Shown in pieces: positions 1-64,000 of a stretch of 64,000 nt of DNA. Numbering within the stretch: the stretch's first letter is position 1; every line of letters begins with the position of its first letter. Position numbers and translations under genes: made by a program. This DNA comes from an uncultured Victivallaceae bacterium (lineage in GTDB: Bacteria; Verrucomicrobiota; Lentisphaeria; Victivallales; Victivallaceae): NCBI GenBank assembly GCA_944392655.1, contig CALXXL010000009.1, positions 1-64,000 of the forward strand. Direction: 5' to 3'. A model generated the notes under the pieces. That model saw nothing but the letters and a program-made list of their open reading frames with translations, was not told the origin of the DNA and did no database searches.

Positions 1-378
1 GCCAATCGCGTATATGACCGCAACTTATCCTGTCCGGCACAGTTTTTTACCACTCCCGGCTGGAAGCTGCGGGCGGTCTACAACGGCATCGGCCCCGAAG
101 CGTGGAGCAGCCGCTTCCGCAAGTTGGTGACAAGTTTGCTCGAGAAGTTTACCGCTCCCGCCATGGTGCACGATTGGGAATACACATTCTCTCCCAAGAA
201 CTACTGGTTCTTCACCGTGGCAAATATGCGTTTTGCGGTAAACAGTTTCATAGACGCATTCTATGAAAAACGGGGCGCGTGCTGCGTCATAAAACAAACT
301 CTGCTCGGCATTGCGCTTGCCTTGCTGTGCCAATTGTTCGGCTACAAGGGATACAAAACCGCTAAGGAGATAGAATGA
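1..378 (+). CDS. Partial prophage-type protein, DUF1353-like (5' end outside window)
   Basis: The reading frame is open from the first base, so the gene starts upstream; the last 125 codons are visible. The central part carries a His-Asp pair (APAMVHDWEY) followed by an aromatic/acidic helix and a C-terminal hydrophobic stretch ending in FGYKGYK. That order resembles the conserved HD...Y and C-terminal Gly/Tyr elements of DUF1353 phage proteins, which often sit in tail/lysis regions. The stop overlaps the start of the next gene by 4 bp, so the two are co-transcribed. Function is unknown; the family assignment is by pattern recall only. Confidence 0.5.
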   Translation, partial: ANRVYDRNLSCPAQFFTTPGWKLRAVYNGIGPEAWSSRFRKLVTSLLEKFTAPAMVHDWEYTFSPKNYWFFTVANMRFAVNSFIDAFYEKRGACCVIKQTLLGIALALLCQLFGYKGYKTAKEIE

Positions 379-656
379 CTCAAAATCACAAGACTATAGC
401 AGAGAGATTGACTCTTGTTGAAAAGATTACGGAGGACACCAACAGCATCGTGAAGAAGCTTGAGGCGGCAATCTACGGCAATGGTGAACCTGGACTAAAG
501 ACGAACCTTGAGGTGCTTAAGAAATCAGTAGAGAATCACCACAAAGAGGCTGAAGACCGAATTAAGGCACAAAAGGCTGACTGGAAATGGGTAGTTGCAA
601 CGCTTGTCGCGATTGGCAGCGTTTTGACATCAATAGTTGCAATTTTCACAAGATAA
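375..656 (+). CDS. Small coiled-coil protein with C-terminal membrane anchor (XhlA/holin-accessory-like)
   Basis: This 93-aa protein has a charged, heptad-like helical body (about residues 5-70) and one hydrophobic segment near the C-terminus (VVATLVAIGSVLTSIVAIF) followed by a short basic tail. Size, topology and position between a phage-type gene and a small lipoprotein match the haemolysin XhlA/holin-accessory proteins of prophage lysis modules. The ATG overlaps the previous stop (ATGA), implying translational coupling. No catalytic motif is visible, and the XhlA comparison rests on architecture, not on a recognised signature. Confidence 0.6.
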   Translation: MTQNHKTIAERLTLVEKITEDTNSIVKKLEAAIYGNGEPGLKTNLEVLKKSVENHHKEAEDRIKAQKADWKWVVATLVAIGSVLTSIVAIFTR

Positions 657-667
657 GGAGTTTTTTT

Positions 668-1093
668 ATGGAAAAAAGTTTTTACATCGTTATGACTGTA
701 CTGTTTCTTGCTGTCATTGCAGGTGTGTTATCAGGATGCGCCAGTCTGGAATCAAAGGCGGTAGCCATGGGGCACGGAGTAGACGCATTCAGCGTTCAGA
801 CGGCCGGATCGCTGGCATCTGGTACCGTTCTGCCCAATATCATCGCCGGAGGCGCGGTAAGTACCATTGCCTCTGCACCTGTGGTTGCGGATGATGCAAC
901 TACTCAGGTGGTGTTTGTGCGCACTAAACGTAACTCGTTCTTCGGCGAACTTTTCGGAATTGATGCCTCGACGGAATCTGTCAGCTATATCGGTGCGGCC
1001 GGCGAAACCGCCGCCGAAACAGAACAGCGGCTAAACGCTATCGCCGCAGTTGTAAGCGGCAATGCTCAAGAATCAATAGATATTGAGCAATAA
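668..1093 (+). CDS. Small lipoprotein in prophage-like region
   Basis: The 141-aa product has a short N-terminus, a hydrophobic core and a lipobox (LSGC, Cys about residue 25), so it should be lipid-anchored. I chose the start at 668, preceded by a ribosome binding site (AAGGAG, 655-660), over an upstream in-frame start at 587, because only the later start places the signal peptide at the N-terminus. The rest is Ala/Gly/Ser-rich with no recognisable domain. A phage spanin-like or membrane-surface role is possible from the neighbours but not demonstrated. Confidence 0.6.
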   Translation: MEKSFYIVMTVLFLAVIAGVLSGCASLESKAVAMGHGVDAFSVQTAGSLASGTVLPNIIAGGAVSTIASAPVVADDATTQVVFVRTKRNSFFGELFGIDASTESVSYIGAAGETAAETEQRLNAIAAVVSGNAQESIDIEQ

Positions 1094-1123
1094 AAAACAT
1101 CTAAGTCAAAAAGGAGGACAAAA

Positions 1124-1417
1124 ATGACTTTTGGAGATGCCCTTGAGGCGTTAAAAGCAGGTAAAAAAGTAACACGCGCGGGATGGAATGGAAAGGGAAT
1201 GTATCTATGGCTTAAGCAAGGAATTACTATTACCGCTGATATGTGCCATGACACAATGCTTAAAGAGGTTGCTACAAAAAATGGAGGGACGATAACCGGC
1301 CTCCCGACAATCTGCATGTTCACCCATGACAGTTGCGGATATAAGGCAGTACTGACTGGCTGGTTGGCGTCGCAGTCTGATATGCTGTTGGATGATTGGG
1401 AGGTAATACATGAGTAG
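1124..1417 (+). CDS. DUF2829 protein, Tad2-like (candidate anti-Thoeris sponge)
   Basis: The 97-aa protein begins MTFGDALEALKAGKKVTRAGW, continues with a short variable middle, and ends with GWLASQSDMLLDDWEV, which are the hallmark blocks of the DUF2829 family. Phage members of this family include Tad2, which binds the cyclic ADP-ribose-type signal made by the Thoeris defence and so blocks host immunity. Here the gene lies in a prophage-like cluster of small genes with a good ribosome binding site (AGGAGG, 1111-1116). It overlaps the next tiny gene by 8 bp. The family call is strong; anti-defence activity of this copy is inferred from the family, since not all DUF2829 proteins have been tested. 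Confidence 0.85.
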   Translation: MTFGDALEALKAGKKVTRAGWNGKGMYLWLKQGITITADMCHDTMLKEVATKNGGTITGLPTICMFTHDSCGYKAVLTGWLASQSDMLLDDWEVIHE

Positions 1418-1535
1418 TTGCGGTGAAAAGTGTGAAGTCTACAGTCGGGTATGTGGTTACTTCCGACCGGTAGCCAACTGGAATCGCGGGAAACAACAGG
1501 AGTTCAAAGAGCGTAAAGTCTTTAAAATAAGATAA
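1410..1535 (+). CDS. 41-aa protein matching only the C-terminal glycyl-radical tail of class III ribonucleotide reductase
   Basis: A 41-codon frame starts within the end of the DUF2829 gene. It has a CGEKC pair, then EVYSRVCGYFRPVANWNRGK and a short basic end. In anaerobic NrdD enzymes the same order occurs at the extreme C-terminus: a zinc-binding Cys pair, the RVxGY glycyl-radical site, then xxWNxGKxxE. The predicted radical glycine is residue 16. The roughly 600-aa catalytic barrel of NrdD is absent. By analogy with YfiD/GrcA, a spare glycyl-radical domain for pyruvate formate-lyase, it could act as a replacement radical subunit for host NrdD; that is inference. A terminator follows 18 bp later. 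It could also be a decayed fragment, but the frame is intact and conserved-looking. Confidence 0.65.
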   Translation: MSSCGEKCEVYSRVCGYFRPVANWNRGKQQEFKERKVFKIR

Positions 1536-1552
1536 TTAACCTTTATAGAATT

Positions 1553-1576
1553 GCGGCATTTTTGCCGCTTTTTTGT
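1553..1576 (+). terminator. Rho-independent terminator after the small-gene cluster
   Basis: A 6-bp GC-rich stem (GCGGCA / TGCCGC) with a 4-nt T loop is followed directly by six Ts. It ends the run of prophage-like genes on the plus strand. Confidence 0.85.
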
Positions 1577-1701
1577 TTTCCGCGCGTGAGCGTGCGATAT
1601 AGCTTAAAATAATTTAAACAAATATATAAATTGCGCTTGAAATGCTTATATTATCTGGTAGCTTCTGTTGTATAACATACACAACAATAAGAGGTTATGA
1701 T

Positions 1702-2085
1702 ATGAACAGTACGAACTGCATGGATTTGAAACAACAGATCAATAGTGAAATCAAGCGTTGGAATAGAACTAAAAATCAAAGAGAAGAGGCTTTCGGGTAC
1801 TATGTGGAGGACTGCGGATACGCTCATGCTCTCGCCTGTCATGCCGGTGAACTGATACAGCTTGAACTCATCTGCGAAACGTTATCCAATCTCCAAGAGA
1901 CGCTGACTGTGATCGACGATAACCTCGATGCTGTAAATGCACATTTAACCATGCTGCAAGATCGCTGCTTAATGGAAATACTCGCGCCAGCCGATAAGCA
2001 CGGTAACGACGCCAATCGTTTTGTGGATCGGCAGAAGCGCGAAGGCTATAAAATTCTATATAACCTGTTCTGTGGTTGGGTTTGA
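1702..2085 (+). CDS. Hypothetical helical protein
   Basis: The protein is 127 aa with the start at 1702, chosen because AAGAGG lies 8 bp upstream; an in-frame start at 1642 would add a hydrophobic piece without a ribosome binding site. The sequence is rich in Gln, Glu, Leu and Asn and looks almost entirely alpha-helical, with heptad-like spacing around residues 45-95. I recognise no family. It lies between the phage-like cluster and a convergent glycosyltransferase gene and ends 2 bp before that gene's stop, so it probably belongs to the same accessory segment. Confidence 0.6.
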   Translation: MNSTNCMDLKQQINSEIKRWNRTKNQREEAFGYYVEDCGYAHALACHAGELIQLELICETLSNLQETLTVIDDNLDAVNAHLTMLQDRCLMEILAPADKHGNDANRFVDRQKREGYKILYNLFCGWV

Positions 2086-2087
2086 AA

Positions 2088-2864
2088 TTAAATTCCGCGA
2101 ATCGGAGGATGTATTACGGGGTTGTAATCAAAAGTTACGCCCCGTTTTTTTGTGGTCTTATGGTTGCGATCGGATGTATCATATCTGACGATCCGCGATC
2201 CCCACTTTCGGCGGAGGAGTTCCAACTGCCGGCGTTCTTCTGCCAGATTCCGGTATGAGGCGCAACCTCCGGCTTGTTCAGATTGCTTTACCCTGTAAAA
2301 AAACTTGTTTACCCGCAAAACAACCCGATAGCGATTGAGCTGTTGGAGCGTCATGTCATAATCCTCTTTTAGAGGTAACCGCTCATCATATCGGCACTCC
2401 CCGCCGGACAGGAAAACCTGAAACGGTCCGCCAATGTACGAGACGGTAGAAAACGGGCTGCAATCCCTGTAGCATTGCGGATCTGGATTAACGTTGACTC
2501 CCCAGAAATAGGCGCCTAAATCCCGCGCAACCATTGAAAAACGCTCAATAAACCACATAAATTCATCGCTTGCGAGATGATGCACTTGTTTTTTATTTTC
2601 CCAATATCCCATTCCCGTCATGTCGTCATCAATAATAGCAACCACATCAGCACCTGTGGCGAACTCATGGTCAAGAATGTGGTTCCGGACGCGGCACAGA
2701 TTGCCCTGAACTCCTGGCGCACATTCGATAATGTCGGCCCCGGGATTGGCGGTGCGATAGGCGGCGGCTTCGCTTGGATCAACGTAAATGCGGCAGAAAG
2801 GGAGATAAGCCAGTGTCAAGACCTTTGGACGGCGGTAAGATGGCGCACATACAGCGATTTTCAT
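2088..2864 (-). CDS. TET-associated-type glycosyltransferase (TAGT), GT-A fold
   Basis: The 258-aa protein opens with a family-typical MKIAVCAPSYRRPK, followed by a segment around residues 60-68 (RVRNHILD) and the metal/nucleotide-sugar motif AIIDDDM near residue 98. A later block, LPLKEDYDMTL, resembles the catalytic acidic element. This matches the phage/prophage glycosyltransferases described by comparative genomics as TET-associated, predicted to attach sugars to hydroxylated DNA bases. The start overlaps the stop of the upstream ParB-like gene by 4 bp. No TET/JBP oxygenase is visible in the window, so the acceptor here is unknown. The GT call is firm; the DNA-modifying role is inferred. 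Confidence 0.75.
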   Translation of the reverse strand: MKIAVCAPSYRRPKVLTLAYLPFCRIYVDPSEAAAYRTANPGADIIECAPGVQGNLCRVRNHILDHEFATGADVVAIIDDDMTGMGYWENKKQVHHLASDEFMWFIERFSMVARDLGAYFWGVNVNPDPQCYRDCSPFSTVSYIGGPFQVFLSGGECRYDERLPLKEDYDMTLQQLNRYRVVLRVNKFFYRVKQSEQAGGCASYRNLAEERRQLELLRRKWGSRIVRYDTSDRNHKTTKKRGVTFDYNPVIHPPIRGI

Positions 2865-3514
2865 TTTGCGCTCCTTATAATGCGGTTTATTGCGTCGGCG
2901 CCGCGAATAACGCGCCCGACTCCTTTGCGTTCATATCCTGGGCGTGCATTTGAATCTTTAACGGTGTGGATGTCAAACAGCGTGAGAGCTTGGAGCCAAT
3001 CCACATCGTTATCAAAAAACAAAACTACGTAATTGTGTTTTTCAAGCAATTCTTCCGCAAACGGAATTTCCGGAGCATCTGGATTGACAGGTTGTTCGGT
3101 GGAATCATCTGCAGTGTTGAGGAGAGACATTTTTTCGAGTTCGGCGGAATTAAACCCGGTTTTCGTTTTAAAATCGCCGCATTCGGAAAGCAGTTTTGCC
3201 ATGGCGTCTTCATCGAAGAATGAGAGATCGGAGGCGCGGTTATCAGCGATGGCGAGAGCTTTGCGTTTAGGATCATCGGGCGCGAGATCTACTCGCTTGA
3301 CGGCGATCAGCTCGGACCCGTCGGATTCGACAACGCGGATTGGGATTCCGAGTTTTTCCGCCTGTTCCAACACGCCGTTGCCCGCGACGGCGGTATTTGT
3401 GCTGTCAATGAGTATCGAGCGTCCGGCTCCAAGTTCCTTGAGAGATTCCGCTATTACCTGCTGGTTGCGTTTACCATGTTTTCGTACGTTTTGTGGATCG
3501 AGCTTTACGTCCAT
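2861..3514 (-). CDS. ParB/Srx-like N-terminal domain protein
   Basis: This 217-aa protein shows the ParB-type N-terminal layout: an L-D-P-x-N-x-R-x-H opening, an IAESLKELG helix, an AVAGNGVLEQA strand-helix (the usual GGxRR or AGxxR position) and LAIADNRASDLS. The C-terminal third has no recognised domain. The start at 3514 is preferred over one at 3565 because a strong AGGAGG lies just upstream. ParB/sulfiredoxin-fold proteins of this phage type often neighbour DNA-modification genes; here the gene is translationally coupled to the TAGT-type glycosyltransferase. Whether it has nuclease or NTPase activity cannot be told from sequence; the usual ParB arginines are not obvious. Confidence 0.75.
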   Translation of the reverse strand: MDVKLDPQNVRKHGKRNQQVIAESLKELGAGRSILIDSTNTAVAGNGVLEQAEKLGIPIRVVESDGSELIAVKRVDLAPDDPKRKALAIADNRASDLSFFDEDAMAKLLSECGDFKTKTGFNSAELEKMSLLNTADDSTEQPVNPDAPEIPFAEELLEKHNYVVLFFDNDVDWLQALTLFDIHTVKDSNARPGYERKGVGRVIRGADAINRIIRSAK

Positions 3515-3992
3515 TTTTACCTCCTTGATTAGAGATAATATGGCATGTAATGAATTAACAGGCAAGAGAAAACGTTACTATGAACAGTTCGTTTATGTCT
3601 ATCTGGGGTTGCCAATCTTGGCTGCCTGCCGAATTTTATAGCACATCATGCTTTATCCTGCCAACTCAGCCACTTAAACTGTCAGCAGCCTGCCGGTAAC
3701 AGCAGTTCTTGCCTGGTATTTGGTGTGGCATTACAGAAAATGTTTGTTTTTTAGCTTAAATAAACGTTTTAGCACTTGATTTTTTTTATTGATGATAATA
3801 TCTTTTCTTCATGATTATGGAGAGTGATACAATTCTTAGATGCTTTGGATAAATGGAGACGTATTGTTTCTTTTTTCATTATGTATAATACGGCCGGGAC
3901 AAAGAAAGGAGACAGGCAACAGTACAGCAGCGCTTAATAACAGTTTTCTCTTGTGAGGGTTGAGGGAGATAATCATTAACTTGGAGATAGAG
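3515..3992. other. AT-rich intergenic region between accessory patch and next gene
   Basis: About 480 bp without a convincing gene. It holds the divergent control regions of the ParB-like gene (minus) and the gene at 3993 (plus). A TATAAT at 3884-3889 is a possible -10 for the plus-strand gene, but its -35 region is poor. No inverted repeats, tRNA or integrase attachment site were recognised. Confidence 0.4.
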
Positions 3993-4574
3993 ATGAATAA
4001 CGCTCAACGTGATCGCATGTTTTCCGGAAACAGCAGGAAAGACCAGCCGGAAAAAACGGATGCCGAAATAAAATATAACGCACCGAAAATATATGAGATC
4101 AATACTTCAGGCTGTAGTAATGGCAGCGGAGGGACCAACCAAGAGTGGTCACGCGAAACTCTTTACAAAGTGGTACTTGCCGAATTGGGAAAGTTTCCGC
4201 AGATTGATGATAAGTTATTTGCAGATTTGACTGAGGCCGCGAAACTGGCGCCGGGAGAACATCGGAAAGGAAAAGATATTTTTTGCCGGTTACTGAGTTG
4301 CGAAAATGTGGGGCTTACTGTTGCAACTGCAATTTTTAAATTTTTGAACCCAGACGTTTTTCAGACTCTTAATCCGCATTGCGGGCAGATGGTTATGGGG
4401 GACTCTTTGCCTCCTTCAAAATTTGCCATGGATGGGTATGAGTCGTATGTTGAGGCTGCATCTGAATATTATTTCAGATATCTGGATAAATTGCGCGATT
4501 TGACCTGGGGAAATATGGAATTCCGTAATGCAGATTTCCTGCTGGAACAGGTCGATAAATTGTTGAATTGTTAG
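3993..4574 (+). CDS. Hypothetical protein with possible helix-hairpin-helix/DNA-glycosylase-like C-terminal region
   Basis: The 193-aa product starts at 3993 behind GGAGATAG; a TTG start 33 bp upstream is less likely. After a polar N-terminus (about residues 1-55), the segment NVGLTVATAIFKFLNPDVFQ resembles the Gly-x-Gly-containing helix-hairpin-helix and following helix of small HhH-GPD-like proteins of uncertain function. The end (EFRNADFLLEQVDKLL) resembles the RDIDxALW-type last helix of that group. The usual aspartate after the hairpin is replaced (QTLNP), so glycosylase activity is doubtful. It has its own terminator. Family membership is tentative. Confidence 0.5.
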   Translation: MNNAQRDRMFSGNSRKDQPEKTDAEIKYNAPKIYEINTSGCSNGSGGTNQEWSRETLYKVVLAELGKFPQIDDKLFADLTEAAKLAPGEHRKGKDIFCRLLSCENVGLTVATAIFKFLNPDVFQTLNPHCGQMVMGDSLPPSKFAMDGYESYVEAASEYYFRYLDKLRDLTWGNMEFRNADFLLEQVDKLLNC

Positions 4575-4668
4575 TTTTTGGTTAAATTAAAAGGTTATTT
4601 TAATTAGTAGTTAGGATTTTTTGGCAATAACAGTTATTTTTATTAATTAAAAATCATAAAGATTTTTT

Positions 4669-4728
4669 TGGCGTACTCTCCTATATTTCTCTCTTCACCC
4701 CCCTCCCAAGAGAATACGCCATTTTTTT
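4669..4728 (+). terminator. Terminator after the gene at 3993
   Basis: TGGCGTA (4669-4675) pairs with TACGCCA (4715-4721), extended inward by CTC/GAG pairs with one mismatch, and is followed by seven Ts. The loop is long (about 24 nt), so efficiency is uncertain. Confidence 0.6.
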
Positions 4729-4762
4729 ATAGCCGGAAAAACGGCTGACCGGGGGAGGGGAG

Positions 4763-5449
4763 TTAAACTGTGTGCGCGGCAGAGGCCAGCCCAGATGGAT
4801 ATTTTTTTACCAGCGTCAGCTTTAAGGCTCGTGATGGACGACGATATAAACGAACCAGATAACCAACGGCAAAGGCTGCTATTACCGTTCCCTCTCGAAC
4901 TCCGGAAATCGTTCCAGTTCCAAACAACGATACCAGTATGGCAAGGCATACCAGCGTGGAATCAAAACAGATCTTTACTTTGCCGAAATTCAGCTTCCAG
5001 TGATAGGCAATCGCTTTTACCAGACCTTCACCGGGAAGATAGGTTATGTCCGCAATCAATTCAAGCACAATTCCGAATGCCAATACCGCACAGCCAAGCA
5101 GCTGCTCAAGTATGCGGAGCCAATAGTTCTCCGGTATATAAAAACTTGAAAACCACATGCCTAAATCAATAAATAACCCAAATATAACCACGGCGATCAT
5201 TTGAGATAATTGAAACCATTGAAATTCCTTCTTTAAAATCGCAATCTGCGCCAATAAAAATATGGTGTTGCTGATAATTGTCCATACCCCAAGACTCAAC
5301 GGCACTATGAAGGTTAAAACATATGGAAGACTCGAAACCGGACTGGTCCCCAACGCCGGAACTGTGCTCAGGGCAACCCCGAAGCCGCAGAGGGCAAGAC
5401 CAATAAAAAAACAAATTGTACGTTTGCGTTTACTGTAACGGTGTTTCAT
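4763..5449 (-). CDS. YczE/YitT-type integral membrane protein
   Basis: The 228-aa protein has about five to six hydrophobic segments and the sequence LGTSPVSSLPY after the first one, followed by a Gly-rich membrane segment near residue 70. This resembles YczE/YyaS/YitT-family membrane proteins, whose function is unknown. I chose the start at 5449, preceded by GGGAATTCAG; a start at 5467 lacks a ribosome binding site. Either start lies inside the end of the MarR gene, so the two are co-transcribed. In other bacteria MarR regulators often control a neighbouring membrane exporter, which fits this layout, but no substrate is suggested by the sequence. Confidence 0.65.
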   Translation of the reverse strand: MKHRYSKRKRTICFFIGLALCGFGVALSTVPALGTSPVSSLPYVLTFIVPLSLGVWTIISNTIFLLAQIAILKKEFQWFQLSQMIAVVIFGLFIDLGMWFSSFYIPENYWLRILEQLLGCAVLAFGIVLELIADITYLPGEGLVKAIAYHWKLNFGKVKICFDSTLVCLAILVSLFGTGTISGVREGTVIAAFAVGYLVRLYRRPSRALKLTLVKKYPSGLASAAHTV

Positions 5450-5876
5450 TCTGAATTCCCAATTCATTAATATAAAGTTTTTTCAGCAATCTTAGCAGCT
5501 CATGACGCTCCGACTGATCCAGCCCATGGCATACCTGATCCTCGGTGGCTGCAAATATCGCACTGGCAAATGTGCCTATTTCACGCCCTTTCGCCGTTAG
5601 CGATACGACAATGTTTTTACGGTTGTCCGGCAACTTCTCCCGTTTGACCAAACCGGAATATTCCATCTTTTCCAGAATCAGACAGAGCGTGGCCGGTTCC
5701 ATTAAACAGGCATCGGCAATCTCTTTCTGATAAGCAGATTCCACCGTAAGAAGAAAATCTATTACCTTCGGCTGCCCCGGAAGCAACTCTGGATAATGTT
5801 TCCGCAGATTACGCAGGAATATCCGCTGAAAAAGCGTGTGAACCGCTAAAAATTGAAAATGTAAAGTGTCTATCAC
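5430..5876 (-). CDS. MarR-family transcriptional regulator
   Basis: The protein is 148 aa, usual for MarR. It has an N-terminal dimerisation helix, a winged-helix core with LCLILEKMEYSGLVKREKLPDNRKNIVVSLTAKG (recognition helix followed by the wing, shown here in shortened form as LEKMEYSGLVKRE and DNRKNIVVSLT), and a C-terminal helix. The DNRK wing arginine is the conserved DNA-contacting residue of the family. An imperfect 24-bp palindrome lies just upstream of the start, suggesting autoregulation of this gene and the overlapping membrane-protein gene. The effector is unknown. Confidence 0.88.
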   Translation of the reverse strand: MIDTLHFQFLAVHTLFQRIFLRNLRKHYPELLPGQPKVIDFLLTVESAYQKEIADACLMEPATLCLILEKMEYSGLVKREKLPDNRKNIVVSLTAKGREIGTFASAIFAATEDQVCHGLDQSERHELLRLLKKLYINELGIQNETPLQ

Positions 5877-5894
5877 GATTGACCATGTCGTTTT

Positions 5895-5918
5895 ATATTG
5901 TTAGCATGTTAATAATAT
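5895..5918. promoter_or_regulatory. Candidate MarR operator
   Basis: An imperfect palindrome with 20 of 24 positions symmetrical (ATATTGTTAGCA then TGTTAATAATAT) lies 19 bp upstream of the marR-type start codon. Length and symmetry suit a MarR dimer site. Confidence 0.55.
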
Positions 5919-6313
5919 AGCATCGGAACGCGTTTTTTCAATCCCATATTAAAAATAAAAGTAGACTATTATAGCATCAAATTATTGCTTATGAGCATAA
6001 TTGGGGGCGGAGAAAGTATAATATAGATAATTTTTTATATTATTATGTGAATTTTTTATCAATCTTTTTTACAATAAAATAAGAAAAATATTTGCATTGT
6101 ATTTTTTTATATGCTATTGTTACAACAATTCTATTGGAGTATTGCAGCTTGACAGCTAATGCGGCCGCACTAATTGATAATTATAGAGGAGAATTTTTTA
6201 CGCTGCTGAATGTACACAATGAACTCAAGTGTGGGTTATTGTGCCCGGATGAAATGTTTTACAGTAAAATTTCGAAAAAATCAATATAACCAGTAAAAAG
6301 AGGAGAAGAGAAT
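5919..6313. promoter_or_regulatory. AT-rich leader of the giant repeat-protein gene
   Basis: About 395 bp with very high AT content in the first half. A perfect TTGACA occurs at 6149-6154, but the nearest -10-like hexamer (GATAAT, 6176-6181) is 21 bp away, longer than standard. The giant gene has a clear ribosome binding site (AGAGGAGAAGAG, 6299-6310). A 65-codon frame at 6092 without ATG is probably not a gene. Confidence 0.4.
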
Positions 6314-9300
6314 ATGGCTATAAGTTTTGATCCCGAATCCAAATCTTATTCCGGAAGTGATTTTGTTGCTACTGTCGACGGCGTATCCTATAAGTCACTG
6401 AGCGACGCAATCTCTGCCGCCGGAGACAATGCAACCATTACTTTAGTTGATAATGTTACTTTGAGCTCAAAACTCAATCTCAGCAGTAATTTGACCTTCG
6501 ACCTCGCAGGATTTACCCTTTCCGGCGCCGTCGTACTTTCCGAAGCCGCCAACGTGACTTTTAAAAACGGCAATATGACCGCGGAATATTCAGACGTTAC
6601 CAGCAACGCTTATGCCGTAGTCAATGTTACAGACAGCGCAGCCCTGACTCTCGACGGCGTAAATCTGGCCGGAGCGGATTCAGTTAACAGAGGCGCTGGC
6701 GTCCGCGGTATAGCGTATCAGTCCACCGGAGCATTGGATGTTATTAATTCAACCGTGGCCGGCGGTAATCAGATCCATGACGAAGGATATTCCAGCGGCA
6801 CCGTCGGGGCAGATGAGGCTATCTACGCTTATGCCGCATCCGGCGGAACTATAAATATAGTCAATTCAACCGTTAAAGGCGGTTCCGGCAAGACCGACGC
6901 TGTATATTCCGGCAGCTATAAGTCCGGGTTATACGTTGAAGGCGGTATCGCACTTCAGCTGGGCGGCACCGCCGCTGTGACAATATCTGGCAGCAGCATT
7001 ATCGGCGGCGACAGCGACTGGTATAATGCCGAGGACGCCGTTAACGTATCCAATACATTCAAAGGGACTCTGCTCGTTGAAGCCTCTTCAACCATCAAGG
7101 GCGGCGACGCACTTAACCTTTCAAACGAAAATCGCGGTGTCGGCGGAAACGGTATCTATGTCAATCAAAGTACAGGATGTTCCCAGATTACCGTTAACGA
7201 TTCAGAAGTTACAGGCGGCAATGGCGGACGCAGCTGGAACGGCAGCGCCATGGAACTTAACAGCGGAACCCCGGAAGTGGTGTTCAACAATTCCAGCTTG
7301 ACTGTCGGGGAGGGGGCAAACTCCAACGGCAAGGCGGGCGCAATCAGAGTAAACAACACCAATAAGGTCGATTTGACTCTGAACGGAGTTACCATGGACG
7401 GCGCCGGCAACGGCAATGAAGTCATAAAAGTCACAAGCGTTATCCGGAACGGCGGCATCGCCGTGGCCGGCGAAAATACCATCGCCGGCGGGACGCTGGA
7501 GGATGTCACGTTTGTCGAAATCGCCGACGGAACAACCTTTAAAACCACCGGAACCGGCGCACTTGATCCCACTACAATTATGAATCCCACCCAGACCCCG
7601 GTTTTCAATGAAGAAACCGGAGAATATGTGTTTGAACCCGTGGAAACTGCAACCGACAACGTGCTGATTAACAGCGACTGGAGCAGCCTCGCTTCCGGTA
7701 CCGTCGTTTCGTACGACGGTAAACACTACCGGCTCGGCACCAACGCTTTCACTAATATTACCGACGCTGTTGCCGCTACCGAGGTGACCAACAAAATTAC
7801 CGTCCTGGACGGCTCATACTCCGGCGACCAGTTCTTTGACGGACGTACTGTGGAAATCGGTACCGCCGATACCGCCGCCGAGTTTTCCGGATATGTGTTC
7901 GGCGGAGCTCATAACAACGATTCCGGCGATATATCCATGACATTTGTCAACGGCAGCGCCGGACGCGTTTACGGCGCACTCTTTGATCAGGAAGGCGATT
8001 ATACCGTCGGTGATATTTCAATCAACGTCGGCGAAAATGTGACCCTGACCGAAAGAGCCGGGGCGGCTAAAGTGGACAAGGGCAGTTTGACCACCGGTGA
8101 CGTGGTTATCGACTTCTCCGGCACGGCTGTTCCGCTTTACGGCGGCGCACAGGTTTGGTATAAAGGCAGTAATGTCGTTCATGAATCAGTTACAGTCAAC
8201 TTCTCCGGACAGTTGTCCGATACTATATATGCCGCCGGACAGGCTATGCACGGCGGGTCTATCGTTGTCAATAACGGCGTGACCGTCAATGTTACCGGAG
8301 GAAATATCGGTGCCGACGGATTGATGGGCGGCGGATTTACCCGCAGCGATATTGCAAACACCGATACCGCAGGCAGTATAACCATTAACGGCGGTACCTG
8401 GATTAATATCACCGACGGAACCATTACCGGAGTATACGGCGGGACCCACACCTACAGCCCTAACGGCGCTCTGGAGGCCGTATCCACCATAACCGGCGGT
8501 ACTCATATTAATATGACCGGCGGTACCGTGGGCAACGTACAGGGCGGCGGCTACACCGCATGGGGGTCAACAAGTACAATTGACTCCACCTATGTCTCCG
8601 TCTCCGGCGGTACGGTTGATGGCGATGTACAGGGCGGAAGCTATGTTGTCGGCGGCGGCAAAGACAAGGACAGCGGCAACAGCAGCACGATTACCAACGG
8701 CACCACAGTTGTGATCTCCGGCTCAGCGGATATTCAGGGCTCGGTATACGGCGGTAGCTGGGTCAACTGGGCCACCGGAACCGCGGCGTCCTACATTCAG
8801 GGCGTTTCTTCCGTGACTGTTGAGGACGGATCCGTTGCCGGGAATGTTGCCGGCGGCGGCGTAATATATGCAAATTCCGGAGACGGCGCAACCAGTACGC
8901 TTATCTCCGAAAGCAGTGAAACTATAGTCTCCCTCACCGGCGGTACCGTGGGCGGAGATGTTTACGGCGGAGCTGTCGCCGCAGATAATTACCGGAAAAT
9001 CGGCAACGGAGTAAGCTCCGTTGAAAAGAGTTCTGTTAGCGTAGACGGCGCAGTGGTGAAAGGAGATATATATGCCGGAGGTATGGCATACGGCAATTTC
9101 TCCACCCAGGTCGAAAGCACCGCCACGGTTACGGTTACCGCCGGTACAATAGAAGGCGATATTTACGGCGGCGGTTTAGGCAAATCTTCCGTTGACACGG
9201 CTAATGTGACTATCGATGGCACAAACGTTACTTTTGCCGGCGCAATGAACAATATCTACGGCGGCGGTAACGGTTCTGGAGATGGTTATACCGACGGATT

Positions 9301-12300
9301 CAGCACTGTCGGCAATGCTACTGTTACTTTAACCAATGTCGATCAGGGCGATTCAATGGTTTATGTATACGGCGGCGGGGTTTATGGAACTCAGAATATG
9401 AATTCCACCAAAGTCACCGTTACCGATTCCAATGTATGGGCGGTATATGGCGGCTTGGCTTCCGGAATAGCTGGCAGCGCAATCTCCGGAACCGCGGAAG
9501 TGACAGTCAGCGGCAGTAATATCAGCGGCGATGTTTACGGCGGAACTAAAGGATTCCAGACCACGGTCGGTGGTACTGCTGTGACAATTAACGACGGCAG
9601 CGTTGTTAAAGGCAGCGTTTACGGCGGCGGCCTTACCGGAAAGGTGGACGGCGATGTGGCTATCAATATTGCCGGCGCAACCGTGGAAGGCAGCGTGAAC
9701 CTCGGCGGCGGAACTGTAACCGGAGCGGCTTCACTTACAATATCCGGAGGTAATAACTCTATTGCTGGTGGAATAACCGCTAACGGTATTGCCGGACTTT
9801 CCACTATCGACGTTCAGGATGGTTCTATGATTGCCGGCGTGGAATCAAACGGCGATGTGGCTATCCTTGGTAACGGCGTATTTACCGCCGGTATCAGCGC
9901 AAAATCGTTGCAGGCCACAGATGGCCTTAGCTTTGAAGTCACTAAAGATGAACTCGCCAGCGGCGCATTGGTTGAACTTACCGGAGACGCGGCGAGCTCT
10001 ATCGGCGCGATAACGGTCAAGGTTACCGATGGCGATCTCAGCAGTTTCGATATGGCGCAGATTGTTTCAGGTAATGTAGACGGAGAGATTGAAGTTACTT
10101 TGACCGATGGTACAACTACCGTTTCGGTTGAAAGCGCAACTGATAATTTACTGGTAAGCAGCGAATGGAGCTCACTGGCCAACGGCAGCATAGTTCAATA
10201 CGGCGATAAATATTATCAGATCGGGGTCAATGCGTTTGGCAACCTCGGACAGGCTTTGAAGGTTAACTGCAACGCGGCAGATGATCTCCAGGGAACTACT
10301 ATTAAACTGTTGGATGATATCAGCTTTAAGGAAACAACAACCGTATGGCCGGATTTTGAGTACGCGTTGAGCAATAATCTCAATATCTCCGCCGATAATC
10401 CGGTTGTGATCGATATTACCAAACCACTCGATTCCGGCAGCCAGAATTATGAGCTGATTCTGATAAGCAAGGATTCCGAAAATCCGGTTACTGTGACATT
10501 CGGCGAAAATGTCACCCTTAATACCAATTCGAAGATCTGGCTCGGAAGAGATGTCTCCGCCGTAAATTATGTGATCGACGGAAGTATTATTCAGACCGCT
10601 AAAGAGGGAGCTCAGAGCGGCGTCCTCCAGATTCAGCTGTGCGAAAAATCCACCGCAATCCTGAATGGCTCCATATCCGGCGCCCAGTACGGATTCCAGA
10701 TCTCCGGCGGTACGTTTACCGTAAGTGATACTGGCAAGCTCAGCGTAGGCGCTATCGCAATTGAAGCAGGACGCGATAATGCTCATGATGCAGGTATGTT
10801 TATCGTTGACGGCAGCAAGAACGTTACCGGAGCGGCCATCACTATTAATGAAACGAATGGGCAGCGCGGCGCAGGTTATCGGGCCGGAGCAAGTTTGATC
10901 AACGGTGCGGAAGTTACCCTCTCAGGCGGCGTGACCGTATGCGATGGTGCGACGATTACTGTTGACGGCGGTTCAGTACTGAATGCCGCAGGAGATGTCA
11001 AGCTCGGCAATGGTGTTGCGGTTAATACCGGAATTACTCTGAATATGACCGGTAATTCCAGCATGACAGCAGCAGGTTTCACCGCTGATGCAATGGTTTC
11101 CATTGCTCTCGACTCATCTTCTATCAAGGCAGACAGTTTTGACAACAGCGGGTTTACAATGCTGTTGAACGGATCCGCGATTGACGCAGGCAGCGTTACA
11201 GTGAATGCAGGTGGCAGCATTATGATGGATTATACCTCCTCGCTCGCATTCGATTCGCTGGATAAGAGCGGATTTATAAGCGTGATTTCTACCGGATATA
11301 CGGCGGGAACTTACAAGTTGTTCGACTATACCGGAGAGGATGCCACCGCGGTAATCGATTACAAGAGTCTGCTTTCCGGATCATGGAACAATAATTATAT
11401 GGTGGTCAATAACGACCTCTATATCACCGACCAGAATAACTCGGTAATATATGTCAACTCCGCATATACGGAATACGATTGCGACGGATATATATACGGA
11501 TACAACGCGTTCAGCGATATGAACAGCGCTATCGCATCTCTCACTCCGGAATATGTACTCGGCGACAGCTTCGATAATCCGAAAACTATCGTTATGACCG
11601 GCGCAACTTCCACCGGGTTGAATCTCTACGGCCAGAATCTGGTTATTACCGGCGATCTCACCTCAAGCGGTTCATGGAATGCTGCTTTGACCCCAAGTTC
11701 ATCCACCGACCCGAACTATATCAGCAATCTGCGGCTCGATAATGCCCAGATTCAGCTGACCGGCAACGCTGCACTGGAAGGCGTTAACTGGGGCAAGGCT
11801 GCCGTATCTTTCGATAAGGACGGCAATATCATCGCATCCGAAGGACAGGATATTCAGCGCGGTGCGGTTATCGAACTCGTTAACGGTACGAGATTCGCCG
11901 CCGAAAACCAGATTAACGGACGCGGAATATTCTTTAAGATCGACGGAACATCGTCCATAGATCAGCACGGAGGCGGCAATTCCCTGGTTACCATGACATC
12001 CGGCGCAATCATAGACGGCGGAATTTCCGTCGCCGGAACATATAACGGAAATAATCAGGTTGACGCACTCTGGATATACTTCGGCAAGGGTTCCGGCGAA
12101 TGGAGCGGAATATACGGCGACAAAACATATTTCACCTTTAAAAATGGCGCGTATGTTGAAGCTCAGGACCGCATCGAATTCGGCACCGGTTCCCTGCTTA
12201 AGGAAATGGATGTGGAAATTAACGCCTCCAGGATCGCTGCCGGAGAAAATATCATTATCGGATCCGAAGGCAATGCCGGAAAGATTACCTCATTCAATGT

Positions 12301-15300
12301 GACGAATAATTCGCTCCTCCAGGCAGGTACCGATATAAGCATTGTCGGTACTGTCGTTGAATTGAGCGATTCAGTCATCAACGCGGCAACCATTTCCAAC
12401 AATGGCGAACTCGTGGTGACCGGAACAAGCTCCATCTCCGGTAATATGGTGGGCGGAAAGACATATTTCGGTACCAAAGATATCTCCGTAGACGCAACCT
12501 GGAATATGACCGGTTTCAACAACGGTTCAATGGCACTGGTCAACGGTAATCTCGCGATCTCCGGAGCCAATGCCTCCGATGCCACCGAGGTTATCACTGT
12601 CGGCGGCGGATGGGGCGCCCCGTATGCCGATCAGGAACTCGGCGCGGCGGCTGGCAAACTCACGGTAACGGAAGGTGCTGCTCTCTACTTCAATCAGATA
12701 CGCATCGGCGACCGCGATGACAATGGCGCCATTCATGAAGTCGTGGTTGACGGCTCTCTGCTCGCAAGAGACGGCGCTGGCGGCAGCATTTATTCGAGAT
12801 ACGGCAGCCTGATTACAGTCAACGCGGGCGCTGTACTCGAAACCGGTGCGGCGCTCAGCCTCGGCGGATCTATGAACGTCAGCGGCACAGTGAACGCCAG
12901 AACCAATGTTGTTCTCGGCGCTAAAACCGAAAACAGTGACGCCGACTGGAGCGGACGCAGCGCGGTACTTAATCTCAATCCCGGAGCACAGATGAGCGTC
13001 GCCGGCAATTTCGAGGTCGGATTCAGCGATGATGTTGTGAGAAAAGGCGTGGTAAATGTCGATAACGCAACTCTGACGGTTGAAGGAACGTTGTATGTCG
13101 GCAGAGATTCTACTCAGGACGGTTACAAGAACGGCGTGGCGGAAGTTTCTGCAAGCAACAGTTCTTCTGTCGTGGCAGGAAATATATCTGTTAATGCCGG
13201 AAGTTCGTTGAGTATCGATTATACTTCAACTGTAATATTCAGTTCTATCAGCAACGCCGGAACAATATCTGTAGATACAACCGGATATACCGGAGACATT
13301 TACAAGCTATTCGACTATGCCGGCAGTGAATCTTACACAATCGACCAGTATAAAGCAGTTCTCGGCGAAGGCAACTGGAACGATAAGTATATCGTTGTGG
13401 ATAATGACCTCTATATCGCTGATATGAATATGACAACACTGAAGATCAATGATGCCTGGAGCGGCGCAACCCTGGGCGATAACGTCGCCGAAGGATGTTA
13501 CTACGGATTTAACGCGTTCAGCAGCATGGATCAGGTTTATGACGTGATCAGTACTGGCGGCGTTTCCGCAATAGAACTCCAGAGCGATATTACAATGAGC
13601 GAACCAAGCGCCCCGGTCGACGATATGTGGATGAAATTCCATGACGACGTGGTGATCGATTCCAATGTCGCCGGCGAACGCAGAACGGTCTCCATCTCCG
13701 GACGCGAACTCTTGTTGACCAGCACCGATCAGTCGCGTGGCAACGGTGGCGAAAAAGTCACCATTACCATCGGCGAAAATGTCGGTATCAATACCGACAG
13801 CGCAATATGGTTCGGATATTATTACGGCACAGGCGATCCGGATTATGACGGATTATATTCCGCCGATATTGTCCTGAACGGAAATATCAATATGAGTAGC
13901 GGGCAGGCTCATGTTGTCGCTCCGGGAACCACTATGACCATCAATGAAACCGGATCGCTGATTGTCGCCGAATCCGACATTCAGACCCGCGGCGCAGATT
14001 TGATCGTCAACGGTACCGGCAAGGATATGGCTCAGGCTCAGGTCCAGCTCAATCACCAGAATATCGAAGGCGCTAAGTCGTTCTCTATCGGCTCCGATTT
14101 CTACTACGAACCAAGCGCTTCGTGGACGCTCAATAACACGTTCGTCAATGTCAACACCTACTTCGGCATCAATACCGCAACCGACAGCCGGGGCTCCGGA
14201 GTCGACGCGGATTTGAACATGAACAATTCCAAACTGGTGGTCGGTACTGACTTCACGATGGATGACTCCACTTCGGTCACCCTTGATAACGGTTCAGAAT
14301 TGATTGTCGGCGGAGATATGGCGCTCGGATATAGAAAGTCGGTCATCTGGGGCGCGTCAATAGAAGTGTTGAACGGCTCAACTCTGACCGTAGACGGCAC
14401 CCTTTCCACCAAGGCTAAATCAGAAATGATGGTCAGCAGTTCCACCTTGAACGCCAACCTCGATCTGGCCGGGGAAATTACCTTCAGCGGCGATGTCGCG
14501 TATGACAAAAATATTGTTACCGCCAACACCGGAAGAGTCAATGTAATCGACGGCAATATGACAATATCCGGCGGATCTCTCTCCGGAAACGGTATCGTGA
14601 ATGTCGGCGATTTCAATGACAGCACCGCGGCTGGATCGTTGAAAATTACGGATGGCGCTGCTGTTGACCTTAAAGGTACATTCTATGTCGGAACCGGCAG
14701 CGAAACATTCGGCGCAAACGCCAGTATTCTCGAAATCGACGCTTCCGCAGGAGAATTCAAGGTTAATAACGGCATATATGTCCGCGAAGACGGTAAGGTT
14801 CTGGTAAATGGACACTCCGGCGCGACATTCTCCAATATCAACGTCGGCGGAGAATTCGAAATGATCGGCGCTGACTCGGTATCCACCGGTATATCCGCAG
14901 GCAGAAATACCGCCAACGGCGGCGCTGCCAAGTTCATAATGACCGATTCCAACCTTGTCGATAATGCCGGACTCGGATTCGGTTATAAACTGAACCGCGA
15001 TGTTGATGTGACACTGGAAAATTCATCAATTACCGTACAGAACGGCAGAAATGCGGCTTTCGGTATCGAGGCCAACGGCGGTTACGGCATCGCAAACGTT
15101 GTTATGAGTAATTCATCGCTGGCAGTTGACGGCGTAATTACTATCGGAGCAGGCAGCTCAGTTGCTATGGATTATACCTCTTCCATGAAGTTCAGCGGCC
15201 TTACTTCCCTCGGTACGATGGCCGTCGATACCACTGGATTTACCTCCGGAACTTACAAGATCTTCGATTATACCGGAGATGTCGCCGGAGCAATGGATTA

Positions 15301-17749
15301 CAACGAATTGCTGGCCGGTGTATGGAACGATAATTATGTGGCGGTAAATGACGACCTCTATATCACTGATCAGGATAACAATACTTTGTATGTTAATCCG
15401 GATTACAGCGAATACAGCTGCGACGGATATATCTACGGTTACAACGCTTTCAGCAGCGTGGCCGACGCAGTCGCCGGCAGCGGAGCGGAAACCGCTGAAA
15501 TCGTTATCGCCGAAGGAACATATGCCGACAGCGGAACTGTGGTGTTTACCAACAGCGTGAATGTAAATGCCAACAATGCAGCGTTCGGAAATGCCTGGAG
15601 CTTCGGAATCAACAGCGATGATGCCAACGATTTCAATATGGATACCGCGGCTAAGTTCGTTGTCGAAGGAACACTCAGTACCGGCGCGTTCTATACCGAA
15701 AAGAATGCCAATGTGTACCTGGTACTCAATGGCGATCTGACCACGGTCGGCAGTTTCGGAGCAAAACTCGCTACCCAGATGGATGTCAACGGCTCGGTTA
15801 CCGTAACCCCGCCGGCCAATGGCGCCGCTCAGGTGCTGGTATACGGAACGATGAATGTTACAGGTACCCTGGATTCCACCTCCGGAGCGATGAGTGCAGT
15901 TATGATGATCGGTTACGCCAATTATGATACCCAGTATGGCAAGGGCGGCGTATTGAATGTCACCGGAGCTGACGCTTCCGTTACTCTGCGGAATACACAT
16001 AACGATAATACTCCTGTGATAATCTCCGCTCTCAGCTCGTTGAATGTTAACGATGGCGCCAGTTTTACTGTCGAACGCGGCGGTATCGAAAACAACGGTA
16101 CTGTAACAGTTGATAATTCCTCTGTTACATTGAGCTCTGCTCTTAACAATTATGGCACGTTGAGCGTTACCGGTACATCGGTTATCGACGCAGATATGGT
16201 ATCCTCCGGAGCCATAACGGTTGATTCCGCACTGTTGACCACAAACAGCATTGCCAACAGCGGAAATATGACCATTACATGGGATTCAACTGTGACATTC
16301 TCCGAATTTACCAATTCGGGAACCATTACCGTGGACTGGACTGGCTACGATACCGTCGGCCGACTCTTGCTCGACTGCGTCGACAACAGCTGGACCGTTG
16401 ACGACTATAAAGCATTGCTGGGGGCAGCATGGGATGATGCAAAATTCACTGTCTCCAACGGCGATCTCTGGCTCAAATCCACCGTTGTATATGTCAATAC
16501 AGAATACGGCGAGGGTCTCGATAATGACGGTCACCTGTGGGGTATAAACGCATTCGCCGATATCGAATCGGCCAAGGCGGCTGCTCCTGAGTCTATCGTT
16601 ATTACCGGTGGCGAAATCACTGATACCGCCGCCCTGGAAGGATGTGTCGGAGTTATTAAGGATGGCGTCTTTGGCAATTACCTCTATGCCGGTAACGGCA
16701 ACCTTGACGCAACCGGCAGCGGAGACAGCGTGCTGGTTATCGAAGGCGGTACATTCAACCGGGTATACGGCGGTAACCGCATCGAGGCCGATTTCGCTGT
16801 CAACTCCGGCGATATAACCCTGAATATCTCCGGCGGCGAATTCAACAGCGTGGTAAGCGGCTCCGGTCACGTTACCAGCGGTTACGCCAGACGCAGCGGC
16901 GAAATCAATGTCAGCATATCCGGCGGTACTTTCCATACCACTGTGGCTGGCGGTATCTGCCTTGAAACCAATGAGGTTTATGATGTCGTTTATACTATCG
17001 GATCCATCAATTTCGAAATTTCCGGCGGTACTTTCGAATATCATATCTACGGCGGGAATGTCTCCGCAAAAGCCGCACGCTCTTCTCAGACCTTCGTCGA
17101 CGGAGATATCAACCTCACTATCGATGCAAGTCAGAACGCTGTCAATATTATTGACGGATGCAACGTTGTGGCTGGTTCTTCCGGTTATGGTACCGTGGTC
17201 GGAAATGTAAATGTTACCATTAAAGGAGATAAACTTAACTTTAACGGTATCCTTTCCGGCGGCAGCGAAGGCGCGCACTACTATATCGGCGCCGATGGCA
17301 GCAGAACATGCAACTCATATATCGACGGAACAAGATCGGTTACCTTCTCCAACTTCAACGGCAACTTTGACGGACGGATCGTGGTGTTTGAAAATATCAG
17401 CTTTGTTGATAACAGCAATGTTGTATTCACTAATACAGGTTTGTCTCTCAGCGATATCTCCGAATGGAACTTTGAATTCGGCAGCAGCGTTTCCGGATTA
17501 AAAACCAATGACTTTACCGGAGATACCATGAATCTTGATCTTACTGGATGGGATCAGTTGAGCTCATGGGATGTTATGGACGGTACCGGCAGCGCATTCT
17601 CCGGATTGAACGATCTGGCCAGCGTGACTATCGGCGGTCAGGCGGCAAGCTGGGACGACAGCCTCTCAAGCTGGTGCAGCTCCGATTATCAGCTCGGTAT
17701 CCGCGAGGAAGATGGCAAGGAAGTTATGTTTGTCAGTAAATTGGCTTAA
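6314..17749 (+). CDS. Giant (3811 aa) beta-helix/repeat protein, surface or adhesin type
   Basis: The protein is rich in Gly, Ser, Thr, Asn, Asp and Val and almost free of Cys, typical of parallel beta-helix adhesins. It is modular. A header with a Y-G-x-NAF-x-x-x-x-x-A core recurs near residues 450, 1280, 1705, 2370, 3020 and 3390, with a related one at residue 20. Gly-rich runs with VYGG, DIYGG or VQGG every 20-30 residues fill about 520-1130 and 3440-3620. A DYTSS...FDYTG...DLYITD cassette occurs four times. No signal peptide is seen (MAISFDPESKSYSG), nor a C-terminal beta-barrel, PEP-CTERM or LPXTG signal, so the export route is unclear. The gene is intact with a strong ribosome binding site. 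Binding target unknown; polysaccharide binding is a guess. Confidence 0.85.
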   Translation: MAISFDPESKSYSGSDFVATVDGVSYKSLSDAISAAGDNATITLVDNVTLSSKLNLSSNLTFDLAGFTLSGAVVLSEAANVTFKNGNMTAEYSDVTSNAYAVVNVTDSAALTLDGVNLAGADSVNRGAGVRGIAYQSTGALDVINSTVAGGNQIHDEGYSSGTVGADEAIYAYAASGGTINIVNSTVKGGSGKTDAVYSGSYKSGLYVEGGIALQLGGTAAVTISGSSIIGGDSDWYNAEDAVNVSNTFKGTLLVEASSTIKGGDALNLSNENRGVGGNGIYVNQSTGCSQITVNDSEVTGGNGGRSWNGSAMELNSGTPEVVFNNSSLTVGEGANSNGKAGAIRVNNTNKVDLTLNGVTMDGAGNGNEVIKVTSVIRNGGIAVAGENTIAGGTLEDVTFVEIADGTTFKTTGTGALDPTTIMNPTQTPVFNEETGEYVFEPVETATDNVLINSDWSSLASGTVVSYDGKHYRLGTNAFTNITDAVAATEVTNKITVLDGSYSGDQFFDGRTVEIGTADTAAEFSGYVFGGAHNNDSGDISMTFVNGSAGRVYGALFDQEGDYTVGDISINVGENVTLTERAGAAKVDKGSLTTGDVVIDFSGTAVPLYGGAQVWYKGSNVVHESVTVNFSGQLSDTIYAAGQAMHGGSIVVNNGVTVNVTGGNIGADGLMGGGFTRSDIANTDTAGSITINGGTWINITDGTITGVYGGTHTYSPNGALEAVSTITGGTHINMTGGTVGNVQGGGYTAWGSTSTIDSTYVSVSGGTVDGDVQGGSYVVGGGKDKDSGNSSTITNGTTVVISGSADIQGSVYGGSWVNWATGTAASYIQGVSSVTVEDGSVAGNVAGGGVIYANSGDGATSTLISESSETIVSLTGGTVGGDVYGGAVAADNYRKIGNGVSSVEKSSVSVDGAVVKGDIYAGGMAYGNFSTQVESTATVTVTAGTIEGDIYGGGLGKSSVDTANVTIDGTNVTFAGAMNNIYGGGNGSGDGYTDGFSTVGNATVTLTNVDQGDSMVYVYGGGVYGTQNMNSTKVTVTDSNVWAVYGGLASGIAGSAISGTAEVTVSGSNISGDVYGGTKGFQTTVGGTAVTINDGSVVKGSVYGGGLTGKVDGDVAINIAGATVEGSVNLGGGTVTGAASLTISGGNNSIAGGITANGIAGLSTIDVQDGSMIAGVESNGDVAILGNGVFTAGISAKSLQATDGLSFEVTKDELASGALVELTGDAASSIGAITVKVTDGDLSSFDMAQIVSGNVDGEIEVTLTDGTTTVSVESATDNLLVSSEWSSLANGSIVQYGDKYYQIGVNAFGNLGQALKVNCNAADDLQGTTIKLLDDISFKETTTVWPDFEYALSNNLNISADNPVVIDITKPLDSGSQNYELILISKDSENPVTVTFGENVTLNTNSKIWLGRDVSAVNYVIDGSIIQTAKEGAQSGVLQIQLCEKSTAILNGSISGAQYGFQISGGTFTVSDTGKLSVGAIAIEAGRDNAHDAGMFIVDGSKNVTGAAITINETNGQRGAGYRAGASLINGAEVTLSGGVTVCDGATITVDGGSVLNAAGDVKLGNGVAVNTGITLNMTGNSSMTAAGFTADAMVSIALDSSSIKADSFDNSGFTMLLNGSAIDAGSVTVNAGGSIMMDYTSSLAFDSLDKSGFISVISTGYTAGTYKLFDYTGEDATAVIDYKSLLSGSWNNNYMVVNNDLYITDQNNSVIYVNSAYTEYDCDGYIYGYNAFSDMNSAIASLTPEYVLGDSFDNPKTIVMTGATSTGLNLYGQNLVITGDLTSSGSWNAALTPSSSTDPNYISNLRLDNAQIQLTGNAALEGVNWGKAAVSFDKDGNIIASEGQDIQRGAVIELVNGTRFAAENQINGRGIFFKIDGTSSIDQHGGGNSLVTMTSGAIIDGGISVAGTYNGNNQVDALWIYFGKGSGEWSGIYGDKTYFTFKNGAYVEAQDRIEFGTGSLLKEMDVEINASRIAAGENIIIGSEGNAGKITSFNVTNNSLLQAGTDISIVGTVVELSDSVINAATISNNGELVVTGTSSISGNMVGGKTYFGTKDISVDATWNMTGFNNGSMALVNGNLAISGANASDATEVITVGGGWGAPYADQELGAAAGKLTVTEGAALYFNQIRIGDRDDNGAIHEVVVDGSLLARDGAGGSIYSRYGSLITVNAGAVLETGAALSLGGSMNVSGTVNARTNVVLGAKTENSDADWSGRSAVLNLNPGAQMSVAGNFEVGFSDDVVRKGVVNVDNATLTVEGTLYVGRDSTQDGYKNGVAEVSASNSSSVVAGNISVNAGSSLSIDYTSTVIFSSISNAGTISVDTTGYTGDIYKLFDYAGSESYTIDQYKAVLGEGNWNDKYIVVDNDLYIADMNMTTLKINDAWSGATLGDNVAEGCYYGFNAFSSMDQVYDVISTGGVSAIELQSDITMSEPSAPVDDMWMKFHDDVVIDSNVAGERRTVSISGRELLLTSTDQSRGNGGEKVTITIGENVGINTDSAIWFGYYYGTGDPDYDGLYSADIVLNGNINMSSGQAHVVAPGTTMTINETGSLIVAESDIQTRGADLIVNGTGKDMAQAQVQLNHQNIEGAKSFSIGSDFYYEPSASWTLNNTFVNVNTYFGINTATDSRGSGVDADLNMNNSKLVVGTDFTMDDSTSVTLDNGSELIVGGDMALGYRKSVIWGASIEVLNGSTLTVDGTLSTKAKSEMMVSSSTLNANLDLAGEITFSGDVAYDKNIVTANTGRVNVIDGNMTISGGSLSGNGIVNVGDFNDSTAAGSLKITDGAAVDLKGTFYVGTGSETFGANASILEIDASAGEFKVNNGIYVREDGKVLVNGHSGATFSNINVGGEFEMIGADSVSTGISAGRNTANGGAAKFIMTDSNLVDNAGLGFGYKLNRDVDVTLENSSITVQNGRNAAFGIEANGGYGIANVVMSNSSLAVDGVITIGAGSSVAMDYTSSMKFSGLTSLGTMAVDTTGFTSGTYKIFDYTGDVAGAMDYNELLAGVWNDNYVAVNDDLYITDQDNNTLYVNPDYSEYSCDGYIYGYNAFSSVADAVAGSGAETAEIVIAEGTYADSGTVVFTNSVNVNANNAAFGNAWSFGINSDDANDFNMDTAAKFVVEGTLSTGAFYTEKNANVYLVLNGDLTTVGSFGAKLATQMDVNGSVTVTPPANGAAQVLVYGTMNVTGTLDSTSGAMSAVMMIGYANYDTQYGKGGVLNVTGADASVTLRNTHNDNTPVIISALSSLNVNDGASFTVERGGIENNGTVTVDNSSVTLSSALNNYGTLSVTGTSVIDADMVSSGAITVDSALLTTNSIANSGNMTITWDSTVTFSEFTNSGTITVDWTGYDTVGRLLLDCVDNSWTVDDYKALLGAAWDDAKFTVSNGDLWLKSTVVYVNTEYGEGLDNDGHLWGINAFADIESAKAAAPESIVITGGEITDTAALEGCVGVIKDGVFGNYLYAGNGNLDATGSGDSVLVIEGGTFNRVYGGNRIEADFAVNSGDITLNISGGEFNSVVSGSGHVTSGYARRSGEINVSISGGTFHTTVAGGICLETNEVYDVVYTIGSINFEISGGTFEYHIYGGNVSAKAARSSQTFVDGDINLTIDASQNAVNIIDGCNVVAGSSGYGTVVGNVNVTIKGDKLNFNGILSGGSEGAHYYIGADGSRTCNSYIDGTRSVTFSNFNGNFDGRIVVFENISFVDNSNVVFTNTGLSLSDISEWNFEFGSSVSGLKTNDFTGDTMNLDLTGWDQLSSWDVMDGTGSAFSGLNDLASVTIGGQAASWDDSLSSWCSSDYQLGIREEDGKEVMFVSKLA
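11222..11541 (+). repeat. Inter-module cassette, copy 1, inside the giant gene
   Basis: Encodes MDYTSSLAF, then YKLFDYTGED, DLYITDQN, YVNSAYTEYDCDGYIYGYNAF. It closes one beta-helix block and opens the next. Copies lie near 13213, 15167 and 16268; copies 1 and 3 are the most alike. Confidence 0.75.
13213..13548 (+). repeat. Inter-module cassette, copy 2
   Basis: Encodes IDYTSTVIF, YKLFDYAGSE, DLYIADMN and the diverged header CYYGFNAFSSM. It preserves the order of copy 1 with an altered header. Confidence 0.7.
15167..15480 (+). repeat. Inter-module cassette, copy 3
   Basis: Encodes MDYTSSMKF, YKIFDYTGDV, DLYITDQDN and YSCDGYIYGYNAF, nearly the same as copy 1 at protein level, suggesting recent duplication or recombination between the two. 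Confidence 0.75.
16268..16584 (+). repeat. Inter-module cassette, copy 4 (most diverged)
   Basis: Encodes ITWDSTVTF, LLLDCVDNS, DYKALLGAAW, DLWLKST and HLWGINAFADI. Order is kept but the FDYTG core has become LDCVD, giving one of the few cysteines of the protein. Confidence 0.65.
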
Positions 17750-17771
17750 ACCATAGAAAGGAGAGAATAGT

Positions 17772-17888
17772 ATGTTGGAATATGAAGCCCCTGCAATTAT
17801 AGAGGAAAATTCCACATTGGCTCACGCTCTTGAGCCGGGCGGAGTGATCTCTCAACCAATTACTCCAGGAGATCAGCCCTGGGCGTAA
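17772..17888 (+). CDS. 38-aa peptide, downstream partner of the giant gene (precursor-like)
   Basis: A 38-codon frame begins MLEYEAPAIIEEN and ends ITPGDQPWA. It has a strong ribosome binding site (AAAGGAGAGAA) and lies 22 bp after the giant gene, before two strong hairpins, so it is very likely translated. An acidic, conserved-looking N-terminus with a short Gly/Pro-rich tail is reminiscent of leader/core arrangement in ribosomally made peptide precursors. However, no maturase (radical SAM, cyclase, YcaO) or peptide exporter lies next to it. It could instead be a small accessory factor for the giant protein. No family recognised. Confidence 0.6.
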   Translation: MLEYEAPAIIEENSTLAHALEPGGVISQPITPGDQPWA

Positions 17889-17900
17889 AGACGGTTGATA

Positions 17901-17930
17901 CGGAGGAGAAGTGCAAACGCTTCTCCTCCG
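17901..17930 (+). terminator. 13-bp perfect hairpin after the peptide gene
   Basis: CGGAGGAGAAG plus two further pairs close on a CAAA loop. There is no T-run directly after it, so it may stabilise the 3' end or act with the next hairpin. Its arm contains a GGAGGAG sequence, like a ribosome binding site locked in the stem. Confidence 0.6.
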
Positions 17931-17931
17931 G

Positions 17932-17987
17932 AAGAGCAGCAACTCGAAGTTTTGAATAATTTCAAGTCGCTGCTCTTTGTTTTTTTA
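17932..17987 (+). terminator. Terminator of the giant-gene transcript
   Basis: AAGAGCAGC (17932-17940) pairs with GCTGCTCTT (17969-17977). An inner stem with one mismatch lies within, and TTTGTTTTTTT follows. Confidence 0.8.
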
Positions 17988-18082
17988 CCGTGATAATTGC
18001 AGAAAACAACGGGAAAATTATAAACGGTTGAAAAACAACCCGTGCAATGTTCTAAAACTACTACATTCAACACCTTGTTTTA

Positions 18083-18110
18083 TTGACTTTCATCCGGACG
18101 GATATATAAT
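18083..18110 (+). promoter_or_regulatory. Promoter for the PutP-type symporter, with embedded inverted repeat
   Basis: TTGACT (-35), 16-bp spacer, TATAAT (-10). The spacer contains ATCCG-GA-CGGAT (18092-18103), a perfect 5-bp inverted repeat that would let a repressor sit between the two promoter elements. Confidence 0.65.
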
Positions 18111-18163
18111 ATAAAAATGCAATAACCAATAATAATTTATAACAGAAAAGGCGTTACGAGATC

Positions 18164-19642
18164 ATGAATCCAACTTATATTATGTTTGCTGTTTATCTGC
18201 TGGTGATGCTGGCGGTCGGATTTGTTTTTGTCAATAAAATTCACTCCACCGGAGAGTATTTCCTCGGAGGACGCAAGGTCGGCGCATGGGTAACCGCTCT
18301 TTCCGCTCAGGCCAGCGATATGAGCGGATGGCTCCTTATGGGACTCCCGGGCGTGGTATATTGCGCCGGTATGGGAGAAACATGGATCGCTATCGGCCTT
18401 ATGGTCGGAACTATCCTTAACTGGATATTGATCGCTCCGCGTCTGCGCATTTATACCGAAAAAACCGATTCAGTGACTCTGTCTTCTTTCTTCGCGGTAC
18501 GATTCCGCGAGAAATCCAATCTGCTGCGCTTCTTCTCATCCGTGGTAATTCTGCTCTTCTTTACCATCTACGCCGCATCAGGCCTGGTCGCCGCAGGTAA
18601 ACTTTTCGAGAGCATGTTTAACCTCGATTATCAGTTCTCCGTGCTTATCGGCGTGGCGGTTATCCTGATATATACATTGCTTGGAGGATATCTCGCTGTA
18701 TGCTGGACCGACCTTATTCAGGGAAGTTTGATGTTTTTTGCCCTGATCGCAGTGCCGGTCGGAGCCTATATGGGACTCTCGTCAGAACAGTTTCAGGAGG
18801 CGTTCGTCGCCAAGGACGGCGTAAGCCCGCTTTCATTACTGCCGGCAGGCGCAGAATCATGGAACCTCGCCGCAATCGGTATGATCATCTCCAGCGCAGT
18901 GTGGGGACTTGGGTATTGCGGTCAGCCGCATATCCTTACCCGCTTTATGAGTATCGAAAATCATAAACTTTTAACCCGCAGTACCTGGATCGCTTCCGTA
19001 TGGGTGGTTATTTCACTCGCCGCCGCAGTAATGATCGGATTCCTCGCCAGACCGTATTTCCCGGGACTGGATGCCGCAGAGAGCGAGAAGGTGTTTATCA
19101 AACTTATCGGCGTGTTGTTTAATCCATGGCTCGCAGGTATTCTCCTCGCCGCAATCCTGGCGGCGATTATGTCCACCATCGACTCCCAGCTGCTGGTATC
19201 TTCATCCGCGCTTACCGAGGACTTTTACAAGAAAATTCTTCGCAAAAACGCCTCGGTTAAAGAACAGGTGTGGGTCAGCAGAGTATGCGTACTGCTCATT
19301 ACGGTTCTGGCAACGATACTCGCTCTGTCGCCAAACGATACTATCTTTGCAATTGTAAAATTCGCCTGGGGCGGGTTCGGCGCAGCATTCGGACCGGTGG
19401 TGATTATGGCGCTTTATTCCCGTAAAACTTCATGGCAGAGCGCACTTATGGGAATGCTGGCCGGTTTTATCGTGATGATCGCATGGTACTTTGTCGGACT
19501 CGGAGTATACGTTTATGAGATTTTACCCGGATTCATTGCCGGATTGGTAACTATATGGATCATGAACTTCTTCTTCCCTCAGGACGACGAGGATATTCTG
19601 GATGAGTTCGATTCAGTGGTTAAAACATTGTCCGGAGAATAA
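18164..19642 (+). CDS. putP: Sodium/solute symporter, PutP (sodium/proline) type
   Basis: The 492-aa protein has about 13 membrane segments and the SSS-family signature near the start: GEYFLGGRKVGAWVTALSAQ followed by ASDMSGWLLMGLPG. These residues, including the Asp and Ser of the sodium site, match the PutP subgroup. A WTDLIQG motif and ILAAIMSTIDSQLL further on are also typical. It would import proline, or a related solute, with sodium across the inner membrane. The gene is a single unit with its own promoter and a terminator shared with murA. Substrate is by family similarity. Confidence 0.85.
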   Translation: MNPTYIMFAVYLLVMLAVGFVFVNKIHSTGEYFLGGRKVGAWVTALSAQASDMSGWLLMGLPGVVYCAGMGETWIAIGLMVGTILNWILIAPRLRIYTEKTDSVTLSSFFAVRFREKSNLLRFFSSVVILLFFTIYAASGLVAAGKLFESMFNLDYQFSVLIGVAVILIYTLLGGYLAVCWTDLIQGSLMFFALIAVPVGAYMGLSSEQFQEAFVAKDGVSPLSLLPAGAESWNLAAIGMIISSAVWGLGYCGQPHILTRFMSIENHKLLTRSTWIASVWVVISLAAAVMIGFLARPYFPGLDAAESEKVFIKLIGVLFNPWLAGILLAAILAAIMSTIDSQLLVSSSALTEDFYKKILRKNASVKEQVWVSRVCVLLITVLATILALSPNDTIFAIVKFAWGGFGAAFGPVVIMALYSRKTSWQSALMGMLAGFIVMIAWYFVGLGVYVYEILPGFIAGLVTIWIMNFFFPQDDEDILDEFDSVVKTLSGE

Positions 19643-19656
19643 AGTTTATAGAAATG

Positions 19657-19695
19657 AAAAAACCGGATGCGGAATTTTCCGTATCCGGTTTTTTT
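19657..19695. terminator. Bidirectional terminator between putP and murA
   Basis: AACCGGATGCGGA (19661-19673) pairs with TCCGTATCCGGTT (19678-19690) through 13 pairs, including one G-T, with a 4-nt loop. It is flanked by A-run and T-run, so it can end both convergent genes. Confidence 0.9.
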
Positions 19696-19696
19696 A

Positions 19697-20971
19697 TTAT
19701 ATCTCTTCAATATCACAGCCAAGCGAGGAGAGCTTTTCGGTCAATTTTTCATAGCCGCGGTATATTACTTCACAGGAGTTGATAATACTTTCCCCTTTGG
19801 CACAGGCCGCCGCTATCAGAAGCGCCATGCCTGCACGGATGTCCGGACTGGATAGTGTCGTCCCATGCAGCAGCGCAGGACCGCTGATTACCACCCGGTG
19901 AGGATCGCACACAATCGCACTCGCCCCCATCGCGATAAGACGGTCTACAAAATAGATCCGGCTTTCAAACATCTTTTCAAAAAACATAACCGTACCTTTC
20001 GCCTGCGTGGCCATTACAATCGAACAGCTCATCATGTCTGAAGGATACTGCGGCCAGGGACCATCCGAAATTACCGGAATGTGTCCGCCAACATCGTTCG
20101 CTACTTCAGGAATCTGATCTCCGGGCAGAAAAATGTGATCAGGATGCAGCTCCATCCGGATATTGAAACGCTCAAAGACACGGCGCAGCATCCAGTAATG
20201 CCGCGGCGTTGTTCCAGTTATGGTCAATTCCCCCCGGCGGGCGGCGGCAAGCGCAAGAAAACTGCCAGCTTCAATATGGTCGCCACAAATGGTGTAATCT
20301 ATCCCGTGCAGCTTTTTTACCCCCTCTATCTCCAGCGTGTTGCTGCCTATGCCGGAGATCTTAGCCCCCATTCCATTGAGCATCTCTGCCAGATCACAGA
20401 CATGAGGCTCGCTGGCTGCATTGCGCAGAATAGTCAGCCCGTCTGCCGTGACCGCCGCTATCATAATCTGTTCGGTGGCGGTTACACTCGCTTCATCAAG
20501 AAACATTTCACACCCATGTAACCCAGAGGGTGCACTGAAGTCATAGGTCGCTCCGTAGTTCGCATTGGCTCCAAGTTTGGTCAAACCATAAAAGTGACCA
20601 TCCAGACGACGCCTGCCAATAACATCACCACCCGGAGGATAGAGCTTCGCTCCTCCGGCACGGGCTACCAATGGCGCCGCAAACAGAATGCTGGTTCTGG
20701 TGTTGGCACAGGCTTCACGGCTTACTTCGCAACTGCGCAGCGATGGCGTGCAGATCGTCGCAACATTGTCCTTAAAGTCAACTGTCGCCCCGAACGAGGC
20801 GGCAATCTCAAGCATTGAACGGACATCAAGAATGTCCGGCATATTGCGTAAAATTACCGGTTCATCGGTCAGCAGCGCCGCTGCAATCATCGGCAACGCC
20901 GCATTCTTATTGCCGCTTATGCGGACTTTCCCTGAGACCGGCAGATCGCCGGTTATTCGTAAACGCTTCAT
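19697..20971 (-). CDS. murA: UDP-N-acetylglucosamine 1-carboxyvinyltransferase (MurA) with Cys-to-Asp active site
   Basis: The 424-aa protein shows the MurA pattern: GNKNAALP near residue 20 (catalytic Lys/Asn), ANTRTSIL, the active-site loop PPGGDVIGRRRLDGH, YPSDMMS near the catalytic Asp, and SPDIRAGMALLIAA at the end. It transfers enolpyruvate from PEP to UDP-GlcNAc, the first committed step of peptidoglycan synthesis, in the cytoplasm. In the loop, the Cys that most bacteria have (E. coli Cys115, target of fosfomycin) is Asp. The same change is natural in Chlamydia and Mycobacterium and gives fosfomycin insensitivity. The gene lies 11 bp after recF and is probably in one operon with dnaN. 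Confidence 0.9.
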   Translation of the reverse strand: MKRLRITGDLPVSGKVRISGNKNAALPMIAAALLTDEPVILRNMPDILDVRSMLEIAASFGATVDFKDNVATICTPSLRSCEVSREACANTRTSILFAAPLVARAGGAKLYPPGGDVIGRRRLDGHFYGLTKLGANANYGATYDFSAPSGLHGCEMFLDEASVTATEQIMIAAVTADGLTILRNAASEPHVCDLAEMLNGMGAKISGIGSNTLEIEGVKKLHGIDYTICGDHIEAGSFLALAAARRGELTITGTTPRHYWMLRRVFERFNIRMELHPDHIFLPGDQIPEVANDVGGHIPVISDGPWPQYPSDMMSCSIVMATQAKGTVMFFEKMFESRIYFVDRLIAMGASAIVCDPHRVVISGPALLHGTTLSSPDIRAGMALLIAAACAKGESIINSCEVIYRGYEKLTEKLSSLGCDIEEI

Positions 20972-20982
20972 TCTTTTATCTC

Positions 20983-22062
20983 CTAAATTGCGGTAATTTT
21001 GTCCGGTTCTATTTTAAAGATCTCTGCATCGCCGAAAAATTCATCCCTTACTGGATCGGCAAACGTGAAAAACAGTTGATCCGCATTGCGCAGATTGGTG
21101 TAAAAACGTTGCCTGTTGGCATTGTCAAGCTCGCCGGTGACGTCGTCTACCAACCCGATAAGCTCAATCTTCGATTGATTGAGATTTTTACGCAGAATAT
21201 TGTAGGCGGCGAGTTTCAGGTATATCGCCAGTTTGCGGCGCTGTCCGCTCGAGGCAAAATTACGCATCGGCTGATCTTGCAGATATAAAATAAAATCATC
21301 CAGCTGCGGACCGGAGGTCGTACAACCGCGCTTTAACTCTTTACTGCGGTTCTCCGACAGCTGTTTTAAATAATCTTCTGTTGTCTCATATGGCGCGTCC
21401 GGTTCATAGCACACGGAAAATTCCGCCTCCGGCTCTGTCTTCAGCAGTTCAGCAACTTCACTCCCCCATAATGAAGTGAAAAATTTCCGGCGCGAGGCAA
21501 TATAAACAGCACTCTCCGCCATTACCGGCTCAAAGGCCGCCGCTGTAAGTTTGGCAGGTATGCCACGCTTTAAGGCCGCATTGCGCTGCTGCAACGCTGA
21601 ATTGTACTGGTATAACGCCACCTGATAGGAGGAGTCAAGCATCGACAGATACATGTCAATGAATCTTCTGCGATAGGCCGCACTGCCGGATATAAGCATG
21701 ATATCCTCAGGAATGAACGCCACCGGAAGCACCAGCCCAATGAAATCACTGCTCCTGATAAGCTTGTCACCATTGCGGTTCAACGCCCGTCCGCCATTCT
21801 GCGCATACGATAAGCGCAACTCCTCCTGCCAGATCCCGCGTTCAAGCCTGCCGCTGATCGTGAAAGCCTGCGCCGAATGACGGATTAAATCCCGCGGCTG
21901 TGTGGTGCGGAATGAACGGAGCATGGTCAGAAAAAATACCGCTTCAAGCAGATTGGTCTTGCCGGAACCATTGGCTCCCGTAAATAGAACTTTTGCAGAA
22001 TTAAACTTTACGCGGGTTCCGGAATAGGAACGGAAGTTTTTCAGCGTAAGTTCTTTCAGCAT
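20983..22062 (-). CDS. recF: DNA replication and repair protein RecF
   Basis: This 359-aa SMC-like ATPase has the Walker A GANGSGKTN near residue 30, the ABC-type signature SSGQRRK near residue 270 and a Walker B-type IGLVDDVTGELD. It loads or directs RecA at single-strand gaps together with RecO and RecR. The gene follows dnaN as in many bacteria. Length is normal, and all key motifs are present. Confidence 0.93.
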   Translation of the reverse strand: MLKELTLKNFRSYSGTRVKFNSAKVLFTGANGSGKTNLLEAVFFLTMLRSFRTTQPRDLIRHSAQAFTISGRLERGIWQEELRLSYAQNGGRALNRNGDKLIRSSDFIGLVLPVAFIPEDIMLISGSAAYRRRFIDMYLSMLDSSYQVALYQYNSALQQRNAALKRGIPAKLTAAAFEPVMAESAVYIASRRKFFTSLWGSEVAELLKTEPEAEFSVCYEPDAPYETTEDYLKQLSENRSKELKRGCTTSGPQLDDFILYLQDQPMRNFASSGQRRKLAIYLKLAAYNILRKNLNQSKIELIGLVDDVTGELDNANRQRFYTNLRNADQLFFTFADPVRDEFFGDAEIFKIEPDKITAI

Positions 22063-22149
22063 AGCTTGTTTATAAGTTCATTACAGAAGGTGGAAAAATA
22101 AAACGGGGAGCGCGTAGGCAAATACGCGTTCCCCATACTGGCAATTCAA

Positions 22150-23250
22150 TTATTGACGGTTGTTGCGCATCGGCATAATGACGTAAAGGAAGCCTTCCGA
22201 GCCATCAATCGCTACCGGACTGAACCCGTCATTCAAATTGACCGTTACCGAATCAACCGTGGCAACCCGCAGCGGCTCAGCCAGAAAGGCAGGATTGAAC
22301 GATACTTCAATCGGTTCTCCTGTGTATTCAATGTCAACTATCGCCAGACCTTCGCCGATTTCCGCACTGGTCGCCTGAAGCTTCAGCTGATTGTCGGCAA
22401 ATGTCAGCACTATAAAGCTGTTGTTGTCCGACAGTACCTGGGAGACCAACTCAATCTTGGCCAGAAATGTCGCCGCAGGCACATTTACCTGGCAGTTGAA
22501 ACGGTTCGGAATCACCTGACGGTAATTCGGATAACTGCCCTCTATGAGTTTACTGGTGAGTACCACCGTGTCGGTAATAAAAGCCGCCTGCTTGTCCCCG
22601 ATCTCCAACGTTATAATTTCATCGCCATCCACCAGGCGCTTGATCTCATTCGCCGCACGCAGAGGAATGATTACTTCTCCCTCCGTACCCTTGAACTCTT
22701 CCGGAAGTTTTTCCACCACCGCCAGGCGTTTGCCGTCTGTCGCAACAAAGGCAACCAAGTTGTCCTTGCAGCTGCATAGTACTCCATGAAGCACTTTGCG
22801 GCTGTCATCCAGACTCACTGCATAGGTTATCTGACTGAATATCCGGCGCAGATCGCCTTCCTTGTAAGTTAAACGGCGCACCGGAGTGAATTCCGTCGCC
22901 AACGGAAAATCTTCCGCCGGAAGCCCGAGAAGTTTGAATTTACTGCTGCCGCACACCAGTTCCGCATGATGGCGCTCATTGCTGCTGAAATAGAGATCGT
23001 CATCCGTGAATTTGCTCACCAGAGCAAGAAATTTTTTGGCCGGAATCGTTGTGCTGCCGGGAACCTCAATCTCCGCTTCTATCTGCGTGGTTATACGGAT
23101 CTCCAGGTCTGTGGTGGTGAAGGACAGTTGGGTCGCCTCCGCTTCCAGAAGCACATTGCTCAATACCGGCAAAGTTGAACGGGCGCCGACTGTGCTGATG
23201 ACCTTTTGCAGTGCCTTCAGTACTTTTTCCCGGCTGGCTTTAAATTTCAT
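22150..23250 (-). CDS. dnaN: DNA polymerase III beta sliding clamp
   Basis: The protein is 366 aa, the normal clamp length, beginning MKFKASREKVLKALQKV with SNVLLEAEA and TTTDLEI, the conserved first-domain motifs. It ends in YVIMPMRNNRQ, matching the usual VMPMRL-type C-terminus. It forms a ring that tethers the polymerase to DNA. The gene is followed by recF and murA on the same strand. dnaA is not adjacent; the upstream neighbour is a deacetylase gene. A region of 150 AT-rich bases upstream carries the promoter but shows no cluster of DnaA boxes. Confidence 0.94.
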   Translation of the reverse strand: MKFKASREKVLKALQKVISTVGARSTLPVLSNVLLEAEATQLSFTTTDLEIRITTQIEAEIEVPGSTTIPAKKFLALVSKFTDDDLYFSSNERHHAELVCGSSKFKLLGLPAEDFPLATEFTPVRRLTYKEGDLRRIFSQITYAVSLDDSRKVLHGVLCSCKDNLVAFVATDGKRLAVVEKLPEEFKGTEGEVIIPLRAANEIKRLVDGDEIITLEIGDKQAAFITDTVVLTSKLIEGSYPNYRQVIPNRFNCQVNVPAATFLAKIELVSQVLSDNNSFIVLTFADNQLKLQATSAEIGEGLAIVDIEYTGEPIEVSFNPAFLAEPLRVATVDSVTVNLNDGFSPVAIDGSEGFLYVIMPMRNNRQ

Positions 23251-23402
23251 ATCGCATACCTTTCTTATATTATAAAAAAATATTACTTTTGAAATTTAAT
23301 CTGTTTTTAGCTTTTTGCAACGCGGATAACTAAAAATAAGACAAATTAATTGCTTTTTCCCTCTTTTTTTTACTCAATGATTTTTTCCGCTTTGAGACTC
23401 AT

Positions 23403-24221
23403 TTACAGTTGAAAAAATTTCCGGAATCCGGCTACATCTTTTTCTTCCCGCAATGGCATTAAGGCAAAAAATTCCGCGTAGCGCGCATTCCTGCCGGCTT
23501 CCCCGTACTGCTCTATTAAAATGTCACGGAAGCGATTCGCATTCTTCTCATCCCGGAACAGCCAGCCGGAACGGATGTGATCACGCTTTTCCTGCTCGCT
23601 GAGCTTGGCAGCATCAAACTGACGATTCTTTTCTATCCACGGAAGCCATTCAAAAAATTGCGATTCCTGGCACATTACCATGTCAATTTTCTGCTCAATT
23701 ACCGGGTCGATAATTATCCCCACATCCGGCTTGAACGGCCAGGGCTCCATAAATAAATCACACAAAAAACCGTAAACTACCGAAAAATCATCCGGCACCG
23801 GAGTGTCTGGACAGCACAACGGCACCCCAGCCAGAAATGAGGCATCCTGTACCAGCTGCGCCGTGGCTCGGTGATCGGCATGATAATCGAACAGACGGTG
23901 CGTCAGAACCACATGCGGATTGAAACGGCGGATAATACGGATAATCTGCGCACGGTTTTCCAGCGACGCAGTCAGCCAGCCATCATGATTGTCAAGCACC
24001 TCGTATTCTGTAAGACCGGCAACCTGCGCTGAACGCTGAGTCTCCGCTTTGCGGCGGGCAGCCAATTCCGCCGGCTGCATAATGTGATGACCCGCATCAC
24101 CATTGGTGACCGAGACAAATTTTACTTCATGACCGGCTTTCAGCAGTTGCAGTGCAGTGCCGCCAAACGCCAGATCGCAATCATCCGGGTGCGCCCCGAA
24201 AATTAAAAAACGGTATTTCAT
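23403..24221 (-). CDS. PIG-L (LmbE)-type deacetylase
   Basis: The 272-aa protein has the family AHPDDCDLAFGG motif near residue 10 and a second zinc ligand block, DYHADHRAT, near residue 122. These define zinc-dependent N-deacetylases acting on N-acetylglucosamine-containing small molecules. The substrate is open. The gene sits between dnaN and a cluster of glycan-degrading enzymes, so deacetylation of a released amino sugar is possible, as is a thiol-conjugate role. No signal peptide is present, so it acts in the cytoplasm. Confidence 0.85.
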   Translation of the reverse strand: MKYRFLIFGAHPDDCDLAFGGTALQLLKAGHEVKFVSVTNGDAGHHIMQPAELAARRKAETQRSAQVAGLTEYEVLDNHDGWLTASLENRAQIIRIIRRFNPHVVLTHRLFDYHADHRATAQLVQDASFLAGVPLCCPDTPVPDDFSVVYGFLCDLFMEPWPFKPDVGIIIDPVIEQKIDMVMCQESQFFEWLPWIEKNRQFDAAKLSEQEKRDHIRSGWLFRDEKNANRFRDILIEQYGEAGRNARYAEFFALMPLREEKDVAGFRKFFQL

Positions 24222-24310
24222 AACAGGATTCCTTAATTTTATAAAACAGTTTGATTATATAAATTACATAATTTCTTTCACCCTTGCAAATCTTATACGG
24301 CAAAATAAAA

Positions 24311-24345
24311 TAAAAAAACAGGAACCGGATGAGGACCGGTTCCTG
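24311..24345 (-). terminator. Terminator of the GH84-like gene (minus strand)
   Basis: CAGGAACCGG and CCGGTTCCTG form a 10-bp perfect stem with a 7-nt loop. Read on the minus strand it is followed by a T-run. Confidence 0.85.
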
Positions 24346-24367
24346 CTGGTATTTTATAATTTCAGGA

Positions 24368-26557
24368 TTATTTGAATTTTAATTCACCAAAATACTGGTA
24401 ACTGTGGAAGTTTTCCCCTCCCGGCGTCCAGACCTCTATCTCGCCGCGCTTGTTGTTGACTCGGACAATGTTGCCGCGCCATATCGTACCGGGTGTGAGC
24501 GGACGCGGACCAATCTTTTCCAGCTCGATTACCGGAATGAAGACTTCCGCCGTCCAGCCGTCAGCATTGCGCTTGGTGGCAACCCGCCAGTCCGGATTCC
24601 ACATGAAACCGCCTTCCGCTTCCGGCTCGTCAAACTGATTGCCCTCATAGTCAAAACAGAAGTGTCCGTAAGCTCCGGAGGGAGAGGGCTGGATGAACAG
24701 CTCAATACAGTCATCATGCAGATATACGGAACGGTCACGCTCCAATTTGCCGATATCTTTCAACTCATCGCTGTTTTTTACCATAAACGCAAGATAGAGC
24801 CCTTCCGGCGCATACTGCACACGGCATTCCGATGGCATGGTGACCGGTTTGCCGTTACGACTCTGCATCGGCAGAACTGTGGCTTTGCCCCATTCCGCTT
24901 CACTCACTTCACCATCAACCGTTACCGGAGTTGAAACCGGTTCGAGTTCTGCCTGCAATGGCTTGATCTCCGCAAATTCACGCGCCAGCTTGACCGCCGA
25001 TTCAAGTCTCGCATCTTTTACCGGCATATTTTCATAGGCCCGGTTTAAAACTGCAACCAGTTCTTCCGCATTGGTACGGTCGCCTGCTTGTATCGCTCTC
25101 TGTACCGCCAGTAGCGCATTGCGGAATTCTACCACCGGCTTCACCGCCTGATTGCCGTAGGTCATCGCAACTGCAAGCGCAAACGCACGCTCCGGATTGT
25201 AGGACTCAGCATTCCAGAGGTAACTGTTCGCCGTCATGGAATAGAGCCAGGACCAGTTCTTGTCAAAGAAAATACGGTCGTTTAAATAAACTAAATTGCC
25301 GGAATCACCAATGAAACCATCATAGAAAACTGTTTCCCAGACCGGCATCGGCGTGTCAAAGCAGTTGCTGTTGTCCCACAGGAAGGTCGGCTGGCCATTC
25401 AGAAGATTGGTGAACTGGACTAAATGATCCTTTTCTATAACATCGCTTAATACCTCTTTGCCGGTCCAGACCCAGGCAACCTCCCTGGGCGCTATACGAC
25501 CCCAGTCAAGCACATATTTATCTATGCCGGGTTTGCCAATGCCGTGATTCAATGAGTAGGGCGCTCCTACCATGGCCAGCTTCAGATCCGGAAAATCCGG
25601 CTGAAGCGCAATGTAGAGACGCTGCATGAGATAACCGTGCGCTTTGCCAACAGAGTTGTCGAATACCGCCGGATTGTCCTCCGGGAAGAAGGTATATTCA
25701 TCACCTTTGCGCGGAGTGTAGTCATCCACACAGATCATGATGGTGTTGATTGAATAAGAGGCGATTTCACGGCAGCGCTGGATGAGACCTTGAATGTGTT
25801 CTTCGTTGGCTATGTCAAAGTTGGAGGAGTTGGGCGCACTGCCGGCGTAGACATGCAGAAGAAACATGAAATCGAGAAATCCCTCTTTTTCCACCTTCTG
25901 AATCGTCTCAAAGGTGGGCTTGTTGCGCCCGTTCGGCTCAAGCTGGCGCCAGTCACTGCGGAACTGCCAGGCAAATGAGGAGAACTTATTCAACGCCAGA
26001 CGCATGTATTTTTCATAGTTGCCGGGGTCAACGTCGTCACTTACATAGCGGTTGGTCCAGTCAGGATAGTCGTTGATGTCGGCAAGATTCAGCACAAGAA
26101 CACCATCGGCCGTCTTCAGCATCTGCCCCAGAGTGACCAGCGCGTAAAACGCTCCGCGCAGATCACTGCCGGCGGCAACCACCTTCAATGCGTCAGAGGA
26201 ATTTTCAACCGTACGGATGATATAACCCTGCGCCGGAAGATTTTCCGGCACGGCAATATCGCCCAGCGCGGCAGTTATATTGCCGTCACTCAAAAGACCG
26301 TTGACAATTATCAGATCTTTCCCCCCGGATGCACATTTGCCTCCGGCAAGTAATGAACGCAAATGATTCATGCCGTAATTCAGCATGACATTATCCGCTC
26401 GGTCAGTTTGAAATTCAATTTTCCCAGACAGAACAACCGGCTCCGCTTTGCCCAGTATCTGCTGCGGCGCAGGATAGACCTCGCCGGTTAAGTTGTCCAT
26501 GCCGCGGGCGACGAAAAACGTACAGCAGGCAATAAGCACAAGTAGAATTTTTTTCAT
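24368..26557 (-). CDS. Secreted GH84-like (beta-N-acetylglucosaminidase) enzyme with C-terminal CBM9-like domain
   Basis: The 729-aa product has a signal peptide (hydrophobic residues 4-18), an N-terminal GH20b/GH84-type domain to about 150, a TIM-barrel catalytic domain to about 480 with IMICVDDYTPR, and a CBM9-like beta domain from about 560. The neighbouring Asp pair matches the catalytic pair of GH84, which cleave terminal beta-GlcNAc by substrate-assisted catalysis. A second copy starting at 62836 has nearly the same barrel motifs. A role in mucin or glycosaminoglycan breakdown fits the adjoining heparinase. The family call is strong; the exact linkage is not known. Confidence 0.78.
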   Translation of the reverse strand: MKKILLVLIACCTFFVARGMDNLTGEVYPAPQQILGKAEPVVLSGKIEFQTDRADNVMLNYGMNHLRSLLAGGKCASGGKDLIIVNGLLSDGNITAALGDIAVPENLPAQGYIIRTVENSSDALKVVAAGSDLRGAFYALVTLGQMLKTADGVLVLNLADINDYPDWTNRYVSDDVDPGNYEKYMRLALNKFSSFAWQFRSDWRQLEPNGRNKPTFETIQKVEKEGFLDFMFLLHVYAGSAPNSSNFDIANEEHIQGLIQRCREIASYSINTIMICVDDYTPRKGDEYTFFPEDNPAVFDNSVGKAHGYLMQRLYIALQPDFPDLKLAMVGAPYSLNHGIGKPGIDKYVLDWGRIAPREVAWVWTGKEVLSDVIEKDHLVQFTNLLNGQPTFLWDNSNCFDTPMPVWETVFYDGFIGDSGNLVYLNDRIFFDKNWSWLYSMTANSYLWNAESYNPERAFALAVAMTYGNQAVKPVVEFRNALLAVQRAIQAGDRTNAEELVAVLNRAYENMPVKDARLESAVKLAREFAEIKPLQAELEPVSTPVTVDGEVSEAEWGKATVLPMQSRNGKPVTMPSECRVQYAPEGLYLAFMVKNSDELKDIGKLERDRSVYLHDDCIELFIQPSPSGAYGHFCFDYEGNQFDEPEAEGGFMWNPDWRVATKRNADGWTAEVFIPVIELEKIGPRPLTPGTIWRGNIVRVNNKRGEIEVWTPGGENFHSYQYFGELKFK

Positions 26558-26686
26558 CTTTTTCCTTTTCTATTCCTTTTTTATAATAATAAAAATTTGT
26601 TTGTTCGCTTTTTGGGAGAAATTAACTGTACTTTAAGGCTTTTCCGGATAAAATGCAACTGCGTTTTATTAAAATAATATTAAAAA

Positions 26687-28666
26687 TTAAAATTTAAGCG
26701 TCAGTATCTGGAACCTTTCCGGAGACAGCAGTTCCAGATTGCGGGGATCGGAAACCGGCAGCTCAGTTACAGTTCCATCCGGATAGGAGAGTAATGCCGC
26801 TGATTTGAGCGGTTCAGCCGTATGTACGGTTATTTTTACCGGCTGTCCCCAGATAACCCGCGACGGTTGCGGAACAGCTTCGCCAGACGGAAGTTCAGCC
26901 CCAAGTGTGTTGACCATAGGAATAGAGATATTGCCGTCTGCATTACGGTAGATCCGGAATAACGGCAGCTTGCCATTTGCCGGGGAGATAGTTATGCGCG
27001 GAGACGCCAGCTCTTTTACCAGATCAGCACAGGCAGCCGCAATTTCAGGCTTCGACACCGGAAGCCAGGCTGAGCCTTCATTTATCTGATTTTGAAACAG
27101 CTCCCGCGGAATACTCTTTTTCAACGTAAAAATCTCTCCTTTGCCGCGTCGTTCCGATTCCGGATTCAGTGGCAAGGCAAATGGTTCAATCTTTAAGCTG
27201 TTCAAGGCAAATTCCGATTCCCCGTCCAGCGTGCGCCCATCCGGCAGGCATAGAAAATTGTTGCCGGAAAGCAGGATTTTACCACCGGATTCAACAAAAC
27301 GGTAGACCCTTGCCAAATCATCCGCAGAGATGGCAAAAACATCCGGTATGATCAGCAGTCGCAAATTCAGATCTCCCTCCAGCGTCTTCTGCGTTACCGC
27401 ACGATACGGAATGCCATGATCCTGCAGAACTTGCGCCCAGGCATGATAGGAGGCGGAATGGATATTCTCCCATTGCGGATCTATATCTCTTGAATCGGCG
27501 GAAAATAGAATCCCGACATCGGCAAACGTTTTGCCCCAGCCGGCGCGATCCGGCAGAAACTGCTGTTCAAATCGGAAAAATTTTTCCGGCTGATCGGTCG
27601 GCGTTATTCCGGTAAGAAATACCCGCGCAAAAGTGAAATCGCCACCGACACAGATTGAAAACGCCCACATGAAGGTCTCTTCTTCACGGTCAAATATGTC
27701 CCGGTGGTCGGCAGTGTCGGCATAAGGAAGAAGGGTAAAGCGCGAGGCCGGAATATTGTCCAGTTCGCACAACTCACGGTAGACCGCCGCAGAGGAGGAT
27801 AGGCGCCTGAAACTGTAAAAATCGGCCGGATTGTATATCTCCCAGACAATTACATCTCCTGTCTCTGCATAAAGCTCCGGATACAGCCCGGATATCTGGC
27901 TCGGCCACGGCGAGGTGGAGTCGTTGGCTAGTTTATAATGAATCAGATCGGGATACTCCGCTTTTATTCTGCCGTCAAGCCAGCAGTGAAAATCATGCAT
28001 CCACCGCTTGCGCGTCGCATGCCATAAAATCCACTCCTTCGTCCCGACATTACTGCCCGCGGCAAAGGCGGAAAAGATATCGCCGCCATTCTCCTTACGC
28101 CATTTTTCCTGACAGATTTTACAGGCACAGCCAGCATGAAAACTGGCGTCATCACTCATAATTCCATCAAAATCAACTTGATCCAGAATATAACGCAGCT
28201 TTTGCCAGTACAACTCGCGGTATTCAGGATTGTTGGGACAGAATGACCTTGTCCCGTATTCCGGCCATATCCCCGATTGGCCGTCACTGCTGAAGCCCAT
28301 TAACAGCATGGGCGCAAGCGCTTCGGTGCAATTCTCCGGAGAAATTAGCACGTTTGAGTGATGTTCAATTACTTTGATCCCGTTTTGATGGCAGAGGGTT
28401 ACAATCTTTTCCGCCGTCCGGATATAGGCATTGAGCGCAGCATCCGTCTGGTTGAATAAATAGTGGTGGTCGCCTCCTCCTAAAATGACGGTGTCAACCC
28501 CGGTGTTCTTCAAGGTGGCAACATGATTTTCCAGCTGACGGTCGGATAAAGTGGGATCCAGCAGCCAGAAACTGCGGCGTTGAAAACCGTTGTCAATCCC
28601 CATGGCGGCCGGCAACAGAACTATTGCTGCCAATAAATAGAACAGTTTTAAAAAGTTCATAAGCAT
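26687..28666 (-). CDS. Secreted glycoside hydrolase, GH42-like TIM barrel with trimerisation-like domain
   Basis: The 659-aa protein begins with a signal peptide, followed by a TIM barrel. In the barrel, DFDGIMSDDASFHAGCACKICQ (about residues 165-186; key parts GIMSDD and CxCxxC) resembles the zinc/Cys cluster and acidic residue of distant GH42/beta-galactosidase-like proteins found in Lentisphaerota and Planctomycetota. After about residue 370 a glutamine-amidotransferase-like fold (LRLLIIPDVFAIS, GGKILLSG) corresponds to the GH42 trimerisation domain. The gene lies between heparinase and GH84-like genes on the same strand. Substrate is not predictable; a hexuronate or galactoside is possible. 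Confidence 0.7.
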   Translation of the reverse strand: MLMNFLKLFYLLAAIVLLPAAMGIDNGFQRRSFWLLDPTLSDRQLENHVATLKNTGVDTVILGGGDHHYLFNQTDAALNAYIRTAEKIVTLCHQNGIKVIEHHSNVLISPENCTEALAPMLLMGFSSDGQSGIWPEYGTRSFCPNNPEYRELYWQKLRYILDQVDFDGIMSDDASFHAGCACKICQEKWRKENGGDIFSAFAAGSNVGTKEWILWHATRKRWMHDFHCWLDGRIKAEYPDLIHYKLANDSTSPWPSQISGLYPELYAETGDVIVWEIYNPADFYSFRRLSSSAAVYRELCELDNIPASRFTLLPYADTADHRDIFDREEETFMWAFSICVGGDFTFARVFLTGITPTDQPEKFFRFEQQFLPDRAGWGKTFADVGILFSADSRDIDPQWENIHSASYHAWAQVLQDHGIPYRAVTQKTLEGDLNLRLLIIPDVFAISADDLARVYRFVESGGKILLSGNNFLCLPDGRTLDGESEFALNSLKIEPFALPLNPESERRGKGEIFTLKKSIPRELFQNQINEGSAWLPVSKPEIAAACADLVKELASPRITISPANGKLPLFRIYRNADGNISIPMVNTLGAELPSGEAVPQPSRVIWGQPVKITVHTAEPLKSAALLSYPDGTVTELPVSDPRNLELLSPERFQILTLKF

Positions 28667-28689
28667 AATCCAGTAATTTTACAGCGGTA

Positions 28690-31377
28690 TTATTTCCAGG
28701 ACAGTTTTACATCTCCAGCCGAGGGCGCCGTGAAGAACAGCGTCCCTTCATCACTGGTCGATACCCCCGTCTCTGCACGGTTGCCGCCAAAATAGGCGAT
28801 CCAGTTGCCCGGTTGTACTCCGGTAAGCAGAACTTTGGTGCCGGATGAGGGGACGTGTAAGGTCAGATCTCCGGATAGCGGCGTTTGCGATTTGTTGAAG
28901 AAGATCATCCACCCGGGAAATTCAACAATTACTCCACTCTCCCATAAGCGGGTCGATACCGGCAGCTCTTTCGCATCTTTGTCCCCGATCTGAAGCGCAA
29001 AGAGCAATGTTGTGTCGGTATCAGCAGTTTTGGGCGAGAACTGATTGCGGTAACCCTGCGCTTCGCCCTGTTTGGGATGCGGTGAAACCAGCTTCTGCCC
29101 GAAAACATCAATGTTGTTGCCATCGCCTCCAACCGCGGAAAACTCGAGTTCCTCCATCCGCGGCAGCAACGGCTGAACGAATAATTTGCCGACTCTGCCT
29201 CCAGGCGCACTGGAGAATATTCTGATGCCATCAGAGGATTGCTCCGGCTTTTTAAACGAATTGACCTGCCAGATCTTACGGTCGGCGGGATCCGGAGTGT
29301 TTACCCGGTCAAAGACCAGAAGAAGACCTTTTATCGCATCAGAACTGCTCTTGAGATTGATAAAGCAGAATTCACGGCGGTGATAACTGACTTTCGCCGA
29401 ATAGGCCGGGGTGAGATCACTAGACATATAACTGAAATCCGGAACGGTCCTGTCCGGTCCCCAGGAACAGGTCAGCACTTTCCCGAAATCAAAACGCGGC
29501 TCAAACAGCATCTGTTCCACCGTCAACGGCTGATCCTGGACATAACGCTGGCCGCCATCATTGATCGGGGAGTAATCAAATTTTTCATCCGGATCGTAGA
29601 CCAGAAGCATACTGTGCGCGATCGAACGCTTGTTGAAACCGTGGTCGTATGGCGTACCGTAAAAGGCGTATTGTCCTAAATCACCCGCCAACACACCGCG
29701 GAAGTAGATCTGGAACGAACCATAATCCGAATGCTGGTGATTGCCGAACATTTTGCCGGCTCCTTTCATCGCGACAAGAATGTCATCCGAATTCCGGTCA
29801 ATGTTCCAGCCGGTGCGGGCACTCATCGAACCCAGTACCCCGGGAAAGAAACGGGTCAGCGGCAGCGAATTCATATCCAGATCAGCCTCCAATGCCGGAT
29901 CGTCCAGCAGAAGAAACAGCACCGGGTCTTTGACACTGCCGCCCTGGCGGATGAACTCCCCTTTCGACTGCGGATTGCCACTGTAAGTGTAGAGCATAAA
30001 GGTGAGATCCAGCGGTTTCCAATAGGCCGGATAACCGTGGCCATCCCCGTCCGGCAGCATCGAACCCGACGGAGTACGCATGTAATGGACGTAGTCCAGC
30101 AGCGTTTCAACTCCGGAAGGAAACAGCTTTTTCCCGGTGAGACGGTAAAACAACCAGGCGGCATGCATCTCCCAATTCAACCGGAATGAGGCATAGTTCA
30201 AACCCTGATTGTGCCGGCTGCTTTTATACTCAATTGCCCGCATCGGGAAAAGGTTTTCCAACTCCAGATAGGCACAGTATTTAAATGCTTCCGGATCTTC
30301 ATCATAAACCGCAATCGCCATCGAAAGCAGATCGCAGTTGACCTGGGCTTCGTTGCCATGGCCGTTGACGATTGTCTGTTTAAATGGCGGCCAGCCTATC
30401 TCCATTGTTCGCGCCAGACGCAACATGTTGCTGCGCATGGTATCTTTCTCTGCCTGCGTCATAAGCGGATAGCACCAGTCGTAAACCATTGCACCGGCAC
30501 TTATCGCTCGGCCGATGTTGCGCGAGACATCCAGCAAATTGCCAAATTCAACCAGACTGAGATATTTCGTCATAAGTTCTACCGCTTCCCGGCCGCACTC
30601 CTGATCGCCGGTCATCAGATAGACAAACGCTTTGTTTATTGCGGCAGTTTGCAATTCAGGACTGTACTCCAGCTCCGCATTGGAGGGCGGATTGAATGGA
30701 TAGGGCGTCTGCGCCGATTCCTGCACCTTCTCCCATAACGGCGCATGAGTCGGTGCTGTAAGCGCAGATTTGATCTCCGGCAGAACTTGGGAATTTACCC
30801 ACAGTCTTGGATGAGGCGGCATCGCTATCGGCGGAACGTAGCTTTGACACTTTTCCGGTACCGCCGGCGGCTGCCACGGCGAAATTTGCAGCCGGTCCAG
30901 CCTTACATGACGCGGAAGCCATATCTTTAATTCCGCTTCAGATGAGGAGAACTCAAATATCCCGGACTCCTGCATGTGCAATTCCGGCGGCAGCCAGGGA
31001 ACCATTATGACCCTCTTGGTCGGTATGCCGGAATCGATCTGTAAGCGCATGAATTTCGAGCCGCGCACTGTAGTGGCGCGCTGCAACTCCGCCGCTCCAT
31101 TTTTGTCCGCTCCAGCCCAGGTCCTTATTTCGTAAAGTCCGGGGGAGGGGAGCGTTATCTTTAAAACAATATCCGGAGTGGTGGTTCTGGTCGCTTCAAC
31201 ATAAGACGGAGTCTGAATCTGCAGCGCTACGCCTTTGCCACCAGAGTAACGGGAATCAGCTATGACTTCTGCCCGTTCAGTATTGATTATACCGGATTCG
31301 GCTTCCAGCATAAGTGGCGCTGAATATAACGCGCCGGAAATCATCAATATCAAAAAAAGTACCGCCAATATTCTCAT
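28690..31377 (-). CDS. Heparinase II/III-like polysaccharide lyase
   Basis: The 895-aa protein has a signal peptide (residues 1-19), a carbohydrate-binding-like N-terminal beta domain to about 190, an alpha/alpha toroid to about 500 and a large C-terminal beta-sandwich. TIVNGHGNEAQVN (toroid His), NQGLNYASF (Tyr) and NHQHSDYGSFQIYFRG (His) are at the places of the catalytic His, Tyr and His of Pedobacter heparinase II (PL21). It should cut uronate-containing polysaccharide by beta-elimination outside the cytoplasm. The start is preceded by a run of nine Gs that acts as ribosome binding site. Heparan sulfate is the likely substrate class, not proven. Confidence 0.82.
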   Translation of the reverse strand: MRILAVLFLILMISGALYSAPLMLEAESGIINTERAEVIADSRYSGGKGVALQIQTPSYVEATRTTTPDIVLKITLPSPGLYEIRTWAGADKNGAAELQRATTVRGSKFMRLQIDSGIPTKRVIMVPWLPPELHMQESGIFEFSSSEAELKIWLPRHVRLDRLQISPWQPPAVPEKCQSYVPPIAMPPHPRLWVNSQVLPEIKSALTAPTHAPLWEKVQESAQTPYPFNPPSNAELEYSPELQTAAINKAFVYLMTGDQECGREAVELMTKYLSLVEFGNLLDVSRNIGRAISAGAMVYDWCYPLMTQAEKDTMRSNMLRLARTMEIGWPPFKQTIVNGHGNEAQVNCDLLSMAIAVYDEDPEAFKYCAYLELENLFPMRAIEYKSSRHNQGLNYASFRLNWEMHAAWLFYRLTGKKLFPSGVETLLDYVHYMRTPSGSMLPDGDGHGYPAYWKPLDLTFMLYTYSGNPQSKGEFIRQGGSVKDPVLFLLLDDPALEADLDMNSLPLTRFFPGVLGSMSARTGWNIDRNSDDILVAMKGAGKMFGNHQHSDYGSFQIYFRGVLAGDLGQYAFYGTPYDHGFNKRSIAHSMLLVYDPDEKFDYSPINDGGQRYVQDQPLTVEQMLFEPRFDFGKVLTCSWGPDRTVPDFSYMSSDLTPAYSAKVSYHRREFCFINLKSSSDAIKGLLLVFDRVNTPDPADRKIWQVNSFKKPEQSSDGIRIFSSAPGGRVGKLFVQPLLPRMEELEFSAVGGDGNNIDVFGQKLVSPHPKQGEAQGYRNQFSPKTADTDTTLLFALQIGDKDAKELPVSTRLWESGVIVEFPGWMIFFNKSQTPLSGDLTLHVPSSGTKVLLTGVQPGNWIAYFGGNRAETGVSTSDEGTLFFTAPSAGDVKLSWK

Positions 31378-31381
31378 TTAT

Positions 31382-31390
31382 CCCCCCCCC
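31382..31390 (-). promoter_or_regulatory. G9 homopolymer used as ribosome binding site of the heparinase gene
   Basis: Nine consecutive Gs on the coding strand end 4 nt before the ATG. A single-base tract of this length is prone to slipped-strand change, which would alter Shine-Dalgarno spacing. Confidence 0.55.
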
Positions 31391-31409
31391 AATATGTTAC
31401 TGAAATAAA

Positions 31410-32225
31410 TTATTCCGAACCTGAATTGCCACGTCTCAGCTCTTCCAGTAGAACCGCAAATACAAATTCACTGCCGTCTACAAAGACACGCTTCGCCGTA
31501 CGTTTTGGTTTGCGCAACAGCATGTACAGCCACTCCAATCCGACTTTACGGCACCAGCCGGGCGCTCTGCCGACCCGGCCGGAAAGAAAACCGAACGCCG
31601 CTCCTACCCCGGTGGCAATCGGAACCCGAAGACGCGATTTGTTACGGTAAATCCATTCATCCTGTTTGGGAAGCCCCAGACCAACCCAGAGAACATCAGG
31701 TTTTGCCGCATTTATCATGGCTACATGTTCCGCTTCCTCTGCATCACTCATCGGTCGGAAAGGCGGCGAGAAGGAGCCGGCAATAATGTGTCCGGGATAT
31801 CTTTGGGCGACCGCTGTTTCCAAGGCCGCCAGGGTTTCCGGAGTTTCCCCGTAAAAAAATGTCCGGTAATGTCTGCGGTCCGCCAGCGCCAGAAACTCCG
31901 ACATCATATCCGGTCCCGGCGTGGTGACCGCATCCTTCATGCCGCGACGACGCGCAACCAGCACCGGACCTATGCTGTCCGGAATCCACAAGTCGGCTTC
32001 TTCACCTATTTTATAATACAATTCACTCTTCTTCGCCTGTATCACACCGTGATAACCGGCTACCATAAGATGCTTTGTCGCAACCGGAGAGCCAGACGCT
32101 TCCAGGGCACGGTACTCTTTTATCGCTGATTCCATCCACTCCATTATATAAGGCATATCCACCATGTTGACTGTGGAACCGAGTATTTTCATCGGACGTA
32201 CTGCCCGGGATGAAGGCATGGCCAT
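31410..32225 (-). CDS. WecG/TagA/CpsF-family glycosyltransferase (GT26)
   Basis: The 271-aa cytoplasmic protein has the family blocks DLWIPDSIGPVLVAR, a central VLWVGLGLPKQDEWI and GVGAAFGFLSGRVGRAP near the C-terminus. These enzymes pass ManNAc-type sugars from UDP-sugar to an undecaprenyl-linked acceptor. The Asp expected after the first strand (TPGPDMM region) is present. The start lies 3 bp after the stop of the upstream glycosidase gene, with its ribosome binding site inside that gene, so both share a transcript. A biosynthetic enzyme in a run of degradative genes is slightly unexpected. Confidence 0.85.
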   Translation of the reverse strand: MAMPSSRAVRPMKILGSTVNMVDMPYIMEWMESAIKEYRALEASGSPVATKHLMVAGYHGVIQAKKSELYYKIGEEADLWIPDSIGPVLVARRRGMKDAVTTPGPDMMSEFLALADRRHYRTFFYGETPETLAALETAVAQRYPGHIIAGSFSPPFRPMSDAEEAEHVAMINAAKPDVLWVGLGLPKQDEWIYRNKSRLRVPIATGVGAAFGFLSGRVGRAPGWCRKVGLEWLYMLLRKPKRTAKRVFVDGSEFVFAVLLEELRRGNSGSE

Positions 32226-32228
32226 AGT

Positions 32229-34247
32229 TTACATCTCCGTAATATTATTTACCGTGTGCTTCTGACCTGGAATAATTTCCGCACTGTAAAAGATTTTTCC
32301 ATCCGGCGCACGCAAAATCATTTTTAACCGGTCTTTGCCGCTACGCGTAACTTCCAGATCAAATACCCTCCCGAACGCATGAATACGGCGCAGATTCGCA
32401 TAATCCCAGTTTGAGGGGAGATTGACCGTGATGTGAAACGAATCCAGGCCGGCAGGCTCAATCCCGAACAAGCCTTCGGTGAATATACGGCAGTAAAGCG
32501 CACTCTCCGCCGCCAGATGACTCTGATTGAATTCCGGATAGGCCTCCACCGGATACGGTACATGCATACCCAGAAGTCTGGAATCGGTATAAGAGAGCAG
32601 CTTCGGCAACGCCTGGTCGGCAAAACCGCAGAAAAAGATGCCACGGAAAGCATAAAGAGTTGAACGGTCCCAGTAAGTGTCGCGGTTGGAACTGGCCGAA
32701 AGCAGACCGTCACCCAGCCAGAGCTTGTCAGAAAACATTGCTGCAATCGTACCTTCCGCATTCTCCTTTATCCCGAATACCAGCGGCATGCAGATCCAAC
32801 TGCGCAAAACAGTGTTGCCCGCGTAATACCGGAAAGTTTGGAAGCCTTCCACTTCCGCAGAAAAATGACGGATGATGGCAGTGTGCATTTCCTCTGCTTC
32901 TTTACGGTACTTATCCGCCTGATCAGGTTTTATTCCCAGCGAATCGAGCAGTTCGGAGGTGCGGATGAGCGCATCATAATAGAGCGTGGCTGTACACAAA
33001 TTCGCATCACCGGCCGGAAAGCGCCCCTCCAACTCGTCTTTGTCCGAACGGATTACCCCATCCGGAGTTTTCTGCCGCCGGCAGTATTCCAGCGACCATT
33101 CAATCAATGGCAGCAACTCCTCCGCCCGGGACCGGTTGCCGGATGCCAGAACAAAACGCGACGCTCCATGCGCGATCATCGCCATGTCACCACGATCCCC
33201 GGCACCATTCCAGAAACCACGACCCTCCGAAATAATCGAACTCGGAATCGGCTTGAAGTCATCATTCATATATCTTGCAAAAAGACGGAAGGAATTCATT
33301 GCCGCTTCATTGCCAATCGCATTGCCGAGAAACGGGAAAAAAGGATTGGCGTATTCCGCCTGATCATTCGCCCAGATCGCAGCAAGGTATTTGCTGTAGC
33401 CGCCAGGACCGTGCATCAGTCCACCACGAGTCGAGAAAATACTTTCTGTGGTGTGAAATTTGCAGAAGTCAAACATAAGATTCAATTCGGGATCCGGAGT
33501 CTCCAGCACAAGTTCGGATTTTATGGCATTATAAAATTCACGGCGGGCAGCAAGTTCAGCCCACGGCTCCGCATAGTAGGGCGATTCCTCCAATATTCTG
33601 GCTGAACGCAAGATACCGTAGCATAACGTTTCGCCCGGAGTTATAAGATAATCTCCTGCACCTATGATGGCCTCTTCAAACAGATATTTACCACTGACTC
33701 CGGGGGCGGTTTCCGTTTGTCTGCTGAATTGCGGAATATTAACCTTCAGATTCTCACCTGAGATATTGGTAATGGTAATAAGATCAATTACCGCCTGATT
33801 GCTGACCGTCGGGAATACCGCCGTCTCCGAAATAAGCAGGTCTCCATGCCGCTGAGTTATATACAGACACTCCTTGAGCGCGATCTTTGCAACCTTTCCT
33901 TCCGGCACCGGCTGACCGTTTACTGATACAGACGGCAGGTCGGTATCAGATGCGTCTATGGACAGCGAGGCATGGGTGTTGTCCGGAATGGTTCTCAACA
34001 TGGGGAATCTTATACGCCGGTTCGCATGGAAATTCAACGATTCGTCAACCCGCCACTCAAGTATCAGGTCAACTTTTCTGCCGGACATGGCAAAATGATC
34101 CTGCCACTTCCCGCCGGGCGTCAGAGTTATGGCACTTTTTTCAATTTTCCAGATGGTATTTTGATTATTGTTCATGCTGAAATCTCCAGCCAGGCAGGAT
34201 TGCGCTATATAACAACCAGTGGCAGCTGTAAGTAAAAGTTTTTTCAT
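32229..34247 (-). CDS. Secreted alpha/alpha-barrel glycoside hydrolase (GH63/GH78-like fold)
   Basis: The 672-aa protein starts with a signal peptide (about 20 residues), then a beta-sandwich to about 240, an alpha/alpha barrel to about 600 and a short C-terminal beta domain. GGLMHGPGGYSKYLAAIWANDQAE and YWDRSTLYAFRG (given here only as motifs GPGGYSKY, WANDQAE and YWDRS) resemble catalytic-groove segments of GH63/GH78/GH116-type barrels, with WANDQAE supplying a candidate acid. The family cannot be fixed from sequence alone. It is first in a minus-strand run with the WecG-type transferase and the polysaccharide lyase. Confidence 0.65.
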   Translation of the reverse strand: MKKLLLTAATGCYIAQSCLAGDFSMNNNQNTIWKIEKSAITLTPGGKWQDHFAMSGRKVDLILEWRVDESLNFHANRRIRFPMLRTIPDNTHASLSIDASDTDLPSVSVNGQPVPEGKVAKIALKECLYITQRHGDLLISETAVFPTVSNQAVIDLITITNISGENLKVNIPQFSRQTETAPGVSGKYLFEEAIIGAGDYLITPGETLCYGILRSARILEESPYYAEPWAELAARREFYNAIKSELVLETPDPELNLMFDFCKFHTTESIFSTRGGLMHGPGGYSKYLAAIWANDQAEYANPFFPFLGNAIGNEAAMNSFRLFARYMNDDFKPIPSSIISEGRGFWNGAGDRGDMAMIAHGASRFVLASGNRSRAEELLPLIEWSLEYCRRQKTPDGVIRSDKDELEGRFPAGDANLCTATLYYDALIRTSELLDSLGIKPDQADKYRKEAEEMHTAIIRHFSAEVEGFQTFRYYAGNTVLRSWICMPLVFGIKENAEGTIAAMFSDKLWLGDGLLSASSNRDTYWDRSTLYAFRGIFFCGFADQALPKLLSYTDSRLLGMHVPYPVEAYPEFNQSHLAAESALYCRIFTEGLFGIEPAGLDSFHITVNLPSNWDYANLRRIHAFGRVFDLEVTRSGKDRLKMILRAPDGKIFYSAEIIPGQKHTVNNITEM

Positions 34248-34550
34248 TCTTCCTTTATAATTTTTATGGTAACGGGCAATACAGAATATAGTATTGCAGA
34301 CTTAATCTTGCAGTCCCATTATTCTAAAGTGAAGTATAAATAAATGCAACCTCAATTTTAAAAAAAAGTAAAAATTATCACCATCAGTATACTATATAAA
34401 TACCAAAGCAATGTTTGATGTTCACGGCAAGATTGGCATTTTTTGTATAATATCCGGATAATTAGGCAAAAGTAATTTGACTGACCGGATATTAAGATGT
34501 ATTTTAAAAAGATTGAATTTGAACAGCTTTTTGGCGGAGGTACGTTTGCA
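34248..34550. promoter_or_regulatory. Divergent control region between the glycosidase and rex
   Basis: An AT-rich region of about 300 bp. TATAAT occurs at 34446-34451 on the plus strand without a clear -35. AATATCCGG (34449-34457) and CCGGATATT (34485-34493) form an inverted repeat overlapping this -10, and the first arm extends to a TATCCGGATA palindrome. It is a candidate operator upstream of rex. Confidence 0.45.
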
Positions 34551-35213
34551 ATGGCCCGGGTAAAGGTTCAAAACTCACCTGCAATACGGCGTATGCCGGT
34601 GTATCTGCATAAACTCGCTCAAATGCGCCTTGATGAATGCACCCATGTTTCCACTACTCAATTGGCCGAATATATGGATATCGAGCCGATCGTCGTCCGC
34701 AAGGATATCGCTCTTACCGGAATAAGCGGCGTACGACGGGTCGGTTATGAGGTCAATGAGTTGATCGAGGCAATTAAAAACTATCTCGGATGGCAGGATA
34801 CTTTGTCCGCTACACTGGTCGGCGCAGGACCGCTCGGAACTGCTATACTCGGATATGAGGATTTCCCATCTTACGGATTGAATATAGAGTCTATATTTGA
34901 TAACGATCCAGATAAAATCGGACGCAAAGTGCGAGGTTTCGAAATTCTGGACTCCGCAACTATGGCTCACCGCTTGAAGCATCATCGCCCGGATCTGGCT
35001 GTACTTTGCGTATCATCTTCTGCCGCCCAGGAGGTCGCAGACGAACTTATCGCATGCGGAATAAAATATTTCTGGAACTTTACCAACGTATGTTTGCAAG
35101 TACCTAAAGGCGTAATCGTACAACGGGAGTTCCTGGCCGGCGGATTCGCTCTGCTGTCCGTGAAAATAAAATTTGCCAAAGCTCGCGAAAATACTAAGTT
35201 TGACGAAGAATAA
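34551..35213 (+). CDS. rex: Redox-sensing transcriptional repressor Rex
   Basis: The 220-aa protein has an N-terminal winged helix with the RKDI core and a Rossmann domain with VGAGPLGTAIL, plus FDNDPDKIG and the C-terminal domain-swapping helix. Rex senses NADH/NAD+ and releases DNA when NADH is high. I chose 34551 because GGAGG lies 10 bp upstream and the resulting N-terminus (IRRMPVYLHKL) matches Rex; a start at 34497 would add 18 atypical residues. The usual SYFGEFG after RKDL is ALTGISG here, so the DNA-reading region differs from the common type. The gene directly precedes adhE, a classical Rex target. Confidence 0.9.
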   Translation: MARVKVQNSPAIRRMPVYLHKLAQMRLDECTHVSTTQLAEYMDIEPIVVRKDIALTGISGVRRVGYEVNELIEAIKNYLGWQDTLSATLVGAGPLGTAILGYEDFPSYGLNIESIFDNDPDKIGRKVRGFEILDSATMAHRLKHHRPDLAVLCVSSSAAQEVADELIACGIKYFWNFTNVCLQVPKGVIVQREFLAGGFALLSVKIKFAKARENTKFDEE

Positions 35214-35249
35214 CAGGGGATTTCTTGAACAAAAACAGGAAAAATAAAT

Positions 35250-35272
35250 AAAGATACAAAAATATCTATATT
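35250..35272 (+). promoter_or_regulatory. Repeat 1 upstream of adhE (candidate Rex operator)
   Basis: AAAGATACAAAAATATCTATATT. It contains AGATA-N6-TATCT symmetry and is nearly identical (one difference) to a second copy 72 bp downstream. Reported by position and half-sites; not the canonical TTGTGAA Rex site. Confidence 0.5.
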
Positions 35273-35321
35273 ATTCTATCTTTATACTTGTATTTTTCAG
35301 AAAAGATGGTATCTTATAGCA

Positions 35322-35344
35322 AAAGATATAAAAATATCTATATT
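35322..35344 (+). promoter_or_regulatory. Repeat 2 upstream of adhE (candidate Rex operator)
   Basis: Second copy with AGATA-N6-TATCT symmetry, ending 34 bp before the adhE start. A further AGAT-GGT-ATCT palindrome lies between the copies (35304-35314), so the leader carries three related sites. Confidence 0.5.
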
Positions 35345-35378
35345 AAAATATCTTCAAAGCAACCAAGGAGACGTTATT

Positions 35379-38009
35379 ATGGCTAAAGAAGAAAAAGAAG
35401 TTCAGGTTGTAAAGACTCCGGAAGAGCTGGAACGCGAAGAACTCGATGCGATAATCGAGAAGGTTCGCGCCGCTCAGAAAATTTACTCCACCTACACCCA
35501 GGAACAGGTGGACAATATCTTCCGCGCAGCAGCCCTGGCTGCCAACGAAGAACGTATTCCGCTGGCTAAAATGGCCGTGGAAGAAAGCGGTATGGGCGTA
35601 GTTGAAGATAAGGTTATCAAAAACCACTTTGCCTCTGAATACGTCTATAATAAATATAAAAACGAAAAAACCTGCGGCGTTATCGAATCTGACGACGCTT
35701 TCGGGATTATCAAAATCGCAGAACCGGTCGGCATTATCGCCGGTATCGTTCCTACCACTAACCCGACTTCTACCGCTATATTCAAATCACTGCTGGCTCT
35801 GAAGACCCGTAACGGTATCATCTTCAGCCCGCACCCACGCGCCAAGAAAAGCACTATCGCCGCCGCCAAGGTCGTCCTCGACGCCGCGGTCAAGGCCGGC
35901 GCTCCCGAAAATATTATCGCCTGGATCGAAGAACCCAGCGTCGCCAAGAGCCAGCACCTTATGAGCCATAAGGATATCAATATGATCCTCGCTACCGGCG
36001 GCCCCGGTATGGTGAAAGCTGCTTACTCCAGCGGCGTACCGGCTCTCGGCGTAGGACCCGGTAACACTCCGGCTATCATGGACGAAACCTGCGATATCCA
36101 GATGGCCGTAAGCAGCGTACTGCAGAGTAAGACTTTTGACAATGGTATGATTTGCGCTTCCGAACAGTCCGTAGTGGTCGTTGAACCCATTTATGAAGCG
36201 GTTAAGGCGGAATTTATCAAGCGCGGCGCATATATCCTGAACGCCAAGGAAGCAGAAAAAGTTGCCAATACCATCGTGGTCAACGGCAAACTGAACGCTC
36301 AAATTGTCGGACAGAGCGCGGTTAAGATCGCTCAGATGGCTGGAATCAAGGTTCCGGATTATACCAAGGTGCTGATCGGCGAAACCGACGGCGTTGGCAA
36401 GGATTATCCGTTCAGCGTTGAAAAACTTTCCCCTGTACTGGCTATGTATAAGGTTAAGGATTTCGACGCCGCTTTGAAACGCGCTCAGGAATTGCTCGAC
36501 TTCGGCGGTATCGGTCACACCAGCGTGCTTTATACCAATCCGCGCAACGAAGACCGTATCAGAATCTTCGGCTCAACTATGAAAACTTGCCGTACCCTGA
36601 TCAATATGCCGTCCAGCCAGGGCGCTATCGGCGACGTGTTCAACTTCAAACTCGACCCGTCTCTTACTCTCGGTTGCGGTTCCTGGGGCGGTAACTCGGT
36701 CAGCCAGAACGTTGCACCGAAACATTTGCTCAATATCAAAACTACTGCCGAACGGAGGGAAAACATGCTGTGGTTCCGGGTTCCTGAAAAGGTTTATTTT
36801 AAATACGGCTGCTTGAATGAAGCTCTGCGCGACCTGGCCGACGATGACCGTAAACGTGCATTCATCGTTACCGACCGCTTCCTCTTCAACTCCGGCGTTA
36901 TCAACGGATTGATCGAATGCCTCGAAGAAATGCACTTCAAGTTCGAAGTCTTCAGCGACGTTGAACCGGATCCCACACTCGGCGCCGCACGCAAGGGCGT
37001 TGAACGTATGGAATCGTTCAAGCCGGATACCATTATCGCTATCGGCGGCGGTTCCCCGATGGACGCGGCAAAGATTATGTGGATGCTTTATGAACATCCC
37101 GGAGTGGAATTCGCTGATATCGCTATGCGCTTCATGGATATACGTAAACGTGTATACAAATTCCCGAAACTCGGCGAAAAGGCTACTCTGGTCGCCATCC
37201 CGACTACTTCCGGTACCGGTTCCGAAGTTACCCCGTTCGCGGTTATTACCGACGAAACCACCGGTAACAAGTATCCGCTGGCAGACTATGAATTGACCCC
37301 GGATATGGCGATTGTCGATACCCAGCTGGTTATGAATATGCCGAAGAAACTTACTGCCAACAGCGGTTTTGACGTACTGGTTCACGCTCTGGAAGCCCGC
37401 GTTTCCATCATGGCCAGCGAATATACCAACGCACTCTCCCGCGAAGCTGCACGGCTGATCTTTAAGTATTTGCCGGTAAGCTATAACAACCCGGGTGACG
37501 AAAAGGCCCGTGAAAAAGTACATCACGCGTCCTGCATCGCCGGTATGGCCTTCGCTAACGCATTCCTCGGTTTGTGCCACTCCATGGCTCACAAACTCGG
37601 CGCGGAATTCCATATCCCGCACGGTTTGGCCAACGCATTGCTCATCAGCCATGTTATCCGCTTCAACGGCACCAGCAAGCCGACCAAACAGGGTACCTTC
37701 TCTCAGTACAAGTGCCCGGAAGCCAAGGAACGTTACGGCATGCTGGCTGACTTCCTGGGATTCACCAAGGAAGGCATGACTCCGGAAGAAAAGGTGGAAG
37801 CTCTGATCTCCGCTGTGGAAAATCTGAAGAAAACTCTGGAAATCCCGGCTTCTATTCAGGAACTCGGTATCGCCGAAAAAGACTTCCTCGCCAGATTGGA
37901 TGTCCTCTCTGAAAAGGCTTTCGACGACCAGTGCACCGGCGCTAACCCGCGTTATCCGTTGATTTCTGAAATAAAGGATCTTTTCCTTAAAGCTTACTAT
38001 GGCAAATAA
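35379..38009 (+). CDS. adhE: Bifunctional acetaldehyde-CoA/alcohol dehydrogenase AdhE
   Basis: The 876-aa fusion has an aldehyde-dehydrogenase half (catalytic Cys in FDNGMICASEQS, near residue 250) and an iron-dependent alcohol-dehydrogenase half with GGGSPMDAAK, TSGTGSEVTPF, NSGFDVLVHALEA and HSMAHKLG...HGLANALL holding the iron ligands. It reduces acetyl-CoA to ethanol with two NADH, restoring NAD+ in fermentation. The length is normal for AdhE. Strong bias toward preferred codons suggests high expression. It follows rex, has three palindromic sites in its leader, and ends in a strong terminator. Confidence 0.96.
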   Translation: MAKEEKEVQVVKTPEELEREELDAIIEKVRAAQKIYSTYTQEQVDNIFRAAALAANEERIPLAKMAVEESGMGVVEDKVIKNHFASEYVYNKYKNEKTCGVIESDDAFGIIKIAEPVGIIAGIVPTTNPTSTAIFKSLLALKTRNGIIFSPHPRAKKSTIAAAKVVLDAAVKAGAPENIIAWIEEPSVAKSQHLMSHKDINMILATGGPGMVKAAYSSGVPALGVGPGNTPAIMDETCDIQMAVSSVLQSKTFDNGMICASEQSVVVVEPIYEAVKAEFIKRGAYILNAKEAEKVANTIVVNGKLNAQIVGQSAVKIAQMAGIKVPDYTKVLIGETDGVGKDYPFSVEKLSPVLAMYKVKDFDAALKRAQELLDFGGIGHTSVLYTNPRNEDRIRIFGSTMKTCRTLINMPSSQGAIGDVFNFKLDPSLTLGCGSWGGNSVSQNVAPKHLLNIKTTAERRENMLWFRVPEKVYFKYGCLNEALRDLADDDRKRAFIVTDRFLFNSGVINGLIECLEEMHFKFEVFSDVEPDPTLGAARKGVERMESFKPDTIIAIGGGSPMDAAKIMWMLYEHPGVEFADIAMRFMDIRKRVYKFPKLGEKATLVAIPTTSGTGSEVTPFAVITDETTGNKYPLADYELTPDMAIVDTQLVMNMPKKLTANSGFDVLVHALEARVSIMASEYTNALSREAARLIFKYLPVSYNNPGDEKAREKVHHASCIAGMAFANAFLGLCHSMAHKLGAEFHIPHGLANALLISHVIRFNGTSKPTKQGTFSQYKCPEAKERYGMLADFLGFTKEGMTPEEKVEALISAVENLKKTLEIPASIQELGIAEKDFLARLDVLSEKAFDDQCTGANPRYPLISEIKDLFLKAYYGK

Positions 38010-38030
38010 GGCAAAAGTGGGTTAAATTAC

Positions 38031-38072
38031 AGTCCCGTACCCCTGATGTTGTCAGGGGACGGGGCTTTTTTC
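38031..38072 (+). terminator. Terminator of adhE
   Basis: AGTCCC...CCCCTGA and TCAGGGG...GGGGCT form a long GC-rich stem around a TGTTG loop, followed by six Ts. The next operon starts 29 bp on. Confidence 0.88.
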
Positions 38073-38100
38073 GTTGTAATTGTTAATGTTCGAGGTCGAT

Positions 38101-38361
38101 ATGAGCAATAAACCAAAAATCGTAATCTGCATCGGCAGTTCATGTTTCTCGCGCGGAAATGCGAAAAATGTGGAGGTCGCGGAACAATATTTAAAGGATC
38201 ATGGTCTTGAAGATGAGGTGGATGTTGATCTGTCCGGCGGATTGTGCGAAGGGATGTGCGCTGACGGCCCGAACGTTATAATTGACGGCAAAGTGTACAA
38301 CCATGTCGACGCCGGCGTGATGCTGGATTTGATGAAGGCATTATTCCCTGAGAATAAGTAA
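38101..38361 (+). CDS. Thioredoxin-like 2Fe-2S ferredoxin
   Basis: The 86-aa protein has four cysteines in the thioredoxin-like ferredoxin arrangement (CIGSSC and LCEGMC), as in the NuoE/HydC class. The start at 38101 is preferred to one at 38080 because the NuoE-like fold begins at the later Met. It is first in a tight five-gene hydrogenase operon and probably passes electrons to or from one of the hydrogenases. A similar protein appears again as the fourth gene. Confidence 0.8.
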   Translation: MSNKPKIVICIGSSCFSRGNAKNVEVAEQYLKDHGLEDEVDVDLSGGLCEGMCADGPNVIIDGKVYNHVDAGVMLDLMKALFPENK

Positions 38362-38381
38362 CTGTAACCGGAGAACAGCAG

Positions 38382-40085
38382 ATGAATCGGCAATTTCCAG
38401 TATATACAATCGAAAATGAGTGCCAGGATTGCTATAAATGTATCCGGCATTGCCACTGCAAGGCTATAAAAATAGTTAACGCCAGAGCCGCTGTGATTCC
38501 GGAATTGTGCGTATCATGCGGAGAATGCGTGCGCATTTGTCCGGCTCATGCAAAAAAAATACGCTCCGATATCGCCAGATTGGAAAATATGCTGCAGAAC
38601 GGCGATAAGGTGTATGCCTCGGTGGCTCCAAGTTTTGTCGGATATTTCAAGGGAATTTCCATCTTTCAGCTGGCGGCAGCTTTGAAAAAACTGGGGTTCG
38701 CCGGCGTTAGCGAAACCGCACACGGCGCACAGGTGGTCAGCGCCCAGACCGGCAAGTTTATTGCCGAGGCCGGCAACGGAGTTTATATCTCCAGCGCATG
38801 TCCGGCCAGCGTCGACTATATCCGTAAATATATGCCGGAATGGCTCAATAATATTGTGCCGTTCGATTCGCCGGTTATGGCTCACTGCAAAATGCTGCGC
38901 AAGGAGTTCGGCGACGATATAAAAACTGTGTTCATCGGGCCATGCGCCGCTAAAAAGAATGAGGCCGACCGGAATCCGGAAACAATGAGCCTCGCAATCA
39001 CTTTTGCCGCTCTGGAACAGCTGTTGAATGAAAAAGATATTGATCTGGCCGCCGAACCGCAGGAGAAAATTGAATTGGCTCTGGGCGAGGCGGAAGAGGG
39101 ACGGATTTACTCTATTGAAGGCGGAATGAATGATACCCTGCGCGATACTTCCACCGGAATACGTTATATCGCAGTCTCAGGACTGGACAATATGAGCAGA
39201 GTATTGGCCGCGATCGATCCGCATCAGGGTGATGAACGCAAATTCTTTATCGAAGCTCTGGCATGTCACGGAGGATGCGTCAACGGCCCGGTTATGCATA
39301 AGGATTCATCCGCTATTGATGTATTACTCGCTACCGACGCCATCAGCGGCAGACAGACCAGCCTGGGACGGCAGATCCCTGTGGATATAACCCGCCATTA
39401 CCGCCAGTGGCAGATAGAAAAACGCGAACCGGGAGAAGCTGAGCTGCTTAAAGCACTCGAAAGTGTGGGGAAATTCTCTAAAGAAGATGAGTTGAACTGC
39501 GGCGCATGCGGATATGACAGCTGCCGCGATTTCGCCCGCGCACTGCTGGCTGGTAACGCCGAGGAGGCGATGTGCCATACTTATCTGCGCAAAAGCTTCC
39601 AGCGAACCAGCAACGCTTTGATTAAGTATATTCCCGCCGGTGTGGTGCTGGTGGATGATAAACTCCAGGTGATTGAGTCCAACCGCCATTTCGCCGAACT
39701 TATAGATGAGTCTACCGTGACTATTTATGACTCGCTCGGCAACCTTACCGGAGTGCCGCTCGAATCACTGGTCGATTTTTCCGACCTCTTTGAAAGCGTA
39801 TTAGGCAACGGCGGCGAAATCGAGAAGTTTAATCAGGTGTTTAAAGATAAAATCCTCAATATCAGCGTATTCTCTATTACACCCGGAAAGGTGGCTGGCG
39901 CAGTTATTCAGGACGTGACCAAAAATGAACTCCAGCGGGAACAGATCGCGGAAAAAGCCAAGGAGGTTATCCGCAAAAACGTTCTCACTGTACAGCAGGT
40001 GGCAAGACTTTTTGGCGAACATATAGCGGATTCGGAAATTCTGCTTAACGAAATTGTCGGAACTTATTGCACAAAAAAGGAATAG
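38382..40085 (+). CDS. Sensory-type [FeFe] hydrogenase with PAS domain (HydS/HfsB-like)
   Basis: The 567-aa protein has two 4Fe-4S clusters (CQDCYKCIRHC and CVSCGECVRIC), an H-cluster domain, a further 4Fe-4S motif (CGACGYDSC, near residue 370) and a C-terminal PAS domain from about 400. The H-cluster loops are SSACPAS, GPCAAKK and ACHGGCVNGP. In catalytic enzymes the first loop is TSCCP; here the proton-relay Cys is Ala, a mark of sensory groups C/D. Such proteins are thought to detect hydrogen and signal through the PAS domain. The PP2C gene follows 4 bp later, giving a plausible output. Comparable gene order is known as the hfs cluster of Thermoanaerobacterium. Confidence 0.9.
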   Translation: MNRQFPVYTIENECQDCYKCIRHCHCKAIKIVNARAAVIPELCVSCGECVRICPAHAKKIRSDIARLENMLQNGDKVYASVAPSFVGYFKGISIFQLAAALKKLGFAGVSETAHGAQVVSAQTGKFIAEAGNGVYISSACPASVDYIRKYMPEWLNNIVPFDSPVMAHCKMLRKEFGDDIKTVFIGPCAAKKNEADRNPETMSLAITFAALEQLLNEKDIDLAAEPQEKIELALGEAEEGRIYSIEGGMNDTLRDTSTGIRYIAVSGLDNMSRVLAAIDPHQGDERKFFIEALACHGGCVNGPVMHKDSSAIDVLLATDAISGRQTSLGRQIPVDITRHYRQWQIEKREPGEAELLKALESVGKFSKEDELNCGACGYDSCRDFARALLAGNAEEAMCHTYLRKSFQRTSNALIKYIPAGVVLVDDKLQVIESNRHFAELIDESTVTIYDSLGNLTGVPLESLVDFSDLFESVLGNGGEIEKFNQVFKDKILNISVFSITPGKVAGAVIQDVTKNELQREQIAEKAKEVIRKNVLTVQQVARLFGEHIADSEILLNEIVGTYCTKKE

Positions 40086-40089
40086 TATT

Positions 40090-41271
40090 GTGAATAACGA
40101 TCTTTTCATCGAAATGGAGTGCAAGCAGTTTACCAAAAAGGGACAGGTGGCGTGCGGCGACGATTATCAACTGCTGTCGCTGGAAAATGAAAACCGGAGT
40201 CTCGCGGTGTTGTCTGACGGACTAGGCAGCGGAGTCAAGGCGCATCTGCTCGCTAATATGACTACCACTATGGCTCTGCGGTTCATGCGCTCCAATATGG
40301 ATATCTTAAGCTCAGTTGAGACGATTATGGATTCCCTGCCGGTTTGCGAAGTGCGCAAAATAAGCTATGCCACATTCTCAATGGTGGATTTGCGACTGGG
40401 AGGAAAAACCCAGGTGGTCGAAATGGGAAATCCACAGTATATCCATCTGCGCGGAACCGTGGAAATTCCAGCTCAGAATCACCGGAAGATCGTCTCCAAA
40501 CACTGGCCGGACCGCGAGGTGGATATTTATGAATTGCGCATGGAGCCGGGAGATAGGCTTATCATCGCATCTGACGGAGTGACTCAGGCAGGATTGGGGA
40601 AGAAACCGTATAAGTTCGGATGGCGGAGAAGCGGAGAGCTGGAGTTCTGTCAGGATTTAATCCGGCGCGATCCGCAGATCTCCGCACGCGATCTGGCCAA
40701 TGCAGTAGCTTTTCAGGCGTTGTCGATCAATCCGGAGGGATGCGTCGACGATATAAGCTGCCTCGTAATATATCTGCGTCATCCAAGGGTTTTGCGGATA
40801 CTTACCGGACCGCCGTATCATAAGGAGTATGACCGCGATTTTGCCATGCTGGCCAACTCCGGCGCAGATGATGTAATTATTTGCGGAGGTACTACCGCAA
40901 CTATTATCGAAAGAGAGTTGAAGAAAAAGGTTGAGATCGACCTGAAACTTATGCGGGTGTCTGGCGACCTGCCTCCACCGGGACGGATCCCCGGTGTAGG
41001 ACTGGTTACCGAAGGCATTATAACTTTGTCCCGGGTCTGCTCTGTATTGGAAAACGGCAAAGAGGAAGAGGCACCTCTGGCCGCAAGAGAGATAATCAAC
41101 CGGATGATGGAACATGACAGCATCGAGTTTATTGTCGGAACTAAAGTTAATGAGGCGCATCAGGACCCCAATCTGCCAATCGAATTGGAGCTGCGCCGCA
41201 ATATCATAAGAAAACTGGCGGATATTCTTGAACATAAATTTCGTAAGAAAATAAGCATAAAATATTATTGA
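40090..41271 (+). CDS. SpoIIE-type PP2C serine phosphatase
   Basis: The 393-aa protein, read from a GTG start behind AAGGAA, has the PP2C metal motifs GDDYQ, LSDGLGSG, ASDGVTQAG and DDISCLVIY in order, all acidic residues present, so it should be active. A C-terminal region (from about 250) carries no family I recognise. Placed immediately after the PAS hydrogenase, it probably dephosphorylates a regulatory protein, such as an anti-sigma antagonist, when hydrogen is sensed. No STAS or anti-sigma gene is in the window. Confidence 0.85.
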   Translation: MNNDLFIEMECKQFTKKGQVACGDDYQLLSLENENRSLAVLSDGLGSGVKAHLLANMTTTMALRFMRSNMDILSSVETIMDSLPVCEVRKISYATFSMVDLRLGGKTQVVEMGNPQYIHLRGTVEIPAQNHRKIVSKHWPDREVDIYELRMEPGDRLIIASDGVTQAGLGKKPYKFGWRRSGELEFCQDLIRRDPQISARDLANAVAFQALSINPEGCVDDISCLVIYLRHPRVLRILTGPPYHKEYDRDFAMLANSGADDVIICGGTTATIIERELKKKVEIDLKLMRVSGDLPPPGRIPGVGLVTEGIITLSRVCSVLENGKEEEAPLAAREIINRMMEHDSIEFIVGTKVNEAHQDPNLPIELELRRNIIRKLADILEHKFRKKISIKYY

Positions 41272-41286
41272 AAGGGAGATGGATAC

Positions 41287-41550
41287 ATGGGTAAAATCAA
41301 TCTTGAGATATGTTGCGGAACTACATGTTATATTCTTGGCGCATCGAAACTTATGAATATAGATGACTATCTCGGCGAGGATTTGCGCGATATGGTGGAA
41401 GTTATCGCTGTGCCGTGTATGAATCTGTGCGGTTCCGAAAATCTCGGCGGCGCTCCGTATGTGAAGGTAAATGGGCAGATCGTCAGCCGCGCTAACGCCG
41501 AAGAGGTGGTTAAGGTTATAAAAGAGCTGGCGGCTAATGGAGGTAGATAA
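41287..41550 (+). CDS. Second thioredoxin-like 2Fe-2S ferredoxin
   Basis: The 87-aa protein has CCGTTC and CMNLC, the four-cysteine pattern of the NuoE/HydC small domain, with DDYLGEDLRDMVEV between. It is followed 3 bp later by the catalytic-type hydrogenase and is the likely direct electron partner of that enzyme. It is related to, but clearly different from, the first gene of the operon. Confidence 0.8.
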   Translation: MGKINLEICCGTTCYILGASKLMNIDDYLGEDLRDMVEVIAVPCMNLCGSENLGGAPYVKVNGQIVSRANAEEVVKVIKELAANGGR

Positions 41551-41553
41551 GTA

Positions 41554-42945
41554 ATGGGTAATGGTGCTGAATATATCCGCCGTGAGTTGATGATACGGCT
41601 CGTCCGGGCGTTTGATGATGAAAGTTTACACGCAGAACTGGATCAGATACCAATCCGGCTGCGCCCGAGAGGCGTGAACTCAAGCCGCTGTTGCATATAT
41701 CATGACCGGGCAGTGCTGAAATACCGGCTGATGGCACTCCTAGGATTCGCCAGCGAAAATGAAACCGATGAGGCTAGACTGCTTTCTTCATATCTGGATG
41801 AGGCGCTTTCCGATCCCAAACCGGCAGGTGAGCCGCCTTTGACCGTTTGCGCCGCCGGTTGCTCCGGATGCCCGGACAGCTCATACATCGTTACCGGCAA
41901 CTGCCGCGGATGTTTCGCCCGGCCATGTATGTACAACTGCCCTAAAGGTGCTATCTCCGTGGTTAATCAGATGTCAAGAATCGATTACTCCAAATGCGTG
42001 AAATGCGGCAAGTGCATGGCGGTTTGCCCGTTTAATGCAATTGTTAAAACTACTGTGCCCTGCGAAGAGTCATGCCCCGTCGGCGCAATCCGCAAAAATG
42101 AACATCATACCGCGGAAATCGATTTCGAAAAATGTATCTCGTGCGGAAAGTGTTTCAGTAAGTGCCCGTTCAGCGCTATTATGGAAAGATCGCATATGCT
42201 GAAGGTGCTTCAGGTACTGAAATACAGCGGCAAAAAAGTGGTGGCAATGGTAGCTCCTTCCGCCGAACCGCAATTCCCCGGAACGATTGAACAGCTCTTT
42301 ACCGCTATCAGCAAACTGGGGTTCAGCGATGTGGTGGAAGTCGCTCTCGGCGCTGAAATGACCACGGAACATGAGGCTAAAGAGTTTTGCGAAAAAATGA
42401 AAGAGGGACAGCCGCTGATGACAACATCGTGCTGTACCGCGTATGTCGAACTGGTGAAACGGCATCTGCCGGAGTTCCTGAAGTTTGTCTCGACTACCCC
42501 GAGCCCGATGCTTTTTACCGCCAGAATGGTTCACGAGGCGGATCCGGATGCAATAACCGTGTTTATCGGACCATGCATCGCCAAACGGCTGGAAGCGGTC
42601 AAATCCAAAGAGGTCGATTTTGTATTGACATTCGAGGAACTCGGAACCATGCTTGCCGGACGCTCTATCGATGTGATTGCACAGGAACCATGGAAACTCC
42701 CGCGTCCGGCCAGCGTTACCGCACGCAATTACGCCAGAAGCTGCGGCGTTACTCAGGCTGTGCTGACCGAGCTTATGCAGGACGATCCCAACTTTAAACT
42801 GGATTCAAAATTCATTAACGGGATCGATAAGAAGACGCTCGGTATGCTGAAACTCTATGCCATGGGTAAACTGCCAGCCAACTTCCTTGAAGTTATGGCA
42901 TGTCCAGGAGGATGCGTCAACGGACCGTGTTCCCTGACTCACTGA
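41554..42945 (+). CDS. Catalytic-type [FeFe] hydrogenase (group B-like)
   Basis: The 463-aa protein has a Cys-rich N-terminus (CAAGCSGC, CRGCFARPCMYNC), two 4Fe-4S ferredoxin motifs (CVKCGKCMAVC and CISCGKCFSKC), then the H-cluster loops TSCCTAYV, GPCIAKR and ACPGGCVNGP. Unlike the sensor, the first loop keeps both cysteines, so proton transfer is possible. The TSCCTAYVE loop and a stop shortly after the third loop fit group B monomeric enzymes. It would evolve or take up hydrogen using the neighbouring 2Fe-2S protein. Maturation genes hydE, hydF and hydG are not in the window. Confidence 0.88.
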   Translation: MGNGAEYIRRELMIRLVRAFDDESLHAELDQIPIRLRPRGVNSSRCCIYHDRAVLKYRLMALLGFASENETDEARLLSSYLDEALSDPKPAGEPPLTVCAAGCSGCPDSSYIVTGNCRGCFARPCMYNCPKGAISVVNQMSRIDYSKCVKCGKCMAVCPFNAIVKTTVPCEESCPVGAIRKNEHHTAEIDFEKCISCGKCFSKCPFSAIMERSHMLKVLQVLKYSGKKVVAMVAPSAEPQFPGTIEQLFTAISKLGFSDVVEVALGAEMTTEHEAKEFCEKMKEGQPLMTTSCCTAYVELVKRHLPEFLKFVSTTPSPMLFTARMVHEADPDAITVFIGPCIAKRLEAVKSKEVDFVLTFEELGTMLAGRSIDVIAQEPWKLPRPASVTARNYARSCGVTQAVLTELMQDDPNFKLDSKFINGIDKKTLGMLKLYAMGKLPANFLEVMACPGGCVNGPCSLTH

Positions 42946-42971
42946 GCATTCAATAAATAATATCGCCGGAT

Positions 42972-43006
42972 GCCGGAACAGCTTTGAGCTGTTCCGGCTT
43001 TATTTT
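42972..43006 (+). terminator. Terminator of the hydrogenase operon
   Basis: GCCGGAACAGCT and AGCTGTTCCGGC form a perfect 12-bp stem with a 3-nt loop, followed by TTTATTTT. Confidence 0.9.
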
Positions 43007-43030
43007 AACCGCGGGATGCCGGATAACTGC

Positions 43031-43059
43031 TTGATTTTATTTTCTCTTTGTGCTACTTT
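43031..43059 (+). promoter_or_regulatory. Candidate promoter of the 43-49 kb operon
   Basis: TTGATT, 17-bp spacer, TACTTT, with a good GGGAGATAG ribosome binding site before the first gene. Confidence 0.45.
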
Positions 43060-43126
43060 ATGACGTTAATATATATAAGAGCAATGTGCTGCTGAAAATA
43101 ATAAAATGTTGAAAACAGGGAGATAG

Positions 43127-43900
43127 ATGTACAGTATGCACGGATTGATTGGATATACCGGGTTTGTCGGCGGAAATCTGGCTTCCCAGAGAGAGTATCA
43201 GGCACTTTACAATTCCAGAAATTTTAAAGAGATGGCCGGTAAACATTTTGCCCGGCTGGTCTGCGCCGGAGTCTCCGCCGTAAAATGGCAGGCAAATAAA
43301 GATCCGGAGGGGGATTGGCTGAAAATCGATGCTTTGTGCGAGGTTTTAAAACAGGTGACGGCCGATAAGTTTATCCTGATTTCTACCATAGATGTTTATG
43401 CTTCTCATAATGCTCTGGACGAGGATTTTGATAATCATAACGTCGAAAATCACGCTTATGGAAGAAACCGGCTGCGGTTTGAAGATTTCTGCCGCAGCCA
43501 GTTCCCGGAATGTATGATTGTCCGGCTGCCGGGTTTGTTCGGCGAGGGGCTTAAGAAAAATGTTATATTCGACCTGCTTAATGATAATTGCCTGGAAATG
43601 ATAAATCCGGAGTCGTCGTTCCAGTACTATTATCTCAAAAATCTTTCCAACGATATTGAATTGGCGGAAAACGCCGGATTGAAGTTGATTAATCTCTTTA
43701 CCGAGCCGGTTGCCACTAAAGAGATAATAGCAGAGTTTTTCCCCGGCAAAAAGGTCGGCTGGCAGCCGGCCGCTGAAGGGCATTACAACCTGTTTACTAA
43801 AAATGCCGGGTTGTGGGGCAAAAACGGACATTACTGCTATACCCATGATGAGGTGTTGGCGCAGTTGGGCGAATTTATCCGGGGATACGGCAGAAAATGA
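43127..43900 (+). CDS. NAD(P)-dependent epimerase/dehydratase-like (extended SDR)
   Basis: The 257-aa protein begins with a nucleotide-binding GYTGFVGGNL, has a D-V-Y after the serine strand (ISTIDVYAS) and an AYGRNRLRFE in the place of the YxxxK catalytic pair, the Lys being Arg. Such proteins alter sugar nucleotides, but the missing Lys makes catalysis uncertain. The sequence continues to WQPAAEGHYNLFTK near the C-terminus. It is first in a five-gene operon and overlaps the next gene by 4 bp. Confidence 0.7.
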   Translation: MYSMHGLIGYTGFVGGNLASQREYQALYNSRNFKEMAGKHFARLVCAGVSAVKWQANKDPEGDWLKIDALCEVLKQVTADKFILISTIDVYASHNALDEDFDNHNVENHAYGRNRLRFEDFCRSQFPECMIVRLPGLFGEGLKKNVIFDLLNDNCLEMINPESSFQYYYLKNLSNDIELAENAGLKLINLFTEPVATKEIIAEFFPGKKVGWQPAAEGHYNLFTKNAGLWGKNGHYCYTHDEVLAQLGEFIRGYGRK

Positions 43901-44715
43901 AAGGACTGGCTGTCTCAAATATCGCCTGGAAAAGGCATGATGCCCCCGCTATTATGCAGCTGCTCAAAAAATATGGCGTTACCGGTATTGAAGTCGCACC
44001 GTCAAAAGTCTGGCCGGATTGGGTGGGCAGCGGCTTCCAGAGTGCGTGTGAATATCGTAAGAAACTGGTTGATAACGGATTTTGTGTGCCGGCGATGCAG
44101 GCGCTCCTGTTCGGTAAAAAACATTTCAGGGTGTTTGATAAAAACACCCATCCGGAGTTTTTAGCGCATATAAAACTGGTCGCGGAAATCGCGGAGGGAT
44201 TGGGCGCACGTGTGCTGGTATTCGGCTCCCCGGGAAACCGGCGCCGCGGCGGATTGGGATTTCAGGAGGCCATTGATACTGCCGCAGAGTTTTTCCGGCA
44301 GGCAGGGGAGATATGTGCCGGTCATGGCGCTGTACTGGGTATAGAACCAAATCCGGCAGAGTATTGCTGCGATTTTGTCAATAATATAGACGACGCCCGG
44401 AGACTGGTGACCGCCGCTGATTGCAGGGGCGTGAAATTGCATGTCGACCGCGGCGCAATGCTGATGAACGGCGAGACGATGATGCAGATATGCCGGAATG
44501 GCGTTCCAGACTGGGTGCACTATCATATAAGCGAACCGGGATTGGCTAATGCCGGTAACTCCTCCGGCGATCTCCCGGGAGATATAAAATTCCTGCGCAG
44601 TGCCGGTTATTCTGAGTGGCTCTCTATTGAGATGCGGGGCGAAGAGCCGGAATATGAGACGCTGGAACGGGCACTTAATACCGTAAGGGAGGCAATTGAT
44701 GCTGCCGGATTTTGA
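43897..44715 (+). CDS. Sugar phosphate isomerase/epimerase-like TIM barrel
   Basis: The 272-aa protein has the AP-endonuclease-2/xylose-isomerase-like layout: GVTGIEVAPSKVW, a VLVFGSPGNRR strand, an LGIEPNPAEYCCDF metal-binding Glu and a WLSIEMRGEEPE Glu at the end. This fits divalent-metal isomerases or epimerases. It lies inside a glycan-related operon, so a sugar or sugar-alcohol substrate is likely. The next gene starts 17 bp before its end. Confidence 0.75.
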   Translation: MKGLAVSNIAWKRHDAPAIMQLLKKYGVTGIEVAPSKVWPDWVGSGFQSACEYRKKLVDNGFCVPAMQALLFGKKHFRVFDKNTHPEFLAHIKLVAEIAEGLGARVLVFGSPGNRRRGGLGFQEAIDTAAEFFRQAGEICAGHGAVLGIEPNPAEYCCDFVNNIDDARRLVTAADCRGVKLHVDRGAMLMNGETMMQICRNGVPDWVHYHISEPGLANAGNSSGDLPGDIKFLRSAGYSEWLSIEMRGEEPEYETLERALNTVREAIDAAGF

Positions 44716-45829
44716 ACGCTATGACAGCATCGTAATCGGCGGTGGATTCTTTGGCCTTTATACCGGAGAATTCCTGGCATTGCGCGGCGAAAAAGTGCTG
44801 GTGTGCGAACAGTACCCCCAATGTATGACCAGAGCAAGTTATAATAATCAGGCCAGAGTACACTCCGGATACCATTACCCGCGCAGTCTGCTTACCGCAA
44901 TGCGGTCGTGCATATCTTTCCCCATGTTTATAAAAGAGTTCGGCGATTGCGTAAAAAGCGATTTCGATAAATATTACGGCATCGGGGCAATTCTGGGCAA
45001 GGTGACGGCAAGGCAGTTCGAGACCTTCTGCCGGCGCATCGGTGCACCTTGCGAACCTGCCCCTCAGGAGGTGGCAGGGTTGTTCTCCCCACACTATATC
45101 GAACAGGTGTTCCGTACCCGTGAATACGCTTTTGACGCCGCTGTTTTGCGCCGGATAATGCTTGACCGTTTTAACGCCGCTAACGGCGAACTGGTGTGCA
45201 ATTGCCGGGTGGAAAAAATATATCAGAAAGATAATGGCGAACTGGGCGTGACGGTTAAATCCCAAACTGACAGTACGGCGGAATTGACCGCCGCTACGGT
45301 TTACAACTGCACGTACTCCAATATCAACAGCGTTAATCATAACTCCGGAATAGAACTTATTCCTCTGAAACACGAGATGACCGAAATGGCTCTGGTCGAA
45401 ACCCCGGATAATATTGCCAATATGGGGATAACAATTATGTGCGGACCATTCTTCTCCATTATGCCGTTTCCGGATCGCGGACTGCACTCGTTCAGCCATG
45501 TCCGGTATACCCCGCATTATGAGTGGCACGATAAGAACGGTCAGAAATATGTGAACGCACACAGAGTGTTTGATGCCGACCCTAAAACAAGCTGCTTTGA
45601 AAGTATGCGGCGCGATGCGGCAAGGTATATGCCGGCAGCAGGAGAGTGTCAGTATAAAGATTCACTCTGGGAGGTCAAGACAATTCTGCCATCCAGCGAA
45701 ATCGACGACAGCAGACCAATTTTGTTCAAACCAAATTACCATTATAAAAATTATCACTGCATAATGGGCGGCAAGATCGATAATGTGTATGACGTTATTG
45801 CCGCAATAAAACTTTTAAATAACTGGTGA
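44699..45829 (+). CDS. FAD-dependent amino-acid/sugar-type oxidoreductase (DAO fold)
   Basis: The 376-aa protein has an N-terminal dinucleotide-binding GGGFFGLYTGEFLA and the following acidic VCEQYPQ, then the DAO-like RASYNNQARVHSGYHYPRS block that contacts flavin. The C-terminal half has no specific marker. The ATG at 44699 is inside the previous gene with AGGGAGG upstream. In a surface-glycan operon such an enzyme could oxidise or dehydrogenate a sugar precursor; the specific reaction is not evident. Confidence 0.75.
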   Translation: MLPDFERYDSIVIGGGFFGLYTGEFLALRGEKVLVCEQYPQCMTRASYNNQARVHSGYHYPRSLLTAMRSCISFPMFIKEFGDCVKSDFDKYYGIGAILGKVTARQFETFCRRIGAPCEPAPQEVAGLFSPHYIEQVFRTREYAFDAAVLRRIMLDRFNAANGELVCNCRVEKIYQKDNGELGVTVKSQTDSTAELTAATVYNCTYSNINSVNHNSGIELIPLKHEMTEMALVETPDNIANMGITIMCGPFFSIMPFPDRGLHSFSHVRYTPHYEWHDKNGQKYVNAHRVFDADPKTSCFESMRRDAARYMPAAGECQYKDSLWEVKTILPSSEIDDSRPILFKPNYHYKNYHCIMGGKIDNVYDVIAAIKLLNNW

Positions 45830-45836
45830 TCCGAAG

Positions 45837-46835
45837 ATGAAAAATACTTTTATATCATTGGTGATAACATCTAACGGCGAAGTGAACGGCGAATGGCTGC
45901 GCGGATATGCCGATTATCTTAAAAATAACTACTCCGATTATGAGATCCTGATTATAGATTATGGCCAGGGAGATACCGGCAACCATAATAAAAGTGAACT
46001 TTTAACCGAAATCGGGAAAATGCGGTGGCTCAAAATTACCGACGTGTGTTCGCCAGAGGTGGCAATGGCGGCCGGAATGGAGAACGCAATCGGTGATATA
46101 ATCGTTATCGGCAGCGAAGAGAATCTTACCGAGGAGGCAATCGGAATGGCCGTCGATGAGTGCTTTGCCGGTAACGATATCGTAATAGGATGTTCCAGAG
46201 TATATAAACCATTCTGGTACCGGATCGGCAGCCGGATCTTCCGGATATGCGCTAAAAAATTAATCCGGTATAATCTGCCGGCCAACGATACATGGTTCCG
46301 CGCAATCAGCCGGCGGGCCGCAAATGCGGTTATGAATAATAACCGGTTCCAGCTTATGCTGTTGATGCAGATCTCCAACTGCGGATATGAGTGCCGCGAA
46401 ATGAAATATGAGTTGTCCGGAAAATTGTGCCGATATCCGGGAATTATCGCCTCATTCAGCCGGGCAGTGTCGATGCTGGTGTTTAACTCAACCCGCCCCC
46501 TGCGCGTCTTTAATGCTCTGGGATTGGCCGCCAGCGGTCTCGCTTTCTTATTCGGCGCATACAGCGTATTGATTCACCTCTGGAAAAATAATGTGCTGGA
46601 AGGATGGACGACAACAATCCTGTTTATGTCGATACTGTTCTTTATTCTTTTTTTAATATTGTCGCTGTTCGGCGAATATCTGGCCCGGCTCCTGGAGGAT
46701 CGGGCCGATGTGCGGGCTTACAACGTGATTTATGAACGCCACAGCTCGGTAATGCTGGATATGGACAGACTTAATGTTTCACAAAACAGCGAAGCTGATG
46801 AGATAAATTTAGTGCAGACCGGGAGAGATAGATGA
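45837..46835 (+). CDS. GT2-type membrane protein lacking the DxD motif
   Basis: The 332-aa protein has the size and topology of undecaprenyl-phosphate sugar transferases (GtrB/ArnC): an N-terminal GT-A-like domain and two C-terminal membrane segments (about residues 225-285). The acidic metal motif, usually DADLQ after the GD-IVV strand, is here GSEEN. The first motif (IIDYGQGD in place of DDGS-D) is also unusual. The protein may be inactive as a transferase or an accessory partner of the next gene, a second GT2 protein overlapping it by 4 bp. It is not a decayed gene: frame and membrane part are intact. Confidence 0.75.
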   Translation: MKNTFISLVITSNGEVNGEWLRGYADYLKNNYSDYEILIIDYGQGDTGNHNKSELLTEIGKMRWLKITDVCSPEVAMAAGMENAIGDIIVIGSEENLTEEAIGMAVDECFAGNDIVIGCSRVYKPFWYRIGSRIFRICAKKLIRYNLPANDTWFRAISRRAANAVMNNNRFQLMLLMQISNCGYECREMKYELSGKLCRYPGIIASFSRAVSMLVFNSTRPLRVFNALGLAASGLAFLFGAYSVLIHLWKNNVLEGWTTTILFMSILFFILFLILSLFGEYLARLLEDRADVRAYNVIYERHSSVMLDMDRLNVSQNSEADEINLVQTGRDR

Positions 46836-49615
46836 TGAATGACAGCGTTCCGCATGAGGTACCCTCTTATGAGGTTTACGAATTTCAGGAAAAACAGAAC
46901 CGTTACTGCGTTTGCGTTTTCGTAATTAACGAGGGCAGCAAACTCTTGCGCCAACTCGAGAAGATGGAGCCCCACTGCCGCGGTTATGCCGATATCGTCG
47001 TGGCGGACGGCGGCAGTTCCGACGGGTCAACCGAACACGAGAAACTTAAAAAGCTCGGCGTTAATACCCTGCTGGTCAAGACCGGCCCGGGTAAACTAGG
47101 CAGCCAGATGCGTATGGCTTTTGACTGGGCGCTGAAACGCGGTTATGACGGCGTGGTCACCATGGACGGCAACGGCAAAGACGGCGTTGAAGAGGTATCC
47201 AGCTTTGTCTATGAACTGAAAAACGGATGGGATCATATCCAGGGGTCCCGCTTTGAGCCCGGCGGTATTCACCTTAATACCCCGAAATCACGACTGCTGG
47301 GGCTTAAACTTATACACGCTCCTTTAATGCGTCTGGCCAGCGGTTTTAAATATACCGATACCACCAACGGATACCGCGCTTACAGCGCAAGATTTTTAAG
47401 CTCCGACAAGGTCGCGCTATTCCGCAACTGTTTTGAAGGATACGAACTGCACTATTATCTGGCTATTGAAGCAGCAAAGAATAAGTTTAAAGTAAAAGAG
47501 ATTCCCGTTACCAGAATTTATCCGCCAAAAGGTAAAATCCCGACAAAAATATCTCCAATCAAGGGGAATTTGACGGTTATATATAAACTCCTTAAGAGCA
47601 TAAACGGCGACTACAGAGTGCATCCGCCTGCTGTGTCAATGCTGAAAAGAATATATCTGGCCGTGCTGGCAATAATTGCTTTCGGCGTAATTGCATGGGG
47701 ATTCAACAGCAAATTCTCTGAGCGGAAGGCGGAGTTCGACGCCGTGTCGGATTCACTGGTATTAAGCGCACTCCTGGATAAAGAGTATGACAGCGGTAAT
47801 ATCTTTAAACCGCTGGTTCTCCTGAAAAACAGTCCGGAAGAGAAAAATTATACCAGTAACTATGCCGAAATGGTTTATGACAGCGATAACGCTTTGGAGA
47901 AATATGCCGGAGCTCAACGCTCATATTACCACCGGCAGGCCGGGTTCGCCGGAATATTTTATTACGCTATGAGTAAAATATTTGGCGGCAGCCGCGATGT
48001 GTTACAGCAGATAAGTATATGCGCCGCGGCGCTGGCTATGGCTCTGTTCCTGATATGGGTGGCGCATGAGTGGGGATTTGCCGCGTATCTCGCCGGATTG
48101 GCCGCCACGGTATCATGCGGAGTGCTGGGTTGGGCTAGCGGAAGTCTCTACTGGGCGCTGTGGTGTAATTTGCTGCCGATGATTGTAACTATGTTCAGTT
48201 ACATGTTTAAACCGGATGATACAGGCAAGCTGCGCTGGAAGTGCTTTTTCGCATTGATCGCGGCAGTGTTTATACGATGCGGATTCGGCTATGAATATGT
48301 GTCGTATATTTTATGCCTGGGAATGGCTCCGGTGGTATATTACGTCTTCGCCCGGCGTTATCAGCTGAAGGCGGCACTGCGGGATCTGATATTTTTAGGA
48401 ATAGCAGAGGTGATCGGCGTGGCGCTCAGTCTGGTTTATCTGGCCTTTGCCGTCGGTGGGTTTAAAGGCTTGATCGACTCCATGGCATATCGCACCGCAT
48501 TCAATATCGCAGATTTGAGCCCGGCTATGCCCGCAATCGTTTTCGAAAGTATCGCTAAACCAAGAACGGTGATCTTTGAACGTTATCTCCTGGATTTTCA
48601 CTATTGGGGAATGCCGTTGATCGCCTGGATCGGAATAGTTTTACTTGGCGGATGGCTCCTCTTCTGCCGCAGGGATTTTGAGCATAATAAAAACAGCCGC
48701 GAAATCAGTATGTTTAACGGCGGATGGATGTTCCTCGCCGCGGTTGGCGCCGGAAGTATCAGCTGGCTGCTGCTCAGCAACCCGCACGCTTATGTACACG
48801 GTAATCAGACCGCAGTGATCTTTGAGCAGGTGTTTATGGTGGCGGTAATTGCTCTCGCAATAGGATGCGCATGGTATCTGATTCGTAATTTTGTATATAA
48901 TTACAGGATGGCAGTCCTGTGGTTCGCCCTGGCAGGATGCGCCCTGTGGGGATTCCTTGAGTATGACAAGTCCCGCGAACCGGTGAGACGGATGGAGTTG
49001 GCTCTGCTGACATCAAAGGTTTTATGGCAGGACGAGGCGTTAACTGTGTATTTGAACGTCGGAAGAGGGGAGATCTCTTTTGTGGTGACTGGGGAGCTGC
49101 CGGCGGAACGGTTCGGAGTTCACTTCCTGCCGCAATATAAAAATGAGGCCTTTATGCAAAGCTATCCATACGGTTTCGTCAATGGCGACTTCAGTATAAA
49201 AGCGATTGAGCCTTTAATGGCGGACGGTAAAAAGATATATGTGCGCGAGCTGCCGGATATACCGGTTGAGAAGATCAGATTGTCTTTGTATGACTTAAAG
49301 GATGGAAAGCTGGCTAATTCTGTCGCCCTGGGAGTTTTTGATGTGGCTGGAATGGGCGTATCCGGAGCGGTGATTTATCCGGTTGATTTTTCCGACCGTA
49401 ACTGGGTAGCCGGTGTATCCGTGCATAATAAGGACGGTTATAACACTATATTGCTCAATAAAGAAGAGCTGGTAAAACTCTCAGGACACGATACGGTGTT
49501 GATAAACGGTACCAGACGGAAAATTTTGTCGGTTGATTCATCCAACGGATATATGATTGTAGACGGAGCAAAACTGTCCGGCGACCGGAATGTGAAATTG
49601 GGAATACATATCTGA
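46832..49615 (+). CDS. Large fused GT2 glycosyltransferase with polytopic membrane and C-terminal domain
   Basis: The 927-aa protein starts with a GT2 (DPM1-like) domain, about residues 25-250, with VVADGGSSDGST and MDGNGKDGVEE (the DxD-type position), then ARFL and IYPPKGKIPTK. From about 265 to 720 there are ten or more membrane segments, like PMT/ArnT-type or GtrC-like proteins. The last 200 residues are a soluble beta-rich domain. It probably uses a lipid-linked or nucleotide sugar at the membrane. The fusion of a synthase-like GT2 domain to a polytopic transferase-like part in one chain suggests channelling. Overlap with the previous gene is 4 bp. Confidence 0.75.
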   Translation: MMNDSVPHEVPSYEVYEFQEKQNRYCVCVFVINEGSKLLRQLEKMEPHCRGYADIVVADGGSSDGSTEHEKLKKLGVNTLLVKTGPGKLGSQMRMAFDWALKRGYDGVVTMDGNGKDGVEEVSSFVYELKNGWDHIQGSRFEPGGIHLNTPKSRLLGLKLIHAPLMRLASGFKYTDTTNGYRAYSARFLSSDKVALFRNCFEGYELHYYLAIEAAKNKFKVKEIPVTRIYPPKGKIPTKISPIKGNLTVIYKLLKSINGDYRVHPPAVSMLKRIYLAVLAIIAFGVIAWGFNSKFSERKAEFDAVSDSLVLSALLDKEYDSGNIFKPLVLLKNSPEEKNYTSNYAEMVYDSDNALEKYAGAQRSYYHRQAGFAGIFYYAMSKIFGGSRDVLQQISICAAALAMALFLIWVAHEWGFAAYLAGLAATVSCGVLGWASGSLYWALWCNLLPMIVTMFSYMFKPDDTGKLRWKCFFALIAAVFIRCGFGYEYVSYILCLGMAPVVYYVFARRYQLKAALRDLIFLGIAEVIGVALSLVYLAFAVGGFKGLIDSMAYRTAFNIADLSPAMPAIVFESIAKPRTVIFERYLLDFHYWGMPLIAWIGIVLLGGWLLFCRRDFEHNKNSREISMFNGGWMFLAAVGAGSISWLLLSNPHAYVHGNQTAVIFEQVFMVAVIALAIGCAWYLIRNFVYNYRMAVLWFALAGCALWGFLEYDKSREPVRRMELALLTSKVLWQDEALTVYLNVGRGEISFVVTGELPAERFGVHFLPQYKNEAFMQSYPYGFVNGDFSIKAIEPLMADGKKIYVRELPDIPVEKIRLSLYDLKDGKLANSVALGVFDVAGMGVSGAVIYPVDFSDRNWVAGVSVHNKDGYNTILLNKEELVKLSGHDTVLINGTRRKILSVDSSNGYMIVDGAKLSGDRNVKLGIHI

Positions 49616-49626
49616 CCTGAAAGCAA

Positions 49627-49655
49627 AAGGCCGGCATTTATGCCGGCCTTTTTTA
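49627..49655. terminator. Terminator at end of the 43-49 kb operon
   Basis: AAGGCCGGCA and TGCCGGCCTT form a 10-bp perfect stem with a TTTA loop and T-run. It can serve the convergent gene on the minus strand as well. Confidence 0.88.
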
Positions 49656-49669
49656 TTGCAGGATAACAG

Positions 49670-50647
49670 CTACTCCGCAGACGGTTCAATTTCAATGCCG
49701 GAGTCGGTTGTGTCAAACGCAGGAATAATTTCCGCTCCAACTACAAAATAGCTTTTCAAGTTTTTACTCTCTTCATTCAATTCATCTGCTACAGGTATGC
49801 TCTTCTTTTCTTCCGGCAGTGAGTCGTATGGAACAATTGAGAGCTTCAGTTTATCTCCCTCCCACAAGCCGGCAAGTTTGGTGTCTTTCCGGTCGTAAAA
49901 ACCCGGAATGACAACTCTTATCTCCTGCGGCGTCGGCACCCCGTAACGGATTGAATGCACTTTCAAGGTGGCGGCATAAAAGTAGTCGTCAGATTCGGCA
50001 TCCGCAAGATCAGGCAGAAAAGAACATTGCTGAAGTTCTCCCTCAATAATGGCATTTTCATTGACTATATTCGTAGGAACAAGACGCACGTCTTTTATGC
50101 TCAGATTGCCATTCCACCCCAGCAGGGGGCGGATGCCTTTCAATTCAAGCTGATCCGCGATTGTTATGGGGAATTCAAAGGTTGAATATTGTTTCGCATT
50201 GATCTGAAAGTCCAGTGAGTCTCGAGTGATCTTGTCCGCATAGTAATATACACCGAGACGCAACGTCCCGCTGCCGGCGGCATCGCATACAAGTTTGTAG
50301 TCGCAGTTATTGTAGTTGTTGGTCATCCTCGATTCGAAGATCTCAACAAAGTCCCCGGAGAGCAGGTATAATGAGTTGCCTTCATCCGCCAGAACTATCG
50401 GGAACGCACTGTTCTTAAGCCAGTTGATATTCAGCTTCCAGCCCGTAGGGATGGGAATGTCCCGCAGAAGTTCAAATTCAATAAAGCGTTCCTTGAGAAC
50501 GTCGCGCTCCGAGGCACTGAATTTGGCCGGGGTAAGCTCGTTGATCTTATAATCCATGCTTTCCAGCTCTGACCCACCCATCAGCGTTGCTGATCCTACG
50601 GCTGAGAACATTACTAACTTGAAATATAAATTTTTTAATTTTATCAT
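49670..50647 (-). CDS. Hypothetical exported protein
   Basis: The 325-aa product has a signal-type N-terminus (LYFKLVMFSAVGSATLMGG) and no lipobox cysteine at the usual position. The rest is beta-rich with repeated ILE/TYR/ASP strands and no domain I recognise; one block (SDDYFYAATLKVHSIRYG, about residue 225) may be family-specific. It shares its upstream region with the divergently read MATE gene and is probably a periplasmic or outer-surface protein. Confidence 0.55.
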   Translation of the reverse strand: MIKLKNLYFKLVMFSAVGSATLMGGSELESMDYKINELTPAKFSASERDVLKERFIEFELLRDIPIPTGWKLNINWLKNSAFPIVLADEGNSLYLLSGDFVEIFESRMTNNYNNCDYKLVCDAAGSGTLRLGVYYYADKITRDSLDFQINAKQYSTFEFPITIADQLELKGIRPLLGWNGNLSIKDVRLVPTNIVNENAIIEGELQQCSFLPDLADAESDDYFYAATLKVHSIRYGVPTPQEIRVVIPGFYDRKDTKLAGLWEGDKLKLSIVPYDSLPEEKKSIPVADELNEESKNLKSYFVVGAEIIPAFDTTDSGIEIEPSAE

Positions 50648-50851
50648 AGATTATCTGCTCCATATCAGAAATTCAGCTTATGCTTCTCTGGAATATATCC
50701 TTTTCATAACAAAAACGCAAGCCGGATTTGAAAATAGAGCTTTTTTATTTTTATAACAGCAAAACAACATTAAACAATTTTACTTTTATTCCAGAAAAGG
50801 CTATATTAAATATCCAGTCTCAATTTATACTTGCATATAATCCCGGAGTGA

Positions 50852-50859
50852 GGGGGGGG
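50852..50859 (+). promoter_or_regulatory. G8 homopolymer as ribosome binding site of the MATE gene
   Basis: Eight consecutive Gs end 3 nt before the ATG at 50863, a second case of a long G-run acting as Shine-Dalgarno, like that of the heparinase gene. Confidence 0.55.
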
Positions 50860-50862
50860 ATC

Positions 50863-52236
50863 ATGGCGGCGACTAAAAACAAGTATCATATAGATATGTG
50901 TCATGGGCCACTTTTCGGCCAGATTGTACTATTTTCCGTACCTTTGATGCTTTCCGGTATATTGCAGCTGCTTTTCAATACCGCTGATTTGGTGGTTATC
51001 GGACGGTTCGCATCTCATGAGTCTCTGGCCGCGGTCGGGGCAACCTCATCTCTGACGGCGCTAATCGTTAATCTGTTCATCGGACTCTCCGTCGGCACCA
51101 ACGTTCTGGTCGCCAACTATTACGGCTCGCAAAACCGTAAGAATGTCAGCCGTACTGTTCATACCGCAATTATGATGGCTCTGGTGGGCGGCGTCCTACT
51201 GGCAGGCATTGGTATGCTGCTGGCTAAACCACTGCTGGTGCTGATGGGAACTCCGGAGAACGTTTTAATGAAATCGTGCATCTATATGTGGATATATTTC
51301 GGAGGTATGCCGTTTATAATGCTGTATAACTTCGGCAGTGCAATAATGCGGGCGGTCGGCGATACACGACGACCACTGTATTTCCTGATGCTGGCAGGGG
51401 TTATCAATGTGGTGCTGAATCTCTTCTTTGTCCTCGTATTCAATATGGATGTGGCAGGAGTGGCGCTCGCAACTGTAATATCCCAGGCCGTGGCTTCGTA
51501 TCTGGTCATTAAAACTCTGATACGTGCACGCGACGCATGCCGGATAAAACCGCAGACACTGAGAATCGATCCGGTCATCCTTAAAAATATGTTGTGGATC
51601 GGTTTGCCCGCAGGTATACAGGGAATGTTTTTCTCTATATCCAATATCACTATACAGTCTTCCGTAAACTCTTTCGGATCACTGGCTATTGCCGGAAATA
51701 CCGCAACCGTGAGTCTGGAGGGATTCGTATATGTCGGATCCAACGCTTTTCATCAGACCGTGGTAAGTTTTGCCGGTCAGAACCTGGGAGGCAAACAGTA
51801 TGACCGGATTAAGAAAAGCATCTTCTACTGTATCCTGTGTTCATGCGCCGTTTGCGTTATTCTCGGATATGGTTTTTTACTCGACGGACATGACCTGATC
51901 GCTATATACAACTCCGATCCTGAGGTCGTATCGTGGGGAATGTTGAGAATGAATATCCTCTTTACCACATATTTCCTCTGCGGAATTATGGACGTTATAA
52001 GCGGCGCTTTGCGCGGACTCGGACACTCCGTTATGCCGGCGGTGATTACTCTGCTTGGCGTGTGCGTACTGCGCGTTTTCTGGGTGTGGCTGATCTTCCC
52101 ATTGCAGCCGACAATGGGTAATCTCATGCTCTCATATCCAATAACATGGGGAATTACCGCTATCGCCAACGGTATATACCTGTACTGGGCATATAATAAG
52201 ATCGTCGGACGGCACAGAATGGTAAAACTTGCCTGA
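50863..52236 (+). CDS. MATE-family multidrug/organic-cation efflux transporter
   Basis: The 457-aa protein has 12 membrane segments with the MATE signatures LLFNTADLVVIGRFAS (first helices), GLSVGTNVLVANYYGS and GALRGLGHSVMPA in the second half. It exports drugs or metabolites in exchange for sodium or protons. I chose 50863, not the in-frame ATG at 50728, because the G-run ribosome binding site precedes it and the upstream frame is not MATE-like. The gene converges with the ABC transporter gene 10 bp away. Confidence 0.9.
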   Translation: MAATKNKYHIDMCHGPLFGQIVLFSVPLMLSGILQLLFNTADLVVIGRFASHESLAAVGATSSLTALIVNLFIGLSVGTNVLVANYYGSQNRKNVSRTVHTAIMMALVGGVLLAGIGMLLAKPLLVLMGTPENVLMKSCIYMWIYFGGMPFIMLYNFGSAIMRAVGDTRRPLYFLMLAGVINVVLNLFFVLVFNMDVAGVALATVISQAVASYLVIKTLIRARDACRIKPQTLRIDPVILKNMLWIGLPAGIQGMFFSISNITIQSSVNSFGSLAIAGNTATVSLEGFVYVGSNAFHQTVVSFAGQNLGGKQYDRIKKSIFYCILCSCAVCVILGYGFLLDGHDLIAIYNSDPEVVSWGMLRMNILFTTYFLCGIMDVISGALRGLGHSVMPAVITLLGVCVLRVFWVWLIFPLQPTMGNLMLSYPITWGITAIANGIYLYWAYNKIVGRHRMVKLA

Positions 52237-52246
52237 AGCAAGTAAC

Positions 52247-54004
52247 TTAAAATGTGTGCATAGTGTAGAGCGAATTGTAATAACCCTTCCGCTCCAGAAG
52301 TTCACGGTGAACTCCGGATTCAACTATTTCTCCATGCTTCAGGCAGAATATGAGATCCGCATTCTTCACCGTTGACAGACGGTGGGCAATTATTATAGTA
52401 GTGCGGTTCCGGCATAAACGTTCCATGGCATTCTGAACCAGCGCTTCCGACTCATTGTCCAGCGCACTGGTGGCTTCATCAAAAATCAGTATCGCCGGGT
52501 TCTTGAGAAATACCCGGGCTATGGAAATACGCTGCCTTTGTCCTCCCGAAAGACGGACACCGTGTTCGCCAGTGGCGGCATCAAGTTTCTCCGGTAAAGC
52601 GTCTATGAAATCCCAGATGTTGGCCGCCCTGGCCGCCGCGATTACCTCCTCTTCGGTGGCATCGGGTTTGCCCAGCAGAATGTTTTCGCGGATGGTTGAG
52701 TCAAACAGAAACGGCGTCTGCTGTACAATCCCGATCTGGGAACGCAGAAAACGTTGCTGCAGAAATTTTATATCATATTCATCCAGCTTTATTATTCCGG
52801 CATCCGGTTCGTAAAATCGCGGAATTAACGCCGCCAGCGTTGATTTTCCTGCCCCGGATTCGCCTACCAGCGCCGCAGTGACACCCGCCGGAAGACGGAA
52901 CGAGATGTTTTTCAGCACTTCCGGCTCCTCCGGTTTCATCCCCGGATATTTAAAGGATACATTGACAAATTCCAAGTCGCCGTTAAGTCCTGCCGGCGCA
53001 AGCGCCCCGGGCATATCTACTATCTCGGGCTTCTCACGCATTACCTCACGGAAGCGTTCAAACGCCGCCGCAGTCTGCTGGGTCTGCTCCGCAAAATGCA
53101 CCATGCGGATAATCGGCATGGTTATGATACTGGAATACATCATAAACGTTACCAGCTGGGAGAGGGTAGCCATATCCCAGTATACCAGCAAAATTCCCGC
53201 AACTATAAATATCAACGCATAACTCTGCACCAGAAAGGTTATTCCGCTTTGAAAATTCGCCCATAAACCGCACATCCGTTCTTTGGCATCCAGAAAAGAG
53301 TTGTTCACATTCTCAAATCTGGCGACCTGTTCCTGCTCATTGTTGTAGGATTTGACTTCACGAATGCCCTGAATGGCATTTTCCACCTGAGAGTTGATCT
53401 CCGCTACATTCTGCCTGACCTCCCGGAATCCACGGTAAATGCGGCGCTGGAAGAATCCACCCCAGAAGATGATTAACGGCAAGGGAATCAAGGTGATCAG
53501 CGCCAGAACCGGATTGATCGCAAACATAATGACAAAAGAGCCAATAAAGGTTAGCAGCGCCAGCAGCAGATCCTCCGGCGCATGGTGGGCGGTTTCACTG
53601 ATCAGACTGAGGTCGTTGGTCATGCGCGACATGATGTGGCCGGTTCTTGTCCGGTCAAAGTAACTGAAGGAGAGCTTTTGCAGGTAACGGAAAAAATCAT
53701 CCCGCATGTCGGTCTCTACCCGCGCTCCAAGTATATGCCCCCAGCGCAGACCGATATATTGGGTCCCGGCAATCAGAATTGCCAGCACAAGCAGTATCGC
53801 CAATCCGGAGGCCACCGCAGAAAAATCTTTCTCCGGCAATGCCTCCAGTACCCGGTAGACCATTAGAGGCGACAGCGATGTGAATACCGCATTGGCTACT
53901 CCGGAAGACATGTCAAATATAAACAGCTTCAGGTGACCGCGGTAATAAGATATGAAACTCTTGAAATTATCTCGCCAGATATGTTCTTTTGGCCGTTTAC
54001 CCAT
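52247..54004 (-). CDS. ABC exporter with fused membrane and ATPase domains (MsbA-like)
   Basis: The 585-aa half-transporter has six membrane segments to about residue 310 and an ATPase domain with GESGAGKST (Walker A), the Q-loop QQTPFLFD, LSGGQRQRISIAR (signature) and LIFDEATSALD (Walker B). It is probably a homodimeric lipid, peptide or drug exporter. The stop-start gap to the upstream DUF4886 gene is 3 bp, so they are co-transcribed. The substrate cannot be told from sequence. Confidence 0.93.
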   Translation of the reverse strand: MGKRPKEHIWRDNFKSFISYYRGHLKLFIFDMSSGVANAVFTSLSPLMVYRVLEALPEKDFSAVASGLAILLVLAILIAGTQYIGLRWGHILGARVETDMRDDFFRYLQKLSFSYFDRTRTGHIMSRMTNDLSLISETAHHAPEDLLLALLTFIGSFVIMFAINPVLALITLIPLPLIIFWGGFFQRRIYRGFREVRQNVAEINSQVENAIQGIREVKSYNNEQEQVARFENVNNSFLDAKERMCGLWANFQSGITFLVQSYALIFIVAGILLVYWDMATLSQLVTFMMYSSIITMPIIRMVHFAEQTQQTAAAFERFREVMREKPEIVDMPGALAPAGLNGDLEFVNVSFKYPGMKPEEPEVLKNISFRLPAGVTAALVGESGAGKSTLAALIPRFYEPDAGIIKLDEYDIKFLQQRFLRSQIGIVQQTPFLFDSTIRENILLGKPDATEEEVIAAARAANIWDFIDALPEKLDAATGEHGVRLSGGQRQRISIARVFLKNPAILIFDEATSALDNESEALVQNAMERLCRNRTTIIIAHRLSTVKNADLIFCLKHGEIVESGVHRELLERKGYYNSLYTMHTF

Positions 54005-54007
54005 AGA

Positions 54008-54907
54008 TTATTTCTTTACCTGGGTAAAGGATTCCAGCGCGTTTTGGGCCGTTTGACGCAGAAATTCCGCATCATCCGCCGCCAGACCCTCCGGACAGAA
54101 GGTTATTCCGGTCGCCGGACGGTCAAACAGAAACGCAAACCATAAACAGGCCTGCAAATACTGGCCACGGCGGTTCAGGTGATAGGCATCACGCTTTAAC
54201 TCCCACTCTCCATCCCGGTTTTTGCCCCACCAGATACCATTGACCAGAGAGCCCTGCTGATCCGGAAGCTCTGCCGGGTATTCCAGCGCGTTTACTTCCG
54301 CAATATCGTAAGGAGAAAATTTTACCGGCTGGTTTTTCCTTGCCAGATCTACCGCCAGTCCCGTCGGTATCTGACGGACATTGAGTTTCTCTGCTGCCAG
54401 ATTATAGGATTTGATAATATTGTCATACATCTCTGCCGGAGTTATCTGCCATTGCGCCAGCCGCGGATCGTCAAAACGGTAACTCCAGGTTTGCTGAAGC
54501 ACAATCTCTGCCGCCGGAGCGTATTTATGAACGTATTCCGCCAGATTTTCCAGGTAGGGATAGTAAGAGTCTGCCTGCCAGCTGAATGGACTGGCCTGTT
54601 GCAGGGTCACAACATCCCACTCCTCCGACGTAAGCATTTCACGGAGGTTCTTCCCCTTATACGGCTTTAACTCCGGCTCGCTTTCCGAACGCTCCGCCAA
54701 CTCCCAGTGACGTTGCAGCGAACAACCCGGCAGATTCGCCCGTTCAATAAGCAGCGGACACCCCGCATTTTCCGCAATCGATGGAAGATAAACAAAAACA
54801 CTGTCGGCAAAACTGTTGCCGATCGTCAGCACTTTCAGCTCTTTTGCCGATAAATTTATTCCTGTCAGCATGATCGCTCCCAAAAATATCTGAAGAATAC
54901 GTTTCAT
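54008..54907 (-). CDS. DUF4886 SGNH-hydrolase-like exported protein
   Basis: The 299-aa protein has a signal peptide and the GNSFADS block of SGNH esterases (nucleophile Ser in TIGNSF), with DAYHLNRRGQY near residue 245 supplying the Asp and His. These proteins are mostly carbohydrate O-acetyl or acyl esterases of Bacteroidota and PVC bacteria. Here the gene precedes an ABC exporter. It begins 44 bp downstream of a promoter-preceded structured RNA, so its leader may contain a regulatory RNA. Confidence 0.8.
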   Translation of the reverse strand: MKRILQIFLGAIMLTGINLSAKELKVLTIGNSFADSVFVYLPSIAENAGCPLLIERANLPGCSLQRHWELAERSESEPELKPYKGKNLREMLTSEEWDVVTLQQASPFSWQADSYYPYLENLAEYVHKYAPAAEIVLQQTWSYRFDDPRLAQWQITPAEMYDNIIKSYNLAAEKLNVRQIPTGLAVDLARKNQPVKFSPYDIAEVNALEYPAELPDQQGSLVNGIWWGKNRDGEWELKRDAYHLNRRGQYLQACLWFAFLFDRPATGITFCPEGLAADDAEFLRQTAQNALESFTQVKK

Positions 54908-54950
54908 TGTCGCTCCTCAAAATGAAAAACAGATTTTACCGCGAAGAAAA

Positions 54951-55043
54951 GAGAGCAGGCATTATAAACTCTACTACTGATTGACTACAATAAGGACTTG
55001 CGTCCCCGATGCAAATATTGTTCAGAGATTAACCTGCTCTCTG
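54951..55043 (-). ncRNA. Candidate 93-nt structured RNA of unknown class
   Basis: Read on the minus strand, AGAGAGCAGG (5' arm) and CCTGCTCTCT (3' arm) form a perfect 10-bp closing stem. Inside are CTCT/AGAG extension pairs, a 6-bp ACAATA/TATTGT stem and, at its tip, GGAC-GCAA-GTCC with a GNRA loop, plus a separate arm near AGTCAATCAGTAG. The 3' arm is followed by TTTTCTT. A near-consensus promoter ends 7 nt before the first base of the stem, so the transcript would start almost exactly there. It sits between a HAD gene and a DUF4886 gene. It lacks a tRNA T-loop, an SRP core and other motifs known to me. The structure is drawn by hand, not computed. Confidence 0.5.
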
Positions 55044-55050
55044 GTATTTA

Positions 55051-55079
55051 TTATAGCGTTACTTAATTGCTAAATCAAT
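55051..55079 (-). promoter_or_regulatory. Near-consensus promoter for the structured RNA
   Basis: On the minus strand: TTGATT (-35, at 55074-55079), 17-bp spacer, TATAAT (-10, at 55051-55056). The predicted start is within one to three bases of the RNA stem. Confidence 0.7.
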
Positions 55080-55081
55080 AG

Positions 55082-55879
55082 CTAATCCAAAACTTTTGCC
55101 AATATATTTTGCAAATCACCCAGATTCGGCACCGCAAGATCAGGATCGACTCCGGATTGATTCGGCTCGGCATGATCCGTTACCTGTACCGCTATGGCGT
55201 GGGCATTCAAACCAAGTTTGACGTCCGTATAAAGACGGTCGCCAATCATCATGGTTTCCGCAGTGGAGAGTCCGAAACGAGCCGCGGCAAGTTTCAGCAT
55301 CTCAGGATCCGGCTTGCCAAGCACCTTTATGCTTTTGCCGGTAGCTTTTTCCAGACAGCAGACAAATGCTCCGCAGTCGGGCAGAAAAGTCGGCTGGTCC
55401 GTCGGACAGAATGGATCCGGATGGGTCGCAAACGCAGGTACATCACGGCTGATGAAGTAGGCCGCACGGCAGAGCCGTTCATAACAGAGCGTACGGTCAA
55501 ACGCTACTATTACTGCTTGAGGATCTTCTGATTCAATCTCAAAACCGGCTTTGCGGAACTCTTCCTGCACCGTCGGTACCGCCAATGCATAGATACGTTT
55601 TATCTCAGGATGATGCGCTTTCAGATAGTCAATAGTGAAGTCTGTGGAAATATAAAACTCATCCGGAGCCGCAGCAATCCCCATCCTGTTTAGCTTTTCC
55701 ACATAATCAGATAAACTGTATGACGAGTTGTTGGATAAAAACAGATAATGTATGCCATGCTGTTTCAGAAAATTCAGAAACGGCATGGTGGTGGGAAACA
55801 GCGTTTTACCCTTATAAATCGTGCCGTCCATATCAAGACAGACCAGCTTTAACCCTTTAAGGCGTTCTTCAATATTCAT
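55082..55879 (-). CDS. HAD-superfamily hydrolase, NagD/HAD-IIA type
   Basis: The 265-aa protein has the catalytic LDMDGT near residue 17, the NagD-type FLSNNSS in motif II, and MMIGDRLYTDVKLG as motif IV. The order and cap type place it in subfamily IIA, phosphatases of sugar phosphates or nucleotides. It is last in a six-gene minus-strand operon starting with LPS-core genes and ends 2 bp before the promoter of the structured RNA. Confidence 0.85.
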   Translation of the reverse strand: MNIEERLKGLKLVCLDMDGTIYKGKTLFPTTMPFLNFLKQHGIHYLFLSNNSSYSLSDYVEKLNRMGIAAAPDEFYISTDFTIDYLKAHHPEIKRIYALAVPTVQEEFRKAGFEIESEDPQAVIVAFDRTLCYERLCRAAYFISRDVPAFATHPDPFCPTDQPTFLPDCGAFVCCLEKATGKSIKVLGKPDPEMLKLAAARFGLSTAETMMIGDRLYTDVKLGLNAHAIAVQVTDHAEPNQSGVDPDLAVPNLGDLQNILAKVLD

Positions 55880-55887
55880 AATTTATA

Positions 55888-56631
55888 TCAATCCCTGTTG
55901 TTCTTACGGTATTCCCATGGCGGCTGCGGCGCAGGATAGGTCCAGAGTCCGCGCTTGTTGCGCCGGGCTTCAGCTTCCGCCTGTTCCAGGTAGGCCGCGC
56001 CATCGGCGTAATCCCGATAATACCACGCATAACCGTTTTTTACCATATAAAGATTTATATCCTCTTCATTGTCGCCAAAGACCCGGCAGACCTGCCGCGA
56101 GTAACGGTCTGTCGCCGCTACTTGCAAGCGTATCGCACGGTTCAGTATCTTGTCCGACAGCGCGTCCGCGGAAGTGGTCCCGAACTCCTGCGAGCTTTCG
56201 GGCGCATCAATTCCCCACATCCGTACCTTGTACGAGTCCTCCCGACCTCCGACGCTTTTCATTATAAATGTATCGCCGTCAATTACTTTAGTTACGGTTC
56301 CGAAAAGCTCTTCGCCTTGAGTCGCCAATCCGAACGCCAGGTATTCCGGCGGAAAAATCAGCTCCGCAACCGGTTCAGGCAGAAACTTTTTCAGCCCGCG
56401 CAACCGGCTGACATAGCGCGCACCGCGGTCAAGGTTGCTTATAAAACCACCCAGCAGAAACAACACCAGCAGCAGAACCGGCTTCCAGTGCCGCAATGGC
56501 CATTTCAACAGCTGCGAGATCAGACTATGACCCTTCTTACGCCGGGTAGCCGGTCGTTTGGGCGGCCGTTTGGCGGAGGCGGGTTTGCGCGGCTTTGCCG
56601 TAGAGGAGAGCTTATTTACCCGAACGGTCAT
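55888..56631 (-). CDS. Membrane-anchored thermonuclease (SNase) family protein
   Basis: The 247-aa protein starts with a very basic segment rich in Lys, Arg and Pro (to about residue 40), a membrane segment (LLLVLFLLGG, about 53-62) and a staphylococcal-nuclease domain from about 105: VIDGDTF, VRMWGIDAPESS (catalytic Arg and Glu), ATDRYSRQVCRV and GLWTYPAPQPP. It would cut nucleic acids at the cell envelope. It overlaps the creatininase gene by 20 bp. The basic N-terminus could also bind nucleic acid or LPS phosphate. Confidence 0.85.
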   Translation of the reverse strand: MTVRVNKLSSTAKPRKPASAKRPPKRPATRRKKGHSLISQLLKWPLRHWKPVLLLVLFLLGGFISNLDRGARYVSRLRGLKKFLPEPVAELIFPPEYLAFGLATQGEELFGTVTKVIDGDTFIMKSVGGREDSYKVRMWGIDAPESSQEFGTTSADALSDKILNRAIRLQVAATDRYSRQVCRVFGDNEEDINLYMVKNGYAWYYRDYADGAAYLEQAEAEARRNKRGLWTYPAPQPPWEYRKNNRD

Positions 56632-57415
56632 AAAATTCCTTCAGCAACGGCAGCGAAAGCCGGTCGTTTTTTATCTTTTCAAATGCAATCGCAGTATCAT
56701 TGACGATCGCTTCCACAATTTTTCTGCCGTCTTCAGCATCGACTCTGCCGTGATAACCGTCAATATGCGTTGGGTGACCGGCATACCAGTCTATCGGACT
56801 GGATACCCCGGAGCCTTCAAAGTGTTTCGCGTGCTCTTGGCGCGGAATACCCTGCGCCTCGCTTAACGCTTTCTCCATCTTGCATAATTCCGGGAAAAGA
56901 TGGAGCGAGGTCGCTGTTTCCAACCCCCCGGCATGCTCTCCCCAACCGCCTTTTTCCCGGCAGATTTTATCGCTTACCGCAGCAGCCGCTGCATCGCCCA
57001 GCGTGAAGTAATAGTAAACTACATAGTCACGGCGTTTCTCCAGCTGACGCGCCAGAAAGAACTTCCAGAAAGTGTTGCCGCCGTGACCACTGAACAGAAT
57101 AATCTTATTGAAACCATTGCGGTGAATCTCTTCACACACATTGTCCAGAAGCTGTATCATTAAATCAAGCGAAATCGACAGCGTGCCGGGTTCATGCGTG
57201 GCTTCCGGAATCTGCCCGAAATAATATTGTGGAAATACCATCACCGGAACCTTTTCTGCCACCAGATTTGCCAGCTTCCACGAGGTGAATACATCCGTCC
57301 CCAACGGCAGATGCGAGCCGTGACGCTCCAGAACCCCAATCGGTATTACGCATACTCCGTCACACTGCTTGCGCGCTTCTTCAAATTCAATCGCTGTAAG
57401 ATTTTCCCAGTTCAT
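56612..57415 (-). CDS. Creatininase-family amidohydrolase
   Basis: The 267-aa protein has the family metal motif PIGVLERHGSHLPLGTDVF near residue 24 and LFSGHGGN near residue 124, with a GGWGEHAGGLETATSL His-Glu region. These are zinc/manganese amidohydrolases of creatinine, formamides or cofactor precursors (the MftE-like branch). I chose 57415, preceded by a G-rich ribosome binding site, over 57484. The substrate is not obvious, and its place in an LPS/tRNA operon gives no clue. Confidence 0.85.
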   Translation of the reverse strand: MNWENLTAIEFEEARKQCDGVCVIPIGVLERHGSHLPLGTDVFTSWKLANLVAEKVPVMVFPQYYFGQIPEATHEPGTLSISLDLMIQLLDNVCEEIHRNGFNKIILFSGHGGNTFWKFFLARQLEKRRDYVVYYYFTLGDAAAAAVSDKICREKGGWGEHAGGLETATSLHLFPELCKMEKALSEAQGIPRQEHAKHFEGSGVSSPIDWYAGHPTHIDGYHGRVDAEDGRKIVEAIVNDTAIAFEKIKNDRLSLPLLKEFYDRSGK

Positions 57416-57431
57416 AAACGCTCTTTCCCCC

Positions 57432-58265
57432 CTAATAGTAAAACGGAACTTTTTCCAGTTTAAAGTCAAAGTAATCTCTTTCATTGAAGAATGTTTTCAT
57501 CAGAAACAGTCCATGCGGCGGCGCAGTTTCAGGCGCAATGTCACGGCACTTCAGATCCAGTATCTTACGCACATCATCCACCTTTATTTTGCCATAACCC
57601 ACCGCCTCCAGCGTACCAGTCAGGCAACGCACCATCTTATACAGGAAACCTGTACCCTTGAAGGTAAAACATACATAGTTGCCGAAGTCATTGCGGGTTA
57701 TCTCATGGATTGTCCGGACCGCATCATCAACCATCTTCCGCTCAACTACAAAACTGGAGAAGTCATGCGTGCCAACCAGATGCTGCGCCGACTCTATCAT
57801 CGCATCAAAGTTGAGTTCATAACGGCACTTCCAGCTGTACCGGTTGCTGAACGGTGTCTCTGTGCCACGGTTGAATATATAGGTGTACGCCTTGCCCACT
57901 GCATCATAGCGGGCATGAAAATCCAGACCGACTTTCTGCACTCCCCTTATTCTGACCGACGGCGGCAGCAGACGGTTGAGTATCCCCTGCAACTTCTCCG
58001 GCGGAATATACGGCCTCTCCGGAACCAGAAAGGAGGCGGCAAAGCCAAGCGCGTGTACCCCCGCATCAGTACGGCTGGCTCCCAGCACATGAATCGGATA
58101 ATCGGCATACAGCCGGGAGAGCGTCTTCTGCATCACCTCCTGCACCGTTTCACAGTGCGGCTGTATCTGCCAGCCGGCAAAACAGCCGCCGTCAAAGCTG
58201 ATTTCAAGTAAATATCTTTCAAACGGAGTGTACTCCGTATATTCAAGCGTTCTGGGTTTATTCAT
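57432..58265 (-). CDS. truA: tRNA pseudouridine(38-40) synthase TruA
   Basis: The 277-aa protein contains the TruA catalytic segment SRTDAGVHALG (catalytic Asp), the N-terminal ISFDGGCFAGWQ and the C-terminal FLYKMVRCLTGTLEAVG. It makes pseudouridines at positions 38-40 of tRNA anticodon arms. Length is usual. It overlaps the kinase gene by 4 bp. Confidence 0.95.
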   Translation of the reverse strand: MNKPRTLEYTEYTPFERYLLEISFDGGCFAGWQIQPHCETVQEVMQKTLSRLYADYPIHVLGASRTDAGVHALGFAASFLVPERPYIPPEKLQGILNRLLPPSVRIRGVQKVGLDFHARYDAVGKAYTYIFNRGTETPFSNRYSWKCRYELNFDAMIESAQHLVGTHDFSSFVVERKMVDDAVRTIHEITRNDFGNYVCFTFKGTGFLYKMVRCLTGTLEAVGYGKIKVDDVRKILDLKCRDIAPETAPPHGLFLMKTFFNERDYFDFKLEKVPFYY

Positions 58266-59080
58266 CTCTTACTGAAGGCATGCCGGGGAGGGCGGTTGTA
58301 CTCTTTTTTATATAACTTTTCACCGGTTTGATTGATCTTCTGCCAGAATGCCGCATTGCATTCAAGCTCCGACCGGAGGTCGCGACGGGCGTATTCAGCT
58401 ATAAAACGCAGACAGTCAGCTTTGCTTAAACCGGCATCCATCGCCGAAAACCACAGACCGCCCATATCTTTGAAAAGATAACGGGAGGGAATCTTCTTCC
58501 TTATCCCCACACGGTGGAGATCAATCAAATACAGATCAAAACCATTTTCCGCAGCCGCATTGGCCTGCATGAGAAAATGACACAGGTAGTAATCACGGTG
58601 GTTGACACCGTTGTCATGCAATGTACGGCTGACGGATGCTACACGTTTTATCAGAGCAACTTTCTGCGCCCTTGAAACCGGATTCGTGCTTCGTTCCGCC
58701 GCAATCTCTTCCAGAGAACGGTGCTCACCTATGTCCTCCGTTATTATAAATGAGTCCCTGGCGGCAGGATTGAACCCTCTTTCTCCGTACGCGGAACAGT
58801 GCATGGTCTTGATTTGAAGCGCTTCAAGTTTCCGGATTGCCCGGAATTCATTGCCGGCTCCAATGACCGGCAGCTTTAAGGAAAAGAGATTTTTGAATAT
58901 CTCACGCCAGCCGACTCCACGGTGATGCTTCAGGAAAAAACTTTTGCCGTCAAGAGAAAATTTCAACGTCCGGCGGTTCTTTATGTTACGGAAAACTTTA
59001 CCGTCCAGATTCTCAACCTCGGCAAAAGGGTCTTTCCCCAGCCACTGCTGCTGGAAAAAATCATCCAGAAAAAGCTTCAT
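58262..59080 (-). CDS. LPS core kinase, WaaP/InaA-like
   Basis: The 272-aa kinase-fold protein has a P-loop-like FSLDGKSFFLKHHRG (Lys for ATP), NHRDYYLCHFLM (catalytic Asp in HRD) and LYLIDLHRVG in the metal position (DLHR for DFG). This is the WaaP/RfaP pattern; these enzymes phosphorylate a heptose of the LPS inner core. It is translationally coupled to the WaaG-like gene, which supports that role and a Gram-negative envelope. Confidence 0.88.
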   Translation of the reverse strand: MKLFLDDFFQQQWLGKDPFAEVENLDGKVFRNIKNRRTLKFSLDGKSFFLKHHRGVGWREIFKNLFSLKLPVIGAGNEFRAIRKLEALQIKTMHCSAYGERGFNPAARDSFIITEDIGEHRSLEEIAAERSTNPVSRAQKVALIKRVASVSRTLHDNGVNHRDYYLCHFLMQANAAAENGFDLYLIDLHRVGIRKKIPSRYLFKDMGGLWFSAMDAGLSKADCLRFIAEYARRDLRSELECNAAFWQKINQTGEKLYKKEYNRPPRHAFSKR

Positions 59081-60216
59081 TCTTCAGCTTTCTCCGCAAC
59101 AACTTTTTCCATGAAATCAACCGCCACCTTCTGGCGACTGAAGAAATCGGCATCATCCGCATACATGATCGCATTGTCCTGATAGGCCTGAAGCTGAGCC
59201 GGAGTTTCAAGCATCTTCGCCAGCTGTGTATTCAGTTCATTCTGGTTGAACGGACTGGAAATAACTACGCCTGAACGGGCCGAAGTGATCAGAGAAGAAA
59301 AACCGCATACATCAGAACAGATTACCGGCAATCCGGCAACAATCGCTTCCGCCAGCACCGTTGCCGTAGCATCGTTTACCGCCGGATGCAGCATAAGATC
59401 TGCCGCAAGTAATAGAGACGGAACGTCATTCCGGCCACCAAGAAATTTTACCCGGTCCTCTATATGCAGCTTGCGGGTCAGCTTTATGTATTTCGCCGGA
59501 TTGTCCGACCCGACAATGAATAAAGTGGTTTTCGACCGCCACGCCGCCGGCAGCGAGGCAACCGCTCTTATCGAACGATCCACCCCTTTGGTGGCAAATC
59601 CGGAACCGATTTGAAGAATCATTATCTCTGAATCATCTTTCAATCCAAGCTCCATACGTTTGGTAGAACGCACTTTATCCGCATTGTCCGGACGGCAGCG
59701 GTCTTTGGGAATGCCGGGCGGGAGAAGAACAAAACGCTCTGGCTCGGTATGGTAATACTGTTCAAATACCGGCTGCTGACCGGGCGTAAGCAATAGAATT
59801 CTACACCTGCCGCCACGCTCAAAAACCGATTTCTCCAGTTTGTGATATACCCGGTAGCGCGGAGTGAGACGGTAGAAGAAACTGCGCTCATTGTGCGCTT
59901 TTGCATCATAGCAGTTATCGCCGGCAAAATATACATCCAACCCCTCAATACGGTTTACCCCGAAAACCAGATCGTAATCCCCGGCGCTTACCGCACGGTT
60001 TACCTTCCTGCTGAACTCCAGCATCCGGTAGTGGTTGGAACAGCTGCGCAGCCCGATGAGATGCAGATCAATGTAATTGGGACACTCACCCTCCCAGCGG
60101 CTGGCAAAAACAGTCACCTGATGCCCGCGGATATGGCACTCTTCCAATATCCGGAGCAGATCAAGCTGAATCCCTCCATAAGGGAAAAATTTGTAAATCA
60201 CCGCCGCGATCTTCAT
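59077..60216 (-). CDS. GT4 glycosyltransferase, WaaG-like (LPS core)
   Basis: The 379-aa GT-B protein has FPYGGIQLDLLRI at the start, DCYDAKAH..FYRLTPRYR matching the WaaG subgroup (YFAGDNCYD, HNERSFFYRL), VDRSIRAVA and HPAVNDATATVLAEAIVAGLPV (E-x7-E region) at the donor site. WaaG adds glucose to the inner-core heptose of LPS. It is first in the six-gene operon. A promoter for the operon lies in the 60217-60349 gap but is not clear. Confidence 0.88.
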   Translation of the reverse strand: MKIAAVIYKFFPYGGIQLDLLRILEECHIRGHQVTVFASRWEGECPNYIDLHLIGLRSCSNHYRMLEFSRKVNRAVSAGDYDLVFGVNRIEGLDVYFAGDNCYDAKAHNERSFFYRLTPRYRVYHKLEKSVFERGGRCRILLLTPGQQPVFEQYYHTEPERFVLLPPGIPKDRCRPDNADKVRSTKRMELGLKDDSEIMILQIGSGFATKGVDRSIRAVASLPAAWRSKTTLFIVGSDNPAKYIKLTRKLHIEDRVKFLGGRNDVPSLLLAADLMLHPAVNDATATVLAEAIVAGLPVICSDVCGFSSLITSARSGVVISSPFNQNELNTQLAKMLETPAQLQAYQDNAIMYADDADFFSRQKVAVDFMEKVVAEKAEE

Positions 60217-60349
60217 TTAATCCTCTCCCGGTAGCGAACCGGCTATATTTTATCTCTGCCCGGAACATCAGACGTCAGGACAGCTATCTACCGTATTTTA
60301 ATATAAAACTACCGCAAAAAGCCTCAAAAAACCTTTGCAAAAAAAAGAA

Positions 60350-60379
60350 TTGTATTTATATTGTCTTCATAATTATTAT
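60350..60379 (+). promoter_or_regulatory. Candidate promoter of the 60.4-64 kb operon
   Basis: TTGTAT, 18-bp spacer, TATTAT, 80 bp upstream of the first gene. Confidence 0.45.
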
Positions 60380-60459
60380 ACACTGATATGAAAATTTTGC
60401 AAATTTGAGTCAATAATATTGCATTTCGTTGGGGCACGGCAGGTAACACATTGCCGGGA

Positions 60460-61299
60460 ATGGATTTTATGGAAGTTTTAAAAATTACCAGTACACAGAA
60501 CAAGACTGTTAAAGAGGCGGTCAAACTTCGCGACCGCCGGGATCGCGAAGCCGCGAATCTGACTTTACTAGAAGGTTATCGCGAATTGAGCCGGGCTTTG
60601 GAATATGGAAGGACAATTAAAGAGGTGTTTTTCTGCCCGGAGCAGTTCCTCGGTGTTAATGAGCCGGCTCTCCTCGAATCGTTGTATCAGCACGGCGCAA
60701 AGATTTTTCAGGTGCCGGATTTCCTGTTGAATAAAATGGCATACCGGGATCGGCCGGAGGGGTTGATCGCGACCATGACTATGGTAAAACATGATCTGGC
60801 CTCTATGCCGGTGGTCGAAAACGGATTCTATATGATCGCCGAAGCTGTGGAAAAACCGGGCAACCTGGGAAGTATCCTGCGCTCGGCCGACGCCGCTGGC
60901 GTGGACGGCCTTATAATATGCGACCGCAGAACCGATATATATAACCCGAATGTTATCCGAGCAAGTACCGGCGCTCTCTTCGCCGTGCCTCTCGCCGTTA
61001 CCGAAACTTCCGAAGTCCTGCCATGGTTGAAAAATAATAAAATATTAAGCATCGCTACCAGCCCCCACGCAGAACCGGTTTATACCGATATCGATTTAAC
61101 CCGGTCGCTTGCGGTGGTGGTCGGAACTGAACAGGTGGGATTGTCCGAGGAGTGGCTTAACGCCGCAGATATCAATGTGCGTATCCCCATGCTGGGAAAA
61201 ATAGATTCGCTTAACGTTGCAACCGCAGCAACTATATTGCTCTATGAAGTGGCCCGCCAGCGCAACTGGCGGTGCGGCACTGGAAAGGTAAAACTATGA
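60460..61299 (+). CDS. SpoU/TrmH-family RNA 2'-O-methyltransferase
   Basis: The 279-aa knotted methyltransferase has all three SPOUT motifs: EKPGNLGSILRSADAAG, VVGTEQVGLSEEW and IPMLGKIDSLNVATAATILLYE, with N-terminal substrate-binding part RDRRDREAANLTLLEGYRE. It methylates a ribose in tRNA or rRNA, probably 23S rRNA. I chose ATG 60460; a second ATG at 60469 has a similar claim. The stop overlaps the next start. Confidence 0.9.
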   Translation: MDFMEVLKITSTQNKTVKEAVKLRDRRDREAANLTLLEGYRELSRALEYGRTIKEVFFCPEQFLGVNEPALLESLYQHGAKIFQVPDFLLNKMAYRDRPEGLIATMTMVKHDLASMPVVENGFYMIAEAVEKPGNLGSILRSADAAGVDGLIICDRRTDIYNPNVIRASTGALFAVPLAVTETSEVLPWLKNNKILSIATSPHAEPVYTDIDLTRSLAVVVGTEQVGLSEEWLNAADINVRIPMLGKIDSLNVATAATILLYEVARQRNWRCGTGKVKL

Positions 61300-61856
61300 A
61301 AAAACTCCTGGCTCTGGATATCGGCGAAGTGTGCATTAAACTCAATCACAACCACTGTCTGCAACAGATGAACTGGGCGGAAATGCGCGATATCCCCCCA
61401 CGGCTCCTTGGCGCGGCTGATGATCTGGAATGCGGCAGGATGGAAGAGGAGGAGTTTTATTCACTGGTGTGCCGCGAACTAAATATCCCCGGCATTGACG
61501 AAGTCCGGGAGTGGTTTTACTCCATTCTGGGCGACGAAATGCCCGGAATTGCAGATACTTTGAACCGCATTAAAAATGATTGGGATTTTGTGTTCCTCTC
61601 CGATATATCAGGCGCGCATCTGCAGCTGGTGGCGGAGAAATTGAGCTTCTTTAATATGGCGGCCGGAGGTATTTACAGCTTTGAAGTCGGCGCAAAAAAG
61701 CCGGCTGCGGAGATGTACCTCGCTTTTGAACGCAAGTTCGGCAAGCCGGATTTGTATGTCGATGACCGGACACAGAATATCAGGGCGGCACTGGAACTCG
61801 GATGGCCGGCAAGGCAGTTTACTTCAGCAGAAGATTTTGACAGATTGTTTATTTAA
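61296..61856 (+). CDS. HAD-superfamily hydrolase
   Basis: The 186-aa protein starts at 61296 (ATGA overlap with the SpoU gene). LALDIGEVCIKL is the first HAD motif, with Gly-Glu in place of the usual DGT, followed by FVFLSDISGAHL, VGAKKPAAEMY (Lys) and DLYVDDRTQNIRAAL (motif IV Asp pair). This is the IA subgroup with the YihX-like spacing. A sugar phosphatase role is likely. Confidence 0.8.
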   Translation: MKKLLALDIGEVCIKLNHNHCLQQMNWAEMRDIPPRLLGAADDLECGRMEEEEFYSLVCRELNIPGIDEVREWFYSILGDEMPGIADTLNRIKNDWDFVFLSDISGAHLQLVAEKLSFFNMAAGGIYSFEVGAKKPAAEMYLAFERKFGKPDLYVDDRTQNIRAALELGWPARQFTSAEDFDRLFI

Positions 61857-61873
61857 AATAGCAGGAGATGAGA

Positions 61874-62833
61874 ATGACAGGACGGAATTTATTGGCCGCG
61901 GTTATCCTCGGCGGAGCCGTGACACTGACGGCTCAGGAGCCACCACCGCCGGCTGACGACCCCGGCGCAACGGCAGTCGAATATATCGTGATCGGCGACC
62001 TTTTGAAAATAAGACAGGCTGTTATTGACGATAACGAATATAACCGGCAGAAATATGAGCCCGAAAACGATATCAGATATGTTACAATTCATAATACCGC
62101 CGAGCCTTATGACGCATTCCAGGAACGCACACGCGTGAATCTGCGCACAACCAGCGTTACAAGTTTTCATTTTTGTGTGGATGAAAATGAGGCCGTTCAG
62201 ATTCTGCCGGATTATACCCACGGTTGGCACGCCGGCGACGGACGCAAGGACGGCAATATGCACAGCATCGGAATCGAGATCGCACGCTCTCAGTGCATCG
62301 GACCAGATAACGAGCTATATTTGCGCGCTGAACAGAATGCCGCTGTTCTGGCCGCTTATTTGCTGAAAAAATATGGACTCTCAGTGGATGATTTGAGAAT
62401 GCATTATGACTGGATCGGCAAACATTGTCCACACCGCATTCTTGACGCCGGCAGCTGGGATGATTTTAAAGCCGCTGTCGCTGAGGCAATGAAGACGATG
62501 CCGGAACCGGAAAAGATTACAGTATCAATGGTTTTGCCCGATAATGAAGGTTTCGGAGGAATAAATATCTCATGGAACGCCAAAACCAGTTCGCCTTTGT
62601 ACAATACAATGTATGGAAAAGATTTTTCCAATGTCACGGCCATGATTGACGACCTGAAAGCCAATAAAGTGGACAGAGTTACCGTCTCATGCTGGATAAT
62701 GGATTATGATGCGGAGACTCTAATTAATCAGCTCGCTGAGGCGGGAATAGAGGTGGCAGCATTTTATGTGCCGGAAAAGAACGTTCCGGATTGGGTGCGG
62801 AAAAATTTGATTGTTAATACTACGGAGATTTGA
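61874..62833 (+). CDS. Secreted N-acetylmuramoyl-L-alanine amidase (Amidase_2/PGRP)
   Basis: The 319-aa protein has a signal peptide (start 61874, behind GGAG; the ATG at 61868 sits too close to it). The amidase domain, about residues 45-205, carries VTIHNTAEPY, HFCVDENEAVQILPD, GWHAGDG, SIGIEIAR and HYDWIGKHCPHRI, with zinc ligands from the first His and the HCPH end. It cleaves the bond between muramic acid and the peptide. The last 100 residues form an extra domain (ISWNAKTSSPLYN, KVDRVTVSCWIMDYD) that I do not recognise. It precedes a GH84-like enzyme by 2 bp. Confidence 0.88.
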   Translation: MTGRNLLAAVILGGAVTLTAQEPPPPADDPGATAVEYIVIGDLLKIRQAVIDDNEYNRQKYEPENDIRYVTIHNTAEPYDAFQERTRVNLRTTSVTSFHFCVDENEAVQILPDYTHGWHAGDGRKDGNMHSIGIEIARSQCIGPDNELYLRAEQNAAVLAAYLLKKYGLSVDDLRMHYDWIGKHCPHRILDAGSWDDFKAAVAEAMKTMPEPEKITVSMVLPDNEGFGGINISWNAKTSSPLYNTMYGKDFSNVTAMIDDLKANKVDRVTVSCWIMDYDAETLINQLAEAGIEVAAFYVPEKNVPDWVRKNLIVNTTEI

Positions 62834-62835
62834 GA

Positions 62836-64000
62836 ATGGGAAAAATACGGGCTGCACTGACGGCTGTTTTGATGTTGTTCTGCATGGCATATGGCAATGC
62901 AAGCGAACTGGAACGGGAATGGGACGGAGTGATTTATCCCCGTCCACAGAAAATACTTTCCGAGGTGGAAAAAATTGAACTGATTCACGGGCACTTCGCT
63001 ATGCAGATCGACCCTGAAGCCAGAACCAGCGCTACCATTGTTACTGCAAATTATTTTGCCAACTCAATTAAGGAGAAATTTGCTACTTTTTCATATCCGC
63101 CGGACGCCTCCGGTAAACGGGTAGTTATGCGTTACGGCTTGATCAGCAATAATCAGACATATAATGACCTCAATGGCGATGTACCGATGCTGCCGGAACA
63201 GGGATATGTTATAAGAACGGTTGAAAATACCCCGGAACAGTTGATCTTTGTCGTCGCAGGCGTGGATCCACGCGGCTTGTGGAACGGAATAAATACTGTT
63301 TTGCAGATGATTTCGGTGGAAGACGGCAAGTTTATTTTGAATTATGTCGAAGTAGAGGATTATCCTTATTGGCCGGAACGATTCGTTTCTGAGGCAAATA
63401 AACTGGTTGATGAACAGGATCTGCTGGATATCGCCGCAATGAAAGTCGGCAATTTCGCATTGCAGTACCGGAAAGACTGGAAAAGTTTTACCGATTCTCC
63501 GGAGATTATAGCATCACTCTCCGCTATGCAGAAAATGAGCTCGCTGGATCTTATGCGTTTTATGCTGCTTCTGCATATATATGTTACCCCGAATAATGAA
63601 CCGCATTTCAATATCGCCAGCGAAGAGGATGTGCAAGGTTTGATCGACCGGTGCCGGATGGCCGCCGAATACGGAATCGAAACTATTATGATCTGCGTGG
63701 ATGACTATACCCCAAGGGTCGGTAATGAATATACTTTCTTTAATGAGGATGAAGCCAGGGCGTTTGATAACTCCATAGGCAAGGCCCACGGATACCTTAT
63801 GCGGCGGATTTATGAGGCGCTCATTCCGGATTTCCCCAGCCTCAGATTGGCGATGGTCGGAGCTCCGTATTCGGTTAACCGGCATGAAATACATCTCGAT
63901 TCAATCGCAAAATATATAAAAGACTGGGGACAGGAGGCCCCTCTGGATGTATTCTGGGTGTGGACCGGACCGGAAGTGTGTTCGCCTAAAATATCTAAAG
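62836..64000 (+). CDS. Partial GH84-like glycosidase, paralogue of the gene at 24368 (3' end outside window)
   Basis: The frame is open to the window edge with 388 codons visible and no stop. It has a signal peptide (MGKIRAALTAVLMLFCMAYG), an N-terminal domain and the start of a TIM barrel with IMICVDDYTPRVGNEYTFF, matching the barrel of the 24.4-kb paralogue (which has KGDEYTFF). LRLAMVGAPYSVN and FWVWTGPEV are shared as well. The Asp pair of GH84 is intact. It is co-transcribed with the amidase, so peptidoglycan- or mucin-derived GlcNAc is a plausible substrate. Sequence outside the window is needed for the C-terminus. Confidence 0.85.
   Translation, partial: MGKIRAALTAVLMLFCMAYGNASELEREWDGVIYPRPQKILSEVEKIELIHGHFAMQIDPEARTSATIVTANYFANSIKEKFATFSYPPDASGKRVVMRYGLISNNQTYNDLNGDVPMLPEQGYVIRTVENTPEQLIFVVAGVDPRGLWNGINTVLQMISVEDGKFILNYVEVEDYPYWPERFVSEANKLVDEQDLLDIAAMKVGNFALQYRKDWKSFTDSPEIIASLSAMQKMSSLDLMRFMLLLHIYVTPNNEPHFNIASEEDVQGLIDRCRMAAEYGIETIMICVDDYTPRVGNEYTFFNEDEARAFDNSIGKAHGYLMRRIYEALIPDFPSLRLAMVGAPYSVNRHEIHLDSIAKYIKDWGQEAPLDVFWVWTGPEVCSPKISK

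Follow-up and report, generated by a model that had tools for sequence, protein, structure and literature searches.

The window, that is, the whole 64,000-nt stretch analysed (contig CALXXL010000009.1 of an uncultured Victivallaceae bacterium), carries on its minus strand a small-RNA gene between a HAD-hydrolase gene (55082-55879) and a DUF4886 gene (54008-54907). The DUF4886 gene is on the same strand as the RNA and starts 42 nt beyond it. Read 5' to 3' on that strand, the promoter of the RNA gene (55050-55078) consists of TTGATT (55078-55073), a 17-nt spacer and TATAAT (55055-55050), followed after 7 nt by AGAGAGCAGG (55042-55033), the 5' arm of a perfect 10-bp outer closing stem, P1. The partner arm, CCTGCTCTCT (54959-54950, minus strand), is separated from the first by 73 nt, and a terminator-like T-rich run lies beyond it. 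These elements had been described in an earlier reading of the window, made from the letters alone (hereafter, the sequence-only reading), and all are present as it gave them, except that one T of the T-rich run was counted twice. Given the placement of the promoter upstream of P1, we take the RNA to begin with the 5' arm of P1 and to finish at the T-run that follows the 3' arm, a length of 93 nt (54950-55042, minus strand). With a covariance model built from homologues, the match covers 54944-55042, tail included, scores 88.8 bits, and is the sole match within the source genome.

The 93-nt RNA folds at -35.7 kcal/mol, compared to -19.7 kcal/mol for shuffled sequences (z = -4.7; none of the 200 shuffles was as good). 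Inside P1, the CTCT/AGAG pairs of the sequence-only reading form a five-bp inner closing stem, P2, with CUCUG as the 5' arm (55023-55027) and UAGAG as the 3' arm (54969-54973), at the edge of a large central bubble whose 5' strand is AACAAUAUUUGCAUC (55008-55022), containing a conserved GAAC. The GGAC-GCAA-GTCC hairpin is likewise found, and two G-U pairs extend it to a short apical stem of six bp, P3 (GGGGAC, 55002-55007; GUCCUU, 54992-54997; base 55007 facing 54992), closed by the GNRA loop GCAA (54998-55001), in the place of which many relatives carry UCUUUU. The class-wide plan reads: P1 of 10 bp, a small asymmetric loop, P2 of 4–7 bp, the large bubble, P3 of 6 bp and the loop GCAA or UCUUUU. 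The three helices stack into a rod, in contrast to the branched molecule proposed earlier. Although the additional 6-bp stem of that proposal (ACAATA/TATTGT) is a possible pairing in the window, the minimum-energy fold pairs this region differently and few homologues keep the stem intact, so that it is no general feature.

When 100 relatives were searched with the plain DNA sequence, about 31 gave a clear match, one in each genome. Covariance model R1 detected the RNA in 118 of the 137 genomes of the window's order (57 of the 61 good ones), and the broader model R2 in 171 of 198 Lentisphaeria genomes from more than 20 families, nearly always as a single copy. Over a phylum-wide sample, R2 gave 115 matches, all inside the class Lentisphaeria, and none in about 256 genomes outside the class (figure inferred). 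Among named records, an exact pattern match occurs under the titles Lentisphaerae, Lentisphaeria and Victivallales and in two contigs labelled Kiritimatiellota, which look like records of the window's order (G077 and G071) under another label. Fifteen genomes of the class without a match were searched again with lax filters and gave weak matches only. Two fairly complete ones (G003 and G191) are without a clear match; assembly gaps may explain some of the missing cases, not all. A mobile repeat or MITE was ruled out by the single copy in the source genome and the usual one copy per genome elsewhere.

The homologues carry the structure. Across 57 sequences, 15 of the 20 pairs show changes on both sides and 95.3% of the cells are paired, in alignments that were model-fitted to the structure and are thereby biased towards pairing; none of 500 shuffles reached any of the covariation measures, and sliding the partners by one to three columns lowered the pairing to 39–62%. 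All three helices covary strongly. In P1, every pair except one varies on both sides (94–100% of the cells paired); in P3, four of the six pairs do so (99% paired). Compensatory changes are visible by eye, in P3 from GGGGCC/GGCCUU to AAAGCU/AGCUUU and GGGCUC/GAGCUU, and in P1 from AGAAAGCAGG to AGGAAACAGG, with the partners matching. The 5' arm of P2 is more constant, with CUC and then G in 98–100% of 115 homologues; its 3' arm is CAGAG in most homologues outside the window's order. Most homologues have an apical loop of 4–6 nt on the 6-bp P3 and a T-run after P1. That the fold is a chance foldback beside a promoter-like sequence has nothing in its favour once homologues, their covariation and the class-wide occurrence are known; we count it as ruled out, with a negligible residual probability. 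It is near certain that this is a real gene for a real structured RNA, present class-wide.

The predicted RNA lengths run from 83 to 103 nt (median 91), leaving out three members in which the apical stem is enlarged. L036, L084 and L085, from three genomes of the family to which the source genome belongs, have an extended apical P3 region (up to about 45 nt), which shows that its length is free to vary.

Promoter-like sites were scored by their matches to TTGACA/TATAAT over 12 positions. A site with at least eight matches lies at the right distance upstream of P1 in 90 of 115 homologues, against 18% of shuffles. The neighbouring genes differ at nearly every locus and are often on the other strand. 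The sequence-only reading had entertained, as its alternative, a leader element of the DUF4886-ABC exporter operon. A leader or attenuator of these genes would suit the short same-strand distance to the DUF4886 gene and the HAD-RNA-DUF4886-ABC order, which is kept in one same-genus genome only. At all other loci, the neighbours differ, often on the opposite strand, which refutes any general role of this kind; the leader alternative fails because, throughout the class, the RNA keeps a conserved promoter while its neighbours change, and we consider it extremely unlikely. These same observations strongly support the interpretation preferred in the sequence-only reading, a free small RNA that has a promoter and an end of its own. 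There is no obvious promoter between the RNA and the DUF4886-ABC genes (54908-54949, minus strand), and read-through from the RNA gene may feed these genes in this genus.

The RNA had been called a member of an unrecognised class and set apart from 6S RNA, among others. An Rfam search of the window, suggested at the time as a check, found no known family either at the gathering threshold or at E ≤ 10, and 20 loci of the class gave no match with the Rfam 6S models, RF00013 included, at E ≤ 1. As far as Rfam searches go, the statement holds; by its anatomy and its distribution, however, the RNA looks like a reduced 6S RNA. Bacterial small SRP RNA (RF00169) was rejected, as it had been from the sequence, since the SRP RNA of the source genome is found elsewhere, on contig 5.

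6S RNA, about 180 nt long and with a conserved rod structure, is described as present in nearly all bacteria, where it acts as a decoy for RNA polymerase by imitating an open promoter. RF00013 detected it in 147 of 289 genomes of the phylum, all outside Lentisphaeria (147 of about 189 non-class genomes). It found none in the about 100 Lentisphaeria genomes of the same sample and none in 100 relatives of the window's order; in the source genome, its best match reached 12 bits (E 4.7). Canonical 6S RNA and the Lentisphaeria RNA are mutually exclusive, although the swap amounts to one event on the tree, not to many independent ones. The model of the short 6S-Flavo RNA (RF01685) had no match in the window or in the 20 class loci, nor in 60 class genomes, where the control search was also without a match and hence there is no positive control. 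In the reverse direction, R2 run with filters off on canonical 6S loci found nothing at the right place. As the 6S models miss the RNA and R2 misses the canonical loci, no sequence-level link ties the RNA to canonical 6S RNA, and a convergent take-over of the 6S job may have occurred instead of common descent.

The Lentisphaeria RNA has the rod of a 6S RNA, with a closing stem (P1 and P2), a large central bubble and an apical stem (P3), each helix backed by covariation. Its 3' bubble strand also holds a -10-like element, Y-A-N-N-K-U, starting exactly at the apical fork. In the window, the element is U-A-U-U-G-U (54987-54992, minus strand): its first base is still paired, as the last one to be so in P3, A54991 follows, and U54987 ends the element. 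Among 75 alignment rows, Y stands at -12 in 74, A at -11 in all 75 and U at -7 in 71; YANNNU occurs in 70 of them, against 4% by chance. Outside the window's order, A is present in 42 of 42 rows and U in 41 of 42, and the majority of these rows had no part in training the model. The promoter equivalents, T-12, A-11 and T-7, are the bases of most weight to sigma, and melting begins there. The element matches C130-A131-C-C-U-U135 at the same fork of E. coli 6S RNA, and about 26 of 28 6S RNAs from sister classes have CACYY- there (CACCUC, CACCUU or CACUUU). Positions 131-136 of E. coli 6S RNA have been discussed as a -10-like region (PMC8876501).

The opposite strand of the bubble carries CUCUGAAC, and a product RNA (pRNA) starting GUUC is therefore predicted. 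Counting from the fork places the predicted start at the C of GAAC (+1/+2), in the window opposite C55020, with A55019 before it; for this putative start, A is found at -1 in 92 and C at +1 in 75 of 115 homologues. A conserved adenine just upstream of the pRNA start has been reported in known 6S RNAs (PMC8414754), and the pRNA of B. subtilis 6S-1, GUUCGGUCAAAACUA, shares the GUUC start with the one predicted here (PMC12005410). The predicted pRNA is without the GG at positions 4-6 that is typical of other pRNAs. CUCUG(A) beside the bubble, with CAGAG opposite, is common to the Lentisphaeria RNA and several canonical 6S RNAs of sister classes, in the same place. When the RNA was folded without its 5' 23 nt, in imitation of pRNA binding, no single new helix appeared class-wide, while a UGCA/UGUA pairing next to P3 recurs in several members. 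In the window, the two segments would be 54985-54991 and 55010-55016 of the minus strand; once the 5' strand is occupied, their pairing could lengthen P3, and the closing of the bubble might help release.

A conserved and unpaired 5' bubble strand in a free-standing gene with its own promoter is also what a trans-acting base-pairing sRNA would show, the single-stranded GAACAAUAUUUGCAUC serving as a seed against mRNAs. Such an sRNA leaves unpredicted the two invariant bases, A and U, that lie across the bubble right at the fork, and the absence of canonical 6S RNA in just Lentisphaeria; moreover, the supposed seed drifts outside the order (e.g., GUCAAAUAAUCGCUUC) while the helix plan stays. We hold this explanation to be improbable.

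Because distribution, 3' bubble-strand element, inner closing helix and template strand converge, the Lentisphaeria RNA is very probably the functional 6S equivalent of the class, shrunk to its working core and expected to bind RNA polymerase. A structured RNA of some ribonucleoprotein, either a scaffold or another polymerase-binding RNA (e.g., an Ms1 analogue), that merely resembles 6S RNA would agree with the fact that no sequence model ties the RNA to 6S, yet the 6S-like fork motif, the P2 motif and the exclusive distribution would then all be coincidences, and we give this reading little credence. Less far-fetched, albeit still unlikely, is an independently evolved promoter mimic free of a -35 region, not a shrunken canonical 6S RNA, that took over the 6S job in the whole class; here, sigma would read the -10 element and the short flanking helices alone, and run-off of the pRNA at the 5' end would be part of release.

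As a 6S equivalent, the RNA would be made as a separate transcript, from a promoter of its own. P1 and P2 would mimic the DNA duplex downstream of the start site, the central bubble the melted promoter DNA and P3 the first turn of the upstream duplex, while the 3' bubble strand would present Y-A-N-N-K-U to sigma as a -10 element, its A and last U corresponding to the bases that sigma captures in promoter DNA. The RNA would bind the housekeeping RNA polymerase holoenzyme and withhold it from genes. Once NTPs return, the polymerase would start at the C of GAAC and, with the 5' arm of P2 as template, copy the 5' strand into a predicted pRNA, 5'-GUUCAGAGAUUAACCUGCU..., which could reach 23 nt at the longest before the enzyme runs off the 5' end of the RNA; in the source genome, it is predicted to begin 5'-GUUCAGAG. 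The pRNA would open P2 and then P1, freeing the enzyme. The literature searched yielded no expression, polymerase-binding or pRNA data for this RNA.

With canonical 6S RNA (RF00013; E. coli ssrS, B. subtilis 6S-1), the Lentisphaeria RNA shares the closing stem, central bubble and apical stem, an own promoter, usually one copy, and the A just upstream of the (predicted) pRNA start. Unlike it, the RNA has about half the usual length (83–103 nt versus about 160–200), no -35-like region in an extended apical arm and no usual hairpin in the 3' bubble strand. Having neither a -35-like arm nor a match to an Rfam 6S model, it would be a new variant and not a filed member of the family. It resembles 6S78 in having a central bubble, two short arms and no -35 region; 6S78 is a laboratory construct, whereas the Lentisphaeria RNA is natural and class-wide. 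This artificial 78-nt core of B. subtilis 6S-1 is bound by sigma-A polymerase, about tenfold more weakly, templates a 14/15-mer pRNA and is released, run-off being possible (PMC8876501). In E. coli 6S RNA, truncation of the apical (-35-like) arm abolished polymerase binding (PMC8876501), and the Lentisphaeria enzyme would therefore need to be of the tolerant kind. 6S-Flavo RNA of Bacteroidetes is also short and was published as missed by existing homology searches (PMC2864571). With a 108-position model already catalogued for it, a small 6S RNA is not categorically new; its model and that of the Lentisphaeria RNA, compared as models and not as folds, showed no match. Ms1 RNA is a 6S-like RNA of actinobacteria, a group in which 6S RNA is mostly not found, and binds RNA polymerase (PMC9130861). 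It differs from the Lentisphaeria RNA in its much larger size, in its anatomy and in its binding partner, the core polymerase.

If the 6S reading is true, a class whose RNA has a bubble and two short arms only would be the natural counterpart of laboratory-truncated 6S RNA; it would reveal which parts of a promoter mimic suffice and provide a compact RNA for structural work. It would also supply Lentisphaeria, whose RNAs have received little study, with the housekeeping RNA that had been missing there. The covariance model can be used by annotators.

Extra copies occur in some members of the class: in tandem in G033 (L107, contig 1, 367908-368184) and in L138 (135-232 and 241-337), and as six copies over several contigs in G139 (L152, L157, L160 and L161). 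These multi-copy genomes resemble those of bacteria with two 6S RNAs. Near the second copy of genome G149 lies an Acido-Lenti-1 RNA (RF01687, 44 bits; L156:33-78), and in three genomes at the class level, a tRNA gene is located at most a few hundred bases away from the RNA (L140:23-104, L145:464-547 and L149:393-475).
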